This document shows positions 1 to 64,000 of a DNA stretch of 64,000 nt, piece by piece. The notes beneath the pieces are model-generated. The model saw only the letters and a list, made by a program, of their open reading frames with translations. It did not search any database and had not been told where the DNA came from. The DNA lies in the NCBI RefSeq assembly GCF_014490035.1, contig NZ_CP061008.1:3844001-3908000 (forward strand), read 5' to 3'. The DNA comes from Achromobacter xylosoxidans (GTDB lineage: Bacteria > Pseudomonadota > Gammaproteobacteria > Burkholderiales > Burkholderiaceae_B). Both the position numbers and the translations under genes were made by a program. Position 1 is the first letter of the stretch. Each line of letters starts with the position of its first letter.

Positions 1-2
1 AG

Positions 3-281
3 GCCCACGTGGCCACGATCGAACAGTTCCGCAACCACATCAAGAAACTGGCGCGCAATCCGGTGCTAAGCGACATGATCGAGCGCATCTACGACCGCAC
101 CCGCGTGTCGATGCGCCGCGTGGCCCTGCTGCCGGGCCGCTCAGAGATGGGGATCAAGCAATACCGCGCCCTGCTGGACGCCATGGTGCGCGGCGACGGC
201 GACGAGGCCGAGCGCTGCGTGCGCGAACTGAACGGCAGCGCCCGCGACTACATCGAGCGCTACAAGAACTACGTGATCTGA
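3..281 (+). CDS. GntR-family transcriptional regulator, C-terminal part (partial)
   Basis: The reading frame is already open at the left edge, so only the last 92 or so residues are present. They look like the end of an FCD-type ligand-binding domain of the FadR subfamily of GntR regulators: a helical stretch with RTRVSMRR, then a segment with EMGIKQYRALLDAMVRGD, and a last helix that ends in a tyrosine-rich tail. The phrase about a small residue, then DGDEAERCVREL, is typical of the final FCD helices. The DNA-binding winged helix would lie outside the window, so the regulated pathway cannot be judged. A GTG at 9 could be read as a start but is only an internal valine codon. Confidence 0.7.
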   Translation, partial: AHVATIEQFRNHIKKLARNPVLSDMIERIYDRTRVSMRRVALLPGRSEMGIKQYRALLDAMVRGDGDEAERCVRELNGSARDYIERYKNYVI

Positions 282-285
282 ATCG

Positions 286-308
286 GGCCGGCCCCTTGCG
301 GGCCGGCC
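286..308. terminator. GC-rich stem-loop between convergent genes
   Basis: GGCCGGCC at 286-293 is repeated at 301-308 and is self-complementary, so the two copies can form an 8-bp stem with a 7-nt loop. It lies between the end of the GntR gene and the end of the ankyrin gene on the other strand. There is no U-run on either side, so a role as an intrinsic terminator is only a guess. Confidence 0.3.
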
Positions 309-325
309 TCGGGCAAGCCCGCGCC

Positions 326-1228
326 TCAGGGCGCGGCGGGCTCGTCGTAGTTGTTGAGCTTCACGCCCGAAACGCCCTGGACCGCGGACGACGCGGCCGG
401 GGCTTTCTTTTCCGCGGCGGGAGCCTGCGCGGCTGCCGCGCCCTGCTCCGGGCTGGCCGGCGCGCCCACTGCCGCGCCTGCCTGCGCACCCGCCGCCTCG
501 GCGCCCTCTTCGGCCGGCCGCGCCGCGCGCAGCTTGCGGCGCGCTTCCTCTTGCTGCGCGATCAGCTTGTCCAGTTCCGCCGCCACCGCCGTGGACTTGC
601 CCGTCCTGGCCCAATCGGCCGGAGTCTGGCCCTTGGTATCACGCGAGCCCACATCCGCCCCTGCCTTGAGCAACAGGTCCACCATGGGCTTGCGGCCGGA
701 AAGCGCCGCCATCATCAGCGGCGTTTCGCCATTGGGCGCGGGCGCGTTGACCATGGCCTTGTGCGCCAGCAGCAGGCGCGCCATTTCCAGCTGCCCCTTC
801 GAGGCCGCGTAGTGCAGCGGCGTCCAGCCCAGGCGGTTGACCTGGGCGCCGCGCGCGATCAGCTTCTTGGCGCGTTCGGTTTGGCCGGCGATGGCCAGGT
901 ACATCAGCGGCGTCTCGCCCGCCGGGTTCTCGGCGTTGACGTCGGTGCGCTTGTCGGCCGCGATCACGTCGAACACCTTCCAGGCGCCGTCCACCACCGC
1001 GCGCATCAGGGCCGGCTGGCCGTTCTTGTAGCGCACGTTGGGATCTTCGCCGCGCGCCAGCAGTTCCTTGATGTCGTCCGGGTAGTCATTGGCGACATAG
1101 ACCCACCAATCGCCGGGATTGGCGGCCTGCGCCGCGGCGGGAACCGCCATGCCCATGGCCAGCGCCAGCAGCGCTCCACGGCAACACGACAAGAGGGTGT
1201 TCTGGACGGAAGCGTTGCGGGCAGCCAT
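326..1228 (-). CDS. secreted ankyrin-repeat protein
   Basis: Protein of 300 residues from the ATG at 1228, which has AGGAAA just upstream; an upstream in-frame start at 1246 would add six residues. Residues 1-35 form a signal peptide with a hydrophobic core and an AQA cleavage motif, so the protein should be exported to the periplasm. About five ankyrin repeats follow (roughly 45-215), with clear units such as GETPLMYLAIAG, GWTPLHYAASKG and GETPLMMAALSG. The last 80 residues are rich in Ala, Glu, Pro and Lys and look unstructured. Ankyrin repeats bind other proteins; no catalytic domain is visible and the partner is unknown. It is the last gene of the mltG-tmk-holB-tatD unit, 38 bases after tatD. 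Confidence 0.8.
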   Translation of the reverse strand: MAARNASVQNTLLSCCRGALLALAMGMAVPAAAQAANPGDWWVYVANDYPDDIKELLARGEDPNVRYKNGQPALMRAVVDGAWKVFDVIAADKRTDVNAENPAGETPLMYLAIAGQTERAKKLIARGAQVNRLGWTPLHYAASKGQLEMARLLLAHKAMVNAPAPNGETPLMMAALSGRKPMVDLLLKAGADVGSRDTKGQTPADWARTGKSTAVAAELDKLIAQQEEARRKLRAARPAEEGAEAAGAQAGAAVGAPASPEQGAAAAQAPAAEKKAPAASSAVQGVSGVKLNNYDEPAAP

Positions 1229-1266
1229 GGGTTTCCTATAAATCACTTTAAATAAATAAGATTAGA

Positions 1267-2037
1267 TTATTTCTTTATCTTATTGAAAAGACGGAAGAAA
1301 TTATCCGTTGAAGCGCGTGCCACATCAGCCACCGGTATACCCCTGAGATCCGCGATCTTCTCGGCCACGTGAATCACCTTGGACGGATCGTTCAACTTGC
1401 CGCGGTACGGCACAGGCGCCAGATACGGCGAATCGGTTTCGATCAGCAAACGGTCCAGCGGCACCTTGGCAGCCACTTCATGCACGATCTGCGCATTCTT
1501 GAAAGTCACGATGCCAGACAGCGAAATATAGAAGTTCTGGTCCAACGCAGCCTGTGCCACTTCCCAATTTTCGGTAAAGCAATGCATCACGCCGCCGACC
1601 TCGGCCGCCTGCTCTTCGCGCAGCATGCGCACGGTGTCCTCGGCGGACGAGCGCGTGTGCACGATCAGGGGCAGGCCCGTATCGCGGGCGGCGCGGATGT
1701 GGCGGCGAAAGCGCTCGCGCTGCCAGTCCAGGGGTTCGGACAGGCGGTAATAGTCCAGCCCGGTCTCGCCGATGGCCACGACCTTGGGATGCTCGGACAG
1801 GCGCGCCAGCTCTTCGGGCGTGGGGTCCGGGGTGTCTTCGTAATCGGGATGCACGCCGACCGAGGCCCACAGATTGGCCTGCGGCTCGACCAGCGACATC
1901 AGGCCCGGCCATTCCGGCATGTTGACGCTGACGACCAGCGCGTGCGTGACCTGGTTGGCAGCCATCCGGTCAAGTATGGCCGGCAGGTCGGCGGCCAGTT
2001 CCGGGAAGTTCAAATGGCAGTGGGAATCGACGTACAT
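1267..2037 (-). CDS. tatD: TatD-family metal-dependent hydrolase (DNase)
   Basis: 256 residues, full length for the TatD/YcfH family, a TIM-barrel hydrolase with a two-metal site that acts as a 3'-5' DNase. Seen directly: the N-terminal HxH metal motif (His6 and His8 in DSHCHL), the IGETGLDYY glutamate strand, VHTRSS, MHCFTE, and the late ETDSPYLAP aspartate. These are the usual metal ligands in the usual order. It is cytoplasmic. It sits 68 bases downstream of holB, the same order (tmk, holB, tatD) as in many proteobacteria. Substrate specificity within the TatD family cannot be told from sequence alone, and the link with the following ankyrin gene is only positional. Confidence 0.93.
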   Translation of the reverse strand: MYVDSHCHLNFPELAADLPAILDRMAANQVTHALVVSVNMPEWPGLMSLVEPQANLWASVGVHPDYEDTPDPTPEELARLSEHPKVVAIGETGLDYYRLSEPLDWQRERFRRHIRAARDTGLPLIVHTRSSAEDTVRMLREEQAAEVGGVMHCFTENWEVAQAALDQNFYISLSGIVTFKNAQIVHEVAAKVPLDRLLIETDSPYLAPVPYRGKLNDPSKVIHVAEKIADLRGIPVADVARASTDNFFRLFNKIKK

Positions 2038-2105
2038 GATGAGTCTGGATACAAGTGCCGCGGCGCCCCGCCCTTCACCGGACGAAGCGCCGCCGGATCA
2101 AAGGC

Positions 2106-3197
2106 TTACGCCAGGCAGGATAGCACCACGCGCTGCAAGGTCGCGTGGGCGAAGAGCTTGGCGTTCAAGGGATGGGTGGCCAGCGCGCGCTGGCGCGTCA
2201 GCCAGCGCGCGGCCTCGGCCACCTTGGCCGGATTCATGCGCGCGGCGACCTGCGCGACCGCGCTGCCCAGGGCCGGGAAGTAGCGCGACGGCGCCCCCGC
2301 GCCGGCCAGCATCAGGTCCGTATATAGGCGCTGCAAGGCGTCGATCCATTCGCTGGCCGCCACTTTTTCCAGGGCCTCGGCCAGCGTGCCGACGTCGGGC
2401 GACTGGCCCTTGGACAGCGGCCCGACCAGCTGGGTCAGCCAGGGCGGACAAGCGGATTCGTTCGACTGGGCCAGCCTCAACGCCGCCAGCGGCGCGCCGC
2501 CGGCCGCCGCCAGCCATTCGCGGGCCGGTTCCACGTTCTGCTCGCGCAGCCATTGCAGCGCGGTGTCGGGGTCCGGCGCGGGCAGCGGCAAACGCCGGCA
2601 ACGCGACACCAGCGTGGGCAAAAGGCGGTCCGGCGCATCCGCGACCAGCAGAAAGACCGTGTGCGGCGGCGGCTCTTCCAGCACTTTGAGCAAGGCGTTG
2701 GACGACACCACGTTCAGCGCATGGGCCGGGTACAGCAGCGCCACGCGCCAGCCGCCGCGGTGCGTGGCGGTGTTGAACCAGGATTCCAGCGAACGGATCT
2801 GGTCTATGCGTATTTCCTTGGACGGCGCGCGCTTGGCCGCGCCCGTGGCGGGTTCGGCGTCTTCCGAGGGCTCGGCGGCGTCCGCGCCCTCTTCCACCGC
2901 CACGGCCTCGGGGCGGATGCGGCGCAGGTCGGGATGATTGCCGCTGGCGAACCAGGCGCAGGCGGCGCAACGGCCGCAAGCCAGGCCATTGTCCGGCGTT
3001 TCGCACAGCAGGCTGGCCGCCGCGGCGACCGCGAAGTCCAGTTTGCCGATGCCGGCCAGCCCATGGATCAGCCAGGCATGGGCGAAGCGATCGCGGTTGC
3101 CGAGCCAGTTGCGCGCCGTCTCGGCCTGCCAGGGCAGGAACTGCGGCGCGTTGGACGCCTTGACGTCCTCGTCTTTGGCGGCGCGGGTCGCATTCAT
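2106..3197 (-). CDS. holB: DNA polymerase III subunit delta'
   Basis: 363-residue clamp-loader subunit delta'. It belongs to the gamma complex that opens the sliding clamp during replication. Visible features are the N-terminal HGLAGIGK loop (a P-loop remnant), a zinc module with four cysteines ([16 protein letters not shown]), the [14 protein letters not shown] motif, and an SRC motif in LVSRCRRL that contacts the neighbouring ATPase site. Between the zinc module and the next conserved block there is an acidic, Ala/Glu-rich insertion of about 35 residues ([17 protein letters not shown]) that looks disordered. The start overlaps the tmk stop by 4 bases (ATGA), so the two are translationally coupled. 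Confidence 0.93.
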
Positions 3198-3817
3198 GCC
3201 GACTGCCCCAGCAGTTCGCGCAGTCCCGCCTCCAGGCCGGTGCGGATCTGGGCGATGGACTGGGTGGAATCGACGATGCGGATGCGCTGCGGATCAGCCT
3301 CGGCGCGAGCGTGGTAGGCCTCGCGGGTGCGTTCGAAAAAGGCCGCGCCCTCGCGCTCGAAGCGGTCCGGCTCGCGCGCGTCGGCCAGCCGGGCGCGCGC
3401 CACTTCCAGCGGCACGTCGAAGAGCCAGGTGCGGTCGGGCTGGCCGGCCTGCATCCAGGCCTCCAGCGCGGCCACGCGCGCCGCGCCCAGGCCGCGCCCG
3501 CCGCCCTGATAGGCATAGGTGGCATCGGTGTAGCGGTCGCAGACCACCCAGGCGCCGCGCGCCAGGGCCGGTTCAATGACCTGATGCAGGTGCTCGCAAC
3601 GGGCCGCGAACATCAGGAGCGTCTCGGTGTCCAGCCCCATGGAGTCGGTCAGCAGCAAGGCGCGCAGCTTCTCGCCCAGCGGCGTGCCGCCGGGTTCGCG
3701 GGTGGACACCACGTCCAGCCCCTGCGCACGCAGGAAATCGGCGATCCAGACGGTATGCGTGCTCTTGCCCGCGCCGTCCACGCCTTCCAGCGTGATAAAG
3801 CGTCCGCGCGTGGTCAT
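3194..3817 (-). CDS. tmk: thymidylate kinase
   Basis: 207 residues, normal length for bacterial dTMP kinase, which makes dTDP from dTMP and ATP in the cytoplasm. The P-loop GVDGAGKST is at residues 12-20. The dTMP-binding [16 protein letters not shown] segment follows, with the DR(Y/H) motif and the Gln-Gly-Gly-Gly lid region. The start ATG overlaps the stop of mltG by 4 bases (ATGA) and its own stop overlaps the holB start in the same way, so mltG, tmk and holB form one coupled unit. Confidence 0.96.
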
Positions 3818-4983
3818 TGGTCTTGTCCTTGTACTTGTGCCTGTCCCTGGTCCGGCTCGGGCGCGGCGTCCGGCGCCGGGCTGGCGCTGGGCGCGGCTGC
3901 GGGCGTGCCGTTGGCCGGATTGCCATTGGCCGCGCCGCGGCTCGAAGCCGGGCTGGGCGCGGCATTCTGGCCTTGGCCCTGGCCCAGGATGTAGCGGGAA
4001 ACGTTGCGGTTGTGCTCGTTCAGGTTGACCGAGAACTCGCTGGTGCCGTTGCCGCGGGAAACGAAAAAGAGGAACTTGTGCTGCTCCGGCTGCACCGCCG
4101 CCAGCAGCGCCGCGCGGCCAGGCGCCGCGATCGGCGTGGGCGGCAGGCCCGGACGCGTATAGGTGTTCCAGGGCGTGTCGGTCTGCAGGTCGCGCTTGCG
4201 GATGCGGCCTTGGTAGGCGTCGCCCATGCCGTAGATCACCGTCGGATCGGTCTGCAGCAGCATGCCGATCTTGAGCCGGTTGGTGAACACGCCTGCCACG
4301 CGGCGGCGGTCCGGCCCATGGCCTGTTTCCTTTTCAACGATCGATGCGAGCACCAGGGCCTCGTAGGGCGTGGTCACCGGCAGGTCCGGTTGGCGCTTGG
4401 CCCAGGTGTCCTGCAGGATGCGCTGGCCTTCCTGGTAGGCGCGGCGCAGCAGATCGTAATCGGTGCTGCCGGGCGTGAAGATGTAGGTGTCCGGGAAGAA
4501 CAGCCCTTCCGGCTGCTTGATTTCCGAGCCCAGGCGTTCCATCAGTTCTTCATCGGTGGTTTCGCCCAGCGTCTGCTTGACGTCGGGATTCGCGCGCAGC
4601 GCCTGGCGGATCTGGCGGTAGGTCCAGCCTTCCAGGAAGGTGATCTGCCGCTGCGTCATGTCGCCGCGCGCCAGGCGCTCCAGCAACTTCCAGGGCGAGT
4701 CGCCGTTGATGGCCTGGTAGCCGCCCGCCTTCATCTGCTTGTCGAGTTCGGACAGGCGCGCCATCCAGATGAAACCCGGCTCCCAGACCGGCACGCCGGC
4801 CTCGTTGAGCACCCGCGCGACCGTGCGCGGACTGCTGCCCGGATCCACCACGAAATCGATCCTGTCGGCTTTCAGCTGCATGGGCTTGTGGGCCCAATAC
4901 CAAGCGCCGCCCACGGCTGCGGCGGCAGCCAGCGCGATCAACAGGAAAAACCACAGGACGTAAAAAAATAGTCGCTTCTTCAT
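3814..4983 (-). CDS. mltG: endolytic transglycosylase MltG
   Basis: 389 residues from the ATG at 4983 (MKKRLFFYV); longer upstream frames lack any conserved sequence. MltG is an inner-membrane lytic transglycosylase that cuts nascent peptidoglycan strands and helps end glycan synthesis. One N-terminal membrane helix (about 6-28) is followed by a LysM-like segment and the YceG catalytic domain. The catalytic glutamate lies in [11 protein letters not shown], followed by the conserved [18 protein letters not shown] block. After the catalytic domain there is a tail of about 55 residues rich in Gln, Ala and Pro ([11 protein letters not shown] and onwards), which the E. coli protein lacks. First gene of the mltG-tmk-holB-tatD unit. 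Confidence 0.94.
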
Positions 4984-5135
4984 AAGTGTCGGAAGTTTAA
5001 TTGATCGCGCGGAACTCTTGCGGCTAAAGAGGGGCGGAACGTAGCGCGCGTCCCTGCGCGCGGCGGGGACATGGCCCAGCCCGGAGGGGAACGCGGCTAT
5101 CATCAGCACTTTGATGACGCGATAACACCGCCTCC

Positions 5136-6134
5136 ATGCACGCTTTCCATTCTTCGATTCCCGTCCGCGCAGAAGGTTGCGCGCAAATTGCGCCGCTGGA
5201 CGATTTCCTGGTCTTCGCCGCATCCGGCGCGGACGCCCTCGGTTTCCTGCACGGCCAGCTCACGCAGGACGTCACCGGCCTGCCCCAGGACGCCGCCCGC
5301 CTGGCGGGCTACTGCACCGCCAAGGGCCGCCTGCTGGCCACCCTGGTGATGTGGCGCGCCGCCCCCGGCGCGGACGACGCGCCCCAGCTGTACGGCCTGG
5401 TGCCTCAGGATCTGGCGCAGGCGCTGCTCAAACGCCTGTCGATGTTCGTGCTGCGCGCCAAGGCCAAGCTCGCCGCCACGCCGCTGCATGTGGCGGGCGT
5501 GACGGCCTCGCCCGCGGACGCGGCGGCGCTGGAAGCCGCCGCCGGCGCGCTGCCGCGCGCGCCCTGGCAGCGCGTCGACCTGCCGTCCGGCACCTGGATC
5601 GCCGCGCCGTCCGCCAACGCGCATCTGCGCTGGTGGTGGATCGCATCGGACGAACAACTGGACCAGTCGGCCGCGCTGGCCGGCGCGCTGGGCCTGACGC
5701 CCGCCGCGCAATGGCGCGCCGCAGACCTGGCAGCGGGCATCCCGTGGATCACTGCGGCCACGCAGGATGTCTTCATCCCGCAGACGGTCAACCTGGACCT
5801 GATCCAGGGCGTGAGCTTCACCAAGGGCTGTTACCCGGGCCAGGAAGTGGTGGCGCGCAGCCACTACCGCGGCACGGTCAAGCGGCGCATGGCCTACGGC
5901 ACCATTGCCGACGCCGCCGTTCAAGGCCAGGCGCTGGCCGGCGTGGACGTCTATGACGCCACCCAGCCCGGCGAACCCACCGGACGGATCGTGGATGCGG
6001 CCGGCACGCAAGGCGTGGTCTCGGTGCTATTCGAAACCACGCTGGCGGCCCTGCCGGAAGGCGATCTGCGGCTGGGCGCCGCGGACGGTCCGCGCATTGC
6101 GGCCGCCGCGCTGCCCTATTCCATCACGCCCTGA
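5136..6134 (+). CDS. ygfZ: folate-binding YgfZ/CAF17-like protein
   Basis: 332 residues, related to the T-protein of the glycine cleavage system. YgfZ proteins bind tetrahydrofolate and help the assembly or repair of some iron-sulfur proteins, such as MiaB in E. coli. The diagnostic motif K-G-C-Y-x-G-Q-E is present as KGCYPGQEVVAR, near residue 230, with the single conserved cysteine. The early segment FLHGQLTQDV is also typical of the family. It is divergent from mltG, with 152 bases between them, and convergent with the VIT-family gene. Confidence 0.93.
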   Translation: MHAFHSSIPVRAEGCAQIAPLDDFLVFAASGADALGFLHGQLTQDVTGLPQDAARLAGYCTAKGRLLATLVMWRAAPGADDAPQLYGLVPQDLAQALLKRLSMFVLRAKAKLAATPLHVAGVTASPADAAALEAAAGALPRAPWQRVDLPSGTWIAAPSANAHLRWWWIASDEQLDQSAALAGALGLTPAAQWRAADLAAGIPWITAATQDVFIPQTVNLDLIQGVSFTKGCYPGQEVVARSHYRGTVKRRMAYGTIADAAVQGQALAGVDVYDATQPGEPTGRIVDAAGTQGVVSVLFETTLAALPEGDLRLGAADGPRIAAAALPYSITP

Positions 6135-6164
6135 GCTCCCCGTCCCGCGCGGACCGTGGCGGTC

Positions 6165-6854
6165 CTAGGCCGCCACGCCGAACAACGCGCCCACGCCCGC
6201 CGTCACGGCCATGGCCAACGCGCCCAGAACCGTGACGCGCAACGCCGCCGGCCCCTTGGGCGCCCCGCCAGCCCCGGCGGCCAGGGCACCCAGCGCGGCC
6301 AGGCAAACCACCGATGCGCCGATTACCCAGCCGATGAGTTGCGGCCCTGGCGTCACGGCGGCCACCGCCAGCGGCAGCGCCGCGCCTGCGGCGAACGACG
6401 CGGCGGACGCCACGGCGGCCTGCACCGGACGGGCGCGGTTATGAAGAGAGATGCCCAATTCGTCGCGCGCGTGCGCGTCGAGGGCGTCGTGGCTGGTCAG
6501 TTGGCGCGCCACCTGCTCGGCCAGGTCGCGGGTCAGGCCGCGGTCCACGTAGATATCGACCAGCTCGGCCAATTCCTCGCCGGAATTGCGCTTGAGCGAA
6601 CGCTGCTCCATGCGCAGGTCCGCCGCCTCGATGTCGGCCTGCGACTTCACCGACACATACTCGCCCGCCGCCATCGACAGCGCGCCGGCCACCAGGCCAG
6701 CCAGCCCCGAGGTCAGGATGGCGCCCTGCGTGGCCTGCGCCGCCGCGACGCCGGTGATGATGCTGGCGGTGGACACGATACCGTCGTTTGCGCCCAGCAC
6801 GGCCGCGCGCAGCCAGTTGCTGCGAAAAATCCGATGATGTTCTTTTGAAGGCAT
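6165..6854 (-). CDS. VIT/CCC1-family transporter
   Basis: 229 residues from the ATG of MPSKEHHR; a GTG six bases further upstream is an alternative. The opening RSNWLRAAVLGANDGIVSTAS is the signature of the vacuolar iron transporter (VIT1/CCC1) family, with the first membrane helix. The next helix carries AAGEYVSVKSQ and there is a charged cytoplasmic metal-binding stretch rich in Glu (MEQRSLKRNSGEELAEL), then three more membrane helices. Such proteins move Fe(II) or Mn(II) out of the cytosol. Which metal this one carries cannot be read from the sequence. It follows the valine-type operon on the same strand after 67 bases and may be a separate unit. Confidence 0.85.
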   Translation of the reverse strand: MPSKEHHRIFRSNWLRAAVLGANDGIVSTASIITGVAAAQATQGAILTSGLAGLVAGALSMAAGEYVSVKSQADIEAADLRMEQRSLKRNSGEELAELVDIYVDRGLTRDLAEQVARQLTSHDALDAHARDELGISLHNRARPVQAAVASAASFAAGAALPLAVAAVTPGPQLIGWVIGASVVCLAALGALAAGAGGAPKGPAALRVTVLGALAMAVTAGVGALFGVAA

Positions 6855-6927
6855 TGCCACAAACCCATGCGCCGCGTGATGAACGCGCGGCAGGTCCGGC
6901 TTGCGCAGGACCCGCCGCGCGCGGGAT

Positions 6928-7365
6928 TCAGCGCGGCGTCACGCGCACCGCGGTAAGCAAGCCTATCACGCAAAGCGTAGCTTGCTCGCCGTCGTACGCA
7001 TGCACCTCGACCTGGCAGACGGACAGGCGCTTGCCGGGTTTGACCACGCGACCGCTGGCCACGTAGCGGCTGCCCTTGGCAGGCGCCAGGAAGTTCATCT
7101 TGAACTCCGAGGTCAGCACGTCCTCGCCTGGCGCGAACAAGGTATAGGCGGCATAGCCGCCGGCGCTGTCGGCGATGGTCGTGGAAATACCGGCGTGCAG
7201 AAAACCGTTCTGCTGGCACAGGTCGGCGCGATAAGGCAGCACGATGTCCACCCTGCCCGGCTCGACCACGTCCAGCGCCGCGCCCAGCAAGGTCATGATG
7301 CTTTGCCGGGCGAAGCTCTCCTGGACCCGTGCGGCTGGGTCCGGCTGCGCGTGCGATGCCGCCAT
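6928..7365 (-). CDS. PaaI-family hotdog thioesterase
   Basis: 145-residue single-domain hotdog-fold protein. The conserved block QNGFLHAGISTTIADSAGGYA holds the HxG and the Asp/Ser positions used for thioester hydrolysis in the PaaI/4HBT family, and the later strand KMNFLAPAKGSRYVASGRVVK is the usual second half. These enzymes cleave acyl-CoA thioesters in the cytoplasm. It begins two bases before the mmsB stop codon is finished on the same strand, so it is co-transcribed with the valine genes. A housekeeping role releasing CoA from dead-end acyl-CoAs in this pathway is an inference from position. Confidence 0.85.
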   Translation of the reverse strand: MAASHAQPDPAARVQESFARQSIMTLLGAALDVVEPGRVDIVLPYRADLCQQNGFLHAGISTTIADSAGGYAAYTLFAPGEDVLTSEFKMNFLAPAKGSRYVASGRVVKPGKRLSVCQVEVHAYDGEQATLCVIGLLTAVRVTPR

Positions 7366-7366
7366 G

Positions 7367-8257
7367 TCAGTCCTGCTCGCGCTTGACCAGGTTGACGATG
7401 CTGGAGAAGTCCAGCTTGCCCGAACCGCCGGAACTATGCAGCGAATACAGGTTGCGCGCCAGCTCGCCCAGCGGAATCGAGGCCCGCGCCGACAAGGCCG
7501 CCTCGGCCGCCAGGCCCAGGTCCTTCAGCATCAGGTCCACGCCGAAGCCGCCCGCATAGCCCTTGGAGGCCGGCGCATGCTCCATCACGCCGGGCCAGGG
7601 GTTGTACAGTTCCGTGGCCCAGTTGCGGCCCGAACTCTTGGCGATGATGTCCGACAGCACCTTGGGATCCAGCCCGTTGGCCACGCCCAGCGCCAGGGCT
7701 TCGGACGTGCCGGCCATCAGGATGCCCAACAGCATGTTGTTGCAGATCTTGGCCACCTGGCCGGCGCCGGCCGGACCGGCATGGAAGATGTTCTTGCCCA
7801 TCTTTTCCAGGATCGGGCGGGCGCGCTCCAGCGCCGCGGCCTGACCGCCGACGATGAAGGTCAGCGTGCCTGCGGCCGCGCCGCCCGTGCCGCCGGACAC
7901 CGGCGCGTCGATCATGGCGATGCCACGCACCTCGGCCGCCTGCGCCACCTTGCGCGCCGAGTCGGGCGCGATGGTGCTGCATTCGATGACCAGCGCGCTG
8001 GACGGGATCTTGCCCAGCAGGTCCTCGCCCAGATACAGACCTTCGACGTGCTTGCTGGCGGGCAGCATCGAAACCACCACCTCGGCGCCCTTGACTGCTT
8101 CCGAAGCGGACGCGGCAGCCTTGGCGCCGGCGTCCGTCAGGGTCTTCACCGCCGCCGGCACCAGATCGAAAACCGTCACGCTATGTCCGGCCTTGACCAG
8201 ATTCAATGCCATGGGCGCGCCCATATTGCCCAAACCGATAAACGCGATGCTGCTCAT
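7367..8257 (-). CDS. mmsB: 3-hydroxyisobutyrate dehydrogenase
   Basis: 296 residues from ATG 8257, the usual size. It oxidises 3-hydroxyisobutyrate to methylmalonate semialdehyde with NAD+ in valine breakdown. Seen: the Rossmann motif GLGNMGAPMA (residues 8-17), the DAPVSGGTGGAAAGTL substrate loop, and the catalytic lysine Lys170 in GAGQVAKICNN with Asn174 next to it. The product is cytoplasmic. It follows the hydrolase gene after 100 bases and precedes the thioesterase. Other beta-hydroxyacid dehydrogenases look similar, but the acyl-CoA dehydrogenase and hydrolase upstream make the valine assignment strong. Confidence 0.93.
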   Translation of the reverse strand: MSSIAFIGLGNMGAPMALNLVKAGHSVTVFDLVPAAVKTLTDAGAKAAASASEAVKGAEVVVSMLPASKHVEGLYLGEDLLGKIPSSALVIECSTIAPDSARKVAQAAEVRGIAMIDAPVSGGTGGAAAGTLTFIVGGQAAALERARPILEKMGKNIFHAGPAGAGQVAKICNNMLLGILMAGTSEALALGVANGLDPKVLSDIIAKSSGRNWATELYNPWPGVMEHAPASKGYAGGFGVDLMLKDLGLAAEAALSARASIPLGELARNLYSLHSSGGSGKLDFSSIVNLVKREQD

Positions 8258-8357
8258 GATGTCCTGTCTCCTGTTGCTATAGCTATAGGTGTGAAACCAT
8301 CGTGGTACTAGCGTTGCCGCGCCGGCGGGCGGCGGCCGGTCCGCCGCCGCGTGGCGC

Positions 8358-9533
8358 CTAGCGGCCTTCCTGGCCCAGGTCCGCCAACGGGTGGGGCTCG
8401 CCCTCGGGCCAGGGTTCGTCAAAGAATTTCTGCACCCAGGCGTCGGTCGCCATGTCGATGACGGCGGGATTCCAGCGGGGCTTCTTGTCCTTGTCGATCA
8501 GCAAGGCGCGGATGCCCTCGGCGAAATCGCCATGGGCGGTGCAGGCCAGCGCCGCGATGTACTCGGCGCGGAACACGTCGTCCAGCGAACGCAGGCGCAG
8601 CCGCTGCTGCAGCGCGAACGACAGGCGCACCGATCCGGGCGAGCCGGCCAGCATCGTCTGGGCCGCGCGCGCCAGCCAAGGATCCTCGTGGTCCTTCAGC
8701 GCGGCCAGCTCTTCGTAGATATCGTCCAGGCGGTTGCCGCTGCACAGGCTGTTGATCAGGAACGAGTGCTGGCGCAGGCTGCCAGGCGCCAACGGCGTCT
8801 TGGGCTCCAGCGCCGTCAGGGCGCGGCGCAGCAGGCCGTCGTTGATCGCGCGCGGAGGAATGGCATCCTCCGCCGTGCCGGCTGCCTGGCCGGCCCAGGG
8901 CTGCTCTTCCAGCGAAGCCAGCAGCTTGGGCCAATCCGCGTGATCCAGCCGGAAGTCCGCCAGGCCGGCGAAGAAAGCGTCCGAGGTGCCCAGCTGCGCC
9001 CCGGTCAAGGCCAGGAACAGTCCGATCCTGCCCGACATGCGATTCAGCAGCCAGCTGCCGCCGACGTCCGGGAACAGACCGATCGTGACCTCCGGCATCG
9101 CCAGGCGCGAGGTCTCGCTGACCACGCGGTGGCTGGCGCCCATCATCAGGCCGATGCCGCCGCCCATGACGATGCCATGGCCCCAGCACAGCACCGGCTT
9201 GGGATAGGTATGGATGCGGTAGTCCAGCCGGTACTCGTGCTCGAAGAAGCGGCGCGCATAGGCGTTGTTCCAGCCCGGCTTGCCGGCGTTTTCCGTCATG
9301 CTGCGGTACAGGCCATGCAGGTCTCCGCCCGCGCAGAAGGCCTTGTCGCCCGCGCCCTGCAGGACCACCAGGGCCACGCCGGGATCACGGGCCCAGACGT
9401 CCAGCCGTTCGGCCAGCAGGTCCACCATTTCCAGCGACAGGCCGTTCAGGGTCTGCGGCGAATTCAGCGTCGCGATCCCGAACCGTACTCCATTGGCAGC
9501 GGTTTTTTCTTCGAACAGCACCGGTGCATTCAT
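8358..9533 (-). CDS. 3-hydroxyisobutyryl-CoA hydrolase-like (enoyl-CoA hydratase/isomerase family)
   Basis: 391 residues, longer than ordinary enoyl-CoA hydratases (about 260) and right for the ECH_2 group with 3-hydroxyisobutyryl-CoA hydrolase. It has the crotonase oxyanion loop KAFCAGGDLHGLYR and the strand GGGIGLMMGASHR, followed by AMPEVTIGLFPDVGGSW, where the hydrolases carry their acidic catalytic residue. The long C-terminal helical part is also family-like. Starting ATG 9533 overlaps the stop of the acyl-CoA dehydrogenase by 4 bases (ATGA). In valine degradation this enzyme frees 3-hydroxyisobutyrate for MmsB. The step between, methacrylyl-CoA hydration, has no gene in this window. 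Confidence 0.88.
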   Translation of the reverse strand: MNAPVLFEEKTAANGVRFGIATLNSPQTLNGLSLEMVDLLAERLDVWARDPGVALVVLQGAGDKAFCAGGDLHGLYRSMTENAGKPGWNNAYARRFFEHEYRLDYRIHTYPKPVLCWGHGIVMGGGIGLMMGASHRVVSETSRLAMPEVTIGLFPDVGGSWLLNRMSGRIGLFLALTGAQLGTSDAFFAGLADFRLDHADWPKLLASLEEQPWAGQAAGTAEDAIPPRAINDGLLRRALTALEPKTPLAPGSLRQHSFLINSLCSGNRLDDIYEELAALKDHEDPWLARAAQTMLAGSPGSVRLSFALQQRLRLRSLDDVFRAEYIAALACTAHGDFAEGIRALLIDKDKKPRWNPAVIDMATDAWVQKFFDEPWPEGEPHPLADLGQEGR

Positions 9534-10684
9534 CTTATGTCGGCTCCTTTTTCCAACAATTGGCGGGCGATGATCACGCGCATGATCTCGTTGGTCCCCT
9601 CCAGAATCTGATGAACGCGAGTATCGCGCACCAGACGCTCCAAGGGATAGTCCCGCAGGTATCCGTAGCCGCCGTGGATCTGCTGCGCGTCCAGGCAAAT
9701 CTGGAAACCCATGTCGGTGGCGAAGCGCTTGGCCATGGCGCAGTAGGTCGCCGCGTCCGTGGCCCCCGCATCCAGCTTGCAGGCCGCCAGGCGCACCATC
9801 TGGCGCGCCGCCACCAGGTGCGTCGCCATGTCGGCCAGCTTGAATTGCAAGGCCTGGAACTCGGCCAGGCGGCGGTTGAACTGGCGCCGTTCGTCCATGT
9901 AGCGCCGGGCGGCATCGAGCGCGCCTTGCGCCGCGCCCACCGAGCAGGTGCCGATGTTGATGCGTCCGCCGTCCAGGCCCTTCATCGCGATCTTGAAGCC
10001 CTCGCCCTCCTGGCCCAGCATGTTGGCCGCCGGCACGCGCACGTTCTCGAAGGTGATGGGACGGGTGGACTGGCTGTTCCAGCCCATCTTCTCCTCCTTG
10101 CGGCCGTAGCCTATGCCCTCGCTGTCGGCCGGAATGGCGAACGCGCTGATGCCGCCCGCGCCCTCGCCGCCGGTGCGCGCCATGACCACCAGCAGGTCCG
10201 TGTCGCCACCGCCCGAAATGAAGGCCTTGGCGCCGTTGACGATATAGTCATCGCCCTGGCGCTGCGCGCGGGTCGACAGCGACGCCGCATCCGAACCGGC
10301 GCCCGGCTCGGTCAGGCAATAGGATGCCAACTTCTGGCCGCTGGCCAGCAACGGCCCCCAGGCTTCCCGCAGCGCGGGCTGGCCCCAGTTGCCGACCATC
10401 CAGGTAGCCATGTTGTGGATCGTGAGGAAAGCCGTGGTCGACGGATCCACCGCCGCCATTTCCTCGAACACCAGCGTGGCGTCCAGCCGCGGCAGGCCCA
10501 GGCCGCCGATGTCCTCGCTGGCATAGATGGCGCAGAAACCCATCTCGCCCGCCCGCGCGAAAGCCTCGCGCGGGAAGATGCCTTCGGCGTCCCAGCGCGC
10601 GGCGTTGGGCGCCAGTTCGCCCTCGGCGTAGTCGCGCGCCGCCTGCGCAAAAGCGCGTTGCTCGTCGGTCAGTTCAAAGTCCAC
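9530..10684 (-). CDS. acyl-CoA dehydrogenase, isobutyryl-CoA type
   Basis: 384 residues, FAD-dependent acyl-CoA dehydrogenase. Start is GTG at 10684, with GGAG seven bases upstream. The FAD/substrate motif SYCLTEPGAGSDAASL and the C-terminal QIHGGYGYLRDYPLERLVRD block are clear. The catalytic base is the usual C-terminal one, Glu362 in ILEGTNEIM. This C-terminal region closely resembles isobutyryl-CoA dehydrogenase (ACAD8) as I remember it, which fits the downstream hydrolase and mmsB. It oxidises isobutyryl-CoA to methacrylyl-CoA and hands electrons to ETF. It is the first gene of the operon; a LiuR-like box lies 84-99 bases upstream of the start. Confidence 0.92.
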   Translation of the reverse strand: MDFELTDEQRAFAQAARDYAEGELAPNAARWDAEGIFPREAFARAGEMGFCAIYASEDIGGLGLPRLDATLVFEEMAAVDPSTTAFLTIHNMATWMVGNWGQPALREAWGPLLASGQKLASYCLTEPGAGSDAASLSTRAQRQGDDYIVNGAKAFISGGGDTDLLVVMARTGGEGAGGISAFAIPADSEGIGYGRKEEKMGWNSQSTRPITFENVRVPAANMLGQEGEGFKIAMKGLDGGRINIGTCSVGAAQGALDAARRYMDERRQFNRRLAEFQALQFKLADMATHLVAARQMVRLAACKLDAGATDAATYCAMAKRFATDMGFQICLDAQQIHGGYGYLRDYPLERLVRDTRVHQILEGTNEIMRVIIARQLLEKGADIR

Positions 10685-10767
10685 AGCCTGTCTCCTGTTG
10701 TACTGAGTATTGTCTGTTGGCGTTGCTGCCGTCTCGTGAACGCCAGCCCGTCGATTTTGACATGACG

Positions 10768-10783
10768 TTGACGTAAACGTAAA
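10768..10783 (-). promoter_or_regulatory. LiuR-like MerR-family operator box
   Basis: The sequence TTGACGTAAACGTAAA, read on the minus strand as TTTACGTTTACGTCAA, resembles the box bound by the MerR-family regulator LiuR in front of branched-chain amino acid degradation genes. It lies 84-99 bases upstream of the isobutyryl-CoA dehydrogenase start, on the right side for controlling that operon. The resemblance is from memory of the published motif, not a search. No LiuR gene is in the window. Confidence 0.6.
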
Positions 10784-10879
10784 TGCGTGACGATGCTTAT
10801 GTTACGCCGGAAGCGGCACGGCGATTTGTCCTATTTGCGACATTGTGCGGGGCGGCGCGCCGCCCCTCTGAGCGCTGCC

Positions 10880-11227
10880 CTACAGCAGCCCGGCCGGGCG
10901 GACCCTGCCGTTCTTCGCCGTCTTGGCGCGGCGGTGTTCGGCGCGGCGGCGCCGCGACTCCTTGGGATCGAAACTCAGGCCGCGGTAGATCTCTACCCGG
11001 TCACCATCGGCCAACCTGGCCTGCGGCTCGGTGGCGCGGCCGAAAATGCCCACGCCCCGGGTCCAGGGTTCAACCACGGGGAAGGCCTCGCCAAAGCCGC
11101 TGGCCGCCAGCGCGTCGGCCACAGTGGCGCCGTCGGGCAGGCGCAACTCCCGCAGCCAGACATGGCCCGGCAAGGCGTAGCAGACGCTGACGCCGATCTG
11201 CGGCCCCGCGAACGGCTCATTCGCCAT
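10880..11227 (-). CDS. rnfH: RnfH-family ubiquitin-like protein
   Basis: 115 residues, start ATG 11227 (MANEPFAG), which overlaps the end of ratA by 11 bases. The family fold is a small beta-grasp domain: VSVCYALPGHVWLREL, then GATVADAL, and the conserved GVGIFGR and LADGDRVEIYRGL blocks. The tail is rich in Arg and Lys (RRRRAEHRRAK). RnfH/RatB is of unknown molecular function. It almost always sits next to ratA and smpB, as here. It is cytoplasmic. The arrangement with ratA is conserved, so the two are probably one operon. Confidence 0.88.
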   Translation of the reverse strand: MANEPFAGPQIGVSVCYALPGHVWLRELRLPDGATVADALAASGFGEAFPVVEPWTRGVGIFGRATEPQARLADGDRVEIYRGLSFDPKESRRRRAEHRRAKTAKNGRVRPAGLL

Positions 11228-11651
11228 ACTTGGCCTGCGCGCGCTTGGTGAAGGAATCGATGAAGCTGGTGGCGATGCGGTTGAACACCGGCCCCACCAC
11301 CATTTCCAGCGCGCGGTTGGAAAACGCGTACTCCATGGTGAACAGGACCTTGCAGGCGTCCTCGGCCAGCGGCTGGAACTCCCAGTGTCCCACCAGGCTG
11401 GAGAACGGGCCGTCGACCAGCTCCAGGTCGATCCGGTCGGGATAGGCATGGGTGTTGCGGGTGGTGAAGCGCTGCTTCATGCCCGCGAAGCTGATCAGGA
11501 TGGAGGCCTGCATGCCGTGCTCGTCGCGGGTTTGCACCTCGGCGCCGCCGCACCAGGGCATGAACTCGGGGTACTTCTCCACGTCGGCGACCAGATCGAA
11601 CATCTGGGCGGCGCTGTAAGGCACCAGGACGGATCGTTGTACTTTGTGCAT
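11217..11651 (-). CDS. ratA: RatA/Coq10-like START-domain protein
   Basis: 144 residues with the polyketide cyclase/START fold: KVQRSVLVPYSAAQMFDLVADVEKYPEFMPWCGG is the classical N-terminal block, and FKPLA-type strands and a final helix with FNRIATSFIDSFTKRA complete it. Homologues are COQ10 (ubiquinone binding) and E. coli RatA, once called a toxin that blocks 70S formation. The name toxin is debatable; a quinone-lipid binding role is as likely. It is divergent from smpB (106 bases between starts), the usual pairing. Confidence 0.9.
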   Translation of the reverse strand: MHKVQRSVLVPYSAAQMFDLVADVEKYPEFMPWCGGAEVQTRDEHGMQASILISFAGMKQRFTTRNTHAYPDRIDLELVDGPFSSLVGHWEFQPLAEDACKVLFTMEYAFSNRALEMVVGPVFNRIATSFIDSFTKRAQAKYGE

Positions 11652-11757
11652 CGACTATCGCAAATGGCTAGAATGGCACGATTTTACCGGCACAACACGA
11701 CCTGGGGCCAGAATACGCCTCTAGCCATAGCGCGCGGCACCCAGGCACAAGGGCTTT

Positions 11758-12231
11758 ATGAGCATTATCGACAACCGCAAGGCCACGCACGACTATTTCA
11801 TCGAAGACCGCTACGAGGCTGGCCTGGTGCTGCAAGGCTGGGAAGTCAAGGCGATCCGCGATGGCCGCGTGCAGCTCAAGGAAAGCTACGTCATCGTGCG
11901 CGACGGCGAGCTCTACCTGCTGGGCATGCACGTCAGCCCCCTGCCCACGGCCTCCACCCATATCCACCCCGACGCCATGCGCACGCGCAAGCTGCTGCTC
12001 AAGGCCGAGGAAATCAGCAAGCTCATCGGCAAGGTCGAGCAGCGCGGCTACACGCTGGTGCCGCTCAACCTGCACTACAAGAACGGGCGCATCAAGCTGG
12101 ACTTCGCGCTGGGCCGCGGCAAGAAGCTGTTCGACAAGCGCGACACCGCGCGCGAAAAGGACTGGCAGCGCGAGAAAGAGCGCATCATGAAGCACGACAC
12201 CCGCGCGCCGCGCAAAGGCAAGGACGACTGA
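11758..12231 (+). CDS. smpB: SsrA-binding protein SmpB
   Basis: 157 residues, full length. SmpB binds tmRNA and brings it to stalled ribosomes for trans-translation. The typical opening [38 protein letters not shown] is cut here only as a reading guide; the middle [10 protein letters not shown] and the C-terminal basic tail ([24 protein letters not shown]) also fit. The tail is the part that enters the A site. The stop codon TGA directly abuts the stop of the cyclase gene on the other strand. The ssrA RNA itself is not in this window. Confidence 0.97.
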
Positions 12232-13419
12232 TCAGGCGGCCTCGGGCAGCATCTGGCGCTCGGCATCCTGCCCCGGTCCCGTGATGCGGTTGCGCCCGGC
12301 CGACTTGGACCTATACAGCTTGCGGTCGGCCCGCTCGAAAAACGCCTGCAGGCTCTCTCCGGGCATCCAGTCCGCCACCCCGGCGCTGAACGTATAGGAC
12401 ATGGTGCTGCCGCCGTGCGCACAAGGCGTGCGCCGCACCGAATCCAGCAGCCGCTCCGCCACATCCAGCACGGCATCGCTGCGCATATCCGGAAACAGCA
12501 CCGCAAACTCCTCGCCGCCCACGCGTCCGACATGATCGCCGGTGCGCAGCGTGGCGGTCGCCAGCAGGCCGAAATGGCGCAGCACCGCATCGCCGGCCGC
12601 GTGGCCATGGGTGTCGTTGATACGCTTGAAATGGTCGATGTCCAGCAACAGCAGCGTCAGCGGCCGCCGCGTGCGCAGCGCCTGGGCGCAATAGCGCTCG
12701 GCCTGCAGCCACCAGGCCTTGCGCGACATCAGGCCAGTCAGGAAGTCGGTGCTGGCCTCCTGTTCGCGGTCGGCCAGCATGCGGTCGTGGATGATCATGA
12801 TGGTGCCCAGGGTCAGGCATGGCATCGTCAGCACGCCCAGCGTCATGAATGCGATGTTCCAGGCCGAGGGCAGCAACAGGGCCTGCGCGATGGCGATGTC
12901 GAACATGTAGACGACGGCCCGCGTCGCGCACACCAGCGCCGAGATCAGGGCCACCACGCACACGAAATGGTAGCTGTAGCGGGACCGGTTCATCGGCATG
13001 CCGCGCCTGACCGTCATGGCGATGGCCACCATGAACCCGAACATCAGCCAGGACATGACCACCATGCGCGGCCCGATCTGAGGATCGATGTAGGTGTAGT
13101 ACGCCAGCGCCAGCAGCGTGGCACAGGACACCAGCGCCATCAGGCGCTTGGGCACGGTCAGGCCGACCAGGCGGCGCAATCCGGTGTAATAGGCACAGAG
13201 GGCCAGGGCAACGGCGGTGTTCGCCGCCATCACCGACACCCATAGCGGCGCCTCGGTGATCTGGAAGGCGTAGAGCCCGAACGCCGCCAGCGTCAGCAGG
13301 TTGGCGCGTATCGTCTCCTTGATGCCGGCCATGCCGCTGCGGGCCAGCGACCCCAGCACGCACAGCGCAAGCACTCCCGCCAATGCTGCTATCAAAAGCA
13401 AGTTAACGGGAGCGATCAT
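12232..13419 (-). CDS. membrane-bound diguanylate cyclase (GGDEF)
   Basis: 395 residues. The first about 210 residues hold six or seven membrane helices without a recognisable extracellular domain, and a short linker (HDRMLADREQ, likely coiled coil) joins it to a GGDEF domain. The catalytic signature GGEEF is intact (residues 301-305), and the inhibitory I-site RxxD is present as RTGD (292-295). So the enzyme should make cyclic di-GMP from two GTP and be feedback-inhibited by its product. The N-terminal region could sense a membrane signal; the input is unknown. It is convergent with smpB, with no spacing, and is followed on the other side by the SPFH gene on the same strand after 25 bases. 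Confidence 0.92.
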   Translation of the reverse strand: MIAPVNLLLIAALAGVLALCVLGSLARSGMAGIKETIRANLLTLAAFGLYAFQITEAPLWVSVMAANTAVALALCAYYTGLRRLVGLTVPKRLMALVSCATLLALAYYTYIDPQIGPRMVVMSWLMFGFMVAIAMTVRRGMPMNRSRYSYHFVCVVALISALVCATRAVVYMFDIAIAQALLLPSAWNIAFMTLGVLTMPCLTLGTIMIIHDRMLADREQEASTDFLTGLMSRKAWWLQAERYCAQALRTRRPLTLLLLDIDHFKRINDTHGHAAGDAVLRHFGLLATATLRTGDHVGRVGGEEFAVLFPDMRSDAVLDVAERLLDSVRRTPCAHGGSTMSYTFSAGVADWMPGESLQAFFERADRKLYRSKSAGRNRITGPGQDAERQMLPEAA

Positions 13420-13444
13420 CGTCAGGCGCCGCCGGGCGCGGTTA

Positions 13445-14374
13445 TCAGCTGTTGCGAGTGGACTTCACGATGGTCATGGCGGAGGCGATCATGCCGCCCA
13501 CGTCCGCCAGGTTCGCCGGCAGGATCAAGGTGTTGCCTTCCTTGGCGACATTGCCGAAGGCCTCGACGTAGCGCTCGGCGACCTTCAGGTTCACCGCTTC
13601 CATGCCGCCCGGCTGGCGCACGGAGTCCGCCACCTGGGTGATGGCCTTGGCGGTGGCCTCGGCAATCGCCAGCACCGCGGCGGCCTCGCCCTGGGCCTGG
13701 TTGATCTGAGCCTGCTTCTCGCCTTCGGAACGGGCGATGGCGGCTTCGCGCTCGCCGGTAGCGATGTTGATCTGTTCCTGGCGACGGCCTTCCGAGGCCG
13801 CGATCAGCGCGCGCTTCTCACGCTCGGCGGTGATCTGCGCCTGCATCGCGCGCAGGATCTCGTTGGGCGGGGTCAAGTCCTTGATCTCGTAGCGCAGCAC
13901 CTTCACGCCCCAGTTCAGCGCCGCCTCGTCCAGCGAAGAAACGATGTTGCTGTTGATGGAGTCGCGCTCTTCAAAGGTGCGGTCCAGTTCCATCTTGCCG
14001 ATGACCGAACGCAGGGTCGTCTGCGCCAGCTGCGTGATGGCCGAGATGTAATTGGACGAACCATAAGACGCGCGCATCGGATCAGTCACCTGGAAATACA
14101 GCACGCCGTCGACCTGCAGCTGCGTGTTGTCGCGCGTGATGCAGACCTGGCTGGGCACGTCCAGAGGGATTTCCTTGAGCGAGTGCTTGTACGACACGCG
14201 TTCGATGAACGGAATGACGAAGCCCGCGCCGGGCGACAGGACCCGGTCGAACTTGCCCAGCCGCTCGACCACCCAGGCGTGCTGCTGAGGCACGATGGCG
14301 ATCGACTTGATGACTATCAGTATCGCCAGCGCGACGATGACGAGCAGGACGATGGTGGATGTATCAATCATCAT
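13445..14374 (-). CDS. SPFH/band 7 membrane protein (paraslipin, QmcA-like)
   Basis: 309 residues. One N-terminal membrane helix (about 8-26, IVLLVIVALAILIVI) is followed by the SPFH domain: IVPQQHAWVVERLGKFDRVLSPG and EIPLDVPSQVCITRDN are highly typical. The second half is an Ala/Glu/Arg-rich coiled-coil (AQGEAAAVLAIAEATAKAI). Proteins of this class form large rings in the membrane that act as scaffolds for other proteins and proteases. It ends after LPANLADVGG, as in QmcA. It lies directly downstream of an NfeD gene; such NfeD-SPFH pairs are a conserved arrangement. Confidence 0.92.
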   Translation of the reverse strand: MMIDTSTIVLLVIVALAILIVIKSIAIVPQQHAWVVERLGKFDRVLSPGAGFVIPFIERVSYKHSLKEIPLDVPSQVCITRDNTQLQVDGVLYFQVTDPMRASYGSSNYISAITQLAQTTLRSVIGKMELDRTFEERDSINSNIVSSLDEAALNWGVKVLRYEIKDLTPPNEILRAMQAQITAEREKRALIAASEGRRQEQINIATGEREAAIARSEGEKQAQINQAQGEAAAVLAIAEATAKAITQVADSVRQPGGMEAVNLKVAERYVEAFGNVAKEGNTLILPANLADVGGMIASAMTIVKSTRNS

Positions 14375-14440
14375 GATTCGGAGCCTCTCCTTCTGGTAAA
14401 TAGGTGCACGGGCGCCGCGCGGAACTGGCGCGGGCGCTGT

Positions 14441-14875
14441 TTAGGCGGAGCCGGGCTTGCCCTTGGGGGTCAGAACCAGAGTCGAACCGCGCATTTCCGT
14501 AATGGTCTGTTCGCCCGCGACCGGCGCATGCCCCCGCGCCAGTTCCGCGTGCCAATGCGCGCCGCGATACCAGACGCGCGCGGTCCCCTGGCCGGACCAG
14601 GCCTCGACCGACACCGTCTGGCCGATGTCCAGATTGACGTCGGCATTGCGGGCGGAATTGACCTCGCGCTTTTTCAACACGCGGGTCTTGCGCAGCACCA
14701 GCAGCCCCAGCAGCAATACGATGCCGCAGCCCAGCAATTGCCACTCCAGGCCGGCGCCGAACCAGGCGGCCACGCCCCCGGCAGCCAGCCCCAGGGCCAC
14801 CAGCAGCAGATAGAAAGTGCCGGTCGCCAATTCCCCGATCAGGGCCAGCGCGGCCAGTCCCAGCCAAATCCACAT
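14441..14875 (-). CDS. NfeD-family membrane protein
   Basis: 144 residues, short NfeD type without a protease domain. Two or three membrane helices cover about residues 1-68. A small OB-fold domain follows in the cytoplasm, with the segment GQTVSVEAWSGQGTARVWYRGAHW as the core. Its partner is the SPFH/paraslipin gene 66 bases downstream, and the two proteins are thought to work together at membrane microdomains. Divergent from the glutamine amidotransferase gene with 169 bases in between. Confidence 0.88.
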   Translation of the reverse strand: MWIWLGLAALALIGELATGTFYLLLVALGLAAGGVAAWFGAGLEWQLLGCGIVLLLGLLVLRKTRVLKKREVNSARNADVNLDIGQTVSVEAWSGQGTARVWYRGAHWHAELARGHAPVAGEQTITEMRGSTLVLTPKGKPGSA

Positions 14876-15044
14876 AGTCTTCGTTCGCCCGAAAGGATGA
14901 GTCTCTGAGCGCGATTGTACGTATTTCCGGGACGGAACGGAAAAGCGGCTTTCATCATGGATCCGGGCGCTGGATTATGATGTGCGCTGGCGGTGGATCC
15001 CCCCCTGGAACCCGGCGCCCGCATCCTTTACGCACTAGCCCCCA

Positions 15045-15782
15045 ATGACCGCTGCAATACCCACCGTTCTCCCCGTTCTGATCCTGCACACCGGCGATCC
15101 GGACGACACGCTCAAAAGCCAGTTCGGCGGCTATGCCGAACAACTCGCGCAGGCCGCCGGCCTGACCGCCGAGGCCATGGAAATCGTGCCCGTCCACGAG
15201 GGCAAGCGGCCGCAGGCTCCCGCCCGCTATCGCGCCGCGCTGATCACGGGTTCGCCTGCCATGGTGACCGACAAGGAACCCTGGAGCGAGGACACCGCCG
15301 CCTGGCTGCGCGAAGCCGCCGCAACCGGCCTGCCCATGTTCGGCGTCTGCTACGGCCATCAGTTGCTGGCCTACGCGCTGGGCGGCAAGGTCGGCTACAA
15401 CCCCGCCGGGCGCGAAGTCGGCACCCAGACCGTTGAGCTGCTGCCGCCCGCCGCTGGCGACAAGCTGCTGGCCGGACTGCCGTCCACCTTCCCCGCCCAG
15501 ATGCTGCATGCGCAGACCGTGCTGCAACCCCCGCCCGGCGCCGCCGTGCTGGCGCGCTCGGACCTGGACGAACATCAGATGATCCGCATCGGCCGCAACG
15601 TGTTCTCGACCCAGTTCCATCCCGAATTCGGCCCTGACTTCATCCGCGCCCATCTGGAACGCTTCGGCCGTCGCTACGCGGCTGAAAACCTGGACGTCCC
15701 GGGGCTGTCCGCCAACGTCCGCGCCACGCCCGTCGCGGGCGGCCTGCTGCGGCGCTTTCTGGACGCCTACGCCCCCGCGTAG
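15045..15782 (+). CDS. class I glutamine amidotransferase-like protein
   Basis: 245 residues. The class I glutamine amidotransferase triad is visible: nucleophile Cys102 in MFGVCYGHQLLAYALGG, and the His-Glu pair in FSTQFHPEFGP. There is no synthetase domain attached. Related stand-alone proteins hydrolyse gamma-glutamyl compounds or serve as GMP-synthase-like glutaminases; the substrate cannot be told. Cytoplasmic. It is divergent from nfeD and is followed by the ada-like gene after about 100 bases; the two may be co-transcribed, but no functional link is obvious. Confidence 0.85.
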   Translation: MTAAIPTVLPVLILHTGDPDDTLKSQFGGYAEQLAQAAGLTAEAMEIVPVHEGKRPQAPARYRAALITGSPAMVTDKEPWSEDTAAWLREAAATGLPMFGVCYGHQLLAYALGGKVGYNPAGREVGTQTVELLPPAAGDKLLAGLPSTFPAQMLHAQTVLQPPPGAAVLARSDLDEHQMIRIGRNVFSTQFHPEFGPDFIRAHLERFGRRYAAENLDVPGLSANVRATPVAGGLLRRFLDAYAPA

Positions 15783-15883
15783 CGCCCTGCGCGGCCCCCG
15801 CGCAATATACGGAGTGCGGCGGCGGCAGGCTTTTGAGACGATGGGTCCAAGCGCGCGAATCCACGCGCAACAGGAGCTTTTTC

Positions 15884-16726
15884 ATGAACCAAGCCGCCGC
15901 CCTGAGCAAACAGCACGCCGCCGCCGTCGAACGCGCCTGCCGCGCCCTGGAAGCCGAGCAGCCGCCGGATCTGTCCACCCTGGCCGAACAGGCCGGCATG
16001 AGCCGCTTCCATTTCCACCGCGTCTTCAAGGCGGCCACCGGCATCACTCCCAAGGCCTACGCCGACGCCCTGCGCGCCAGCCGCGCCCGCCAGCATCTCA
16101 AACAAAGCGCCAGCGTCACGGACGCCATGTACGACGCCGGCTTCAATTCCAGCGGCCGCTTCTACGAAGCCGCCCCCGCCATCCTGGGCATGACGCCCAC
16201 CGCCTTTCGCAAGAGCGGCGAGGGCGTGGATATCCGCTTCGCGGTGGCGCAATGCTCCCTGGGCGCGCTGCTGGTGGCGGCCAGCGACACCGGCATCTGC
16301 GAGATCGCGCTGCACGAAGACCCGGAACAACTGGTGCGCAACCTGCAGGACCGCTTCAAGGCCGCCCGCCTGATCGGCGCGGACTCGCAGTTCGAAGGCT
16401 GGGTGGCGGCCGTGGTGGGCTTCGTCGAAGACCCCTCCCGCGGCCTGGACCTGCCCTTGGACGTACGCGGCACGGCCTTCCAGCGCCAGGTATGGCAAGC
16501 CCTGCGCGAGATCCCCGTGGGTGAAACCGCCACCTACACCGATATCGCCGAACGCATAGGCTCGCCGCGAGCCGTGCGCGCCGTGGCCCGCGCCTGCGCC
16601 ACCAACAACATCGCGCTGGCCATCCCCTGCCACCGGGTGGTGCGCACCGACGGCTCGCTGGCCGGCTACCGCTGGGGCATAGACCGCAAGCGCGAATTGA
16701 TTGCGCGCGAAGCGCTGGCGGCATAG
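15884..16726 (+). CDS. Ada-like AraC/methyltransferase lacking the N-terminal zinc domain
   Basis: 280 residues, start ATG 15884 with AGGAG seven bases upstream. An AraC-type helix-turn-helix (about 15-105; SRFHFHRVFKAATG and DAMYDAGFNSSGRFYE) is fused to an O6-methylguanine-DNA methyltransferase domain (about 120-280). The active-site cysteine is Cys249 in IPCHRVV, the helix motif RAVARACATNN precedes it, so direct repair of O6-alkylguanine is expected. E. coli Ada has an extra N-terminal zinc domain whose Cys38 takes a methyl group and switches the protein to an activator. That domain is missing, so how this protein would sense damage is open. Some family members share this short form. Confidence 0.88.
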   Translation: MNQAAALSKQHAAAVERACRALEAEQPPDLSTLAEQAGMSRFHFHRVFKAATGITPKAYADALRASRARQHLKQSASVTDAMYDAGFNSSGRFYEAAPAILGMTPTAFRKSGEGVDIRFAVAQCSLGALLVAASDTGICEIALHEDPEQLVRNLQDRFKAARLIGADSQFEGWVAAVVGFVEDPSRGLDLPLDVRGTAFQRQVWQALREIPVGETATYTDIAERIGSPRAVRAVARACATNNIALAIPCHRVVRTDGSLAGYRWGIDRKRELIAREALAA

Positions 16727-16750
16727 TCCTTTCCCGCTTGCACGCGTAAA

Positions 16751-16782
16751 AAAACCCCGCGCCCTTGCAGGCGCGGGGTTTT
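16751..16782. terminator. bidirectional intrinsic terminator, ada-like/ppsA
   Basis: A perfect 13-bp stem (AAAACCCCGCGCC with GGCGCGGGGTTTT) and a 6-nt loop lie between the ends of the ada-like gene and ppsA. An A-run precedes the stem on the plus strand and four T close it, so it can stop transcription from both sides. Confidence 0.9.
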
Positions 16783-16798
16783 CACATCAGCAAGCCGA

Positions 16799-19165
<2,367 letters not shown>

Positions 19166-19196
19166 TGAAGTCACCTTTTACAATGGAATGAAAGCG

Positions 19197-19266
19197 AGTT
19201 TGGTCAATGCATCAGGAAGCTGGATCACAGTCGGATCACAGCCCCAATTTACGCGCTGACCAAACT
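19197..19266. promoter_or_regulatory. inverted and direct repeats in the ppsA-ppsR intergenic region
   Basis: The 192-base gap between the divergent genes holds a perfect 10-bp inverted repeat: AGTTTGGTCA at 19197-19206 and TGACCAAACT at 19257-19266. Between the arms are two exact copies of GGATCACAG at 19222-19230 and 19233-19241, an 11-base period, so the same face of the helix. This fits one or two regulators that bind between the genes; the protein is not known. Confidence 0.55.
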
Positions 19267-19357
19267 GGCCTTGGACCGCCCTTGGGGTGACTTATAGGGG
19301 CCTGATTGTACTCGGTGGAGTGCGTCCGGCCATCTGCCTGGTTGGAATTTTTTACAC

Positions 19358-20185
19358 ATGACATCTACCCCGATCATACGCACGGTATACATCGTTTCCG
19401 ACAGTACCGGCATCACCGCAGAAACCTTCAGCCAGTCAGTGCTCTCACAGTTTGAAGAGGTCAATTTCAAGCCTGTCCGCCTGCCCTTCGTCGACACGCT
19501 GGAAAAGGCCGCGGAAGTGGCCATGCGGATCGACCGCAGCGCCCTGGAGGCCGGCGTTCCCCCGATCGTGTTCAGCACCCTGGTCAATCCGGACATCCTG
19601 GCGCGCGTTCGCCAAGCGAACGGGGTTTTCCTGGACCTGTTCGGCACCTTCGTCAGCCATATCGAGCAGGCGCTGGGCCTGAAGTCCAGCCATTCCATCG
19701 GCCGCTCGCACATGCAGGCCAACTCGGAAAAGTACCGCAACCGCATCGACGCCATCAACTTCAGCCTGGCGCATGACGACGGCCAGTTCGTGAACCAGCT
19801 GGACCAGGCGGACGTGATCCTGGTCGGCGTGTCGCGCTGCGGCAAGACGCCCACCAGCCTGTATCTGGCCATGCAATACGCCATCAAGGCGGCCAATTTC
19901 CCCCTGACGCCGGACGATTTCGAGCGCGGCACCCTGCCCTCCACCATCGCCCCGCACCGCGGCAAGCTGTTCGGCCTGTCGATCCAGCCCGAACGGCTGG
20001 CCGAAGTCCGCAACGAGCGCCGCCCCAACAGCCGCTATGCGCAGCTGGAGCAATGCCGCTACGAAGTGGCCGAGGCCGAACGCATGATGCGCCGCGAGGG
20101 CATTTCCTGGCTGTCCAGCACCACCAAATCGATCGAGGAGATCGCCACGACGGTGTTGCAGGAAGTGGGCCTGGACCGGGGCTGA
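19358..20185 (+). CDS. ppsR: PEP synthase regulatory protein (bifunctional kinase/pyrophosphorylase)
   Basis: 275 residues, DUF299 family. PpsR inactivates PEP synthase by ADP-dependent phosphorylation of a threonine near the catalytic histidine and reactivates it by phosphate-dependent removal. The start is MTSTPIIRTVYIVSDSTG, an N-terminal strand with the SDSTGIT motif, and the P-loop is GVSRCGKT at residues 157-164. The block NFPLTPDDFERGTLP is also typical. Its target is encoded next door, divergently, by ppsA, which has the acceptor threonine. Cytoplasmic. Confidence 0.97.
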   Translation: MTSTPIIRTVYIVSDSTGITAETFSQSVLSQFEEVNFKPVRLPFVDTLEKAAEVAMRIDRSALEAGVPPIVFSTLVNPDILARVRQANGVFLDLFGTFVSHIEQALGLKSSHSIGRSHMQANSEKYRNRIDAINFSLAHDDGQFVNQLDQADVILVGVSRCGKTPTSLYLAMQYAIKAANFPLTPDDFERGTLPSTIAPHRGKLFGLSIQPERLAEVRNERRPNSRYAQLEQCRYEVAEAERMMRREGISWLSSTTKSIEEIATTVLQEVGLDRG

Positions 20186-20192
20186 AAACGAC

Positions 20193-20217
20193 AAGGGCGC
20201 GCCCATGGCGCGCCCTT
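20193..20217. terminator. stem-loop between ppsR and the lipoprotein gene
   Basis: A perfect 11-bp stem (AAGGGCGCGCC with GGCGCGCCCTT) and a CAT loop lie just after the ppsR stop and just before the stop of the convergent lipoprotein gene. The run of T is weak (TTCCTT), so it is a likely but not ideal intrinsic terminator, usable from both sides. Confidence 0.8.
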
Positions 20218-20236
20218 CCTTGCAGCGTAGTCCGGA

Positions 20237-20716
20237 TCAGGGACGCAGCTTGACGCGTTCGCGCGAGCCGGCGCCCCAGTACTTCAGCGGCCCCATCTCC
20301 TGCTGGGCGGTCGCCTCCGAGTCTTCCAGGCGCATATCCTGGCGGCCCATGTTGGACGAATTGCCGCTCACGCCTTCGATGCTCAAGCGCACGTAACGGG
20401 TCTGGCCCGGGGCCAGCGTGAACGACAGTTGCTCGTCGTCGCGCAACGTGTCGACCACGTACTTGCCGGCAGGCCGGTTCACATAGAAGAAGCTGCCCGG
20501 CTTGGAACGGCCGACCTTCAGACCGTTCACGCGCAGGTACGGCTGGGCCGACACCACGCCAACCGGCGCCGGCGGCTGGTAGAAGTAGATGCGCCCGGTT
20601 TCCGGCACCATCACGGGGATGGTGCTGGCGACATCCTTGTACCGGGGACCGCCGCAACCCGCCAACAAGGCCGCGCCCAGCACGGCGGCAGCCACCATCT
20701 TGAACCTGCGCTTCAT
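20237..20716 (-). CDS. DUF2846 lipoprotein, copy 1
   Basis: 159 residues. A lipoprotein signal ends in LLAGC, with the lipid-carrying cysteine at about residue 21, so the protein should be anchored in a membrane, facing the periplasm. The DUF2846 core follows: GRIYFYQPPAPV, then LRVNGLKVGRSKPGSFFYVNRP and GKYVVDT, and a late strand with GQTRYVRLSIEG. The function of DUF2846 is unknown. It is a tandem paralogue of the next gene, 95 bases apart, same strand, same order of motifs, with moderate divergence. Confidence 0.85.
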   Translation of the reverse strand: MKRRFKMVAAAVLGAALLAGCGGPRYKDVASTIPVMVPETGRIYFYQPPAPVGVVSAQPYLRVNGLKVGRSKPGSFFYVNRPAGKYVVDTLRDDEQLSFTLAPGQTRYVRLSIEGVSGNSSNMGRQDMRLEDSEATAQQEMGPLKYWGAGSRERVKLRP

Positions 20717-20811
20717 TCCGTCTTCTCCGATGTGCCAGCCCCACAGGCCATCAGCTCGATGGATCCCGCGAGAAAGTATATGAATAAGTCTAAAACCTAC
20801 ATATTGTAATT

Positions 20812-21282
20812 TTACTCATAGCGCAGCGGCTCTCGCTCGCGCCGTCCGGCGCCCCAGTAACGCAGGTCCGACATCGCCTGCACAGCTACGTCAGCGGAGG
20901 CCTCCAGCCGCAGAACCTGCCTGCCGCCCGCAACATCCACGCGCACGTATTGGGTCTGCCCGCCGGCCAGGGGAACCTTGAGCGCGTCCTTGCGCTCCTT
21001 GCGGTCGGTGGCGGTGATGACTTCCACCTCGCCGGGCGCGCGGTCCACGAAGAAGAAACGGCCGGATTTGGAGCGGCCGACCTTGCGGCCGTCGACCAGG
21101 ATCGCGGGCTGCGCGACCTTGTCGCCATTGGGCGTTGCGGGCTGGTAGAAGTAAATCCGGCCTTCGGCAGCCTCCAGCGCCGGGATGCGGTCCGCCACAT
21201 CGCCATACCGGGGGCCGGCGCAAGCGGAAAGCAACACCGCCGCGCCCAGCGCGGCAAGACTCGATTTGATCCAGCTTTTCAT
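20812..21282 (-). CDS. DUF2846 lipoprotein, copy 2
   Basis: 156 residues from ATG 21282 (MKSWIKSSLAALG); the longer upstream frame overlaps unrelated sequence. A lipoprotein signal ends in LLSAC. The body is the same DUF2846 module as copy 1: GPRYGDVADRIP, GRIYFYQPATPN, VDGRKVGRSKSGRFFFVDRAPG, GQTQYVRVDVAGG, and a C-terminal LRYWGAGRRERE that matches LKYWGAGSRERV of copy 1. The shared ends show that the pair arose by duplication. Function unknown; periplasmic face of a membrane. Confidence 0.85.
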   Translation of the reverse strand: MKSWIKSSLAALGAAVLLSACAGPRYGDVADRIPALEAAEGRIYFYQPATPNGDKVAQPAILVDGRKVGRSKSGRFFFVDRAPGEVEVITATDRKERKDALKVPLAGGQTQYVRVDVAGGRQVLRLEASADVAVQAMSDLRYWGAGRREREPLRYE

Positions 21283-21415
21283 GTCCCGTCCTTGATCGGA
21301 TCCTGGCCTCGAGGCGCGGCTCAAGACCGCCCGGCTCAGGCAAACGGGGCAGTATAAACAGGGGACGGTGCCTGCAATCGGCGGAAAAGCGGCGAAACGA
21401 TGGCCAGATCGGCGT

Positions 21416-22204
21416 TCAGTCCAGCTTGCCGCGCAAGGCTTGGCGCCGCTGCTCGAAGAGGCAGATCGCGGCTGCGGCGCCCACATTGAGCGATTCCACC
21501 GCCGCCATGTCGTGCGGTATGCGCACCTTGAGGCGCGCCGCGGAAAGCAGTTCCGCGGCCACGCCCTGGCCTTCGTGACCGAATACCCAGGCGCAGCGTT
21601 GCGGCAACGCGTCCTCGTACAGGTCGCGCGCGCCATCCAGCGCGGTCGCCACCAGCGGCACCCTCAATCTGGGCAGCAAGGCAGCCAGATCGACGTGTTC
21701 GTGGATGGCCAAGGCGAAATGGGCGCCCTGGCCGCTGCGCAACACCTTGGGCGACCAGGCCGCGGCCGTGCCCGTCGCCAGGAAGACGCGCTTCACGCCC
21801 GCCGCCGCGCAGGTGCGCAGCAGCGTGCCGACATTGCCGGGATCCTGGATGCGGTCGAACAGCACGCAGTTTTCGTCCACCGCATCCGGCAGGTCCAGGA
21901 CGGGCGGCGTCACCTGAAAAGCCACGCCCTGCCCGCTTTCCACGGCCGCCAGGGACTGCATCAGCCGCGCGTCCAAGGCCAGGCAGTCGCGGTCCGGCAC
22001 CGCGGCCGCAAGCGCCGCGATGTCGGGCTGGGACAGGCGCTCCACGTCGAAGATCGCCTGATCGGGCGCGCCGTGATGCTGCAGCCACGCCTGGCACAGG
22101 TGCACGCCTTCCAGCAGCACCGGCGCGCCGCGCTTGCCCGCCGTGCCGGCCAGCTTGGCCAGCGCCTTGACTGCGGGATTGTCGCGAGAACTGATGTGCT
22201 TCAT
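21416..22204 (-). CDS. TrmH-family (SpoU) RNA methyltransferase
   Basis: 262 residues from ATG 22204. It has an N-terminal RNA-binding part with [14 protein letters not shown] and the SPOUT methyltransferase knot: motif 1 [17 protein letters not shown], motif 2 [13 protein letters not shown] and motif 3 [19 protein letters not shown]. These motifs place S-adenosylmethionine and methylate a 2'-O-ribose of tRNA or rRNA; the exact target cannot be told. The start overlaps the rnhB stop by 4 bases (ATGA), so it ends the lpx-rnhB unit. Confidence 0.92.
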
Positions 22205-22809
22205 GGATTCAGGCCGAAGGCCTTGATGGGTGCGAAGCTGCGCCGGTGCTCGGCGCATGGGCCGTGCTCGCGCAGCATCTCCAGATGCAGCGGGGTGCCG
22301 TAACCCTTGTGCTGATCGAAGGCATATTGGGGATACAGGGCATGCAGGCGCAGCAGGTCCGCGTCGCGCGCGGTCTTGGCAAGAATGGAAGCCGCGGAAA
22401 TCGCGGGCACCAGCGCATCGCCCTTGATGACGGTCTGCACGGTGCAGCCCAGCTTGGGAGCCTGGTTGCCGTCCACCAGCGCCAACTGCGGCATGGTGGC
22501 GAGGCCCTGCACCGCACGCTGCATCGCCAGCATCGTGGCGCGCAGGATGTTCATGCTGTCGATCTCGGCCACGCTGGCGCTGGCGATGCACCAGGCCAGC
22601 GCGAATTCCTGGATTTCGAGCGCCAGCGCCTCGCGCGTGGCAGCCTTGAGCACCTTGGAATCCGCCAGCCCGGCGATCGGTCGGGCGGGATCCAGGATGA
22701 CGGCCGCGGCGTACACGGCGCCCGCCAGCGGGCCGCGGCCCGCCTCGTCCACGCCTGCCGTAATCATGGCAGGCTGCTCGGGCGCCACGAACAGGTCAGG
22801 CTGCTCCAC
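22201..22809 (-). CDS. rnhB: ribonuclease HII
   Basis: 202 residues, GTG start at 22809, inside the end of lpxB (14-base overlap). RNase HII removes RNA from RNA/DNA hybrids and cuts at single ribonucleotides in DNA. The active-site signature [11 protein letters not shown] is at residues about 20-30, with the conserved AAAVILDP and [11 protein letters not shown] blocks after it; ALVDGNQAP holds another acidic residue. Next to lpxB and dnaE in many proteobacteria, here next to lpxB. Cytoplasmic. Confidence 0.96.
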
Positions 22810-23992
22810 CGGCCACCTCCAGGATCGCCTGCGCAGCCAGCGCGGGCGTGTCGCGCAGCAGCTCCTGATGCAGGGCGGTAAAGCGGGCTTCGATGCGCGC
22901 CCTGCCCGCGTCGTCGGTCAGGGACGTCCAGGTCGCCTCCGCGAGTTTCTCGGGCGTGGCATCGTCCTGCAGCAGCTCAGGCACGGCGAAATCGCGCAGC
23001 AGCACGTTCGGCAGGCCCACCCAGGGCAGATAGGGACGCTGCTGGCCGGACTTCCAGGCCATGATGCGGCGCATCCAGGGCGACAGCACGTAGGAAATCA
23101 CCATGGGCCGCTTGTACAGCGCCGTTTCCAGCGTGGCCGTGCCGCTGGCCACCAGCACCGCCGTGGCCGCTTCCATGACGGACCAGGCGACGGGTGCCTG
23201 GCGCTCTCCGCCCTCGCCGTGCAGATCATTCGCGGTGACGCAGCGCAGCCCCGGTACGGGGTACTGGGCCAGAATGGACTGGAACTCCGCGCGCCGCTGG
23301 TCGTTGACCATGGGGACGACGCATTGCAGGGCCGGGTCCTTTTTCTGCAGGATCTGCGCGGCTTGCAGGAAGCGCGGCGCCAGCAGACGGATCTCGGACG
23401 AGCGGCTGCCCGGCAGGATCGCCAGCACGCGCGCATTCTGGTCGATGCCCAGGCGCGCGCGCGCCGCGGCGCGATCCGGCTGCATGGGCACGGCCCCGGC
23501 CAGCGGATGGCCCACATAAGTGACCGGAATCCCTTCCTTGCGGTAGATCTCTTCCTCGAACGGGAACAGCACCAGCATGTGCGATACCGACTCGCGGATC
23601 TTGTGGATGCGCTCATAGCGCCAGGCCCAGATCGACGGCCCAACGAAGTGCACCGTGGGCGTGCCTGCCTGGCGTAGCTGGTGCTCCAGCCGCAGATTGA
23701 AGTCCGGCGCGTCGATGCCGACGAACACGGCGGGCGGCTCCGCCAGCCAGCGCCGCTTGACGTCGCGATAGGTGCCAAGCAGGCTGGGCAGGCGCTTGAG
23801 CGCGTCGACATAGCCGAAAACGGTCAAGGCATGCATGGGGTGCCAGGTATCGAAACCATGGGCCTGCATCTGCGGCCCGCCGATACCCTCGCAGCGTACG
23901 CTGGCGTCGCGCGCTTGCAGACCGGCAATGATGCGACCAGCCAGCAGGTCGCCCGAAGGCTCGCCGGCCACCATGCCGATCCGAGCGTTCAT
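22796..23992 (-). CDS. lpxB: lipid-A-disaccharide synthase
   Basis: 398 residues, glycosyltransferase family 19. It joins UDP-2,3-diacylglucosamine and lipid X to make the lipid A disaccharide at the inner face of the cytoplasmic membrane. Typical sequences are [13 protein letters not shown] at the N-terminus, [28 protein letters not shown], and the late [18 protein letters not shown]. The ATG overlaps the lpxA stop by 4 bases, so lpxA and lpxB are translationally coupled. Confidence 0.97.
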
Positions 23993-24783
23993 GGGCGGAT
24001 GATGCCGCGGCTTGCGACGTCCAGGAAGTCGAGCAGGGTCTGCAGGTGCGGGGCCACCTCGGGCTCCGCCTCTTGGCGGGCGCGCAGTTCAGCCCGCGCC
24101 GCGTCCAGGGACAGGCCACGGCGGTAGATGATCTTGTAGGCGTCGCGCAGCGCCGAAATGTCGGCGGCCGTAAAGCCGCGGCGCTTCAGCCCTTCGACGT
24201 TGACGCCCACCGGACGGCACGGATTGCCCGCGGCCAGCACGAACGGCGGCGTATCCTGCATCAGGGAGCTGTTGCCGCCCGTCATGCTGTGCGCGCCGAT
24301 GCGCGAAAACTGGTGCACGCCGGTCAGGCCGCCCACGATGGCCCAATCGCCAACATGGACGTGGCCGCCCAGTTGCACCGAATTGGCCAGGATGGTGTTG
24401 CTGCCGATGTGGCAATCGTGTGCAACGTGCACGTACGCCATGACCCAGTTGTCGTCGGCAATCGTCGTGACGCCGCCGTCCTGCACGGTGCCCGTGTTGA
24501 GCGTGACGAATTCCCGGAACGTATTGCGGTCGCCGATTTCCAGGCGGGTAGGCTCGCCCTGGTACTTCTTGTCCTGCGGCATGCCGCCAATCGAGCAGTA
24601 CCGATAGAAACGGTTGTCGCGCCCGATGGTCGTCACCCCGTCCACCATGCAGTACGGGCCGATCTCGGTGCCCGCGCCTATGGTCACGTTGGGACCGATG
24701 GTCGCGAACGGACCGACCACGACGGTCGGGTCGAGCTTTGCCGCCGGATCAACGACGGCGGTGGGGTGAATGTTTCCTGCCAT
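23989..24783 (-). CDS. lpxA: acyl-ACP--UDP-GlcNAc O-acyltransferase
   Basis: 264 residues. First step of lipid A synthesis: transfer of a 3-hydroxyacyl chain from ACP to the 3-OH of UDP-GlcNAc. The left-handed beta-helix is built of hexapeptide repeats (VGPFATIGPNVTIGAG and on), with the catalytic histidine in VMAYVHVAHDCHIG. The C-terminal part is helical (GFTAADISALRDAYKIIYR). The first codon lies directly next to the last codon of fabZ, with no gap. Cytoplasmic trimer in the known family. Confidence 0.97.
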   Translation of the reverse strand: MAGNIHPTAVVDPAAKLDPTVVVGPFATIGPNVTIGAGTEIGPYCMVDGVTTIGRDNRFYRYCSIGGMPQDKKYQGEPTRLEIGDRNTFREFVTLNTGTVQDGGVTTIADDNWVMAYVHVAHDCHIGSNTILANSVQLGGHVHVGDWAIVGGLTGVHQFSRIGAHSMTGGNSSLMQDTPPFVLAAGNPCRPVGVNVEGLKRRGFTAADISALRDAYKIIYRRGLSLDAARAELRARQEAEPEVAPHLQTLLDFLDVASRGIIRP

Positions 24784-25239
24784 TTACTCTTCCAGGCTGC
24801 GAATCGCGCACATCAGCTTGGCCGAAGCGACTTCCTGGCCATCCACCGTCGCGCGCGCTTGGTACTTACAGATGCTGCGGCTCAGGCGTTCGGCTTCGAC
24901 CTCGATGCGCAACTGGTCGCCCGGCACCACGGGGCGGCGGAAACGCGCGCCGTCGATGCCGACCAGGTAATACGCGGTCTTGGAACCTTCACACTTCAGC
25001 CCGCCATTCTCGTCGGTGAACGAGAACAGGGCGGAGGCCTGAGCCATGGCTTCCACGATGAGCACACCCGGCATCACCGGGTGGTGCGGGAAATGGCCGT
25101 TGAAAAACGGTTCATTGATCGAGACGTTCTTGATGGCCACGATGGACTTGCCAGGCACCATTTCGACGACGCGGTCAATCAGCAGCATCGGATAACGATG
25201 CGGCAGTCTCTCCATGATCCCCTTGATGTCGAGTTCCAT
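24784..25239 (-). CDS. fabZ: 3-hydroxyacyl-ACP dehydratase FabZ
   Basis: 151 residues. It removes water from 3-hydroxyacyl-ACP in fatty acid elongation, and so competes with LpxA and LpxD for the 3-hydroxyacyl-ACP pool. The hotdog fold shows [13 protein letters not shown] and the active-site histidine in [23 protein letters not shown], with the glutamate in the following helix. Normal length. It stands between lpxD and lpxA, the conserved place, with 70 bases to lpxD. Confidence 0.97.
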
Positions 25240-25309
25240 TTTTCTATGCTTTCCTGCGAAGTAAAGTAATCATGCGGCGCGGACGCGCCAGGGGCGGCAG
25301 TGCGCCGCC

Positions 25310-26407
25310 CTAGTCTTTTTCCAGCGTCCGCACGCGCCGGCGCAATTGCGCCAACTGTTGTATCACGGCGGCGTTGCGCTGCCATTCGCCATGTTCCGCG
25401 TACGGGAAGACCCCGGTATAGCGGCCAGGCTTCGAAATGCTGGACGTCACCGCGGTGCCGCCGGAAACATGCACATCGTCGCCCAGCGTGAGGTGCCCGG
25501 ACAGCATGGCGGCGCCGCCTATGGTGCAGCGCTCACCGATGGTGGTCGAGCCGGCCACGCCCACGCAGGCCGCAATCGCGGTATGCGCGCCGATCCGGCA
25601 GTTGTGCGCCACCATGATCTGGTTGTCCAGCTTCACCCCGTCGGCCAGGACGGTGTCTTCCAGCGCGCCCCGGTCAACGGTGGTGTTGGCGCCGATTTCG
25701 ACGTCGTCACCGACGGTCACGCCGCCGAGCTGCGGAATCTTGCCCCAGGCGCCCTTGCCCAGCGTGGGATCGGGCGCGAAGCCGAAGCCGTCCGCGCCCA
25801 GCACCGCGCCGCTATGGATGATGGCACGCGCGCCCACCTTGACCCCGTCATACAAGGTGACGTGGGCGTACAGGCGGCTGCCGGGGCCGACGGACGAGCC
25901 TGCGCCGATGACGCAGCCAGGTCCGAGCACGGTATCGCGGCCAATGCGGGCGCCGGATTCGACGACGCAATTCGGGCCGATGCGCACGCCTTCTTCGATG
26001 ATGGCGTCAGCGGCGACCACGGCGGAAGGATGCGTGGATGCGGGCAGCTCGGGCCGTCTCGCGGCATCGAACCATTGCGCCACGCGGGCATAAAGCAGAT
26101 AGGGATGCTGACAGACGACCAGCGCGAACGGCGGCCGGGCGTTGCCCTCGGCCTCCAGAGCCTGCGCCACGTCCGGCGAGACGATGACCGCCCCCGCCTG
26201 CGTGGCGCCTAACTGGCTCTGGTAGCGGGGGTTGGCCAGGAAAGCGATTTCCTGCCGACCCGCCGATGACAGGGTTCCGATGCCGCAGACCCGCATGGGG
26301 TCCGCGCCGGGAACCGCGCTGATACGCCAGTCCATCCCCTGGGTGTTGGCGGCGCTCAACAGTGTTTCCAGCGTTGGCGCGCGGGCAAGATCCAGTAGAA
26401 CCGGCAT
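25310..26407 (-). CDS. lpxD: UDP-3-O-(3-hydroxyacyl)glucosamine N-acyltransferase
   Basis: 365 residues. Third step of lipid A synthesis: it adds the N-linked acyl chain. An N-terminal uridine-binding domain (to about 110) precedes the left-handed beta-helix (hexapeptides such as IGPNCVVESGARIG), the catalytic histidine is in QIMVAHNCRIGAHTAI, and a short C-terminal helix (QLAQLRRRVRTLEKD) ends the chain. Cytoplasmic; sits 17 bases after ompH and before fabZ, as in other betaproteobacteria. Confidence 0.97.
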   Translation of the reverse strand: MPVLLDLARAPTLETLLSAANTQGMDWRISAVPGADPMRVCGIGTLSSAGRQEIAFLANPRYQSQLGATQAGAVIVSPDVAQALEAEGNARPPFALVVCQHPYLLYARVAQWFDAARRPELPASTHPSAVVAADAIIEEGVRIGPNCVVESGARIGRDTVLGPGCVIGAGSSVGPGSRLYAHVTLYDGVKVGARAIIHSGAVLGADGFGFAPDPTLGKGAWGKIPQLGGVTVGDDVEIGANTTVDRGALEDTVLADGVKLDNQIMVAHNCRIGAHTAIAACVGVAGSTTIGERCTIGGAAMLSGHLTLGDDVHVSGGTAVTSSISKPGRYTGVFPYAEHGEWQRNAAVIQQLAQLRRRVRTLEKD

Positions 26408-26424
26408 AACGTGACGGGTGCTGC

Positions 26425-26985
26425 TTACTTGCCCAGGCTCTGGATCACCTTGTCGGTGATGTCGATGCGCGGGTTGACGGTCACTGCGTCCTGGATGATC
26501 AGGTCGTAGCTTTCCTGTTCGGCGATGCGCTTGATGGCGTCGTTGGCCTTCGTCACGATGCCCGAGAACTCTTCGTTGCGGCGGCGGTTGAAGTCTTCCT
26601 GGAACTCGCGGCGCTTGCGCTGCAGGTCGGTATCCAGGTTGGACAGTTCACGCTGGCGCTTGACGCGATCGGACTCCGACAGGACAGGCGCGTCCTTGTC
26701 GAACTTCTCGGCTTGCGAACGCAGGCTGTTGTTCAGGCGCTGAAGCTCATCGTCGCGCTTCTTGAATTCGGCTTCGATCTTGCTTTGCGCAGCCTTGGCC
26801 GGACCCGACTCGCGCAGGATCCGCTCGGTATTGACGAAACCGATCTTCGTGCCTTGGGCCTGCGCGGGAATCGCAGCAGCCGAACCGAGAATGAGCGCAC
26901 CTACCAGGGCAATGGAGCCGCCCAGTTTGCCGCGGCGCATGGTGCGCAGCGATTTCGAGGTTTTAAGTGCGGAATCAGACATCAT
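26425..26985 (-). CDS. skp: OmpH/Skp periplasmic chaperone
   Basis: 186 residues with ATG at 26985 or 26982 and GGTGAG upstream. A signal peptide covers about residues 1-44 (hydrophobic core ALVGALILGSAAAIPAQAQ), and the mature chain starts TKIGFVNTERIL, the classical OmpH opening. Most of the rest is a long helical arm rich in Arg, Glu and Gln (about 75-150), the tentacle that holds unfolded outer-membrane proteins, and a C-terminal strand with YDLIIQDAVTVNP. It feeds clients to BamA, encoded just upstream. Signal peptide is long, so the true start could be the internal Met at residue 16. Confidence 0.93.
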   Translation of the reverse strand: MMSDSALKTSKSLRTMRRGKLGGSIALVGALILGSAAAIPAQAQGTKIGFVNTERILRESGPAKAAQSKIEAEFKKRDDELQRLNNSLRSQAEKFDKDAPVLSESDRVKRQRELSNLDTDLQRKRREFQEDFNRRRNEEFSGIVTKANDAIKRIAEQESYDLIIQDAVTVNPRIDITDKVIQSLGK

Positions 26986-27041
26986 GAAAATCTCACCTTC
27001 CAGTAAGGCAAAGCCAAAGTGTGTATTGTGCCACTAAACAG

Positions 27042-27073
27042 CAAGGGAGCCGGCCGTACGCCCTTCTCCCTTG
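27042..27073. other. stem-loop between bamA and ompH
   Basis: CAAGGGAG at 27042-27049 pairs with CTCCCTTG at 27066-27073 (8-bp stem, 16-nt loop). It lies in the leader-side gap before ompH, on the minus strand after bamA. It may thin out or stabilise the transcript; there is no strong U-run on the minus strand. Confidence 0.35.
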
Positions 27074-27094
27074 TTTTCAAGCGTAACGAGGCGC

Positions 27095-29428
27095 TTAGAA
27101 ACCGGTCCCGATCTGGAACTGGAAGCTTTGCTTGTCGTCGCCAGGCTTCGAATTGAGCGGACGCGCATAAGACAACTGCAGCGGCCCCATCGGCGACTGC
27201 CACGACAGCCCGATACCTGCCGAGAACCTCCAGCCGCAAGGATCCTCGACCTCGCTGCCAGGCTTGCCGCCGGTGCATTGCAAGCCGCTGCCCGACGAAA
27301 CCTGGCCGGCATCCGAGAAGATGAACCAGCGCAAGGTGCGGTCCTTCGAGGCGCCAGGGAACGGCAGGTAAAGCTGCGCGTTGGCGATGACGCGCCGCGT
27401 ACCGCCCAGGTAGTCGCCCGTCTTCGTGTCGCGCGGACCCAGCGACGAGCCCTCGTAGCCGCGAACCGTGCCGATACCGCCGGCATAGACGTTCTTGATG
27501 ACCGGGTAGTCCTTGCCGCCGTAGCTCTGGCCCCAATCGACCATGCCGTTCAAGGCCAGGGTGTAGGAGCCGCCCAGCGGCACAAAGTACTGTTGCTGAG
27601 CCGTCAACATCGTGTACTTCAGGTCCACGGTCGACAGGTCCGCCTTCAGGCGGGTGTAGCCGCCCTTGGTCGGCGCCAGGCCGCTGTCGCGGGTATCCTT
27701 GGTCCAGCCGGTGGTGAAGATCACCGAGTTGGTCGAATCGCCGTAATCGTTGACGAATTTCTCGTAGGCTGCCGGCGAGTTGTTGAACAGATCGATCTGG
27801 TTGCGTTCGAAGTTCGCGCCCAGCATGATGCGGTCATACTCGGAAATCGGCACGCCGAAGTTCATGCCCAGGCCCATGGCCTTGACACGATAGTCGCCGT
27901 CGTTGTTGTTCCAGGGCTCGGTCACGCGGTAGTAGGCGGACGTGGTGCGGCTGATGCCGTCCTTGGTCCAGTACGGGTCGGTGTGCGACAGCACCACGGC
28001 GCGGTTGGTCTTGCTGGTGTTCAGCTGCAGGGTCAGGTTGGTGCCGCTGCCAAAGACGTTGTCTTCGCTGATACCGGCCGACAGAATGGCCTTTTCGGAC
28101 GAGCCGTAGCCCACGCCCAGGTTGATCATGCCGGTGGGCTTTTCCTTGACGTCGACGTTGACGTCGACCTGGTCGGGCGAACCCGGGACCGGATCGGTCT
28201 TGACGTTGACGTCGCTGAAATAGCCCAGGCGGTCGACGCGGTCGCGCGAGGTCTTGATGTCCTTGGCGTCGTACCAGGCGGCTTCCTGCTGGCGCATTTC
28301 GCGGCGCACGACTTCGTCGCGGGTGCGGGTATTGCCGCCGATCTGGATACGGCGCACGTACACGCGGCGGCTGGGGTCGACGTAGAACGTCAGGTCGGCC
28401 TCATGCTTGGCGCGATCCAGCTGCGGGTTCGGGTTGACGTTGGCAAACGCGTAGCCCAGTTCGCCCAGGTAGTCGGTGATGGCCTTGGCCGAGCCGTTGG
28501 CCTTGGCGGCCGAGAACGTCTCTTCCGGCTTGATTTCCAGCAGCGCGTTGATTTCCTTGTCCAGGCCCAGCAGATTGCCGGCCAGCTTCACGCTGCGCAC
28601 CTTGTAAGGCTCGCCTTCGTGCACGGTAATCGTGATGCGGATGTCCTTGCGGTCCGGCGAAATCGTGACCTGTGGCGGCTCAACCGAGAACTCGAGGTAG
28701 CCGCGATCCAGGTAGAACGAGCGCAGGCGCTCCAGATCGCCCTCGAGCTTTTCGCGCGAGTACTTGTCGGTATCCGTATACCAGGTCAGCCAGCCCGGCG
28801 TGGTCAGCTTGAACTCGTCGAGCAGATCGCTTTCGGAGAAAGCCTTGTTGCCCACGAAGCGGATTTCCTGGATGCGCGCGACCGAGCCTTCGAACACGTC
28901 AAAGCTCACGCCCACGCGGTTGCGCGGCAGCGGGGTCACGGTGGAAGTCACTTCGATGCCGTACTTGCCCTTGGACAGGTACTGCTGCTTCAGTTCGTAT
29001 TCGGCGCGCTCGAGCATGGAGCGGTCGAAGATGCGGCCTTCGGCGAAGCCGACCTGCGCCAGCGACGTGGTGATCGCCTTGGAGTCGAACTCGCGCATGC
29101 CGTTGAAGTTCACCGACGCAATCGTGGGGCGTTCCTGCACGACCACCACGACGACGTTGTTGTCCGTCTGGATCTGTACGTCGGTGAAAAAGCCTGTGCC
29201 GTACAAGCGGCGGATGGCTTCAGTGGCTTCTTCTTCGGTGAACTTTTCGCCCACTTTGACGGGGAGATAGCCGAAGACGGTGCCGGCGTCAGTTCGTTGA
29301 ATACCCTCTACGCGGATATCCCGCACGACAAAAGGGTCGAAGGCGTGGGCGATGGCCGGAACCAGCAGTGCGGCGATCAAACCCGGCAGTACACCCTTTT
29401 TGTGATGAAACATCCGGCGAAAAGACAT
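27095..29428 (-). CDS. bamA: outer membrane protein assembly factor BamA
   Basis: 777 residues from ATG 29428 (MSFRRMFHHKKG); GAGG lies about ten bases upstream. BamA folds and inserts beta-barrel proteins into the outer membrane. After the signal peptide (ends AHA), five POTRA domains follow (about 30-430; the first opens FVVRDIRVEGIQR), then the 16-strand barrel, with the late conserved motif GTVRGYEGSSLGPRD (the VRGF/Y-type loop) and a final strand that ends in the C-terminal aromatic residue Phe. Lies between rseP and ompH, the conserved order. Essential gene in relatives. Confidence 0.97.
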   Translation of the reverse strand: MSFRRMFHHKKGVLPGLIAALLVPAIAHAFDPFVVRDIRVEGIQRTDAGTVFGYLPVKVGEKFTEEEATEAIRRLYGTGFFTDVQIQTDNNVVVVVVQERPTIASVNFNGMREFDSKAITTSLAQVGFAEGRIFDRSMLERAEYELKQQYLSKGKYGIEVTSTVTPLPRNRVGVSFDVFEGSVARIQEIRFVGNKAFSESDLLDEFKLTTPGWLTWYTDTDKYSREKLEGDLERLRSFYLDRGYLEFSVEPPQVTISPDRKDIRITITVHEGEPYKVRSVKLAGNLLGLDKEINALLEIKPEETFSAAKANGSAKAITDYLGELGYAFANVNPNPQLDRAKHEADLTFYVDPSRRVYVRRIQIGGNTRTRDEVVRREMRQQEAAWYDAKDIKTSRDRVDRLGYFSDVNVKTDPVPGSPDQVDVNVDVKEKPTGMINLGVGYGSSEKAILSAGISEDNVFGSGTNLTLQLNTSKTNRAVVLSHTDPYWTKDGISRTTSAYYRVTEPWNNNDGDYRVKAMGLGMNFGVPISEYDRIMLGANFERNQIDLFNNSPAAYEKFVNDYGDSTNSVIFTTGWTKDTRDSGLAPTKGGYTRLKADLSTVDLKYTMLTAQQQYFVPLGGSYTLALNGMVDWGQSYGGKDYPVIKNVYAGGIGTVRGYEGSSLGPRDTKTGDYLGGTRRVIANAQLYLPFPGASKDRTLRWFIFSDAGQVSSGSGLQCTGGKPGSEVEDPCGWRFSAGIGLSWQSPMGPLQLSYARPLNSKPGDDKQSFQFQIGTGF

Positions 29429-29462
29429 CCTTGAGTATCCTCGGTCGTGCAAATGGCGGGGG

Positions 29463-29490
29463 ATTTTATGCTAAATCGCGTTCAAGTGAA
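29463..29490 (-). promoter_or_regulatory. possible promoter for bamA
   Basis: Read on the minus strand: TTCACT, 16 bases, then TAAAAT, ending about 35 bases before the bamA start and overlapping the last codons of rseP. It fits a sigma-70 promoter with a moderate -35. It would give bamA and the genes after it transcription apart from the long rpsB-side operon. A sigma-E box was looked for and not seen. Confidence 0.35.
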
Positions 29491-30813
29491 CAAACGCGTG
29501 AAATCATTGAACAGCGCAAGCCCCATCAGGCTTGCCAATAAACCTATGCCGGCGCGCTGTCCGATATCGATCCACCTTGCTGGCGGCGGGCTACCCCGCA
29601 CAATTTCGACGAGATAGTACAGCAGATGGCCACCGTCCAGCATGGGAATGGGCAGCAAATTTAGTACGCCCAGGCTGATACTGATCAAGGCGATATAAGC
29701 GATGTACGCAACAATTCCGATTCTGGCGGTCTGGCCGGCGTAATCCGCGATGGTCACGGGACCGCTGACATTGCGCCAGGAAACGTCGCCCGTGACCATG
29801 CGCCCCATCATGCGCAGGGAGAACCAGGCGGTGTCCCAGGTGCGCACGGCGCCCTTCCACAGGCTTTCGAATACACCGTAGCGCACGGTCACCATGGGAA
29901 TGTCGCCGCCCAGCTGGACGCCCAGGCGGCCAATTACCTGGCCGTTGACCGTCTCGGCACGGGGCGTGACGTTCAGGGAAACATTGGCGCCGTCGCGCGC
30001 CAGGGTCATGGCCAGGGTCTTGCCGGCGCTTTCCTGGATCTGCCGGACCAGCGCGCTGGTGTCCGGGGTGGGAACGCCGTTCACGGCCAGCACCAGGTCA
30101 CCCGCCCGCAGGCCGGCCGCCTGCCCTTCGCCGCCGTCGTTGACGACGCGCACAGCGGGTTTGGGCTGGGCCAGGCGCACGCCGGCTGCGGCCAGCGGGT
30201 CGCCGCCAGCCGGATCCATCGTGTTCGACGGCAGCACCAATTCGCGCTGCTGGACCGCGCCCGCAGGCGTCTTGACCTCGATCCTGGCGCTGCCGCCGGT
30301 AGCCATGACGTCCATCAGGCGCCAGCGCGCGTCGGACCAGGAGGCCACCTCTTCGCCGTCGATGGCCAGGATGCGGTCGCCCGACAAAAGGCCGGCGCGC
30401 GCGGCCGGCGTGTCGGCCGCGGGCTGGGCGATGACGGCCACGGGCTCTTCGGTGCCGGCCATGTTCAGGCCGGCGTAGAGGAAGACCGCGAGTATCAGGT
30501 TGAAAATGGGGCCGGCGGCGACGATGGCGATACGCTGGCCGACGGGCTTGCTGTTGAAGGCCCCTGCCACTTCCGCCGGGCTCGCGCCGGCGGGGGGATC
30601 GTCCTGCATCTTGACGTAGCCGCCCAGCGGCAGGGCCGAAACGGCCCATTCCGTGCCGTGGCGGTCGGTGCGGCGCAGAATGACCTTGCCAAATCCCACC
30701 GAGAAGCGCAGCACCTTCACGCCGCACAGACGGGCCACCCAATAGTGCCCCAGTTCATGGAAGATGATCAGGGAGCCAAGCGCAACCGCAAAGGCCAGCA
30801 GGGTGAAAAGCAT
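29482..30813 (-). CDS. rseP: site-2 protease RseP
   Basis: 443 residues, inner-membrane zinc metalloprotease. It cleaves the anti-sigma factor RseA within the membrane after the first cut by DegS, and so turns on the envelope-stress sigma factor. The zinc motif HELGH is at residues 19-23 in the first helix. Two PDZ domains lie in the periplasm (about 115-300; segments RAGLLSGDRILAIDGEEV and AAGLRAGDLVLAVNG). The second metal motif NLLPIPMLDGGHL is near the C-terminus. Placed between dxr and bamA, as usual. Confidence 0.96.
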   Translation of the reverse strand: MLFTLLAFAVALGSLIIFHELGHYWVARLCGVKVLRFSVGFGKVILRRTDRHGTEWAVSALPLGGYVKMQDDPPAGASPAEVAGAFNSKPVGQRIAIVAAGPIFNLILAVFLYAGLNMAGTEEPVAVIAQPAADTPAARAGLLSGDRILAIDGEEVASWSDARWRLMDVMATGGSARIEVKTPAGAVQQRELVLPSNTMDPAGGDPLAAAGVRLAQPKPAVRVVNDGGEGQAAGLRAGDLVLAVNGVPTPDTSALVRQIQESAGKTLAMTLARDGANVSLNVTPRAETVNGQVIGRLGVQLGGDIPMVTVRYGVFESLWKGAVRTWDTAWFSLRMMGRMVTGDVSWRNVSGPVTIADYAGQTARIGIVAYIAYIALISISLGVLNLLPIPMLDGGHLLYYLVEIVRGSPPPARWIDIGQRAGIGLLASLMGLALFNDFTRLFT

Positions 30814-30871
30814 CGGAATCGGAGAAATCTAGGAAATCAGAGGCAGGCGGACGGTGGCGACCGAGCCTGCG

Positions 30872-32071
30872 TCAGGCCAGGCCCAGGTTGCCCGCGAAGA
30901 CGCGCGCGTCGGAATCAAGCGCGAGCACGTCGTCAAGACTGTTGAGCGTAACAGATGCTTGCCGCGCCTGCCACTCCAGGGAAGCCTCGATTACCCGCGG
31001 AATCCAGGTATAGGGCAGCCGACCGCTCAGGAAGGCCTCCACGGCGATCTCGTTGGCGGCGTTCAGCGCCACGCAGGCTCCCTGCCCGGCGCGCAGCGCC
31101 GCGAACGACAGGGCCAGGCACGGAAAGCGGGCCAGATCCGGCTTTTCGAAGTCCAGCCGCCCCAGGCGCGTCAGGTCCAGCGGACCGACGCCGCTGTCCA
31201 GGCGTTCGGGAAAGCCCAGGCCGTAGGCGATGGGCGTGCGCATGTCGGGCTGGCCAAGCTGAGCCAGCACCGAGCCGTCGTCGTACTCGACCATGGAATG
31301 CACCACGCTCTGGGGATGCACCACCACCTCGATGCGGTCAGCAGGCATCGCGAACAGCCAATGCGCCTCGATCACCTCCAGGCCCTTGTTGAGCATGGTG
31401 GCGGAATCGACCGAGATCTTGCGGCCCATGCTCCAGTTGGGATGAGCGCAAGCCTGGGCCGGCGTCACATCGTGCAGGTCTTCCAGGTCGCGTCCGCGGA
31501 AAGGGCCGCCGGAGGCGGTCAGCAGCAGACGGCGCACGCCGGGCGCCGGGCGATCCGGCGCGACGGCTCGCCCGCCATGAGGCAGGCATTGGAAAATGGC
31601 GTTATGTTCGCTGTCGATAGGCAGCAGTTCGGCGCCGTTGTCGCGTACGGCCTGCATGAAGAGCGAGCCGGCTGCAACCAGCGCTTCCTTGTTGGCCAGC
31701 AATACGCGCTTGCCGCTGCGGGCGGCCGCCAGGGCAGCGGGCAGTCCCGCCGCCCCCACGATGGCCGCCATGACGGAGTCGCATTGGGGATCGGCGGCGG
31801 TATCGGCCAACGCCTGGGAGCCGACCCGGATTTCCGGCATGGGCTGGCCGCCCGCCCATGCGGCAATGAATTTCTCGCGGGCCGCCGAGTCCGGCACCAC
31901 CACCACGGCAGCGCGGCTGGCCTGCGCCTGCTCCGCCAGGCGCGCCATCCGGCTGTACGCCGACAGCGCGTAAACCGCCAGGCGCTCGGGGTGGCGGGCG
32001 ATCACATCCAGCGTGCTTTCACCGATCGAACCGGTCGATCCCAGCACGACGACGCGTTGAAAAGCCGTCAA
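30872..32071 (-). CDS. dxr: 1-deoxy-D-xylulose 5-phosphate reductoisomerase
   Basis: 399 residues. Second step of the MEP isoprenoid pathway: rearrangement and NADPH reduction of DXP to MEP. The NADPH loop [12 protein letters not shown] opens the protein, and [13 protein letters not shown] and [24 protein letters not shown] carry metal and substrate residues. The start codon is TTG (rare) and overlaps the stop of cdsA as TTGA. No other start gives the N-terminal strand, so the call is firm. Rare start and overlap suggest low, coupled translation. Confidence 0.95.
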
Positions 32072-32925
32072 AACAACACTCCAGACAAAAGTAGCGCAAA
32101 CGGCGCGACCGGGAGAATCGCGTCGATGCGGTCATAGACCCCGCCGTGGCCAGGCAGCAGCGTGCTGGAATCCTTGCGACCGGCGCGCCGCTTGAGCAGC
32201 GATTCGAACAGGTCGCCCACGATCGACAGCACGCCGAGCACGGCGGCAATGGGCAGCGCCAGCCAGAAGCTCCAGCGCTCGACCAGCGCATGGCCGTAAG
32301 TGCCTTCCCACAGGCTGGAAAGACCGATCCAGACCACCGCGCCCAGGACGCCGGCGACCGCGCCCGCGACCGTCTTGCCCGGGCTGACCCGCGGAGCCAG
32401 TTTACGCTTGCCAAAGGCTCTGCCGGCAAAATAGGCGGCAATGTCGGCGACCCAGACCAGCGCCAGCAGCGACACCACGAAACCGGCGCCATGCGCCACG
32501 AACATCTGCGCCAGCACGGCCCAGGCGGCAAACGCCGCGGGCACGGAAAAAACCGACCAGCCCAAGCTGGCGGGAGGCGCATCGGAGCGCCCGCGCACCA
32601 CCGCCGTCAGACCGCCGAACAGCCAAACCGCGGCCACCGCCGGCACCACATAACGCAGCACCCAGACGGGATCCGCGATGCCGGCATTCTGCCCCGCGAG
32701 CCAGGCGGACGCCAACGCCAGCATGCCCCCGAACAGCAGAACGGCGACGCCGACGGCAATGAGAGGGGAAGGCGGTTGCGGCAGGGTCAGGCGCAGCCAC
32801 TCCCAATTGGCGCAGGCGGCAGCCAGGGCCAGAAGCGCAACGAACCACCAGGGGTTCGCGCTGACCATCGCGGCGGCCAGAACGGCCAACAGAACGACTG
32901 CGGTAACGATACGCTGGCCCAACAT
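32068..32925 (-). CDS. cdsA: phosphatidate cytidylyltransferase
   Basis: 285 residues with about eight membrane helices. It makes CDP-diacylglycerol from phosphatidic acid and CTP, the branch point for all phospholipids. The family signatures are present: [21 protein letters not shown] near the middle, and close to the C-terminus [27 protein letters not shown] with the metal-binding Asp residues. Inner membrane. Its stop overlaps the TTG start of dxr by 4 bases and it starts 56 bases after uppS. Confidence 0.95.
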
Positions 32926-32981
32926 TTGACGGTCTCCTCGTGTACAGCCCTGGAAAGACGCGCTAGTCGCCGTCCGTTTTA

Positions 32982-33743
32982 TTACGCGCCGTTTTCGCTG
33001 ACTTGCGCGCTGGTACGGCCAAAGCGGCGTTCGCGCGTGCGGTACCAGTCAAAGGCGGCCGCGAGCTCGGCGGCGCCGAAATCCGGCCAGTAGCGATCCG
33101 TGAAGTAGAACTCCGCGTAAGCCATCTGCCAGATCAGGAAATTGGAAATGCGCTGTTCGCCGCCGGTGCGGATGAACAGATCGGGTTCTGGCGCCCAGGA
33201 CATGGACAGATGGCGCGCCAGGCGCTCCTCGTCGACCAGCTGGGGCTGGGTGGCCAGTGCGGGCTCGGCGGCCAGCATGGCGCGGGTCGCCTGCAGGATG
33301 TCCCAGCGACCGCCATAGTTGGCGGCGACCGTCAGGTGCAGGCGGTCGTTGTGGGCCGTGCGCTCCTGGGCCGCGAAGATCAGCTCCTGCAAACGGGGCT
33401 CGAAGGCCGATAGGTCGCCGATGACGTGCAGGCGCACGCCCTGCTCTTCCAGCTTGCCGATCTCGCGCTCCAGCGCCTGCACGAACAGGCGCATGAGCAG
33501 CGACACTTCCTCGGCCGGACGGCGCCAGTTCTCGGAACTGAAGGCGAACAGGGTCAGATAGCGCACGCCGGCGCGGCCGCAGGCCTCGACCACGCGCCGC
33601 ACCGCCTGCACGCCCTTGGCGTGGCCCGCGGTGCGCGGCAGCAGCCGCCTAGTCGCCCACCGGCCATTGCCATCCATGATGATGGCCACGTGCTCGGGAA
33701 TGTCGCGGGTAGCGGGAACCGCCTGGGTCGAACTGGTTGCCAT
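32982..33743 (-). CDS. uppS: (2Z,6E)-farnesyl-PP-dependent undecaprenyl diphosphate synthase
   Basis: 253 residues. It makes the C55 lipid carrier for peptidoglycan and O-antigen by adding eight isopentenyl units to farnesyl diphosphate. The cis-prenyltransferase signature [10 protein letters not shown] is at residues 21-30 with catalytic Asp24. [14 protein letters not shown] and the C-terminal [15 protein letters not shown]...AYAEFYFTD block follow. Cytoplasmic face of the membrane. It stands between frr and cdsA, the standard place. Confidence 0.97.
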
Positions 33744-33922
33744 TGGTCTGGGGCTGCGCGCGGTGAAACGGCGAAAACGGAATTACGTGAAGAAAAGCCT
33801 GCGCCGTCGTTCCACCGCTAGGCAGCAAGGCTGCGAATCAATGGACAGGACGGCGCTCAGGCAGGATATCCCGGTCGCCAGGGAGATAGGGGCTAGCCTG
33901 TCACCCTGACGGCATCCAGGAA

Positions 33923-34483
33923 TTATACGGTCATGATTTCCGCTTCTTTCTGCGTGACCATCTTGTCGATGTCAGCCACGCTGCGGTCGGTCAGCTTCTG
34001 GACGTCGTCCTGCGAACGGCGTTCGTCGTCCTCGGAGATTTCCTTGTCCTTGACCAGCTTCTTCAGCGCTTCGTTGGCTTCGCGGCGCAGGTTGCGCACG
34101 GCCACCTTGGCGTCCTCGCCTTCGCTGCGGACCACCTTGGTCAGGTCGCGGCGGCGCTCTTCGGTCAGCGCAGGCATCGGCACGCGGATCGTGTCGCCCA
34201 TCGACATGGGGTTCAGACCCAGGTCCGATTCGCGGATCGCCTTTTCGATCGCGGAGGCCATGCTCTTCTCGTAGGGCTGCACGCTGATGGTGCGGGCGTC
34301 CACGAGGTTCACGTTGCCAACCTGGCTGATCGGCACGGGCGAGCCGTAGTACTCGACCTGCACGTGGTCCAGGATGCCGGTGTGGGCGCGGCCCGTACGG
34401 ATCTTGGCCAGGTTGGTCTTGAGCGTGTCAAGCGACTTGGCCATCCTGGCTTCGGCGGATTTGCGGATTTCTGCGACGCTCAT
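33923..34483 (-). CDS. frr: ribosome recycling factor
   Basis: 186 residues, normal size. With EF-G it splits the post-termination ribosome. The two-domain signature is seen in the long helices [23 protein letters not shown] (first 40) and [24 protein letters not shown] near the end, with the beta domain in between ([16 protein letters not shown]). Cytoplasmic. 179 bases separate it from uppS; I see no gene there. Confidence 0.97.
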
Positions 34484-34498
34484 GGAATTTCCTTTTCT

Positions 34499-35302
<804 letters not shown>

Positions 35303-35312
35303 CTACCCTGGG

Positions 35313-36191
35313 TCAGGCGCGGCCGGCGGCGGCAGCGGCGACCTCAGCGGCGAAATCGCTGGTCTTCTTCTCGATACCTTCGCCGACAACGAACAGCACG
35401 AACTTGCTGATCGAAGCGCCCTTTTCCTTGAGCATCTGCTCAACGCTGTGCTTGTCGCTCTTGACGAACGGCTGCGACAGCAGGGTGACTTCCTTCAGGA
35501 ACTTCGCGACCGAGCCTTCGACCATCTTGGCGACGATGTCAGCCGGCTTGCCCGATTCGGCGGCCTTCTGTTCGGCGACCGAGCGTTCGGCGGCGATGTC
35601 GGCGGGGTTCACGCCGTCGGCGTTCAGAGCCTTGGGCTTGGTGGCGGCGATGTGCATCGCCAGGTCCTTGCCCACTTCTTCCGCGCCGGTGTATTCGACC
35701 AGCACGCCGATCTTGCCGCCGTGCACGTAGCTGGCCAGCGCGTTCGGGGTCTCGATGCGCTCGAAGCGGCGGATCGAGATGTTTTCGCCGATCTTGCCGA
35801 TCAGGGCGGTGCGGGTGCTTTCAACCGTGCCGTCGCCGTAGGGCAGCGCCGACAGGGCTTCCACCGTGGCGGGGTTCTGCGTGGCGACCAGTTCGGCCAG
35901 CTTGTTCACGAAGCCGACGAAGTCGTCGTTCTTGGCGACGAAGTCGGTTTCGCAGTTGATTTCGATGACGGCGCCCTTCTTGGCGTCGGCGGAGATGAAC
36001 AGACCGATCAGGCCTTCAGCGGTGACGCGAGCGGCAGCCTTGCTGGCCTTGTTGCCCAGCTTGACGCGCAGGATTTCCTCGGCGCGGGCCAGGTCGCCCT
36101 CGGCTTCCGTCAAGGCCTTCTTGCACTCCATCATGGGCGCGTCGGTCTTTTCGCGCAGTTCCTTGACCAGGGCAGCGGTAATTTCAGCCAT
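35313..36191 (-). CDS. tsf: elongation factor Ts
   Basis: 292 residues. Nucleotide exchange factor for EF-Tu. It has the UBA-like N-terminal domain ([21 protein letters not shown]), the core with [15 protein letters not shown], where the Asp-Phe pair contacts EF-Tu, and a C-terminal coiled-coil part. Cytoplasmic. The gene follows rpsB after 178 bases, the largest gap in this run, with a stem-loop in it. Confidence 0.97.
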
Positions 36192-36310
36192 GTTTGCTCC
36201 AATTTGCTAGAACATGCCCCGGCGCACCGGGACAGTGGTTTGATTCGATGGGACATCCGCGACTAGCGGATCAGGAAGATGGGAGCCCACCTTCGCATTG
36301 CCGGCGAGGC

Positions 36311-36339
36311 GGGAGCGGACCGATTTCGGCACCGCTCCC
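36311..36339. other. stem-loop between rpsB and tsf
   Basis: GGGAGCGG at 36311-36318 and CCGCTCCC at 36332-36339 form a perfect 8-bp stem with a 13-nt loop, 31 bases after the rpsB stop on the minus strand. There is no U-run behind it. It could act as a partial stop, an RNase site or a shield that sets different levels for S2 and EF-Ts. Confidence 0.5.
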
Positions 36340-36369
36340 AGACGCTAACCGCCGGACATGACAACAGGC

Positions 36370-37119
36370 TTAGGCCTGGTTGTCCTGCACTTCGACGAAC
36401 TCTTCCTGGCCTTCGCCCAGTTCTTCGACCAGACCGTTCAGGTTCTGTTCGCGGCCTTCCAGCACGGCGTCGGCGATGCCCTTGGCGTACAGCGCGATGG
36501 CCTTGGCCGAGTCGTCGTTGCCGGGGATGACGTAGTCGATGCCTTCGGGCGAGTGGTTGGTGTCAACCACGGCGACCACGGGGATACCCAGGGTCTTGGC
36601 TTCGGCGATGGCGATCTTGTGGTAGCCGACGTCGATCACGAAAATGGCGTCAGGCAGACCGTTCATGTCCTTGATGCCGCCGATCGACTTGTTCAGCTTT
36701 TCCAGTTCACGCTGGAACAGCAGGCCTTCCTTCTTGATCATGCGCTCGGCGCCGCCTTCGGCGACAACGGCTTCCATGTCCTTCAGGCGCTTGACCGAGG
36801 TCTTGACCGTCTTGAAGTTGGTCAGCATGCCGCCGAGCCAGCGGGCGTCGACGAAGGGCATGCCGCAACGGGAGGCTTCAGCGGCGACCAGCTCGCGGGC
36901 AGCGCGCTTGGTGCCGACGAACAGGATGTTGCCGCCGCGAGCAGCCAGCTGCTTCACGAACTTGGTGGCTTCCTGGTACTTATCAACCGTCTTTTCCAGG
37001 TTGATGATGTGAATCTTGTTGCGATGGCCGAAGATGAAGGGGGCCATCTTGGGGTTCCAGTAGCGGGTCTGGTGACCAAAGTGGACACCCGCTTCCAGCA
37101 TTTCGCGCATCAAAGACAT
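36370..37119 (-). CDS. rpsB: 30S ribosomal protein S2
   Basis: 249 residues from ATG 37119 ([17 protein letters not shown]) with GGAG six bases upstream; a TTG at 37131 is not needed. S2 binds the 30S body late in assembly. Conserved: [21 protein letters not shown], the [11 protein letters not shown] stretch, [14 protein letters not shown], and [28 protein letters not shown] short acidic tail ends the protein ([13 protein letters not shown]). Cytoplasmic. Confidence 0.97.
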
Positions 37120-37172
37120 AACTTTCTCCAAGGGTTGATTTCTTGCGCCGCACCTGCATCAGCCTTTGACTG

Positions 37173-37214
37173 ACACCCTGGGTGGTGTTGCGCGCGATTT
37201 CCCGCAAATGCGGG
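37173..37214 (-). promoter_or_regulatory. rpsB leader with two hairpins (possible S2 autoregulation)
   Basis: Upstream of rpsB on the minus strand lie two small hairpins: ACACC/GGTGT at 37173-37177 and 37184-37188, and CCCGC/GCGGG within CCCGCAAATGCGGG at 37201-37214. In other proteobacteria S2 represses its own operon through a structured leader in just this place. Whether these hairpins do the same is inference; the RNA structure was judged by eye. Confidence 0.35.
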
Positions 37215-37965
37215 ATGACAAAATTTTAACCGGGCCGACCGATCACTGCCGCAATAACTACGACGCCCTGGGGCGCCTTCTACTACGCTGCCGCGATAAA
37301 CCCAGACGGCCGCCACGACCAAGAGCCTTGCACCGCTTGCTTGCAGGCGCTTTTCCAGACCCACCAGGAATTTCCTGGAAGTTTCCGGCGGTTTCCCGAA
37401 AGCGCACCCGGACCTGTTTTGTTGGCGGCGAAATCCAGCTCTGGAAAATCCAGCTCTTCGCGTTCAAGCAAGGGTTTTTACACCCAGACTTCAGTTCGAC
37501 CGCGCATCAGACCATCGGGGCATCTCTTAAGAAAACGCGAACGTTTTCAAGAACTTAAGCCGACATCCACACCGAGTCCAAACCCTGAGCCTGCATCGCC
37601 GCTCTAAAACATGACCGGGCTTACAAGCACGCCGCGTCCCCAGCCTGGCGCCTGCTCCGGATTTGCCGCTGTCCCCGCCCGCCCGACTGGTTTCCTGTTC
37701 GCGTATCCACCCACGGAATCAACGGCCTGCCCGATTTCGCTCCACAACCTTCGCTTGCGGTGAAACTTCAGGGCGCGCCGCCGATCACTATGAAAGGACC
37801 CGCTGCCAGAACAACTGCCGGGTTTGCGAGGCATCGGTTCCGCTGCCTGCACCCGCCGGGTTCAGCCTTTGCCGTAACCCGATTGCTCCCCAAAATTTTA
37901 GGGAAGCCTATAATTCTACTATTCTTTCAAGCAGACATTCAAGCGAGACATCGCCAAGCTATTCC
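37215..37965. other. long gene-free interval between rpsB and map
   Basis: About 750 bases with no frame that shows codon bias, a good ribosome-binding site or a recognisable domain. It must hold the promoters of both divergent units. Noted inside: a 12-base direct repeat AAATCCAGCTCT at 37431-37442 and 37446-37457 (15-base period), several A/T-rich patches unlike the neighbouring genes, and the map promoter near 37888-37914. No tRNA-like fold was seen. A small RNA or leader peptide cannot be excluded. Confidence 0.5.
37888..37914 (+). promoter_or_regulatory. map: map promoter with overlapping palindrome
   Basis: A perfect -10 hexamer TATAAT is at 37909-37914, 52 bases before the map start. 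A -35 candidate TTGCTC at 37883-37888 is 20 bases away, too far for a strong site. Just between them is an imperfect palindrome CCCCAAAATTTTAGGG (37888-37903, seven of eight pairs), placed where a repressor or bent-DNA-binding activator would act. Confidence 0.45.
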
Positions 37966-38787
37966 ATGGGCACTATCACCAATCAAGCCGACCTGGCCAA
38001 GATGCGCGCCGCCTGCCAGGATGCGGCCAAAGTCCTCGATTTCATCACGCCTTACGTCAAGCCTGGGGTCACCACCGGGGAGCTGGACCGCCTCTGCCTG
38101 GAGTACCTGACCGATGAACTGGGCGTGAAATCCGCCACGGTGGGCTATGCGCCCCCGGGCTATCCGCCCTTCCCCGGCGCCATCTGCACCTCGGTCAACC
38201 ACCAAGTCTGCCATGGCATCCCGGGCGATAAGGTGCTGAAAAACGGCGACTCGCTGAATATCGACGTCACCATCATCAAGGATGGCTGGTTCGGTGACAC
38301 CAGCCGCATGTACGCGGTAGGCGAACAGTCCATATTGTCGCGCCGCCTGACCGAGATCACCTTCGAATGCATGTGGAAGGGCATCCAGCAGGTGAAAAAC
38401 GGGGCCACGTTGGGCGACATCGGCAACGCGATCCAGAAGCACGCCGAGGCCAACGGCTTTTCAGTGGTGCGCGAGTTCTGCGGCCACGGCATCGGCCAGC
38501 GCTTCCACGAAGACCCGCAGGTGCTGCACTATGGCAAGCCGGGTACGGGCGTGAAGCTGACGACGGGCATGCTGTTCACCATCGAACCCATGATCAATGC
38601 CGGACGCCGCGAGATCCGCCAGCTGTCCGATGGCTGGACGGTCGTCACCCGCGACCACAGCCTGTCGGCCCAATGGGAGCATGCTGTCTGTGTCACCGAG
38701 ACCGGCTACGAAGTATTGACCCTGTCGCCAGGAATGCCCAAGCCGCCCGCCTTCGTCACCGAACCCCTGGTCATCCCAGCCGTCTGA
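37966..38787 (+). CDS. map: type I methionine aminopeptidase
   Basis: 273 residues from ATG 37966 (MGTITNQADLAKM). It removes the initiator methionine from new proteins and needs two divalent metals. The pita-bread fold ligands are visible: the histidine in VNHQVCHGIPGD, Asp in LNIDVTIIKDGWFGDTSRM, His in FCGHGIGQRFHEDPQV, Glu in LFTIEPMINAG and the last Glu in SAQWEHAVCVTETGYEVL. No N-terminal extension, so type Ia. Divergent from rpsB, as in many genomes, and 18 bases before glnD. Confidence 0.97.
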   Translation: MGTITNQADLAKMRAACQDAAKVLDFITPYVKPGVTTGELDRLCLEYLTDELGVKSATVGYAPPGYPPFPGAICTSVNHQVCHGIPGDKVLKNGDSLNIDVTIIKDGWFGDTSRMYAVGEQSILSRRLTEITFECMWKGIQQVKNGATLGDIGNAIQKHAEANGFSVVREFCGHGIGQRFHEDPQVLHYGKPGTGVKLTTGMLFTIEPMINAGRREIRQLSDGWTVVTRDHSLSAQWEHAVCVTETGYEVLTLSPGMPKPPAFVTEPLVIPAV

Positions 38788-38805
38788 TACACAAGCTTAG
38801 CCACC

Positions 38806-41412
38806 ATGACCGCCGCCATACTCAGCGCCCTGCGCGAACGCATCCAGGAAGCCCGGCGGACCGCGGTGGCGCAATTCCGCACGCACCTGCGGCCGGACAC
38901 CCTGCTGTCCGAGCTGCGCCGCATCGTCGACGCCGCGCTGCGCGACCTGATCAAGCATTGCCCGCTGCCCGCCGGCGCCACGCTGGCGGCCGTGGGCGGC
39001 TATGGCCGGGGCGAGCTTTACCCGCACTCCGACGTGGACCTGCTGATCCTGCTGCCGCACGCACCCACGCCCGAGGACGAGTCGGCCATCGAAAAGCTGG
39101 TGGCCTCGCTGTGGGACCTGGGCCTGGAGCCCGGCCATAGCGTACGTACCATCGAGGACTGCGAACGCGAGGCGGATGCCGATATCACCGTGGAAACGGC
39201 TCTGCTGGAATCCCGCTGGCTGGCCGGCAGCCGCACGCTGATGAAGGCCTTCGAAGCCGCGACCAAGTCCCGCCTGGACCCGCGCGCTTTTTTTCGCGCC
39301 AAACGCGTCGAAATGCAGCAGCGCCACGCGCGCTACCAAGACACTCCCTATGCGCTGGAGCCGAACTGCAAGGAGTCGCCGGGCGGACTGCGCGACCTGC
39401 AGGTCATCCTGTGGATGGCCCGGGCGGCCGGCTTTGGCAACAGCTGGCGCTCCGTGGCGCAGGCAGGCCTGCTTACTTCGTCCGAGGCGCGCGACCTGCG
39501 CAAGGCCGAACAAGCCTTCAAGCGCCTGCGCATCGAATTGCACCTGCTGGCGAACCGGCGCGAAGACCGCGTGCTGTTCGACCTGCAGCCCGCCCTGGCC
39601 GAGGTCTACGGCATCCACGCCACCGCCACCCGCCGCGGCAGCGAGCTGCTGATGCAGCGCTACTATTGGGCGGCGCGTCTGGTGACGCAGCTCAACGGCA
39701 TCCTGGTGCAGAACATCGAGGAACGGCTGTTCCCGCGCCCGGATAGCGACGCGCGCGACATCGACGACGACTTCCGCAATCTGCGGGACCGCCTGGACAT
39801 CATTCGCGACGACGGTTTCGAGCGCAATCCCACCCTGCTGCTGCGCGCCTTCCTGGTGATGCAGCAGCACCCGGAACTGACCGGCATGTCGGCGCGCACG
39901 CTGCGCGCCATCTGGCATTCGCGCCACCGCATCGACGCGCAGTTCCGCCGCAACCCGGTCAACCGCAAGCTGTTCCTGCAAATCCTGCAGCAGCCGCGCG
40001 GCATCGTGCACGAGCTGCGGCGCATGACCATGCTGAACATCCTGCCGCGCTATCTGCCGGTATTCCGCCGCATCGTCGGCCAGATGCAGCATGACCTGTT
40101 CCACGCCTACACGGTGGACCAGCACACGCTGGCGGTGGTGCGCAACCTGCGCCGCTTCACCATGCCGGAGCACGCCCAGGAATATCCGCTGGCCAGCCAG
40201 CTGATCGCCGGCCTGGACCGGCACTGGCTGCTGTACGTGGCCGCGCTGTTCCACGACATCGCCAAGGGCCGCGGCGGCGACCACTCCGAGCTGGGCGCGC
40301 GCGAAGTGCGCAAGTTTGCCCAAGACCACGGCATGGAGCCCGAGGACGCCAAGCTGGTCGAGTTCCTGGTCCGCCAGCATCTGCTGATGTCGGCCGTGGC
40401 GCAAAAGCGCGACCTGTCCGATCCGACCGTGGTGCAGGACTTCGCCGCCACCGTGAAGGACGAGCGCCATCTGACAGCGCTGTATCTGCTGACGGTGGCC
40501 GATATCCGCGGCACCAGCCCCAAGGTCTGGAACGCCTGGAAGGGCAAGCTGCTGGAAGATCTGTACAAGCTGACGCTGGCCGCCCTGGGCGGCGCCCATG
40601 CAGACGCCCACACTGTCCTGACCGAACGCAAGGAAGAAGCCGCCCGCCTGACCCGCCTGGCGGGCCTGCGCGACGACGCCCGCGAGGCCTTCTGGAACCA
40701 GCTCGACGTGGCGTACTTCCTGCGCCACGACGCCTCGGACATCGCCTGGCACACCCGCCACCTATACCACCAGGTCGCGCCGGCGCAGGCGGTGGTCAAG
40801 GCCCGCCCGACCGAACACGGCGAAGGCCTGCAGATCATGGTGTACACCCGCGATGCCCCCGACCTGTTCGTGGCGATCTGCGGCTATTTCGACGCCAAGT
40901 CGCTTTCCATTCAGGATGCCCGCATCCACACCACGCGCCACGGCTGGGCGCTGGACAGCTTCATCGTGCTGCTGCCGGAAGGCGCCAGCGACCTGCGCGC
41001 CCAGGCCACCCTGGTCGAACACGAACTGGCCGAACGCCTCAAGGACCCGCACGCCGCCGCCTTGCAGCAGCCCGCTCGCGGCGGCTACTACAGCCGCGGC
41101 CGCCAGTCCCGCGTGTCACGGGTGTTCCCGGTCATGCCGCAGGCCGAACTGCAGCCCGACGAGCGCAGCACCTCCTGGCGCCTGTCCGTGACTGCCACCG
41201 ACCGGCCCGGCCTGCTGCACGCCCTGGCCCGCGTCTTTGCCAGCCACGAGGTGAACCTGCTGATGGCCAAGATCATGACGCTGGGCGACCGGGTCGAAGA
41301 CGTCTTCATCGTCGACGGCACCGCGCTGACGCGCCCGCGCAGCCAGATGCAGTTCGAGCGCGACGTCCTGGACGCCCTGGCGGGCGAGGAAGCCCAGCAG
41401 CGCGCCGCCTGA
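38806..41412 (+). CDS. glnD: bifunctional [protein-PII] uridylyltransferase/uridylyl-removing enzyme
   Basis: 868 residues, full length. It senses glutamine and adds or removes UMP on PII proteins, so it is the main nitrogen sensor. Domains: nucleotidyltransferase with GGYGRGELYPHSDVD (64-78), the central helical part, an HD domain with FHDIAKGRGGDHSELG (about 480-500) that removes UMP, and two C-terminal ACT domains (about 690 and 800) that bind glutamine, the second opening with RLSVTATDRPGLLHALAR. The metal residues appear intact. It follows map with 18 bases, likely in one transcript. Confidence 0.97.
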   Translation: MTAAILSALRERIQEARRTAVAQFRTHLRPDTLLSELRRIVDAALRDLIKHCPLPAGATLAAVGGYGRGELYPHSDVDLLILLPHAPTPEDESAIEKLVASLWDLGLEPGHSVRTIEDCEREADADITVETALLESRWLAGSRTLMKAFEAATKSRLDPRAFFRAKRVEMQQRHARYQDTPYALEPNCKESPGGLRDLQVILWMARAAGFGNSWRSVAQAGLLTSSEARDLRKAEQAFKRLRIELHLLANRREDRVLFDLQPALAEVYGIHATATRRGSELLMQRYYWAARLVTQLNGILVQNIEERLFPRPDSDARDIDDDFRNLRDRLDIIRDDGFERNPTLLLRAFLVMQQHPELTGMSARTLRAIWHSRHRIDAQFRRNPVNRKLFLQILQQPRGIVHELRRMTMLNILPRYLPVFRRIVGQMQHDLFHAYTVDQHTLAVVRNLRRFTMPEHAQEYPLASQLIAGLDRHWLLYVAALFHDIAKGRGGDHSELGAREVRKFAQDHGMEPEDAKLVEFLVRQHLLMSAVAQKRDLSDPTVVQDFAATVKDERHLTALYLLTVADIRGTSPKVWNAWKGKLLEDLYKLTLAALGGAHADAHTVLTERKEEAARLTRLAGLRDDAREAFWNQLDVAYFLRHDASDIAWHTRHLYHQVAPAQAVVKARPTEHGEGLQIMVYTRDAPDLFVAICGYFDAKSLSIQDARIHTTRHGWALDSFIVLLPEGASDLRAQATLVEHELAERLKDPHAAALQQPARGGYYSRGRQSRVSRVFPVMPQAELQPDERSTSWRLSVTATDRPGLLHALARVFASHEVNLLMAKIMTLGDRVEDVFIVDGTALTRPRSQMQFERDVLDALAGEEAQQRAA

Positions 41413-41487
41413 CCGCGGGCGCCCGGCATCGCCAGCGCCGCCGGGACCGCATACAATCCCGGTTTTCGGCCAGGCGATGCCCTCCCC

Positions 41488-42201
41488 ATGGAGCTAAACG
41501 ATTATCTGCGCGTTTTCGGTACCAGCTTCTTTTTCGCGCTGGCTACCCTGTTGCCGTTCCTCAACCCGCCCGCGATCGCGCCGATCTTCCTGTCGCTGAC
41601 CGAGGGCGCGTCGTCGTCCACCCGGATGGTGCTGGCCAAGCGCGTGGCCATCAATGTCTGCCTGATGCTGATCGTCGCCATGGTCGCGGGCAACGTGCTG
41701 CTCAGCTTCTTCGGCATTTCGCTGTCCATCGTGCGTGTCGGCGGCGGCATGCTCGTGATCGCCAGCGCCTGGCGGCTGGTGAATTCACCCGACGCCGACA
41801 CCGAACGCGTGGCGCGCATGGCCGAGTCCTTCACTCCGGAAATGGCCAAGGCCCGCGCGTTCTATCCCCTGACCTTCCCCATCAGCTGCGGCCCCGGATC
41901 CATCGCCGCGGCCATCACCGTGGGGGTGTCGCTGCGCGACCAGAACCACGTGCTGAGCCTGCTGCGGCTGGGCGGATCGATTCCGGGCATCATCGTCGTG
42001 TCGGTCACGCTCTACATCTGCCTGCGCTTTGCGGCGCAGATGCTGCACCGCCTGGGCGACAATGGCACCGCCGTGTTCATGCGCCTGTCGGCCTTCATCA
42101 TGCTGTGCCTGGGCGTGCAGATCTTCTGGGAAGGTTCGCGCGAACTACTGCTGGGCGTGTTGCAGCAAGTGATGCAACCAATTCCGATTCCCAAGGCCTA
42201 A
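41488..42201 (+). CDS. MarC-family inner membrane protein
   Basis: 237 residues with six membrane helices. The family block FALATLLPFLNPPAIAPIFLSLTEG near the start and the middle FYPLTFPISCGPGSIAAAITVG (with the two half-sites PFLNP and PLTFP) are typical of MarC/YchE/YhgN. They were once thought to give multiple antibiotic resistance, which was later withdrawn; function is unknown. Start ATG 41488 is 75 bases after glnD, with a TACAAT box in the gap. Confidence 0.9.
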   Translation: MELNDYLRVFGTSFFFALATLLPFLNPPAIAPIFLSLTEGASSSTRMVLAKRVAINVCLMLIVAMVAGNVLLSFFGISLSIVRVGGGMLVIASAWRLVNSPDADTERVARMAESFTPEMAKARAFYPLTFPISCGPGSIAAAITVGVSLRDQNHVLSLLRLGGSIPGIIVVSVTLYICLRFAAQMLHRLGDNGTAVFMRLSAFIMLCLGVQIFWEGSRELLLGVLQQVMQPIPIPKA

Positions 42202-42252
42202 GCCTGGCTCGGGGCCGAGTCCGCCCCCTTTTCCAACCCTTGCAAAGCAACA

Positions 42253-42738
42253 ATGACCTCTCGCTCAGAACGCCTGCTCCGCCTGATCGCCCTCTTCTGC
42301 TTCGGCGCCGTCGGCCTCGCCCTGGTTTCCCAGCATGTCTTCGACATGCCTCCCTGCGCCTGGTGCGTCATGCAGCGCCTGATCTACCTGGTGATCGGCG
42401 TCATCGCGCTGGTGGGCGGATTCGGCGGCGGACGCGCGCTGACGCGCCTGTGCGGCGCACTCGCCGCGCTGCTGTCCCTGGGCGGCATCGCGGCCGCCTG
42501 GTATCAGTACAGCGTAGCGGCCAACATGCTGTCCTGCGACCAGACCTTCGCCGACCGCTTCATGACGGGCATCGGCCTGGAAAGCGCCGTGCCGTGGCTG
42601 TTCGGCATCTATGCCACCTGCATGGACGCCAAGGTGCCGGTGCTGGGCATCGAATACGCGCTTTGGAGCCTGGCGCTCTTCGTCATCATTTTCTTCATGG
42701 CGCTGCCGGTCGTATTCCGGCGCGGCGGGTCGCAGTAA
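42253..42738 (+). CDS. dsbB: disulfide bond formation protein DsbB
   Basis: 161 residues, four membrane helices. DsbB reoxidises DsbA and gives the electrons to ubiquinone. The first periplasmic loop has the CxxC pair Cys35 and Cys38 (PPCAWCVMQR), and the second loop has Cys95 and Cys123 (LSCDQTF, ATCMDAK), the pair that reacts with DsbA. QR after the CxxC, the quinone-site residues, is also there. Inner membrane. DsbA itself is not in this window. Confidence 0.95.
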   Translation: MTSRSERLLRLIALFCFGAVGLALVSQHVFDMPPCAWCVMQRLIYLVIGVIALVGGFGGGRALTRLCGALAALLSLGGIAAAWYQYSVAANMLSCDQTFADRFMTGIGLESAVPWLFGIYATCMDAKVPVLGIEYALWSLALFVIIFFMALPVVFRRGGSQ

Positions 42739-42816
42739 CCTCCTCTTCCCGATGCCGCCTGCAGTCTTGCGGGCGGCAGCCAAACGCCGGGCTGCCTGAC
42801 CACGCCCGCCTCGATC

Positions 42817-43338
42817 ATGTCCACCCTGAAATACCTGACCGGATACCCGGAATCCCTGCTCGCCCAGGCCCAAAAGCTGCTCGACCAAGACAAGCTGGGT
42901 CCGGCGCTGCTGGCGCGCTATCCCGCCGGCCCTCATGACGTGCGCACCGACCGGGCGCTCTATCAGTACGTGACGGACCTGAAGAACACTTATATGCGCA
43001 ACGGCGACCAGATCAACAAGGTCGCCTTCGACAGCAAGATCCATGTGATCCAGCATGCGCTCGGCCAGCACACCTACATCTCGCGCGTGCAGGGCGGCAA
43101 GCTCAAGGCCAAGCATGAAATCCGGGTGGCGACGCTGTTCAAGACCGTGCCGGCAGAGTTCCTGAAGATGATCACGGTGCATGAGCTGGCGCACCTGAAG
43201 GAAAAGGACCACAACAAGGCCTTCTACAACCTGTGCCTGCGCATGGAACCGCAGTACCACCAGTACGAGTTCGACTTGCGGCTGTATCTGACGCACCTGG
43301 AGGCGACACGCGAAACCTTGTGGAAGGCGGCGGCCTGA
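42817..43338 (+). CDS. YgjP-like M48-type metallopeptidase
   Basis: 173 residues. The zinc-binding motif HELAH is at 122-126 and the third ligand is His132 (KDHNKAFY), the pattern H-E-x-x-H-x5-H seen in the YgjP/DUF45 (M48-like) family. No signal peptide or membrane helix, so cytoplasmic. The function and substrate of this group are not settled; the E. coli relative is linked to nucleotide or protein quality control only weakly. It is the last gene before a strong terminator shared with purF. Confidence 0.8.
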   Translation: MSTLKYLTGYPESLLAQAQKLLDQDKLGPALLARYPAGPHDVRTDRALYQYVTDLKNTYMRNGDQINKVAFDSKIHVIQHALGQHTYISRVQGGKLKAKHEIRVATLFKTVPAEFLKMITVHELAHLKEKDHNKAFYNLCLRMEPQYHQYEFDLRLYLTHLEATRETLWKAAA

Positions 43339-43371
43339 TATCCCTGGGCAAGCGCTCAGTACCGCGCAATA

Positions 43372-43401
43372 AAAAATGCCGTCCCGAAGGACGGCATTTT
43401 T
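43372..43401. terminator. bidirectional intrinsic terminator, metallopeptidase/purF
   Basis: A perfect 13-bp stem (AAAAATGCCGTCC with GGACGGCATTTTT) and a CGAA tetraloop, with A-run on one side and T-run on the other. It lies between two convergent genes and can end both. Confidence 0.95.
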
Positions 43402-43421
43402 CTTGCCACCAGACAGACGCG

Positions 43422-44942
<1,521 letters not shown>

Positions 44943-44972
44943 GGTGAGAGTTCCTGGTTGATTTAAAGCTAA

Positions 44973-45461
44973 TCAATACGGCAGCCACGTCGCCAGGGAC
45001 GGCGGCAGCCACGTCTTGATATGTTTGATGGCCTCGATGGCCGAATGCGAAAACATGGCGTCCTTCCACCACGGCTCCTGCGGCAGCGGCGTGTAGCCTG
45101 CGGCGGCGACCAGCGCCAGCACGATCAACAGGCCACGGGCCAGCCCGAACATCCCGCCCAGGCCGTGGTCGGCGGGACTCAGTCCGGTGCTGCGGATCAG
45201 GGCGGCAAGCGTCATGTTGACCAAGCCCACGCCGAGCAGCACGATGATGAACACTGCAGCGTACGAAACTCCCATGCGCAGCAGCGTCGTTTCAATATAG
45301 GGCTCCAGCCAGGCATAGACCGTGGGCCCCCACCATATCGCGGCCACGAAGGCCAGCAGATAGGCGACCAGCGACAGCACCTCTTTGAGCAGGCCGCGCA
45401 CCAGGCCCAGCACACCCGAAACCACCAGGATGGCCAGCACGACGAAGTCGAAGCCGGTCAC
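44973..45461 (-). CDS. cvpA: colicin V production family protein CvpA
   Basis: 162 residues, four membrane helices, start GTG at 45461. It begins FDFVVLAILVVSGVLGLVRGLLKE, the typical CvpA opening, and ends with a helix-plus-tail. Inner membrane. In E. coli it is needed for colicin V production and supports resistance to bile salts; the molecular role is unknown. The start shares one base with the stop of dedD (TAGTG), so it is translationally coupled to dedD. Confidence 0.92.
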   Translation of the reverse strand: MTGFDFVVLAILVVSGVLGLVRGLLKEVLSLVAYLLAFVAAIWWGPTVYAWLEPYIETTLLRMGVSYAAVFIIVLLGVGLVNMTLAALIRSTGLSPADHGLGGMFGLARGLLIVLALVAAAGYTPLPQEPWWKDAMFSHSAIEAIKHIKTWLPPSLATWLPY

Positions 45462-46276
45462 TATTGGGCGGCGATGAAACCATTGTCATAGCCCAGGGTG
45501 CGCAACCGCGCCTGGGCCGCCTGCGCCGCCTCGCGCGAGGGGAACGGCCCCACCCGCAGACGGTACTGCTGTTTGCCATTGATGGTGGCTTGTTCCACGA
45601 ATGCGTTGGTGACGCCAGCCTGGTGCAGCTTGCTGCGCCGCGACTGGGCGTCCTCGGATGTGGTGTAGGCGGCGATCTGCAACACGAAATTGCCCTTGGC
45701 GGCCGGCTTGGGCGCGGGCGCCGAAGCCGCGGGCGCCGGACGCCCTTCCAGCAAGGCCAGTGCGCGCGCGCCGTCATCCGAACGGTTATCGGGCTTGGCC
45801 GGCGTCGCGGGCTTGGGTTCGGGCTTGGGCGGCGTGGCCGGCTTGGGCTCGGGCTTGGGCGGCGTGACGGCAGCGGTCGCGGGCGGCGTCGCGGGCTGAG
45901 CGGCCGGAGGCGTCGTCGTTGCCGGCGGCTGCACGGAGGTGACCGGAGGCGGCGTGGGAATGGCCGAAGGATCCGTCGGCGTGGCGCTGCCCGGCGCGGG
46001 CGTCTGCGGCGCGGCGACTTGCGGTTCGGTCACTTGCGGCTGGAACGGCGTATTGCGGTCCGGCACCCTGATGGGAATGTTGTCGTCCACAGGCGTGGGC
46101 TGCGAATCGAGCACCATGGGCAGGATGATGACGGCTGCCAGCACCAGCGCGACAGCGCCCGCCAGCCTGCGCCGCGCGCGGCCGCGCAGCTCCGCAGCCT
46201 GCACCTCGCTGGGCACAGCCGCCCGTTTGGAGGACTGCGCCTGGTCGGCAGGATCTTTGCGTTTGAAAAAACCCAT
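45461..46276 (-). CDS. dedD: SPOR-domain protein (DedD-like)
   Basis: 271 residues. One membrane helix (about 37-58, RLAGAVALVLAAVIILPMV), a long Pro/Thr/Ala-rich linker in the periplasm with two or more PEPKPAT units (about 80-175), and a C-terminal SPOR domain (about 195-271; GNFVLQIAAYTTSEDAQSRR and RVGPFPSREAAQAAQARL). SPOR domains bind denuded glycan at the septum, so a role in cell division is likely. Placed between folC and cvpA. Confidence 0.92.
   Translation of the reverse strand: MGFFKRKDPADQAQSSKRAAVPSEVQAAELRGRARRRLAGAVALVLAAVIILPMVLDSQPTPVDDNIPIRVPDRNTPFQPQVTEPQVAAPQTPAPGSATPTDPSAIPTPPPVTSVQPPATTTPPAAQPATPPATAAVTPPKPEPKPATPPKPEPKPATPAKPDNRSDDGARALALLEGRPAPAASAPAPKPAAKGNFVLQIAAYTTSEDAQSRRSKLHQAGVTNAFVEQATINGKQQYRLRVGPFPSREAAQAAQARLRTLGYDNGFIAAQ
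45811..45870 (-). repeat. 30-bp tandem repeat inside dedD
   Basis: 45811-45840 and 45841-45870 are two 30-base units with 27 identical positions, encoding PKPEPKPATP-like repeats in the linker. It is an in-frame repeat that could vary in number between strains. Confidence 0.8.
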
Positions 46277-46339
46277 GGAGGAGAATTCCTTGCGGCGATA
46301 TGGCGGCGGGCCGCCTGGACGCGACTGACCCGCTGCTGC

Positions 46340-47650
46340 CTATGCCTTGCGACCCAGAGCCTGCAAAACCGAGGCTACGGTGAGAAACGAGCCGAACACC
46401 ACGATTCTATCATTCTCCCCTGCCCGTTCGCGCGCTGCCGCAAAGGCCTGGGCGGGATCCGGGTAAGCGGAGATGCCTGGTTTTTCGCCATCCGCCGGCG
46501 CAGGCGGCAACGCGGCGGCGACCTGCTCCGCCAGCGCGTCTCCAGAGGTGCCGCGCGGACCCGGCAGGCCGGCGCAGTACCAGTTGTCGATGCGCGTGCC
46601 GAGCTTGGCGATGACGCCGGCCAGATCCTTGTCGTTGAGCATGCCGAACACCGCGTGGGTGTAGGGATGGAAGCCCATGTTGTCCAGGTTCTGCGCCAGC
46701 ACCGCCGCGGCATGCGGATTGTGCGCCACATCCAGGATCACCGCGGGCTGGCCCGGCAGGATCTGGAAACGGCCAGGCAGGGACGCCTGCAGCAAGCCCA
46801 GGCGCACGGCCTGCTGCGGCACCGGCAGGCGGTCGCGCACCGATTCCAGCGCGGCCAGCGCGGCCGAGGCGTTCAGCAATTGGTTGGCGCCGCGCAGCGC
46901 CGGATAGGCCAGTGAATTGCGCCGCTGCTCGCGGCCGCCGTAGGCCCATTGCTGGCGGTCGCCGGAATAGTTGAAGTCGCGCCCGAACAGCCACAGGTCC
47001 GCGCCGATTTCCTGGACGTGGTCCAGCAACGATTGCGGCGGCATCGGATCGCTGCAGATGGCCGGCCGGCCGCTGCGGTAGATGTGCGCTTTCTCGAAGC
47101 CGATCTTCTCGCGTGTGTCGCCCAGCCAGTCGGTGTGGTCCAGGTCCACGCTGGTGACGATGGAGCAATCGGCATCGACGATATTGACCGCATCCAACCG
47201 TCCGCCCAAGCCGACCTCCAGCACCACGGCGTCCAGCTTCGACTGCGAGAACAGCCGCAGGATCGCCAGCGTGGTGAACTCGAAATAGGTCAGCGACACG
47301 TCGCCGCGCGCGGCTTCGACCGCCTGGAACTGGGCGATCAGGGCCTCGTCCGTGGCGATCTGGCCGTTGATGCGGGCGCGTTCGTTGAAATTGATCAGGT
47401 GCGGGGATGTATACAGCCCGACCTTGTAGCCGGCCGCAAGCAGGATTGCCTCCAGCATGGCACAGGTGGAACCCTTGCCGTTGGTGCCGCCGACCACGAA
47501 CTTCACGCCAGAAAGCTCCAGCCCCAGGCGCCCCGCCACTTCGCGCACCCGGTCCAGGCCCATGTCGATGGCGGTGGCGTGGATCGATTCCAGGTACTGC
47601 AGCCAATCGGACAGGGTGGCGGAAACGTCGGGCGTGCGGGCAGAAGACAT
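46340..47650 (-). CDS. folC: bifunctional dihydrofolate/folylpolyglutamate synthase
   Basis: 436 residues. It adds glutamate to dihydropteroate and then to tetrahydrofolate. The Mur-ligase ATP loop is GGTNGKGST (residues 54-62), followed by the conserved TSPHLINFNERARING block; the C-terminal part has VILDVAHNPHAAAVLAQNL. Cytoplasmic. The 63 bases after folC lead into dedD. In relatives accD stands upstream; here 164 bases lead to a divergent cupin gene instead. Confidence 0.95.
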   Translation of the reverse strand: MSSARTPDVSATLSDWLQYLESIHATAIDMGLDRVREVAGRLGLELSGVKFVVGGTNGKGSTCAMLEAILLAAGYKVGLYTSPHLINFNERARINGQIATDEALIAQFQAVEAARGDVSLTYFEFTTLAILRLFSQSKLDAVVLEVGLGGRLDAVNIVDADCSIVTSVDLDHTDWLGDTREKIGFEKAHIYRSGRPAICSDPMPPQSLLDHVQEIGADLWLFGRDFNYSGDRQQWAYGGREQRRNSLAYPALRGANQLLNASAALAALESVRDRLPVPQQAVRLGLLQASLPGRFQILPGQPAVILDVAHNPHAAAVLAQNLDNMGFHPYTHAVFGMLNDKDLAGVIAKLGTRIDNWYCAGLPGPRGTSGDALAEQVAAALPPAPADGEKPGISAYPDPAQAFAAARERAGENDRIVVFGSFLTVASVLQALGRKA

Positions 47651-47783
47651 GACAAAGCCGGTAGTGAGGTCAGCCTTCGATTTTAGCAGTCCGCGCCCGG
47701 TGTTTTCCCTAATCCCCCAGGGAGCGGCAAGGTATCCGCAGCGAAAAACTGCTTGCCACTATTTTTCTCATACATAAAAATAA

Positions 47784-47797
47784 TTTCACGTATGAAA
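47784..47797 (+). promoter_or_regulatory. palindromic operator candidate for the IclR regulator
   Basis: TTTCACGTATGAAA is a perfect palindrome (TTTCA, four bases, TGAAA) 18 bases before the cupin start, in an A/T-rich patch. A related site, 11 of 14 identical when read on the minus strand, lies at 52452-52465 in front of the IclR gene. TCATAC/GTATGA arms at 47768-47773 and 47790-47795 surround it. Confidence 0.5.
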
Positions 47798-47814
47798 ACT
47801 TAAACGGATCAACC

Positions 47815-48231
47815 ATGACGCAAGGCAAGACCCCCGCCTGGCTGGTGCGCGAGGCCGACGTGCCCGGCTACCACCCCGCCAATCACACCGGCACCCTGAA
47901 CCGGCGCCTGATCGGCCCGGACACCGTCGGCTCCCGGGGCGTGGAAGTGCTGCTGGGCGTGATCGACAAGGGCAAGGGCGCCCTGCCGCACGCCCACCCC
48001 GGCATCGAGCAGGTCTGCTACCTGCTGTCCGGCACGGCGCGCGCCCAGGTGCAGGACGAATGGGCCGACATGGGACCCGGCGACTGCTGCTACTTCCCTC
48101 CGGACATTCCGCACGTCTTCACCGTCACCAGCGACGAGCCCGCCCGCCTGTTGGTGATCTACACGCCCCCTTATGAAGAATCCCCAGACCGCGTGATACG
48201 CGGCTTTCCGGCGCCATCCCCAGCCGCTTGA
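47815..48231 (+). CDS. cupin-domain protein
   Basis: 138 residues, one cupin barrel. Motif 1 is PHAHPGIEQVCYLLSGTARAQV and motif 2 GDCCYFPPDIPHVF, with the usual His, His, Glu and His ligands, so a metal site is likely. Small cupins of this kind act as dioxygenases, isomerases or sensors; the substrate is not known. First gene of the Bug-CoA transferase-dehydrogenase cluster, whose Bug gene starts 68 bases after it. Start chosen as ATG 47815. Confidence 0.8.
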   Translation: MTQGKTPAWLVREADVPGYHPANHTGTLNRRLIGPDTVGSRGVEVLLGVIDKGKGALPHAHPGIEQVCYLLSGTARAQVQDEWADMGPGDCCYFPPDIPHVFTVTSDEPARLLVIYTPPYEESPDRVIRGFPAPSPAA

Positions 48232-48299
48232 CGCGGCGCAGCCCCGGGCAGCGGACGCAGAAACCGCGCCTGGACCCGAAGCACACAGGAGACAAACCC

Positions 48300-49271
48300 A
48301 TGAGACCACTAAGCCTGCTGGGCGCCGCCCTCATCGGCGGCGCGGCGCTGTTCGCCGGCCCCGCCGCCCACGCCACCGACTACCCAGCCAAACCCATTAC
48401 CCTGATCGTCCCCTTTCCCGCCGGGTCCGGCACCGACGCCGTGGGCCGCATCTTCGGCGCCGAATTGGGCAACATCCTCGGCCAGCAGGTCGTGGTGGAG
48501 AACAAGCCCGGGGCCAACGCCACCATCGCCGCCAACTACGTGGCGCGCGCCAAGCCCGACGGCTACACGCTTTTCGTCACCACCAATACCTCGCATTCGG
48601 CCGCGCCCTGGCTGATGAAGAACGTGCCCTACGATCCGGTCAAGGATTTCACCCCCATCGCGCGCGGCGGCAACCTGCCCTTCATCCTGGTAGTGAACCC
48701 GAAACGCCCCTGGAAAACCGTGGGCGAACTGGTCGCCGACGCGCGCCAGCGTCCCGGCCGCATCACCTACGCCAGCGGCAACAGCACGGGCATCGTCGCC
48801 GGCGCCACGCTGGCGAACCGCGCCAAGATCGACATCCTGCACGTACCTTATAAAGGCACGCCGCAAGGGTTGACCGACGTGGTCGGCGGGCAGGTCGATT
48901 TCATGTTCACCGACCTGGCTTCCGGCCTGCCCTTCGTGCAATCGGGCCAGTTGCGCGCCCTGGCGGTATCGACCGCCGAACGCAGCGCCATCGTCCCGGA
49001 CCTGCCGTCCATGGCCGAATCCGGCGTGCAGGATTTCGACCTGAACTCCTGGAACGGCTACTTCGGCCCGGCGGGCATGCCCCCGGAGATCGTGGCCAAG
49101 CTGAATGCCGCGATCAACCAGGTGGTCGCCAAGCCTGATGTGAAAAAGCGCTTGGCCGGCCTGGGATTCGACGCCTTCTCCAGCACGCCCGAGGCCTTTT
49201 CCCAGTTCGTCGGCGCCCAGCTGGACCTGTGGGGCAAGCTGATCCGCGACGCGGGAATCGAACAGCAATGA
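48300..49271 (+). CDS. Bug-family tripartite tricarboxylate transporter substrate-binding protein
   Basis: 323 residues from ATG 48300 with AGGAGA upstream. A signal peptide (ends AHA) is followed by the Bug/TctC opening YPAKPITLIVPFPAGSGTDAVGR, then GANATIAANYVARAKPDGYT and HVPYKGTPQGLTDVVGGQVDFMF. Periplasmic solute receptor, usually for a carboxylate. No TctA/TctB membrane genes are in the cluster, so it either uses a transporter encoded elsewhere or serves as a sensor, which is common for the very large Bug family of Bordetella and Achromobacter. Confidence 0.92.
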   Translation: MRPLSLLGAALIGGAALFAGPAAHATDYPAKPITLIVPFPAGSGTDAVGRIFGAELGNILGQQVVVENKPGANATIAANYVARAKPDGYTLFVTTNTSHSAAPWLMKNVPYDPVKDFTPIARGGNLPFILVVNPKRPWKTVGELVADARQRPGRITYASGNSTGIVAGATLANRAKIDILHVPYKGTPQGLTDVVGGQVDFMFTDLASGLPFVQSGQLRALAVSTAERSAIVPDLPSMAESGVQDFDLNSWNGYFGPAGMPPEIVAKLNAAINQVVAKPDVKKRLAGLGFDAFSSTPEAFSQFVGAQLDLWGKLIRDAGIEQQ

Positions 49272-50497
49272 ACGAGCGGCCGCAATCCGAACCCCCTGGC
49301 GGCCCGCTGGCGGGCGTGCGCATCCTGGACCTGAGCACCGTCGTGATGGGTCCCTATGCCACCCAGGTTCTCGCCGACCTGGGCGCCGACGTCATCAAGG
49401 TCGAGCCGCCGGCGGGCGACAACATGCGGGCCGTCGGCCCCATGCGCAACCCCGGCATGGGCCATATCTATCTGCACCTGAACCGCAACAAGCGATCGGT
49501 CGTGCTGGACCTGAAGACGCCGGAGGGACTGGAGGCCTGCCTGAAGCTGGCCGAAAGCTGCGACGCCCTGCTCTACAACATCCGTCCGCAGGCGATGGCC
49601 CGGCTGGGCCTGTCCTACGAGACGGTCGCGGCGCGCAATCCGCGCATCGTCTACCTGGGCGCCTACGGCTATGGCGAGGCCGGCCCGTACGCCGGGCGTC
49701 CCGCCTACGACGACCTGATCCAGGGCCAGACCGGCATCGCCGCCCTCTCTGCCCAGCACAGTGGAGACGTGCCGCGCTACGCGCCGCTGACCCTGGCCGA
49801 CCGCGCGGTCGGGTTGCACGTCGGCATTGCGCTGGTGTCAGCGGTGCTGCACGCGCGCGGCACGGGGCTAGGCCAGCAGGTGGAAATCCCCATGTTCGAG
49901 GGCATGGCCCACCTCGTGCTGGGAGACCATCTCGGCGGCGCCACCTTCGATCCCCCGCTCGGCCCCACTGGTTACGCACGCCTGCTGGCGCCGCATCGCC
50001 GCCCCTACGCCACGGCCGATGGCTACATCAGCCTGCTGATCTATAACGACAAGCACTGGCGCAACTTCTTCGACCTGATCGACCGGCCCGAATTGTCGCG
50101 GGACCCGCGCTTCAGCACTCACGGCGCACGCGCCGCCCATATCGGCGAGGTCTACGCCTTCGTCGCCGACGTCATCGCCACCCGGGACAGCCAGGACTGG
50201 CTGGAAGGCCTGGCGCAGGCGGACATTCCCGCCTCGCCGCTCTATTCCGTGGACGACCTGCTGCAGGACGAGCATCTGGCCGCGACCGGCTTCATCCGGA
50301 CCATGGACCACCCCAGCGAGGGCCCGATACGCACGACCGCGCCGCTGGGCAGATACGAATGCACCCCCACCTCGATACGCCGCCCCGCTCCCAGGCTGGG
50401 CCAGCACAGCCGCGAGGTGCTGGCCGAAGCCGGCTATGACCCCGCCCGGATCGACGCCATGGCGGCCCGCGGCATCACCCTGAATGGAAACGACTGA
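49268..50497 (+). CDS. class III (CaiB/BaiF) CoA transferase
   Basis: 409 residues. It starts by a 4-base ATGA overlap with the Bug gene. Class III transferases move CoA between an acyl-CoA and a free acid through an aspartyl anhydride. The N-terminal GVRILDLSTVVMGPYATQVLADLGADVIKVEPP and RNKRSVVLDLKTPEG are typical; the nucleophilic Asp is probably Asp148 or Asp149 in PAYDDLIQGQTGIAAL. It likely activates the acid that the Bug protein binds. The substrate cannot be read from sequence. Confidence 0.9.
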   Translation: MNERPQSEPPGGPLAGVRILDLSTVVMGPYATQVLADLGADVIKVEPPAGDNMRAVGPMRNPGMGHIYLHLNRNKRSVVLDLKTPEGLEACLKLAESCDALLYNIRPQAMARLGLSYETVAARNPRIVYLGAYGYGEAGPYAGRPAYDDLIQGQTGIAALSAQHSGDVPRYAPLTLADRAVGLHVGIALVSAVLHARGTGLGQQVEIPMFEGMAHLVLGDHLGGATFDPPLGPTGYARLLAPHRRPYATADGYISLLIYNDKHWRNFFDLIDRPELSRDPRFSTHGARAAHIGEVYAFVADVIATRDSQDWLEGLAQADIPASPLYSVDDLLQDEHLAATGFIRTMDHPSEGPIRTTAPLGRYECTPTSIRRPAPRLGQHSREVLAEAGYDPARIDAMAARGITLNGND

Positions 50498-51663
50498 TGG
50501 ACTTTGAATTCACCCCCGACCAGTTGGCGCTGCGGGACGCCGTGTCCCGCATCTGCGAACGCTATCCGGACGAATATTGGCTGGAACGCGACCGCGAAGG
50601 CGGCTTTCCGGAACCCCTGCATGCCGATCTGGCGCGCGACGGCTGGCTGGGCATCGCCATGCCGCAGGAATATGGCGGCGCAGGCTTGGGCATGACCGAA
50701 GCGGCGTTGATGATGCAGACCATCGCGGCCTCCGGCGCAGGCTTCACCGGCGCCTCGGCGGTCCATATGAATATCTTCGGCCTGAACCCGGTGGTGGTCT
50801 TCGGCAGCGACGAGCAGCGCCAGCGCTGGCTCGGGCCCCTGATCGCCGGCCGCGAAAAGGCCTGCTTCGCCGTCACCGAGCCCGACGCCGGGCTAGACAC
50901 CACCAAGCTCAGCACCCGCGCCGTGCGCCAGGGCGACGAGTACGTGGTGCATGGCCGCAAGATCTGGATCTCGACCGCCCAGGTCGCCCACAAGATGCTG
51001 CTGCTGGCCCGCACCACACCGCTGTCAGACGTCGACAAGCCCACCCAGGGCTTGTCGCTGTTCTATACGGATCTGGACCGCAGCAAGATAGAAGTGCGTG
51101 AAATCGAGAAGATGGGCCGCAAGGCGGTGGACTCGAACATGCTGTTCATCGATGGCCTGCGCATCCCCGTGGCCGACCGCATCGGCGAGGAAGGCCGCGG
51201 CTTCGAATACATCCTGCACGGCTTGAACCCCGAACGCATCCTGATCGCGGCCGAAGCGGTGGGCATCGGTCGCGCCGCATTGGACCGAGCGGTGAAATAC
51301 GCCGGCGAACGTACCGTGTTCGGACGCCCCATCGGGCAGAACCAGGGCGTCCAGCACCCCCTGGCGCAAGCCTGGATGCAGCTCGAAGCCGCCGACCTGA
51401 TGGTATTCAAGGCCGCCAGCCTGTATGACGCCGGCAAGCCCTGCGGCCCCTACGCCAACTCGGCCAAGTACCTGGCGGCCGAGGCCGGCTACAACGCCTG
51501 CCAGACCGCGGTCATGACCCTGGGCGGCATGGGCTACGCCAAGGAGTACCACGTGGAGCGCCTGCTGCGCGAAAGCTTCATTCCCCGCATCGCGCCGGTC
51601 AGCCCGCAGCTGATCATGTGCTTCATTGCGGAAAAAGTGCTGGGGCTGCCCAAGTCCTACTGA
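50497..51663 (+). CDS. acyl-CoA dehydrogenase with relocated catalytic base
   Basis: 388 residues, coupled to the CoA transferase by TGATG. FAD motif ACFAVTEPDAGLDTTKL and LGGMGYAKEYHVERLLRE are present. The usual C-terminal catalytic Glu in the YEGT-type loop is absent: the loop reads PRIAPVSPQ. A Glu is present instead at Glu246 in HGLNPERILIAAEAVG, which by alignment from memory is the place of the catalytic base in isovaleryl-CoA and long-chain dehydrogenases. So the enzyme is probably active, with an IVD-like geometry. It should oxidise the CoA ester made by the upstream transferase. Confidence 0.88.
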   Translation: MDFEFTPDQLALRDAVSRICERYPDEYWLERDREGGFPEPLHADLARDGWLGIAMPQEYGGAGLGMTEAALMMQTIAASGAGFTGASAVHMNIFGLNPVVVFGSDEQRQRWLGPLIAGREKACFAVTEPDAGLDTTKLSTRAVRQGDEYVVHGRKIWISTAQVAHKMLLLARTTPLSDVDKPTQGLSLFYTDLDRSKIEVREIEKMGRKAVDSNMLFIDGLRIPVADRIGEEGRGFEYILHGLNPERILIAAEAVGIGRAALDRAVKYAGERTVFGRPIGQNQGVQHPLAQAWMQLEAADLMVFKAASLYDAGKPCGPYANSAKYLAAEAGYNACQTAVMTLGGMGYAKEYHVERLLRESFIPRIAPVSPQLIMCFIAEKVLGLPKSY

Positions 51664-51685
51664 GTAGCGGCGCTCGATAGGCGCC

Positions 51686-51706
51686 CAGGCCTGCCCGTCA
51701 GGCCTG
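51686..51706. terminator. stem-loop between acyl-CoA dehydrogenase and IclR gene
   Basis: CAGGCCTG at 51686-51693 is repeated at 51699-51706 and is self-complementary, giving an 8-bp stem with a 5-nt loop. It overlaps the last codons of the convergent IclR gene. No U-run, so a weak terminator or pause site. Confidence 0.4.
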
Positions 51707-52435
51707 CTGCTCCAGCGCGGTGCAAGCCGAGCGCAGGATACGCGCGTAGGCCTCCTGCTGCGGCTCGATCCGGTAGATCGGCCCGCCCACCGAAATTGCA
51801 TAGTGTTCGCCGGACAGCGTAACGGGCCAGGCGATCGCACCCACGTCCGCAATGGATTCGCCGCTGTTCATGAACCAGCCGCGCTGACGCGACAGCTCCA
51901 GATCCGCCAGCAGCGCCTCGCGCGTGACCAGGGTGCGCTCGTTGTGGCGGGTCATGGTCATGTCCGCGAGCATGGCGTCGCGGGTCGGCGCGTCCAACAG
52001 CGACAGCAGCGCCTTACCCAGCGAATTCGCGTGTACGTCCTTGAATTCACCCGCAACCGGCGCGTATCTGATCGTATGCGGGGAGTCCAGCACATCCAGG
52101 TAGACCACCCGCCCGTCCTGGCTCAGCTTGGCGAAAACAATCGTTTCGCGCGTAGCGTCCCTTAATTCCGTGAGGCTGGGATAGACCCGGTCCAGCACCG
52201 GGTCGGCGCGGGCGATGCGCTGTGCCATGGCCAGCAACCTGCCGGTCGGGTAGTAGCCCTGGCGTCGGCCGGTTTCATACAGATAGCCCAGCCCCGTCAG
52301 GGTACGGATCAGGGCCAGGCAGCTGGACACCGGCACATCCAGCAGCCGGGCCAGTTCCGATAGCGGCAGCGCGCGCTTTTCGCGGGCATAGGTTTCGATG
52401 ATTTCGATGACTCGCAGCGCCGTCTTGACACTCAT
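51698..52435 (-). CDS. IclR-family transcriptional regulator
   Basis: 245 residues from ATG 52435 (MSVKTALRVIEIIETY); ATG 52468 would give 256 but would place a candidate operator inside the coding region. An N-terminal winged helix (PLSELARLLDVPVSSCLALIRTLTGLGYL) is followed by the effector-binding domain (about 80-245, with AYARI and RDATRETIVFAKLSQDGRVVYLD). It is convergent with the dehydrogenase end and probably controls the cupin-Bug-CoA transferase-dehydrogenase operon, since a related palindrome is found before that operon. Confidence 0.9.
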   Translation of the reverse strand: MSVKTALRVIEIIETYAREKRALPLSELARLLDVPVSSCLALIRTLTGLGYLYETGRRQGYYPTGRLLAMAQRIARADPVLDRVYPSLTELRDATRETIVFAKLSQDGRVVYLDVLDSPHTIRYAPVAGEFKDVHANSLGKALLSLLDAPTRDAMLADMTMTRHNERTLVTREALLADLELSRQRGWFMNSGESIADVGAIAWPVTLSGEHYAISVGGPIYRIEPQQEAYARILRSACTALEQQA

Positions 52436-52451
52436 TACCCGATCCGAACTA

Positions 52452-52465
52452 TTTAGCACGTGAAA
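52452..52465 (-). promoter_or_regulatory. IclR-gene operator candidate
   Basis: Read on the minus strand TTTCACGTGCTAAA, 11 of 14 bases identical with the palindrome at 47784-47797 in front of the cupin gene. It lies 17-30 bases before ATG 52435. This fits autoregulation by the IclR protein. Confidence 0.45.
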
Positions 52466-52484
52466 CATCTGGACCGCCGGTGGC

Positions 52485-52511
52485 TAAAGTTCCCTACGGG
52501 CCTGCCGTTAT
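52485..52511 (+). promoter_or_regulatory. sigma-28 (FliA) promoter for flaG-fliD-fliS-fliT
   Basis: TAAA at 52485-52488, exactly 15 bases, then GCCGTTAT at 52504-52511. The known consensus is TAAA-N15-GCCGATAA, so it matches in ten of twelve positions with right spacing. It lies 66 bases before the flaG start. It marks the unit as late flagellar (class III). Confidence 0.85.
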
Positions 52512-52577
52512 CGTAGCTGAGAATTCCCTGAAAACAGCGCGTTCCTCCGAGACGCCCACATCGCCGTTGGAGTGATC

Positions 52578-52955
52578 ATGGCCGTAACCCCCCTAGCCCC
52601 CGCATCGTTTGCACCAGCGCCGGTCGCGACCCCGCCGGTTGCTCCAGACCCCGCCGTGAGCGTCGCGCCCGCGGCCGCCGCAACGAACAGCGGGGCTTCG
52701 GACAGCGCGACATCGGATCAATCCGATTCGCAGAAGCTCCCCCTGGACAAGGCCCTGGATGAAATCAATGATCAGATGAAGGCCTGGTCCACCCAGCTCC
52801 AGTTCGAAATCGACCCCAACGTGCACCAGGTAGTGGTTTCGGTGATCGACGCGGAATCGGGTGACGTCATACGCACGATCCCCAGCGAAACACTGCTGAA
52901 AATCGCCAAAATGATCGTGAACATGCAAGGAAATGGCATTAAAACGACGGCTTGA
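52578..52955 (+). CDS. flaG: flagellar protein FlaG
   Basis: 125 residues from ATG 52578 with GGAG five bases before it. The first 50 residues are Ala/Pro/Ser-rich and loose; the FlaG domain follows (about 55-125): LDKALDEINDQMKAWSTQLQFE, then VHQVVVSVIDAESGDVIRTIP and SETLLKIAKMI. FlaG affects filament length in other bacteria. The sigma-28 promoter is directly upstream, and fliD follows after 144 bases. Confidence 0.92.
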   Translation: MAVTPLAPASFAPAPVATPPVAPDPAVSVAPAAAATNSGASDSATSDQSDSQKLPLDKALDEINDQMKAWSTQLQFEIDPNVHQVVVSVIDAESGDVIRTIPSETLLKIAKMIVNMQGNGIKTTA

Positions 52956-53099
52956 TTCGACCCTGATTTCCTGCGCCGTCCGCCGCCATCGAGCGGGCCA
53001 ACCATGGAAGCGTCGAATTAGGCCCGCCTAATGCCCTTACCCGGCCAATCGCTGACACCGTATTTTTGACAAAATCGCATCGCTAGGAAGGAATTTCAC

Positions 53100-54488
53100 A
53101 TGGCCTCTATCACCAACCTCGGCTCGGTTTCCGGCTTGCCTCTGGAAGAAACCCTGAAGAAATTGCAGGACGCCGAGGACAAAAAGCTCTCGATCTACGA
53201 CACGCGCACGGCAAGCTACAAGACCCGCATCGACGCATATTCGAAGCTGCAGAGCGCGTTGGAAGCGGTCCAGAAGGCCGCCGGGGTCCTGGGTAAGGCC
53301 GAAACCTTGGCGGCGATCAAGGGCAGCGTCACCGGCGGAACCGCGTTGACGGCCACCGTGGCCGCCGAGGGTGTCGTCGCGGGCCAGTACACCATCGCGG
53401 TCAACAAGCTGGCCAAGTCCCAGACCCTCCAATCCAGCAGCGTCAGTGACCGCACCGCCAAGAACGGCGATGCAGGTTCCTTCGAAATCGAGCTGAGCAA
53501 CGGTACCAAACAGACCATAGACCTCAAGGGCGACACCTCGCTCAACGGTATCGTCAAGGCCATCAACGCCGATGACAAGGCAGGCGTGCGCGCCACGGTC
53601 ATCAACGACGGTAACGGCAACAACTACCTGATGCTGACCGCCAAGGACACCGGCGTCCAGGCTTCCGTCAAGTCCATCACCGTCACGGGCGACCAGTCGC
53701 TCAAGGACATCCTGAGCTTCAGCACCGATGCCGGCGGCGTAACCACCGGCATGGCAAACACGAAGGCGCAGGACGCGGAGGTCGTGATCAACGGCATCAC
53801 CGTGAAGAGCGGCTCGAACAACATCGACAAGGCAATCGACGGCGTGACGCTGAACCTGTCCGAGGAAACCCCGGCGGACAAACCCATCACGCTCAAGCTG
53901 GAAGCGGACCCGACCGTGGCGACCAAGGCCGTGAAGGACTTCGTCACCGTCTACAACACGCTGCAGTCCACCATCAAGGACCTGACCGCATTCGACGCCA
54001 AGGCGGCGACCAATCAGCCCCTGACGGGCGATGGCACGACCCGCTCGATCCAATGGGCCCTGAGCAATGCACTGCAGGGCGTCCTGGGTGGAAACGTCGT
54101 GAAATCCCTGGCGGATCTGGGCATCACGACCGACCCGATGAACCGTCAGCTGAAGCTGGACCAGACCAAGCTCGACAAGGCGCTCAAGGAAAACTCTGCC
54201 GACGTCACCAAACTGTTGACGGGCGAAAACGGCCTGGCCAAGCAGATGGAAGCCGCCTTCAAGGACGTGCTCGGCGCCAATGGCTCGCTGAAAACCCGTC
54301 AAGACGGACTGACCAAGACCATCGACGACCTCGCGGCCCAGAAAGCTCGCGCCAAAGCCAGCAGCGATGCCGAAATGGACCAGCTGCGCACGCGCTTTGT
54401 TCAGCTGGATAAGTTCGTCTCGCAGCTGGGCGTCACCGGCAACTACCTGACTCAGCAATTTGCGGCGATGAACAAATCGTCCAAGTAA
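53100..54488 (+). CDS. fliD: flagellar filament cap protein FliD
   Basis: 462 residues. FliD forms the cap at the tip of the filament and helps flagellin to fold. The N-terminal part begins ITNLGSVSGLPLEETLKKLQDAEDKKLS (the FliD_N coiled coil), the middle D2/D3 domains follow, and the C-terminal coiled coil (about 380-462, QMEAAFKDVLGANG and DQLRTRFVQLDKFVSQL) ends in a family-like NYLTQQF. No signal peptide: it is exported by the flagellar type III system. fliS follows after 18 bases. Confidence 0.95.
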   Translation: MASITNLGSVSGLPLEETLKKLQDAEDKKLSIYDTRTASYKTRIDAYSKLQSALEAVQKAAGVLGKAETLAAIKGSVTGGTALTATVAAEGVVAGQYTIAVNKLAKSQTLQSSSVSDRTAKNGDAGSFEIELSNGTKQTIDLKGDTSLNGIVKAINADDKAGVRATVINDGNGNNYLMLTAKDTGVQASVKSITVTGDQSLKDILSFSTDAGGVTTGMANTKAQDAEVVINGITVKSGSNNIDKAIDGVTLNLSEETPADKPITLKLEADPTVATKAVKDFVTVYNTLQSTIKDLTAFDAKAATNQPLTGDGTTRSIQWALSNALQGVLGGNVVKSLADLGITTDPMNRQLKLDQTKLDKALKENSADVTKLLTGENGLAKQMEAAFKDVLGANGSLKTRQDGLTKTIDDLAAQKARAKASSDAEMDQLRTRFVQLDKFVSQLGVTGNYLTQQFAAMNKSSK

Positions 54489-54506
54489 ACCTAGAAGATG
54501 CATTAA

Positions 54507-54935
54507 ATGACTTATGCCGCCCGCCGCCCCCTAGGGTCCCAATCTGTCCGCTCCTACGCCGATATCGGCCTGGAAACCCAGATTCTGGGCGCAAGCCCCG
54601 AGCGGCTGATCACCCTGCTCTACATGGGCGCGCGCGCGGCCATCGGACAGGCGCGCCTACACCTGCAGGAAGGGCGGATCGCCGAACGCGGCGCGGCAAT
54701 CTCGAAAGCGATCAAGATCGTTGACGAAGGCCTGAAGATGGGCCTGAACATGGAGGCGGGCGGCGATATCGCTGCCAATCTTTCGCTGCTTTACGACTAC
54801 ATCGTCCGCACTCTTTTGATGGCCAATCTCAAGGCTGACGTCGAACAGTTGGACATAGCCGACCGTCTGCTGGCGGATCTGGCCGAAGCTTGGCAGACCT
54901 CCATAGATCGGCCTGCCGGCGGGATGCAGCCCTGA
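54507..54935 (+). CDS. fliS: flagellin chaperone FliS
   Basis: 142 residues. FliS binds the C-terminal helix of flagellin in the cytoplasm, keeps it unfolded and brings it to FlhA. Typical pieces: SYADIGLETQILGASPERLITLLYMGARAAI, ISKAIKIVDEGLKMGLNMEAGGDIAANLSLLYDYIVRTL is the helix bundle in order. Its stop TGATG overlaps a possible start of fliT. Class III transcript with flaG and fliD. Confidence 0.95.
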   Translation: MTYAARRPLGSQSVRSYADIGLETQILGASPERLITLLYMGARAAIGQARLHLQEGRIAERGAAISKAIKIVDEGLKMGLNMEAGGDIAANLSLLYDYIVRTLLMANLKADVEQLDIADRLLADLAEAWQTSIDRPAGGMQP

Positions 54936-54982
54936 TGGCCCGGAATACAAATTTAGCCAGCCATCGACCGCCCGAGATTTCC

Positions 54983-55336
54983 ATGACGTCCCTGACCCAG
55001 TACACCCACCCCATCCTGGAGCACTACCAGGAGATCGCCCATATCACGAACGACATGCTGTCAGCTGCGCAAGCGGGTGACTGGGATGCCGCGATGGTTC
55101 TTGGGCAGCAATACTGCGAACAAGTCGAGCGCCTGCGGCTGACCGACAGCAGCATGCCTCTGGACGAAGCCGGGCGCGCCATGAAGTACGACCTGCTGGT
55201 CCGGATACTGGAAAACGACGCGCTCACCCGCGACCTGGCGCTGCCGCAACTGGCCCGCCTGGGCGACCTGCTGGGACGCATGAAGCGCCAGCAAACCCTG
55301 CTGTCCGCCTACGGCTACCAGGCGCCTGAAGAATGA
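54983..55336 (+). CDS. fliT: flagellar protein FliT
   Basis: 117 residues from ATG 54983 (MTSLTQYTHPILEHYQEI); an in-frame ATG at 54935, which overlaps the fliS stop as TGATG, would add 16 residues. FliT is a helical chaperone for FliD, and in enterics also keeps the FlhDC complex in check. Helical pattern throughout: AHITNDMLSAAQAGDWDAAMVLGQQYCEQVERL and GRMKRQQTLLSAYGY. Normal length for the family with the shorter start. The next gene overlaps by 4 bases. Confidence 0.85.
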   Translation: MTSLTQYTHPILEHYQEIAHITNDMLSAAQAGDWDAAMVLGQQYCEQVERLRLTDSSMPLDEAGRAMKYDLLVRILENDALTRDLALPQLARLGDLLGRMKRQQTLLSAYGYQAPEE

Positions 55337-56694
55337 GCGTAGGTCCTGCCGCACTCGGCAACGTCCTGGTGCAGCGGCTGGACGCCGTGCTGGGCACGAC
55401 GATGTCCGCCGCCAGCGCCAACCAGGTCTCCGGCGCCCGCCCCGACGCAGTCAGCCAGCCTGGCAGCCTGGAAAAACCCGGCGCTTCGGACGGATCGACA
55501 CGCGATCCGCGGCAAGGCATACAGCCCGGCGGCGCCCGCGGCGACCGCCCCAATACTGTCGTCGACCCCAAAATCGCCGCGGCGCTGGCGCTGGCCGCGC
55601 GTGGCCTGGTCACCAGCAGCGACACCACCGCCTCGGCCCCAACCACGCTGGGCACGACGGCGCGCACGATTCTTGCCTTGCTCGCCCAATTTCCGGAGGC
55701 CGCGCCAGCGGTACAGGGCCGCGCGCCCTTGTGGACCACCGATGCGCAGCCGGGACAATCCGCCGCCAGCGCCAACCCCACGCCCGCACCGCAAGCAGGC
55801 CAACAAACAGCGCAAACCGCTACGCAAACCCTCCAGCCGATGCCTGGCCAGGCATCGGCACAGGCTCCCTCCCAGCAAGCCTCCGCGCTCGCCGCCTCAG
55901 CCGCGGCAACCCTTGACGGCGACACGCCGGCGACCGGCGCCAAACAGGATCGGCCCGCCGGACCCGGCGTAAATCCCGGCGCAGCCAAAGGACCCGACGC
56001 CGCAGCGCATGCCGCCCTGGCGGCTGGCGGACCTTCCGCGCGCGCGCTGGGACAGGCTCTGCGCCAGGCGCTGCAAGGCAGCGGCCTGTTTTACGAGTCC
56101 CATCTGACCGACATGGTCTTCGGCCGCGCCAACCCTGAGCAATTGCGCAACGAACCGCAGGCCGTGCTCGGCAAGAATCCGCCAGCGCAAGATACCGCGC
56201 CCTCGCGGCCGCGGGCGGGCAACGCCCCCAGCGGCCGCGCAGGCGCCGACCCCGCGCCGGGCGGCGCAGCCTCCTCTACCTCATCGGCCCCCGGCACGCC
56301 CATCACCGGCATACACCAGGACCTGACCGTACTCGTCCGCCAGCAACTGGACGTGCTGGCCAACCAGGCGCTGACCTGGCAAGGCGAAGCCTGGCCCGGC
56401 GCGCCCATGGAATGGGAAGTCGAGCGCGACCCCTACGGCGGCGACCCCGAGTCGGCAGTTTCCACCTGGGCCACGCGCCTGAAGCTGGACCTGCCCCGCC
56501 TGGGCCTGGTCGATGCCCGACTGAACCTGGCCGGCGATCAGATCGTCCTGCAACTCGTCGCGCCGCACAGCGCGGCCGAGATCAATGACTCCTCGGACGC
56601 GCTGCGTTCGCGCCTGCTGGCAGCCGGCCTGACCTTGAGCAATCTGTCGGTGAGCGTGGTCGAACCGCGCCTCGACATTCCCGCCGATATCTGA
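55333..56694 (+). CDS. FliK-like hook-length control protein (first copy)
   Basis: 453 residues. The first 300 or so are low complexity, rich in Ala, Pro, Gln, Thr and Gly, as in secreted ruler proteins. The last about 130 match the FliK C-terminal domain (Flg_hook): a helix-turn with LVRQQLDVLANQALTWQGEAWPG and strands with LPRLGLVDARLNLAGDQIVLQLVAPHSA, then LRSRLLAAGLTLSNLSVSV. FliK ends hook growth by telling FlhB to change export specificity. A second FliK-type gene starts at 63949 in the usual place after fliJ, so this one is extra. It overlaps fliT (ATGA) and the FlhB-tail gene (TGATG). Confidence 0.85.
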   Translation: MSVGPAALGNVLVQRLDAVLGTTMSAASANQVSGARPDAVSQPGSLEKPGASDGSTRDPRQGIQPGGARGDRPNTVVDPKIAAALALAARGLVTSSDTTASAPTTLGTTARTILALLAQFPEAAPAVQGRAPLWTTDAQPGQSAASANPTPAPQAGQQTAQTATQTLQPMPGQASAQAPSQQASALAASAAATLDGDTPATGAKQDRPAGPGVNPGAAKGPDAAAHAALAAGGPSARALGQALRQALQGSGLFYESHLTDMVFGRANPEQLRNEPQAVLGKNPPAQDTAPSRPRAGNAPSGRAGADPAPGGAASSTSSAPGTPITGIHQDLTVLVRQQLDVLANQALTWQGEAWPGAPMEWEVERDPYGGDPESAVSTWATRLKLDLPRLGLVDARLNLAGDQIVLQLVAPHSAAEINDSSDALRSRLLAAGLTLSNLSVSVVEPRLDIPADI

Positions 56695-57011
56695 TGAGCC
56701 GCCTCACCCCCCATCCGGAATCGGACCCGAACGCCGGCCGCAACGCGGCGGTCGCCATTTCCTACGAAGAAAAGGACGGCGCTCCGCGCGTCGTCGCCAA
56801 GGGCTACGGCCAGCTCGCGGACACCATCGTCCGCGCCGCGCAGGAAAACGGCCTCTACGTCCACGAGTCGCGCGAACTGGTCGGCCTGCTGATGCAGGTG
56901 GACCTGGACGCACATATTCCTCCCCAACTCTATGTAGCGGTGGCAGAATTGCTGGCCTGGCTCTACCGCCTGGAATCGCGCGAGTTCCCCGAACCCGCCC
57001 CACCCGCCTGA
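56694..57011 (+). CDS. stand-alone FlhB C-terminal domain (FhlB/FlhX-like)
   Basis: 105 residues, no membrane helices. It matches the cytoplasmic domain of FlhB/YscU from just after the autocleavage site: AVAISYEEKDGAPRVVAKGYGQLADTIVRAAQENGLYVHE, and then VDLDAHIPPQLYVAVAELLAWLYRLE. The NPTH cleavage motif itself is not there; in its place is GRNAAVA. So it is like the cleaved C-terminal part of the export switch, made as its own protein. Such proteins can replace FlhB's tail in some bacteria. It is coupled to the FliK-like gene by TGATG. Confidence 0.85.
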   Translation: MSRLTPHPESDPNAGRNAAVAISYEEKDGAPRVVAKGYGQLADTIVRAAQENGLYVHESRELVGLLMQVDLDAHIPPQLYVAVAELLAWLYRLESREFPEPAPPA

Positions 57012-57035
57012 CCCTATTACCTGAGGAAGACCAAA

Positions 57036-57839
57036 GTGTTGGATGCCAGCGACCCGGAGTTCCTGCTGACCCGGCCTGACGAGATGCGTTCGGCCCTGTT
57101 CGAACTCACCCACCCCGACAGCCACATCCTGGTACGCGACGCCGCGGACCGGGAGATGGCCGTGCTGATCCTCGGCGTGGACAAGCAGGCCGGCGAATTC
57201 TTCTGGAGGCCGCGCGATTACGCCGGCGCGGACTTCGAGCAGTCCGACTCCATGGGCTTGCTGAGCGGCACCACCTTCCACTTCCATGCCACCGCCTATG
57301 GCGGCGTGCAGATCCGCTTTCGCGTGCAGCGGCCCCAGATCATTCATTTCGACGACGGCAGCGCCGCGCTGGTATCGCCGTTCCCGGAACGCCTGGCCCG
57401 CATCCAGCGCCGCAAGATGTTCCGCGCGTCCCTGATCGCGGCCGCCAACGTATGCCGCGCCAGTTGGCAAGCCACGCCCAACGACAAGCCCTACGCGTTC
57501 ACGATACGCGACATCTCGGTCGACGGCGTAGGCCTGCGCGCAGGACTCGCGGTCTCCGCCCTGCCGGAACGCGGCACCGTGCTGGAAAATGTGCAACTGG
57601 ATTTTGGCGACCAGGGCAAGCTCAACGCCAGCCTGGAAGTGCGCAATGTATACCCGGTTTCCGGCCAGCCCATGGTCTCATCCGCCGATCCGGACGAACC
57701 GGCGGCAAGGCATGTTTCGCTGACTGGCGAACCGCCCGTCAGCCACCTGGGAGCCGTCTTCCTGAATCTGGATGCGCGCCAGGAAAACTGGCTGCAGCAG
57801 GTAGTCTGGCGCCTGGAAAGAGGCGCCCAGCGCAATTGA
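57036..57839 (+). CDS. ycgR: flagellar brake protein YcgR (c-di-GMP-binding PilZ)
   Basis: 267 residues, start GTG 57036 (or TTG 57039), with GAGG upstream. An N-terminal YcgR_N domain (to about 115) precedes a PilZ domain with both c-di-GMP motifs: RxxxR as RKMFR (126-130 region) and DxSxxG as DISVDG (159-164). When it holds c-di-GMP, YcgR slows the motor at the switch complex. The diguanylate cyclase at 12232 is one possible source of signal. 24 bases after the FlhB-tail gene, in the same transcript. Confidence 0.93.
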   Translation: MLDASDPEFLLTRPDEMRSALFELTHPDSHILVRDAADREMAVLILGVDKQAGEFFWRPRDYAGADFEQSDSMGLLSGTTFHFHATAYGGVQIRFRVQRPQIIHFDDGSAALVSPFPERLARIQRRKMFRASLIAAANVCRASWQATPNDKPYAFTIRDISVDGVGLRAGLAVSALPERGTVLENVQLDFGDQGKLNASLEVRNVYPVSGQPMVSSADPDEPAARHVSLTGEPPVSHLGAVFLNLDARQENWLQQVVWRLERGAQRN

Positions 57840-57849
57840 TACCTGGTTT

Positions 57850-57917
57850 GGCGGGGCCATGCGCTGCAAGCGCCCCGCCCCTGATGCCTGCTGCGCTTGC
57901 GGCGTACACGCAAGCGC
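57850..57917. terminator. two stem-loops between ycgR and fliE
   Basis: The first is GGCGGGGC at 57850-57857 with GCCCCGCC at 57872-57879. The second is a 9-bp perfect stem GCGCTTGCG at 57893-57901 with CGCAAGCGC at 57909-57917. They lie between convergent genes. Neither has a U-run, so they may be Rho-assisted ends or transcript shields. Confidence 0.5.
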
Positions 57918-57934
57918 TGTTCCCGCGACGGGAC

Positions 57935-58267
57935 TCAGACCGCCATCGAGGAAATTTCCTTGTAGGCCGCAACCAGCTTGTTGCGCACCTGCACCGCCGT
58001 CTGGAAGCCGATGCTGGCCTTCTGCATGTCGATCATGACGTCGTTGAGGGAAATATCGGGCGCTCCCAGCTCGAACGCCTTGGCCTGGGCCGTGGCGGCA
58101 TTCTGGGCGGAAGTGACGCGACGGATGGAGCGTTGCAGCTCCGCGGCAAAGCCGTCCGGCTGACCGACCATTTCACCCGCGCTGAGATTACCGGTCTCCG
58201 CCTTGCTCACTACCGCGCGCATCTGCTGAAGCATGCTTTCGATGCCGGACAAGCCTGATACAGCCAT
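57935..58267 (-). CDS. fliE: flagellar hook-basal body complex protein FliE
   Basis: 110 residues. FliE joins the MS ring and the rod and is the first protein sent out by the export gate. Seen: the Met-rich N-terminus [16 protein letters not shown], and the conserved C-terminal half [35 protein letters not shown]. Normal length. It is transcribed away from fliF, with 330 bases between starts, and ends against ycgR. Confidence 0.95.
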
Positions 58268-58341
58268 TACCTGATTCCTTGCTGGTTGGGATTACACCAA
58301 TTGTGCGCACAGCGTAACGCCAACTCAGCCGGTTCATAGCC

Positions 58342-58380
58342 GACAAGAACCGCCAAAAAACCCGACATTTCCACGAATGC
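58342..58380 (+). promoter_or_regulatory. 39-bp element A (FlhDC-box candidate)
   Basis: This copy carries CGCCAAAAAACCC followed by CATTTCCACGAATG and is closer to fliE. It aligns without gaps with element B, 94 bases away. The pattern of an AAYGC-type half-site, an A-run and a mirrored T-run fits the two half-sites of FlhDC, in a degenerate form. Confidence 0.5.
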
Positions 58381-58435
58381 AGCCGCTTGCCGTCAGGGCG
58401 GCCGCGGCTTTGTCCGCCTTGTCGGGGACATAGGA

Positions 58436-58474
58436 GATAAGTAACGCCAAAAACCGGCCGTTTTCAACGATTGG
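58436..58474 (+). promoter_or_regulatory. 39-bp element B (FlhDC-box candidate)
   Basis: This copy has AACGCCAAAAACCGG followed by CCGTTTTCAACG and is closer to fliF, 123 bases before its start. The halves are partly inverted repeats around GGCC. Its arms resemble the enteric FlhDC half-site AAYGS-N2-3-AAATARCG. Confidence 0.5.
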
Positions 58475-58597
58475 GATGGACGTCTCAGGGGCAATAATCC
58501 ACGCTCTCCCCAGACCAGAAGCACGTTGCATGTGTAATCTGCCCTACCCAGACATGAAGTCCCAATTCCAGCTCCGCGTGGCCAGCGGGGGCCGCCA

Positions 58598-60259
58598 ATG
58601 AACCAGCAGGCCACCCTGAGTTCGTCGCTGCTGACGAAGTTCCCCGTGCTGGAGAAGGTGCGCGCGCTGCCCAAGCCTGTCCTGCTGGGCGCGGCGGCGG
58701 CTCTCGTCGCGGTCATCGTCGCCGTGGCGATGTGGAGCAGCGAGCCCAAGTACAAGGTGCTCTTCTCGAACCTGGACGACCGCGATGGCGGCGCCATCGT
58801 GGCGGCGCTCGGCACGATGAACGTGCCCTACCGCTACAACGAAACCGGCACCGCCGTGCTGGTTCCGGCCGACCGCGTGTACGACGCCCGTCTGCAACTG
58901 GCGTCCCAGGGGCTGCCGCGCGGCGGCTCCGTCGGTTTCGAACTGATGGACAACGCCCGCTTCGGCGCCAGCCAGTTCACGGAACAGATCAACTACCAGC
59001 GCGGCCTGGAAGGCGAGCTGGCGCGTTCGATCGAAGCCATGCACACCGTGCAGCACGCCCGCGTGCACCTGGCCATGCCGCGCCAGTCGCTGTTCGTGCG
59101 CGAACGCCAGGCGCCCACCGCCTCGGTGCTGCTGAACATGCATCCGGGGCGCAGCCTGAGCGACGCCCAGGTCTCCGCGATTTCCTGGCTGGTGGCCTCG
59201 AGCGTCCCCGAACTCACCGCCGAAAACGTATCCATCGTGGACCAGAACGGCCGCCTGCTGTCGGCGCCGATGGGCGAAGGCCGCGGCATGGACGCCGACC
59301 AGATGCGTTTCGTGCGCGAAATGGAACAGCGCACGGTCGAACGCATCCTCACCATCCTCAATCCGCTGGTCGGCCCGGGCAATGTGCACGCCCAGGCCAG
59401 CGCCGACGTCGACTTCGCCCGCCGCGAAGAAACCTCCGAGGTCTACCGCCCGAACCAGGAGCCCGGCCAGGCCGCCGTGCGCAGCCAGCAAACCAGCGAC
59501 TCGACCCAGCGCGGCATCAATCCCGCGCAAGGCGTGCCTGGCGCGCTGTCGAACCAGGCGCCGGCCAATCCGCAGGCTCCCATCGCCAACCCGCCGCAAC
59601 CCCAGCCGCCCCGCCCCGGCCAGCCGCAGCAACCGGCCAATGCCCAGCAGCAGACCGGCACGCAGGCGGTCACCGGCAACCTCAATGAACGCCGCGACGC
59701 CACCACCAACTACGAAGTAGACCGCACGATCAGCCACATCAAGCAGCCGGTTGGCAACCTCAAGCGCCTGTCGGTCGCCGTGGTCGTCAACTACATGCGC
59801 GACAAGGACGGCGAACTGCAGCCCCTTCCGCCTGAAGAACTGAACAAGCTGACCAACCTCGTGCGCGAAGCCATGGGCTACTCCGAGACCCGCGGCGATT
59901 CGCTCAACCTGGTCAACAGCCAATTCAACGACGGCCCGCCGCCGGTGCCGATGTGGCGCGATCCGGAAATGATCTCGCTGTTCAAGACGATCCTGGCCTG
60001 GCTGGTCGGTGGCGTGCTGGCGCTGTGGCTGTATCGCCTGCTGCGCCGCACGGTGGGCGACTACCTCTACCCGCCGGTCGATCCGGAGCAGGCTGAAGCC
60101 GAGCGCATCGAAGCCGCACGCGAGGCCCAGGACGCGGCCCGCGCCAAGGAAGTGGACCGCTACCAAGACAACCTGGAACGCGCCCGCACGATGGCCACCA
60201 AGGATCCGCGCGCCGTCGCGATGGTTCTGCGCACCTGGATGAACAAAGATGAAAAATGA
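58598..60259 (+). CDS. fliF: flagellar MS-ring protein FliF
   Basis: 553 residues. FliF builds the MS ring in the inner membrane. Two membrane helices border the periplasmic part: about 29-46 (VLLGAAAALVAVIVAVA) and about 465-485 (ILAWLVGGVLALWLYRLL). RBM1/2 domains (EPKYKVLFSNLDDRDGG; then HTVQHARVHLAMPRQSLFVRE) follow the first. Between about 300 and 360 there is a Pro/Gln-rich insertion (QAPIANPPQPQPPRPGQPQQ as its start). The C-terminal end DPRAVAMVLRTWMNK binds FliG. Its stop overlaps the fliG start. Confidence 0.96.
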   Translation: MNQQATLSSSLLTKFPVLEKVRALPKPVLLGAAAALVAVIVAVAMWSSEPKYKVLFSNLDDRDGGAIVAALGTMNVPYRYNETGTAVLVPADRVYDARLQLASQGLPRGGSVGFELMDNARFGASQFTEQINYQRGLEGELARSIEAMHTVQHARVHLAMPRQSLFVRERQAPTASVLLNMHPGRSLSDAQVSAISWLVASSVPELTAENVSIVDQNGRLLSAPMGEGRGMDADQMRFVREMEQRTVERILTILNPLVGPGNVHAQASADVDFARREETSEVYRPNQEPGQAAVRSQQTSDSTQRGINPAQGVPGALSNQAPANPQAPIANPPQPQPPRPGQPQQPANAQQQTGTQAVTGNLNERRDATTNYEVDRTISHIKQPVGNLKRLSVAVVVNYMRDKDGELQPLPPEELNKLTNLVREAMGYSETRGDSLNLVNSQFNDGPPPVPMWRDPEMISLFKTILAWLVGGVLALWLYRLLRRTVGDYLYPPVDPEQAEAERIEAAREAQDAARAKEVDRYQDNLERARTMATKDPRAVAMVLRTWMNKDEK

Positions 60260-61259
60260 TTCCACTCCGCTGGACGGCATGACGCGCAGCGCCGTGCTGA
60301 TGATGTCGCTGGGCGAAGATGCGGCGGCCGAGGTCTTCAAGTACCTCGGCGCCCGTGAAGTCCAGCAGGTCGGCGCCGCCATGGCCAGCCTCAAACAGGT
60401 CACGCGCAGCGACGTTGCGGTGGTGCTGGAAGAGTTCCGCCAGGAGGCCGACCAGTTCATGGCTGTAACGCTGGGTTCGGACGACTACATCCGCACCGTG
60501 CTGACCAAGGCCCTGGGCAGCGACCGCGCGGCCGGCCTGATCGAAGACATCCTCGAAGCCGGCGAAGGCGGCAGCGGCATCGATGCGCTGAACTGGCTCG
60601 ATCCGAACACCGTCGCAGAACTGATCGGCGACGAACACCCGCAGATCATCGCGACCATCCTGGTGCATCTGGAGCGCGACCGCGCCGCCGGCGTGCTGGC
60701 GCTCCTGACGGACCGTCTGCGCAACGACGTGATGCTGCGCATCGCCACTTTCGGCGGCGTGCAGCCAGCCGCGCTGTCCGAGCTCACGGAAGTCCTGAAT
60801 TCGGTCCTGGCCGGCCAGGGCGCAAAGCGCAGCAAGATGGGCGGCGTGCGCACCGCGGCCGAGATCCTCAACATGATGAACTCGACCCAGGAAGAAACCG
60901 TGGTCGCCAGCCTGCGCGAGCGCGACAACGACCTGGCGCAGAAGATCATCGACGAGATGTTCGTCTTCGACAACCTGCTCGACGTCGAGGATCGCGCCAT
61001 CCAGCTCATCCTCAAGGAAATCGACAACGACACGCTCATGGTTGCGCTCAAGGGCGCCCCGGAAGAGCTGCGCGCCAAGTTCCTGCGCAACATGTCCAGC
61101 CGCGCCGCCGAAATGCTGCGCGAAGACCTGGACGCGCAAGGTCCGATCCGCATGTCCAAGGTCGAGACCGAGCAGAAGAAGATCCTGCAGATCGCGCGCC
61201 GCCTGGCCGAGAGCGGCCAGATCGTCCTGGGCAACCAGGGAGACGACACCTATGTCTGA
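60249..61259 (+). CDS. fliG: flagellar motor switch protein FliG
   Basis: 336 residues. FliG on the MS ring transfers torque from the stators. The N-terminal domain (RSAVLMMSLGEDAAAEVFKYLGAREVQQV), middle domain (EHPQIIATILVHLERDRAAGVL) and C-terminal domain with the charged torque helix (FLRNMSSRAAEMLREDLDAQGPIR) are all there. It overlaps fliF by 11 bases and fliH by 8, so the whole unit is coupled. Confidence 0.97.
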   Translation: MKNDSTPLDGMTRSAVLMMSLGEDAAAEVFKYLGAREVQQVGAAMASLKQVTRSDVAVVLEEFRQEADQFMAVTLGSDDYIRTVLTKALGSDRAAGLIEDILEAGEGGSGIDALNWLDPNTVAELIGDEHPQIIATILVHLERDRAAGVLALLTDRLRNDVMLRIATFGGVQPAALSELTEVLNSVLAGQGAKRSKMGGVRTAAEILNMMNSTQEETVVASLRERDNDLAQKIIDEMFVFDNLLDVEDRAIQLILKEIDNDTLMVALKGAPEELRAKFLRNMSSRAAEMLREDLDAQGPIRMSKVETEQKKILQIARRLAESGQIVLGNQGDDTYV

Positions 61260-61995
61260 GGTCGACAGCGGCGCCACGGCGCTCATCTCGCGCAGCGCCG
61301 CCTGGCGGCGTTGGCAGATGCTGTCGTTCGACGAGCCCGCGGTCGTCGAAGCCGAGCCGGAACCCGAACCCGACCCCGGGCCGGATCCCGAAGTGGTGAT
61401 GGCCCAGCTGCGCGCCCAGGCGCTTGCCGAAGGCCGCGAGGAAGGCCACGCGCTGGGCCACGCCGCCGGCCTCGAAGTTGGCCAACAGGCTGGCTATGAG
61501 GCCGGGCTCGCCGCCGGCCGCGAACAAGGCTACGCAGAAGGCCTCGTCCAGGCCCGCGAACAGGGCGCCGCGGAAGCGCAGCGCCTGCATGCGCTGGTAG
61601 AAGCTTGCGCCGCGTCCCTAGGCTCGCTCGAAGAAAAAATGGGCCAAGGCCTGCTGACCCTGGCTCTCGACATCGCCCAGCAGGTCGTGCGCACCACGCT
61701 CGCCGACCAGCCGGAAACCGTCGTCAACGCGGTGCGCGAAGTGCTGCACATCAATCCCACCGCCGGCGGCCAGATGCGCCTGTGGGCCAACCCCGACGAC
61801 ATCGAACTGATCCGCCTGCATCTGGCGGACGAGCTCAAGGAAGGCCACTGGCGCGTCCTGGCCGATGAGTCCATCTCGCGCGGCGGCTGTCGCGCCGAAA
61901 CGCCCTTCGGCGACATCGACGCCACCTTGCAGACGCGCTGGCGCCGGGTCGCGGCCTCGCTGGGCCGCAACGTCTCCTGGGAGGAGCCGGTGTGA
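61252..61995 (+). CDS. fliH: flagellar export ATPase regulator FliH
   Basis: 247 residues from ATG 61252. FliH binds and restrains the ATPase FliI and brings it to the C ring. After an acidic N-terminal part, a run of GxxxG-type repeats typical of FliH is seen at about 65-105 ([20 protein letters not shown]), and the C-terminal domain carries [20 protein letters not shown] and [20 protein letters not shown]. Cytoplasmic. Confidence 0.93.
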
Positions 61996-63482
61996 GCGCC
62001 AATCCGGCTCCCGCCCTGCCCGGCCAGCCGGCCGCGCCCGCTACCGCGGTGCCGGTCATCGACCGCTGGCAGACTCAGCTACAGATCGGCTCGATCCGCG
62101 CGGCCTCGACCGACCCGTGGCTCGTCAGCGGCAAGATCACGCGCGCCACCGGCCTGGTGCTGCACGCCACCGGCCTGCGTCTGCCCGTCGGGGCGGCCGC
62201 CCGCATCGAAATCGCCCGCGGCCACGACCACTGGGCGGATGCAGAAGTCGTAGGCTTCGACGGCCACACCCTCTATCTGATGCCGCAGGCGGATATTTCC
62301 GGCTTGCCGCCCGGCGCGCGCGTCGTGCCCGGCGAGCCTCCCGTGCAACGCCAGATCCCGCTGCCGCGCAAGGCCGAACTGAACGGCAACGCCAAGCCGC
62401 AGCTGGGCCGCCACCTGCCGGTCGGCAACGCCCTGCTGGGCCGGGTGCTGGACGGCGCCGGCCGGCCGCTGGACGGACTGGGTCCGCTCAATGGCGCCGA
62501 ACTCGCCCCCCTGTCCGCCCAGCCGATCAACCCGCTGTCGCGCGCACCCATCGATACGGTGCTCGACACCGGCGTGCGCGCCATCAACGGCCTGCTCACC
62601 GTGGGCCGGGGGCAGCGCATGGGCCTGTTCGCCGGTTCCGGCGTCGGCAAGAGCGTGTTGCTCGGCATGATGGCCCGCTACACCAAGGCCGACGTGATCG
62701 TCGTCGGGCTGATCGGCGAACGCGGCCGCGAAGTCAAGGAATTCATCGAGCACAACCTCGGCCCCGAAGGCCTGGCGCGCTCGGTCGTGGTGGCTGCGCC
62801 GGCCGACGTGTCGGCGCTGTTGCGCCTGCAAGGCGCCGCCTACGCCACGCGCCTGGCCGAACACTTCCGCGATCAGGGCCTGGACGTGCTCCTGATCATG
62901 GATTCGCTGACCCGCTACGCCATGGCGCAGCGCGAAATCGCGCTGGCCATCGGCGAGCCGCCTGCCACCAAGGGCTATCCGCCCTCCGTCTTCGCCAAGC
63001 TGCCGACGCTGGTCGAACGCGCGGGCATGGGCGCGCCCGGACCGTCCGGCAAAGCAGGCTCGATCACTGCGTTCTACACCGTGCTGGCCGAAGGCGACGA
63101 CCAACAGGATCCGATCGCGGATTCGGCCCGCGCCATCCTGGACGGCCACGTCGTGCTGTCACGCCACCTGGCCGAAGCCGGCCACTACCCGGCCATCGAC
63201 ATCGAAGCGTCGATCTCGCGCGCCATGACCTCGCTGATCACGCCCGAGCAGTTCGCCGTGGTGCGACGCTTCAAGCAAAGCCTGTCGCGCTACCAGCGCA
63301 ACCGCGATCTGATCGCGGTGGGCGCCTACGCCGCCGGCAATGACCCGCAGCTGGACGACGCCATCGCCCGCTATCCGCGCCTGGAAGCCTTCCTGCAGCA
63401 AGACATAGGCGAAAACGTCGGCTATGAAGCCGCCGTCAACCAACTGCAGGCCAGTTTCGAATTGAGGAACGCTTATGCCTAG
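61992..63482 (+). CDS. fliI: flagellum-specific ATPase FliI
   Basis: 496 residues, start GTG 61992, overlapping fliH by 4 bases. F1-beta-like ATPase of the flagellar export apparatus. Walker [10 protein letters not shown] is at about 215-223, then [38 protein letters not shown] (Walker B with Asp), and the long C-terminal part with [17 protein letters not shown]. The N-terminal beta-barrel is present. Normal length is about 440-490. Confidence 0.97.
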
Positions 63483-63924
63483 CCAATTGCCTTTGGACAT
63501 GCTGATCAACCTGGCCAAAGAGAGCACGGACGAAGCCGCCCGCCTGCTCGGCAGGCTCAGCGCCGAACGCACCAACGCCGAACGCCAGCTATCCATGCTG
63601 CACGACTACCGCCAGGACTACCTGGAACGGCTGCAACAGGCGATGACCAGCGGAATGTCGGCCAGCGACTGCCATAACTACCAGCGCTTCATCAGCACGC
63701 TGGACGACGCCATCAGCCAGCAACAAAGCGTGTTGCGCCAGGCGGACGACAACCTCGCCAAGGGCCGGCTTTACTGGCAACAGGAAAAACGCAAGCTCAA
63801 CTCCTACGACGCCCTGGCGCAGCGCGAACTGCGCGCCCAGGCCGTCGTGGAATCCCGCCGCGAACAGCGCGCCAACGATGAATACTCCGCCCGCCTGGTC
63901 CAACGCCAGACCGGCATGCATTAA
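63475..63924 (+). CDS. fliJ: flagellar export protein FliJ
   Basis: 149 residues, all helical coiled-coil, as in FliJ, the stalk-like partner of the FliI ring. [27 protein letters not shown] and [33 protein letters not shown] carry the heptads, and the C-terminal [13 protein letters not shown] is typical. It overlaps fliI by 8 bases and the second FliK gene begins 24 bases later. Confidence 0.94.
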
Positions 63925-63948
63925 GCAATACCTCACAGGAAGCCCCAG

Positions 63949-64000
63949 ATGAACGCTCCCCTGCCCCTGCCCTCCATCGCGCCCGCCGCGCCCTCGTCGA
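63949..64000 (+). CDS. fliK: start of the canonical fliK (partial)
   Basis: ATG 63949 has AGGAAG 10 bases upstream. Only 17 codons are inside the window (MNAPLPLPSIAP, then Ala/Ser-rich), consistent with the low-complexity N-terminus of a FliK protein. The place after fliJ is the standard place of fliK. No domain can be seen, so the name rests on position alone. Confidence 0.6.
   Translation, partial: MNAPLPLPSIAPAAPSS

Follow-up and report, generated by a model that had tools for sequence, protein, structure and literature searches.

The model of the flagellar export switch comes from Salmonella, which has a single FliK, the exported hook ruler that triggers the FlhB switch, and a single FlhB. 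According to PMC10965912, binding of FliKC to FlhBC shifts FlhA to the filament state, and the last five residues of Salmonella FliK matter for switching. A detached FlhB tail, named FlhX, FhlB or FlhB2, has been described in Campylobacterota and Actinobacteria (PMC9321776, PMC10746217, PMC4894983 and PMC2864241). For H. pylori, the title of Wand 2006 presents HP1575, a protein of this kind, as a 'spare part' standing in for the FlhB tail and says that it allows export after deletion of FlhBCC. The designation 'flhX-fliK' has been used for Nitratiruptor (PMC9321776), where the passage leaves unstated whether that fliK is an extra or the sole copy. In P. putida, the pp4328-4329 operon encodes a FliK homolog and a FlhB domain protein and is regulated by FleQ, which raises the promoter of the pair only 1.8-fold (PMC5026340). 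Detached FlhB tails and pairs of a FliK homolog with a FlhB domain protein are therefore already in print, and the impression in the earlier note that no function is assigned is not right: FlhX/FhlB/FlhB2 has been described and, in the title of the H. pylori paper, given a 'spare part' role.

We analyzed a 64-kb stretch of DNA (hereafter the window) from a 6.76-Mb genome assembled as a single contig, for which the best matches with a name are Achromobacter. Pfam matches and open reading frames gave the plus-strand order flaG, fliD, fliS, fliT, followed by a second fliK-like gene, a gene for a detached FlhB C-terminal domain and a YcgR-like PilZ gene (Table 1). We assigned the names fliK2 and fhlB to 55333-56694 and 56694-57011, respectively. 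The earlier note had placed such a pair after fliT, coupled by TGATG, with a standard fliK that seemed to start at 63949, and each of these points was recovered: the four upstream genes were identified by Pfam, the stop/start overlap is present in the sequence, and the canonical fliK ORF, whose ATG we place at 63949, continues past the end of the window. The fliT stop also overlaps the fliK2 start (ATGA, 55333-55336). Like FlhX/FhlB/FlhB2 (HP1575; C. jejuni Cj0848c), fhlB encodes a free-standing FlhB C-terminal domain besides a full FlhB, HP1575 and Cj0848c being counted as this kind on the strength of published papers; unlike them, fhlB here adjoins a fliK-like gene in a fliD unit. The same kinds of genes are adjacent in P. 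putida pp4328-4329, but that pair has its own FleQ-regulated promoter, whereas here the pair lies 3′ of flaG-fliD-fliS-fliT.

Table 1. Features of the fliK2-fhlB locus; positions are those of the window.
Feature	Position	Strand	Evidence
Sigma-28-like promoter site TAAAG-N14-GCCGTTAT, 5′ of flaG	52485..52511	+	2 mismatches to FliA consensus
flaG	52572..52955	+	PF03646 E 2.9e-20
fliD (filament cap)	53100..54488	+	PF07195 E 2.8e-52; PF02465 E 9.6e-16
fliS (flagellin chaperone)	54507..54935	+	PF02561 E 1.3e-32
fliT (FliD chaperone)	54983..55336	+	PF05400 E 1.4e-20 on ORF 54890-55336; ATG at 54983 picked from sequence
fliK2, second FliK-like protein, 453 aa	55333..56694	+	PF02120 E 9.7e-13
SGLFYESHL, FliK2 hallmark (pattern SGxFxExxL), residues 250-258	56080..56106	+	
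Flg_hook (switch, T3S4-type) domain of FliK2	56461..56661	+	Pfam, residues 377-443
TGATG stop/start overlap, fliK2/fhlB	56692..56696	+	Sequence
fhlB (flhX), FlhB C-terminal domain on its own, 105 aa	56694..57011	+	PF01312 E 3e-17
YcgR-like PilZ protein gene	57036..57839	+	PF07238 E 9.5e-5; PF07317 E 1.6e-4 (latter below cut-off)
Canonical fliK start, runs past window end	63949..64000	+	ORF; PF02120 E 7.3e-23 in genome

FliK2 was expected to contain a Flg_hook domain, the absence of which had been named beforehand as grounds for rejecting the FliK-like assignment. The domain scored 48.2 bits, above the cut-off of 29.8 (PF02120, E 9.7e-13), placing the protein in the FliK family. A profile built from the FliK2 C-terminus matched FliK (2RRL) and PscP (5CUK) in the PDB. 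In the predicted model of FliK2, ten-residue pLDDT means were 83-94 across the Flg_hook domain and 50-74 in the region of the SGLFYESHL motif, too low for a statement about its fold. Foldseek with this model returned the PscP switch domain as its top row (E 5.9e-3) and no PDB match at E <0.001. Two features set FliK2 apart from canonical FliK 2RRL and PscP 5CUK: SGxFxExxL, and a conserved WQGEAWPG stretch that precedes the core. SGxFxExxL was present in 70 of the 75 FliK2 proteins from Betaproteobacteria, in 12 of 18 from Gammaproteobacteria and in only 1 of 19 from other classes, indicating that the FliK2 family is not uniform; none of 31 canonical FliK proteins has it. At 55333-56694 both marks of the FliK2 subfamily, the SGxFxExxL motif and an adjoining FhlB gene, are present. 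A canonical FliK profile matched an ORF at E ≤0.01 in just 7 of 110 FhlB loci, and in the genome studied here canonical fliK is a gene separate from fliK2. A candidate third FliK at C1:5870826-5871035 was rejected: its Flg_hook match is weak, the frame fits DciA better (E 1.1e-6 versus 1.8e-4), and we attribute the match to chance. By eye, the last residues of FliK2 at loci L066-L094 and in Gammaproteobacteria recur by lineage, examples being FSxEA and, in some Gammaproteobacteria, LVDxRA.

FhlB matched profile positions 261-335 of the 335 in PF01312 with residues 18-90 (63.3 bits, cut-off 24.4). It thus consists of the cytoplasmic C-terminal domain of FlhB alone, the domain make-up of FlhX/FhlB, and carries GRNAAVA in place of NPTH. 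Having neither an N-terminal transmembrane part nor an NPTH self-cleavage site, as the earlier note had read from the sequence, FhlB falls outside the FlhB/SctU export switches. The one full-length FlhB of the same genome (C1:3939943-3940962, E 9e-133), the canonical one, has NPTH. None of 129 FhlB ORFs contained NPTH, and an NPTH-bearing ORF was present at 49 of 50 FlhB loci, the ORF with NPTH being preferred where a choice existed. The solved chains closest to FhlB were FlhB cytoplasmic domains, with FlhBCC (3B0Z) alike at E 1.7e-9, the best value; aligned with a full-length FlhB chain from the PDB, FhlB sets in immediately behind the cleavage-site PTH and spans the remaining core. We take A286, P287, A341 and L344 (Salmonella FlhB numbering) to be the substrate docking patch. 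When these positions were mapped through the alignment of FhlB to the FlhB PDB chain, the first was Ala in 125 and Ser in 4 of 129 FhlB proteins, the second Pro in all 129, the third Ala in all 129, and the fourth Leu in 118 and Ile in 11, so that the docking residues are kept. A term search of PMC8983047 found none of these four labels.

Since fliK2 and fhlB each have a standard flagellar paralogue in this genome, they could be duplicated pieces of fliK and flhB that arose recently within the lineage and have no special role. The tree argues otherwise. It was built from 70 FhlB and 35 FlhB domains, the latter comprising 15 from this order and 20 from the rest of the phylum, and one branch separated FhlB from FlhB (99/91; 200 of 200 bootstrap trees), with inner forks poorly resolved on its 93 columns and with HP1575 and Cj0848c outside the sample. 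Betaproteobacterial FhlB clustered with its counterparts from other classes rather than with FlhB, and the pair is spread across classes, making recent duplication very improbable. FhlB instead appears to be a distinct protein of old origin. Its best NCBIfam match was TIGR00789 flhB_rel (E 3.8e-23), and its 81.5 bits do not reach the cut-off of 117.35; we therefore place it in the broader FhlB kind rather than in that model, whose cut-off was reached, among the matches listed, by none of the 249 genomes surveyed across the phylum.

To the earlier suggestion that the gene order would be common to related genera, the genome survey gave a clear positive answer. FhlB was present in at least 98 of 150 genomes sampled over the order, 110 of which had any FlhB-family match; these counts took FhlB rows down to 71 bits (FlhB rows began at 70.6) and used 98 FhlB and 97 FliK2 rows entered by hand. 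FliK2 rows whose match began no earlier than model position 49 were excluded as canonical FliK, apart from G113, where the row lies beside its FhlB, and G138, where it is probably a canonical FliK. In at least 94 of the 98 FhlB genomes, a FliK2 match shared the strand of FhlB, the gap between the two profile matches ranging from −20 to 143 nt. The exceptions were G093, with both genes at contig ends, G057, where 4.1 kb separate the two, G138, with weak matches far apart, and G105, with FhlB and no FliK2 among the matches listed. Eight genomes (G008, G034, G048, G068, G089, G090, G127 and G133) had neither FhlB nor FliK2 among the matches listed, and all eight have a full-length FlhB plus one or more Flg_hook matches. 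Three of them share one family and two another, implying fewer than eight independent losses. Congeners of G034 and G089 (G078 and G047, respectively) carry the pair, so that assembly gaps are possible in those two genomes; G089, which lacks both profile matches, nevertheless has a second Flg_hook match.

This pattern bears on whether FhlB is a passive spare part that replaces FlhBCC lost after cleavage, with FliK2 as a minor second ruler-like FliK. The start of the FhlB alignment directly after the FlhB PTH fits such a replacement, as does the title of Wand 2006 on HP1575. However, FliK2 and FhlB are mostly retained or lost jointly, which asks for a shared role, and we consider the passive account rather unlikely.

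A separate assembly of the same order, G082, has adjacent FhlB and FliK2 on contig C6; its sole FlhB-family match is only as strong as expected for FhlB (E 9.5e-18), and Flg_hook was matched once in an assembly 97% complete. Either the assembly has a gap or the pair is left over from a flagellum that was lost.

In named Betaproteobacterial loci, FliK2 adjoined FhlB in 75 of 80. At the other five, FliK2 lay 525 nt off (L170) or was absent (L147, L148 and L159), or the locus is cut by the contig end (L156). Upstream fliD and fliS were found in 61 of the 80 loci, and 14 of the remainder have less than 1.2 kb of upstream sequence. An in-frame ATG overlapped the FliK2 stop in 54 of the 75 adjoining loci. 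An apparent FliK2-FhlB fusion in the 544-aa frame of G055 was rejected, as the two profile matches are 77 nt apart in frames of different length (403 and 544 aa); the 120 homologues listed of 854 likewise had PF02120 alone. The three loci with FhlB and no adjoining FliK2 also have no fliD upstream; two of these records are named Accumulibacter and one Pseudomonadota bacterium.

The stop/start overlap, together with the small size of FhlB, its position directly 3′ of fliK2 and its lack of a membrane part, would also suit a chaperone or decoy that masks the switch domain of FliK2 and so keeps it from tripping FlhB early, or that titrates canonical FliK; the retained docking residues fit this as well. 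Gene neighbourhood by itself is nevertheless no proof of a chaperone, and the ability of HP1575 to replace FlhBCC in export, as given in the title of Wand 2006, counts against a mere decoy. A chaperone or decoy role thus seems to us a fairly improbable explanation.

Outside the Betaproteobacteria, the pair was found in other surroundings. We hand-picked 19 Gammaproteobacterial FhlB loci, as same-class rows among the matches listed with frames under 250 aa, and in 18 of them a FliK-like ORF ended within −59 to +10 nt of FhlB. Only 3 of the 19 had fliS upstream. At the other loci inspected, the longest flanking ORFs, which are not always the immediate neighbour genes, encoded an ABC-transporter subunit, CcmB, CheB, CheW, MotB, FlgA or non-flagellar proteins. 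These differing neighbourhoods indicate that the pair is not merely a by-product of the fliD operon. In other classes, 19 of 30 FhlB loci had an adjoining FliK2, one of them at just E 0.01. The remaining 11 had none by profile; three that were scanned adjoin CorA and three, by eye, appear to adjoin rod genes. The pair thus moves together through varied gene neighbourhoods, and FhlB occurs alone too. Among the titles and abstract openings of the open-access papers searched, none brought together the near-universal pairing in the order, the joint absences and the FliK2 motif, and none told of a knock-out of a FliK2/FhlB-type pair.

We propose that fliK2 and fhlB form one functional unit. FhlB would be a soluble stand-in for the cleaved C-terminal fragment of FlhB (FlhBCC), having the same domain and docking residues and neither anchor nor self-cleavage, and FliK2 would be the dedicated FliK of FhlB, its C-terminal switch domain binding FhlB as FliK binds FlhB. 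Produced along with the filament cap and its chaperones, the pair would act at the export gate while export turns to filament proteins or once it has done so. Most probably it would take up the FlhBCC site and thereby hold the late export mode in place or bring it back. The best reading of a soluble FlhBCC that comes with its own FliK, among the genes of the filament cap and its chaperones, is a filament-phase unit of the export gate. As a whole, this reading, in which one unit with FliK2 bound to FhlB works at the gate in filament assembly, has in our judgement an even chance of being right, binding, place and timing all being inferred. Its parts differ in strength: physical binding between FliK2 and FhlB is probable, action at the export gate could equally hold or fail, and action specifically in the late phase is a tentative suggestion. 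The earlier proposals of a second export switch, or of a tuning of FliD and flagellin export, are possible. In a more far-reaching form, FliK2-FhlB would be a second, soluble specificity switch across the Beta- and Gammaproteobacteria, with FliK-loaded FhlB swapping for the FlhB tail after hook completion and creating a filament-phase state absent from the Salmonella switch; this we think unlikely.

Two computational approaches bear on the interaction. In a mirror-tree comparison of 51 loci, FhlB and FliK2 distances were correlated (Spearman 0.49), but the partial correlation given FliS, FliG and FliD was 0.01, leaving specific coevolution unsupported in a test made weak by the shortness of FhlB. 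When FliK2 and FhlB were modelled as one read-through chain, 7 of the last 10 ten-residue blocks, and with them most of FhlB, had pLDDT <50, the fold being too poor to show an interface.

Scored against a FliA consensus, the sigma-28-like site was the sole match with 2 mismatches in the window, which holds 9 matches at ≤3 mismatches; shuffled sequences gave a mean of 5.06 such matches, and 10 of 100 shuffles gave 9 or more. The unit had been described as a late, sigma-28-type unit. It does look late, whereas the sigma-28 half of that description comes down to one site with weak statistics and is plausible, not proven. Combined with the modest effect of FleQ in P. putida, the weak site suggests that late timing may not be general.

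With an extra FlhB tail in at least 98 of the 150 genomes of the order, nearly always beside a second FliK, the textbook switch scheme would be incomplete for these bacteria if the pair acts at the export gate. The question of the role of FlhX would also gain a defined partner and become testable.

The YcgR-like PilZ gene, which begins 24 nt 3′ of fhlB, is possibly the last gene of the unit, and a c-di-GMP brake may belong to fliK2-fhlB. Of the 80 named Betaproteobacterial loci, 38 contained a similar gene. It also occurs at loci with no fliD found upstream, namely L147, L148, L159 and L156, the last of which lies at a contig end.
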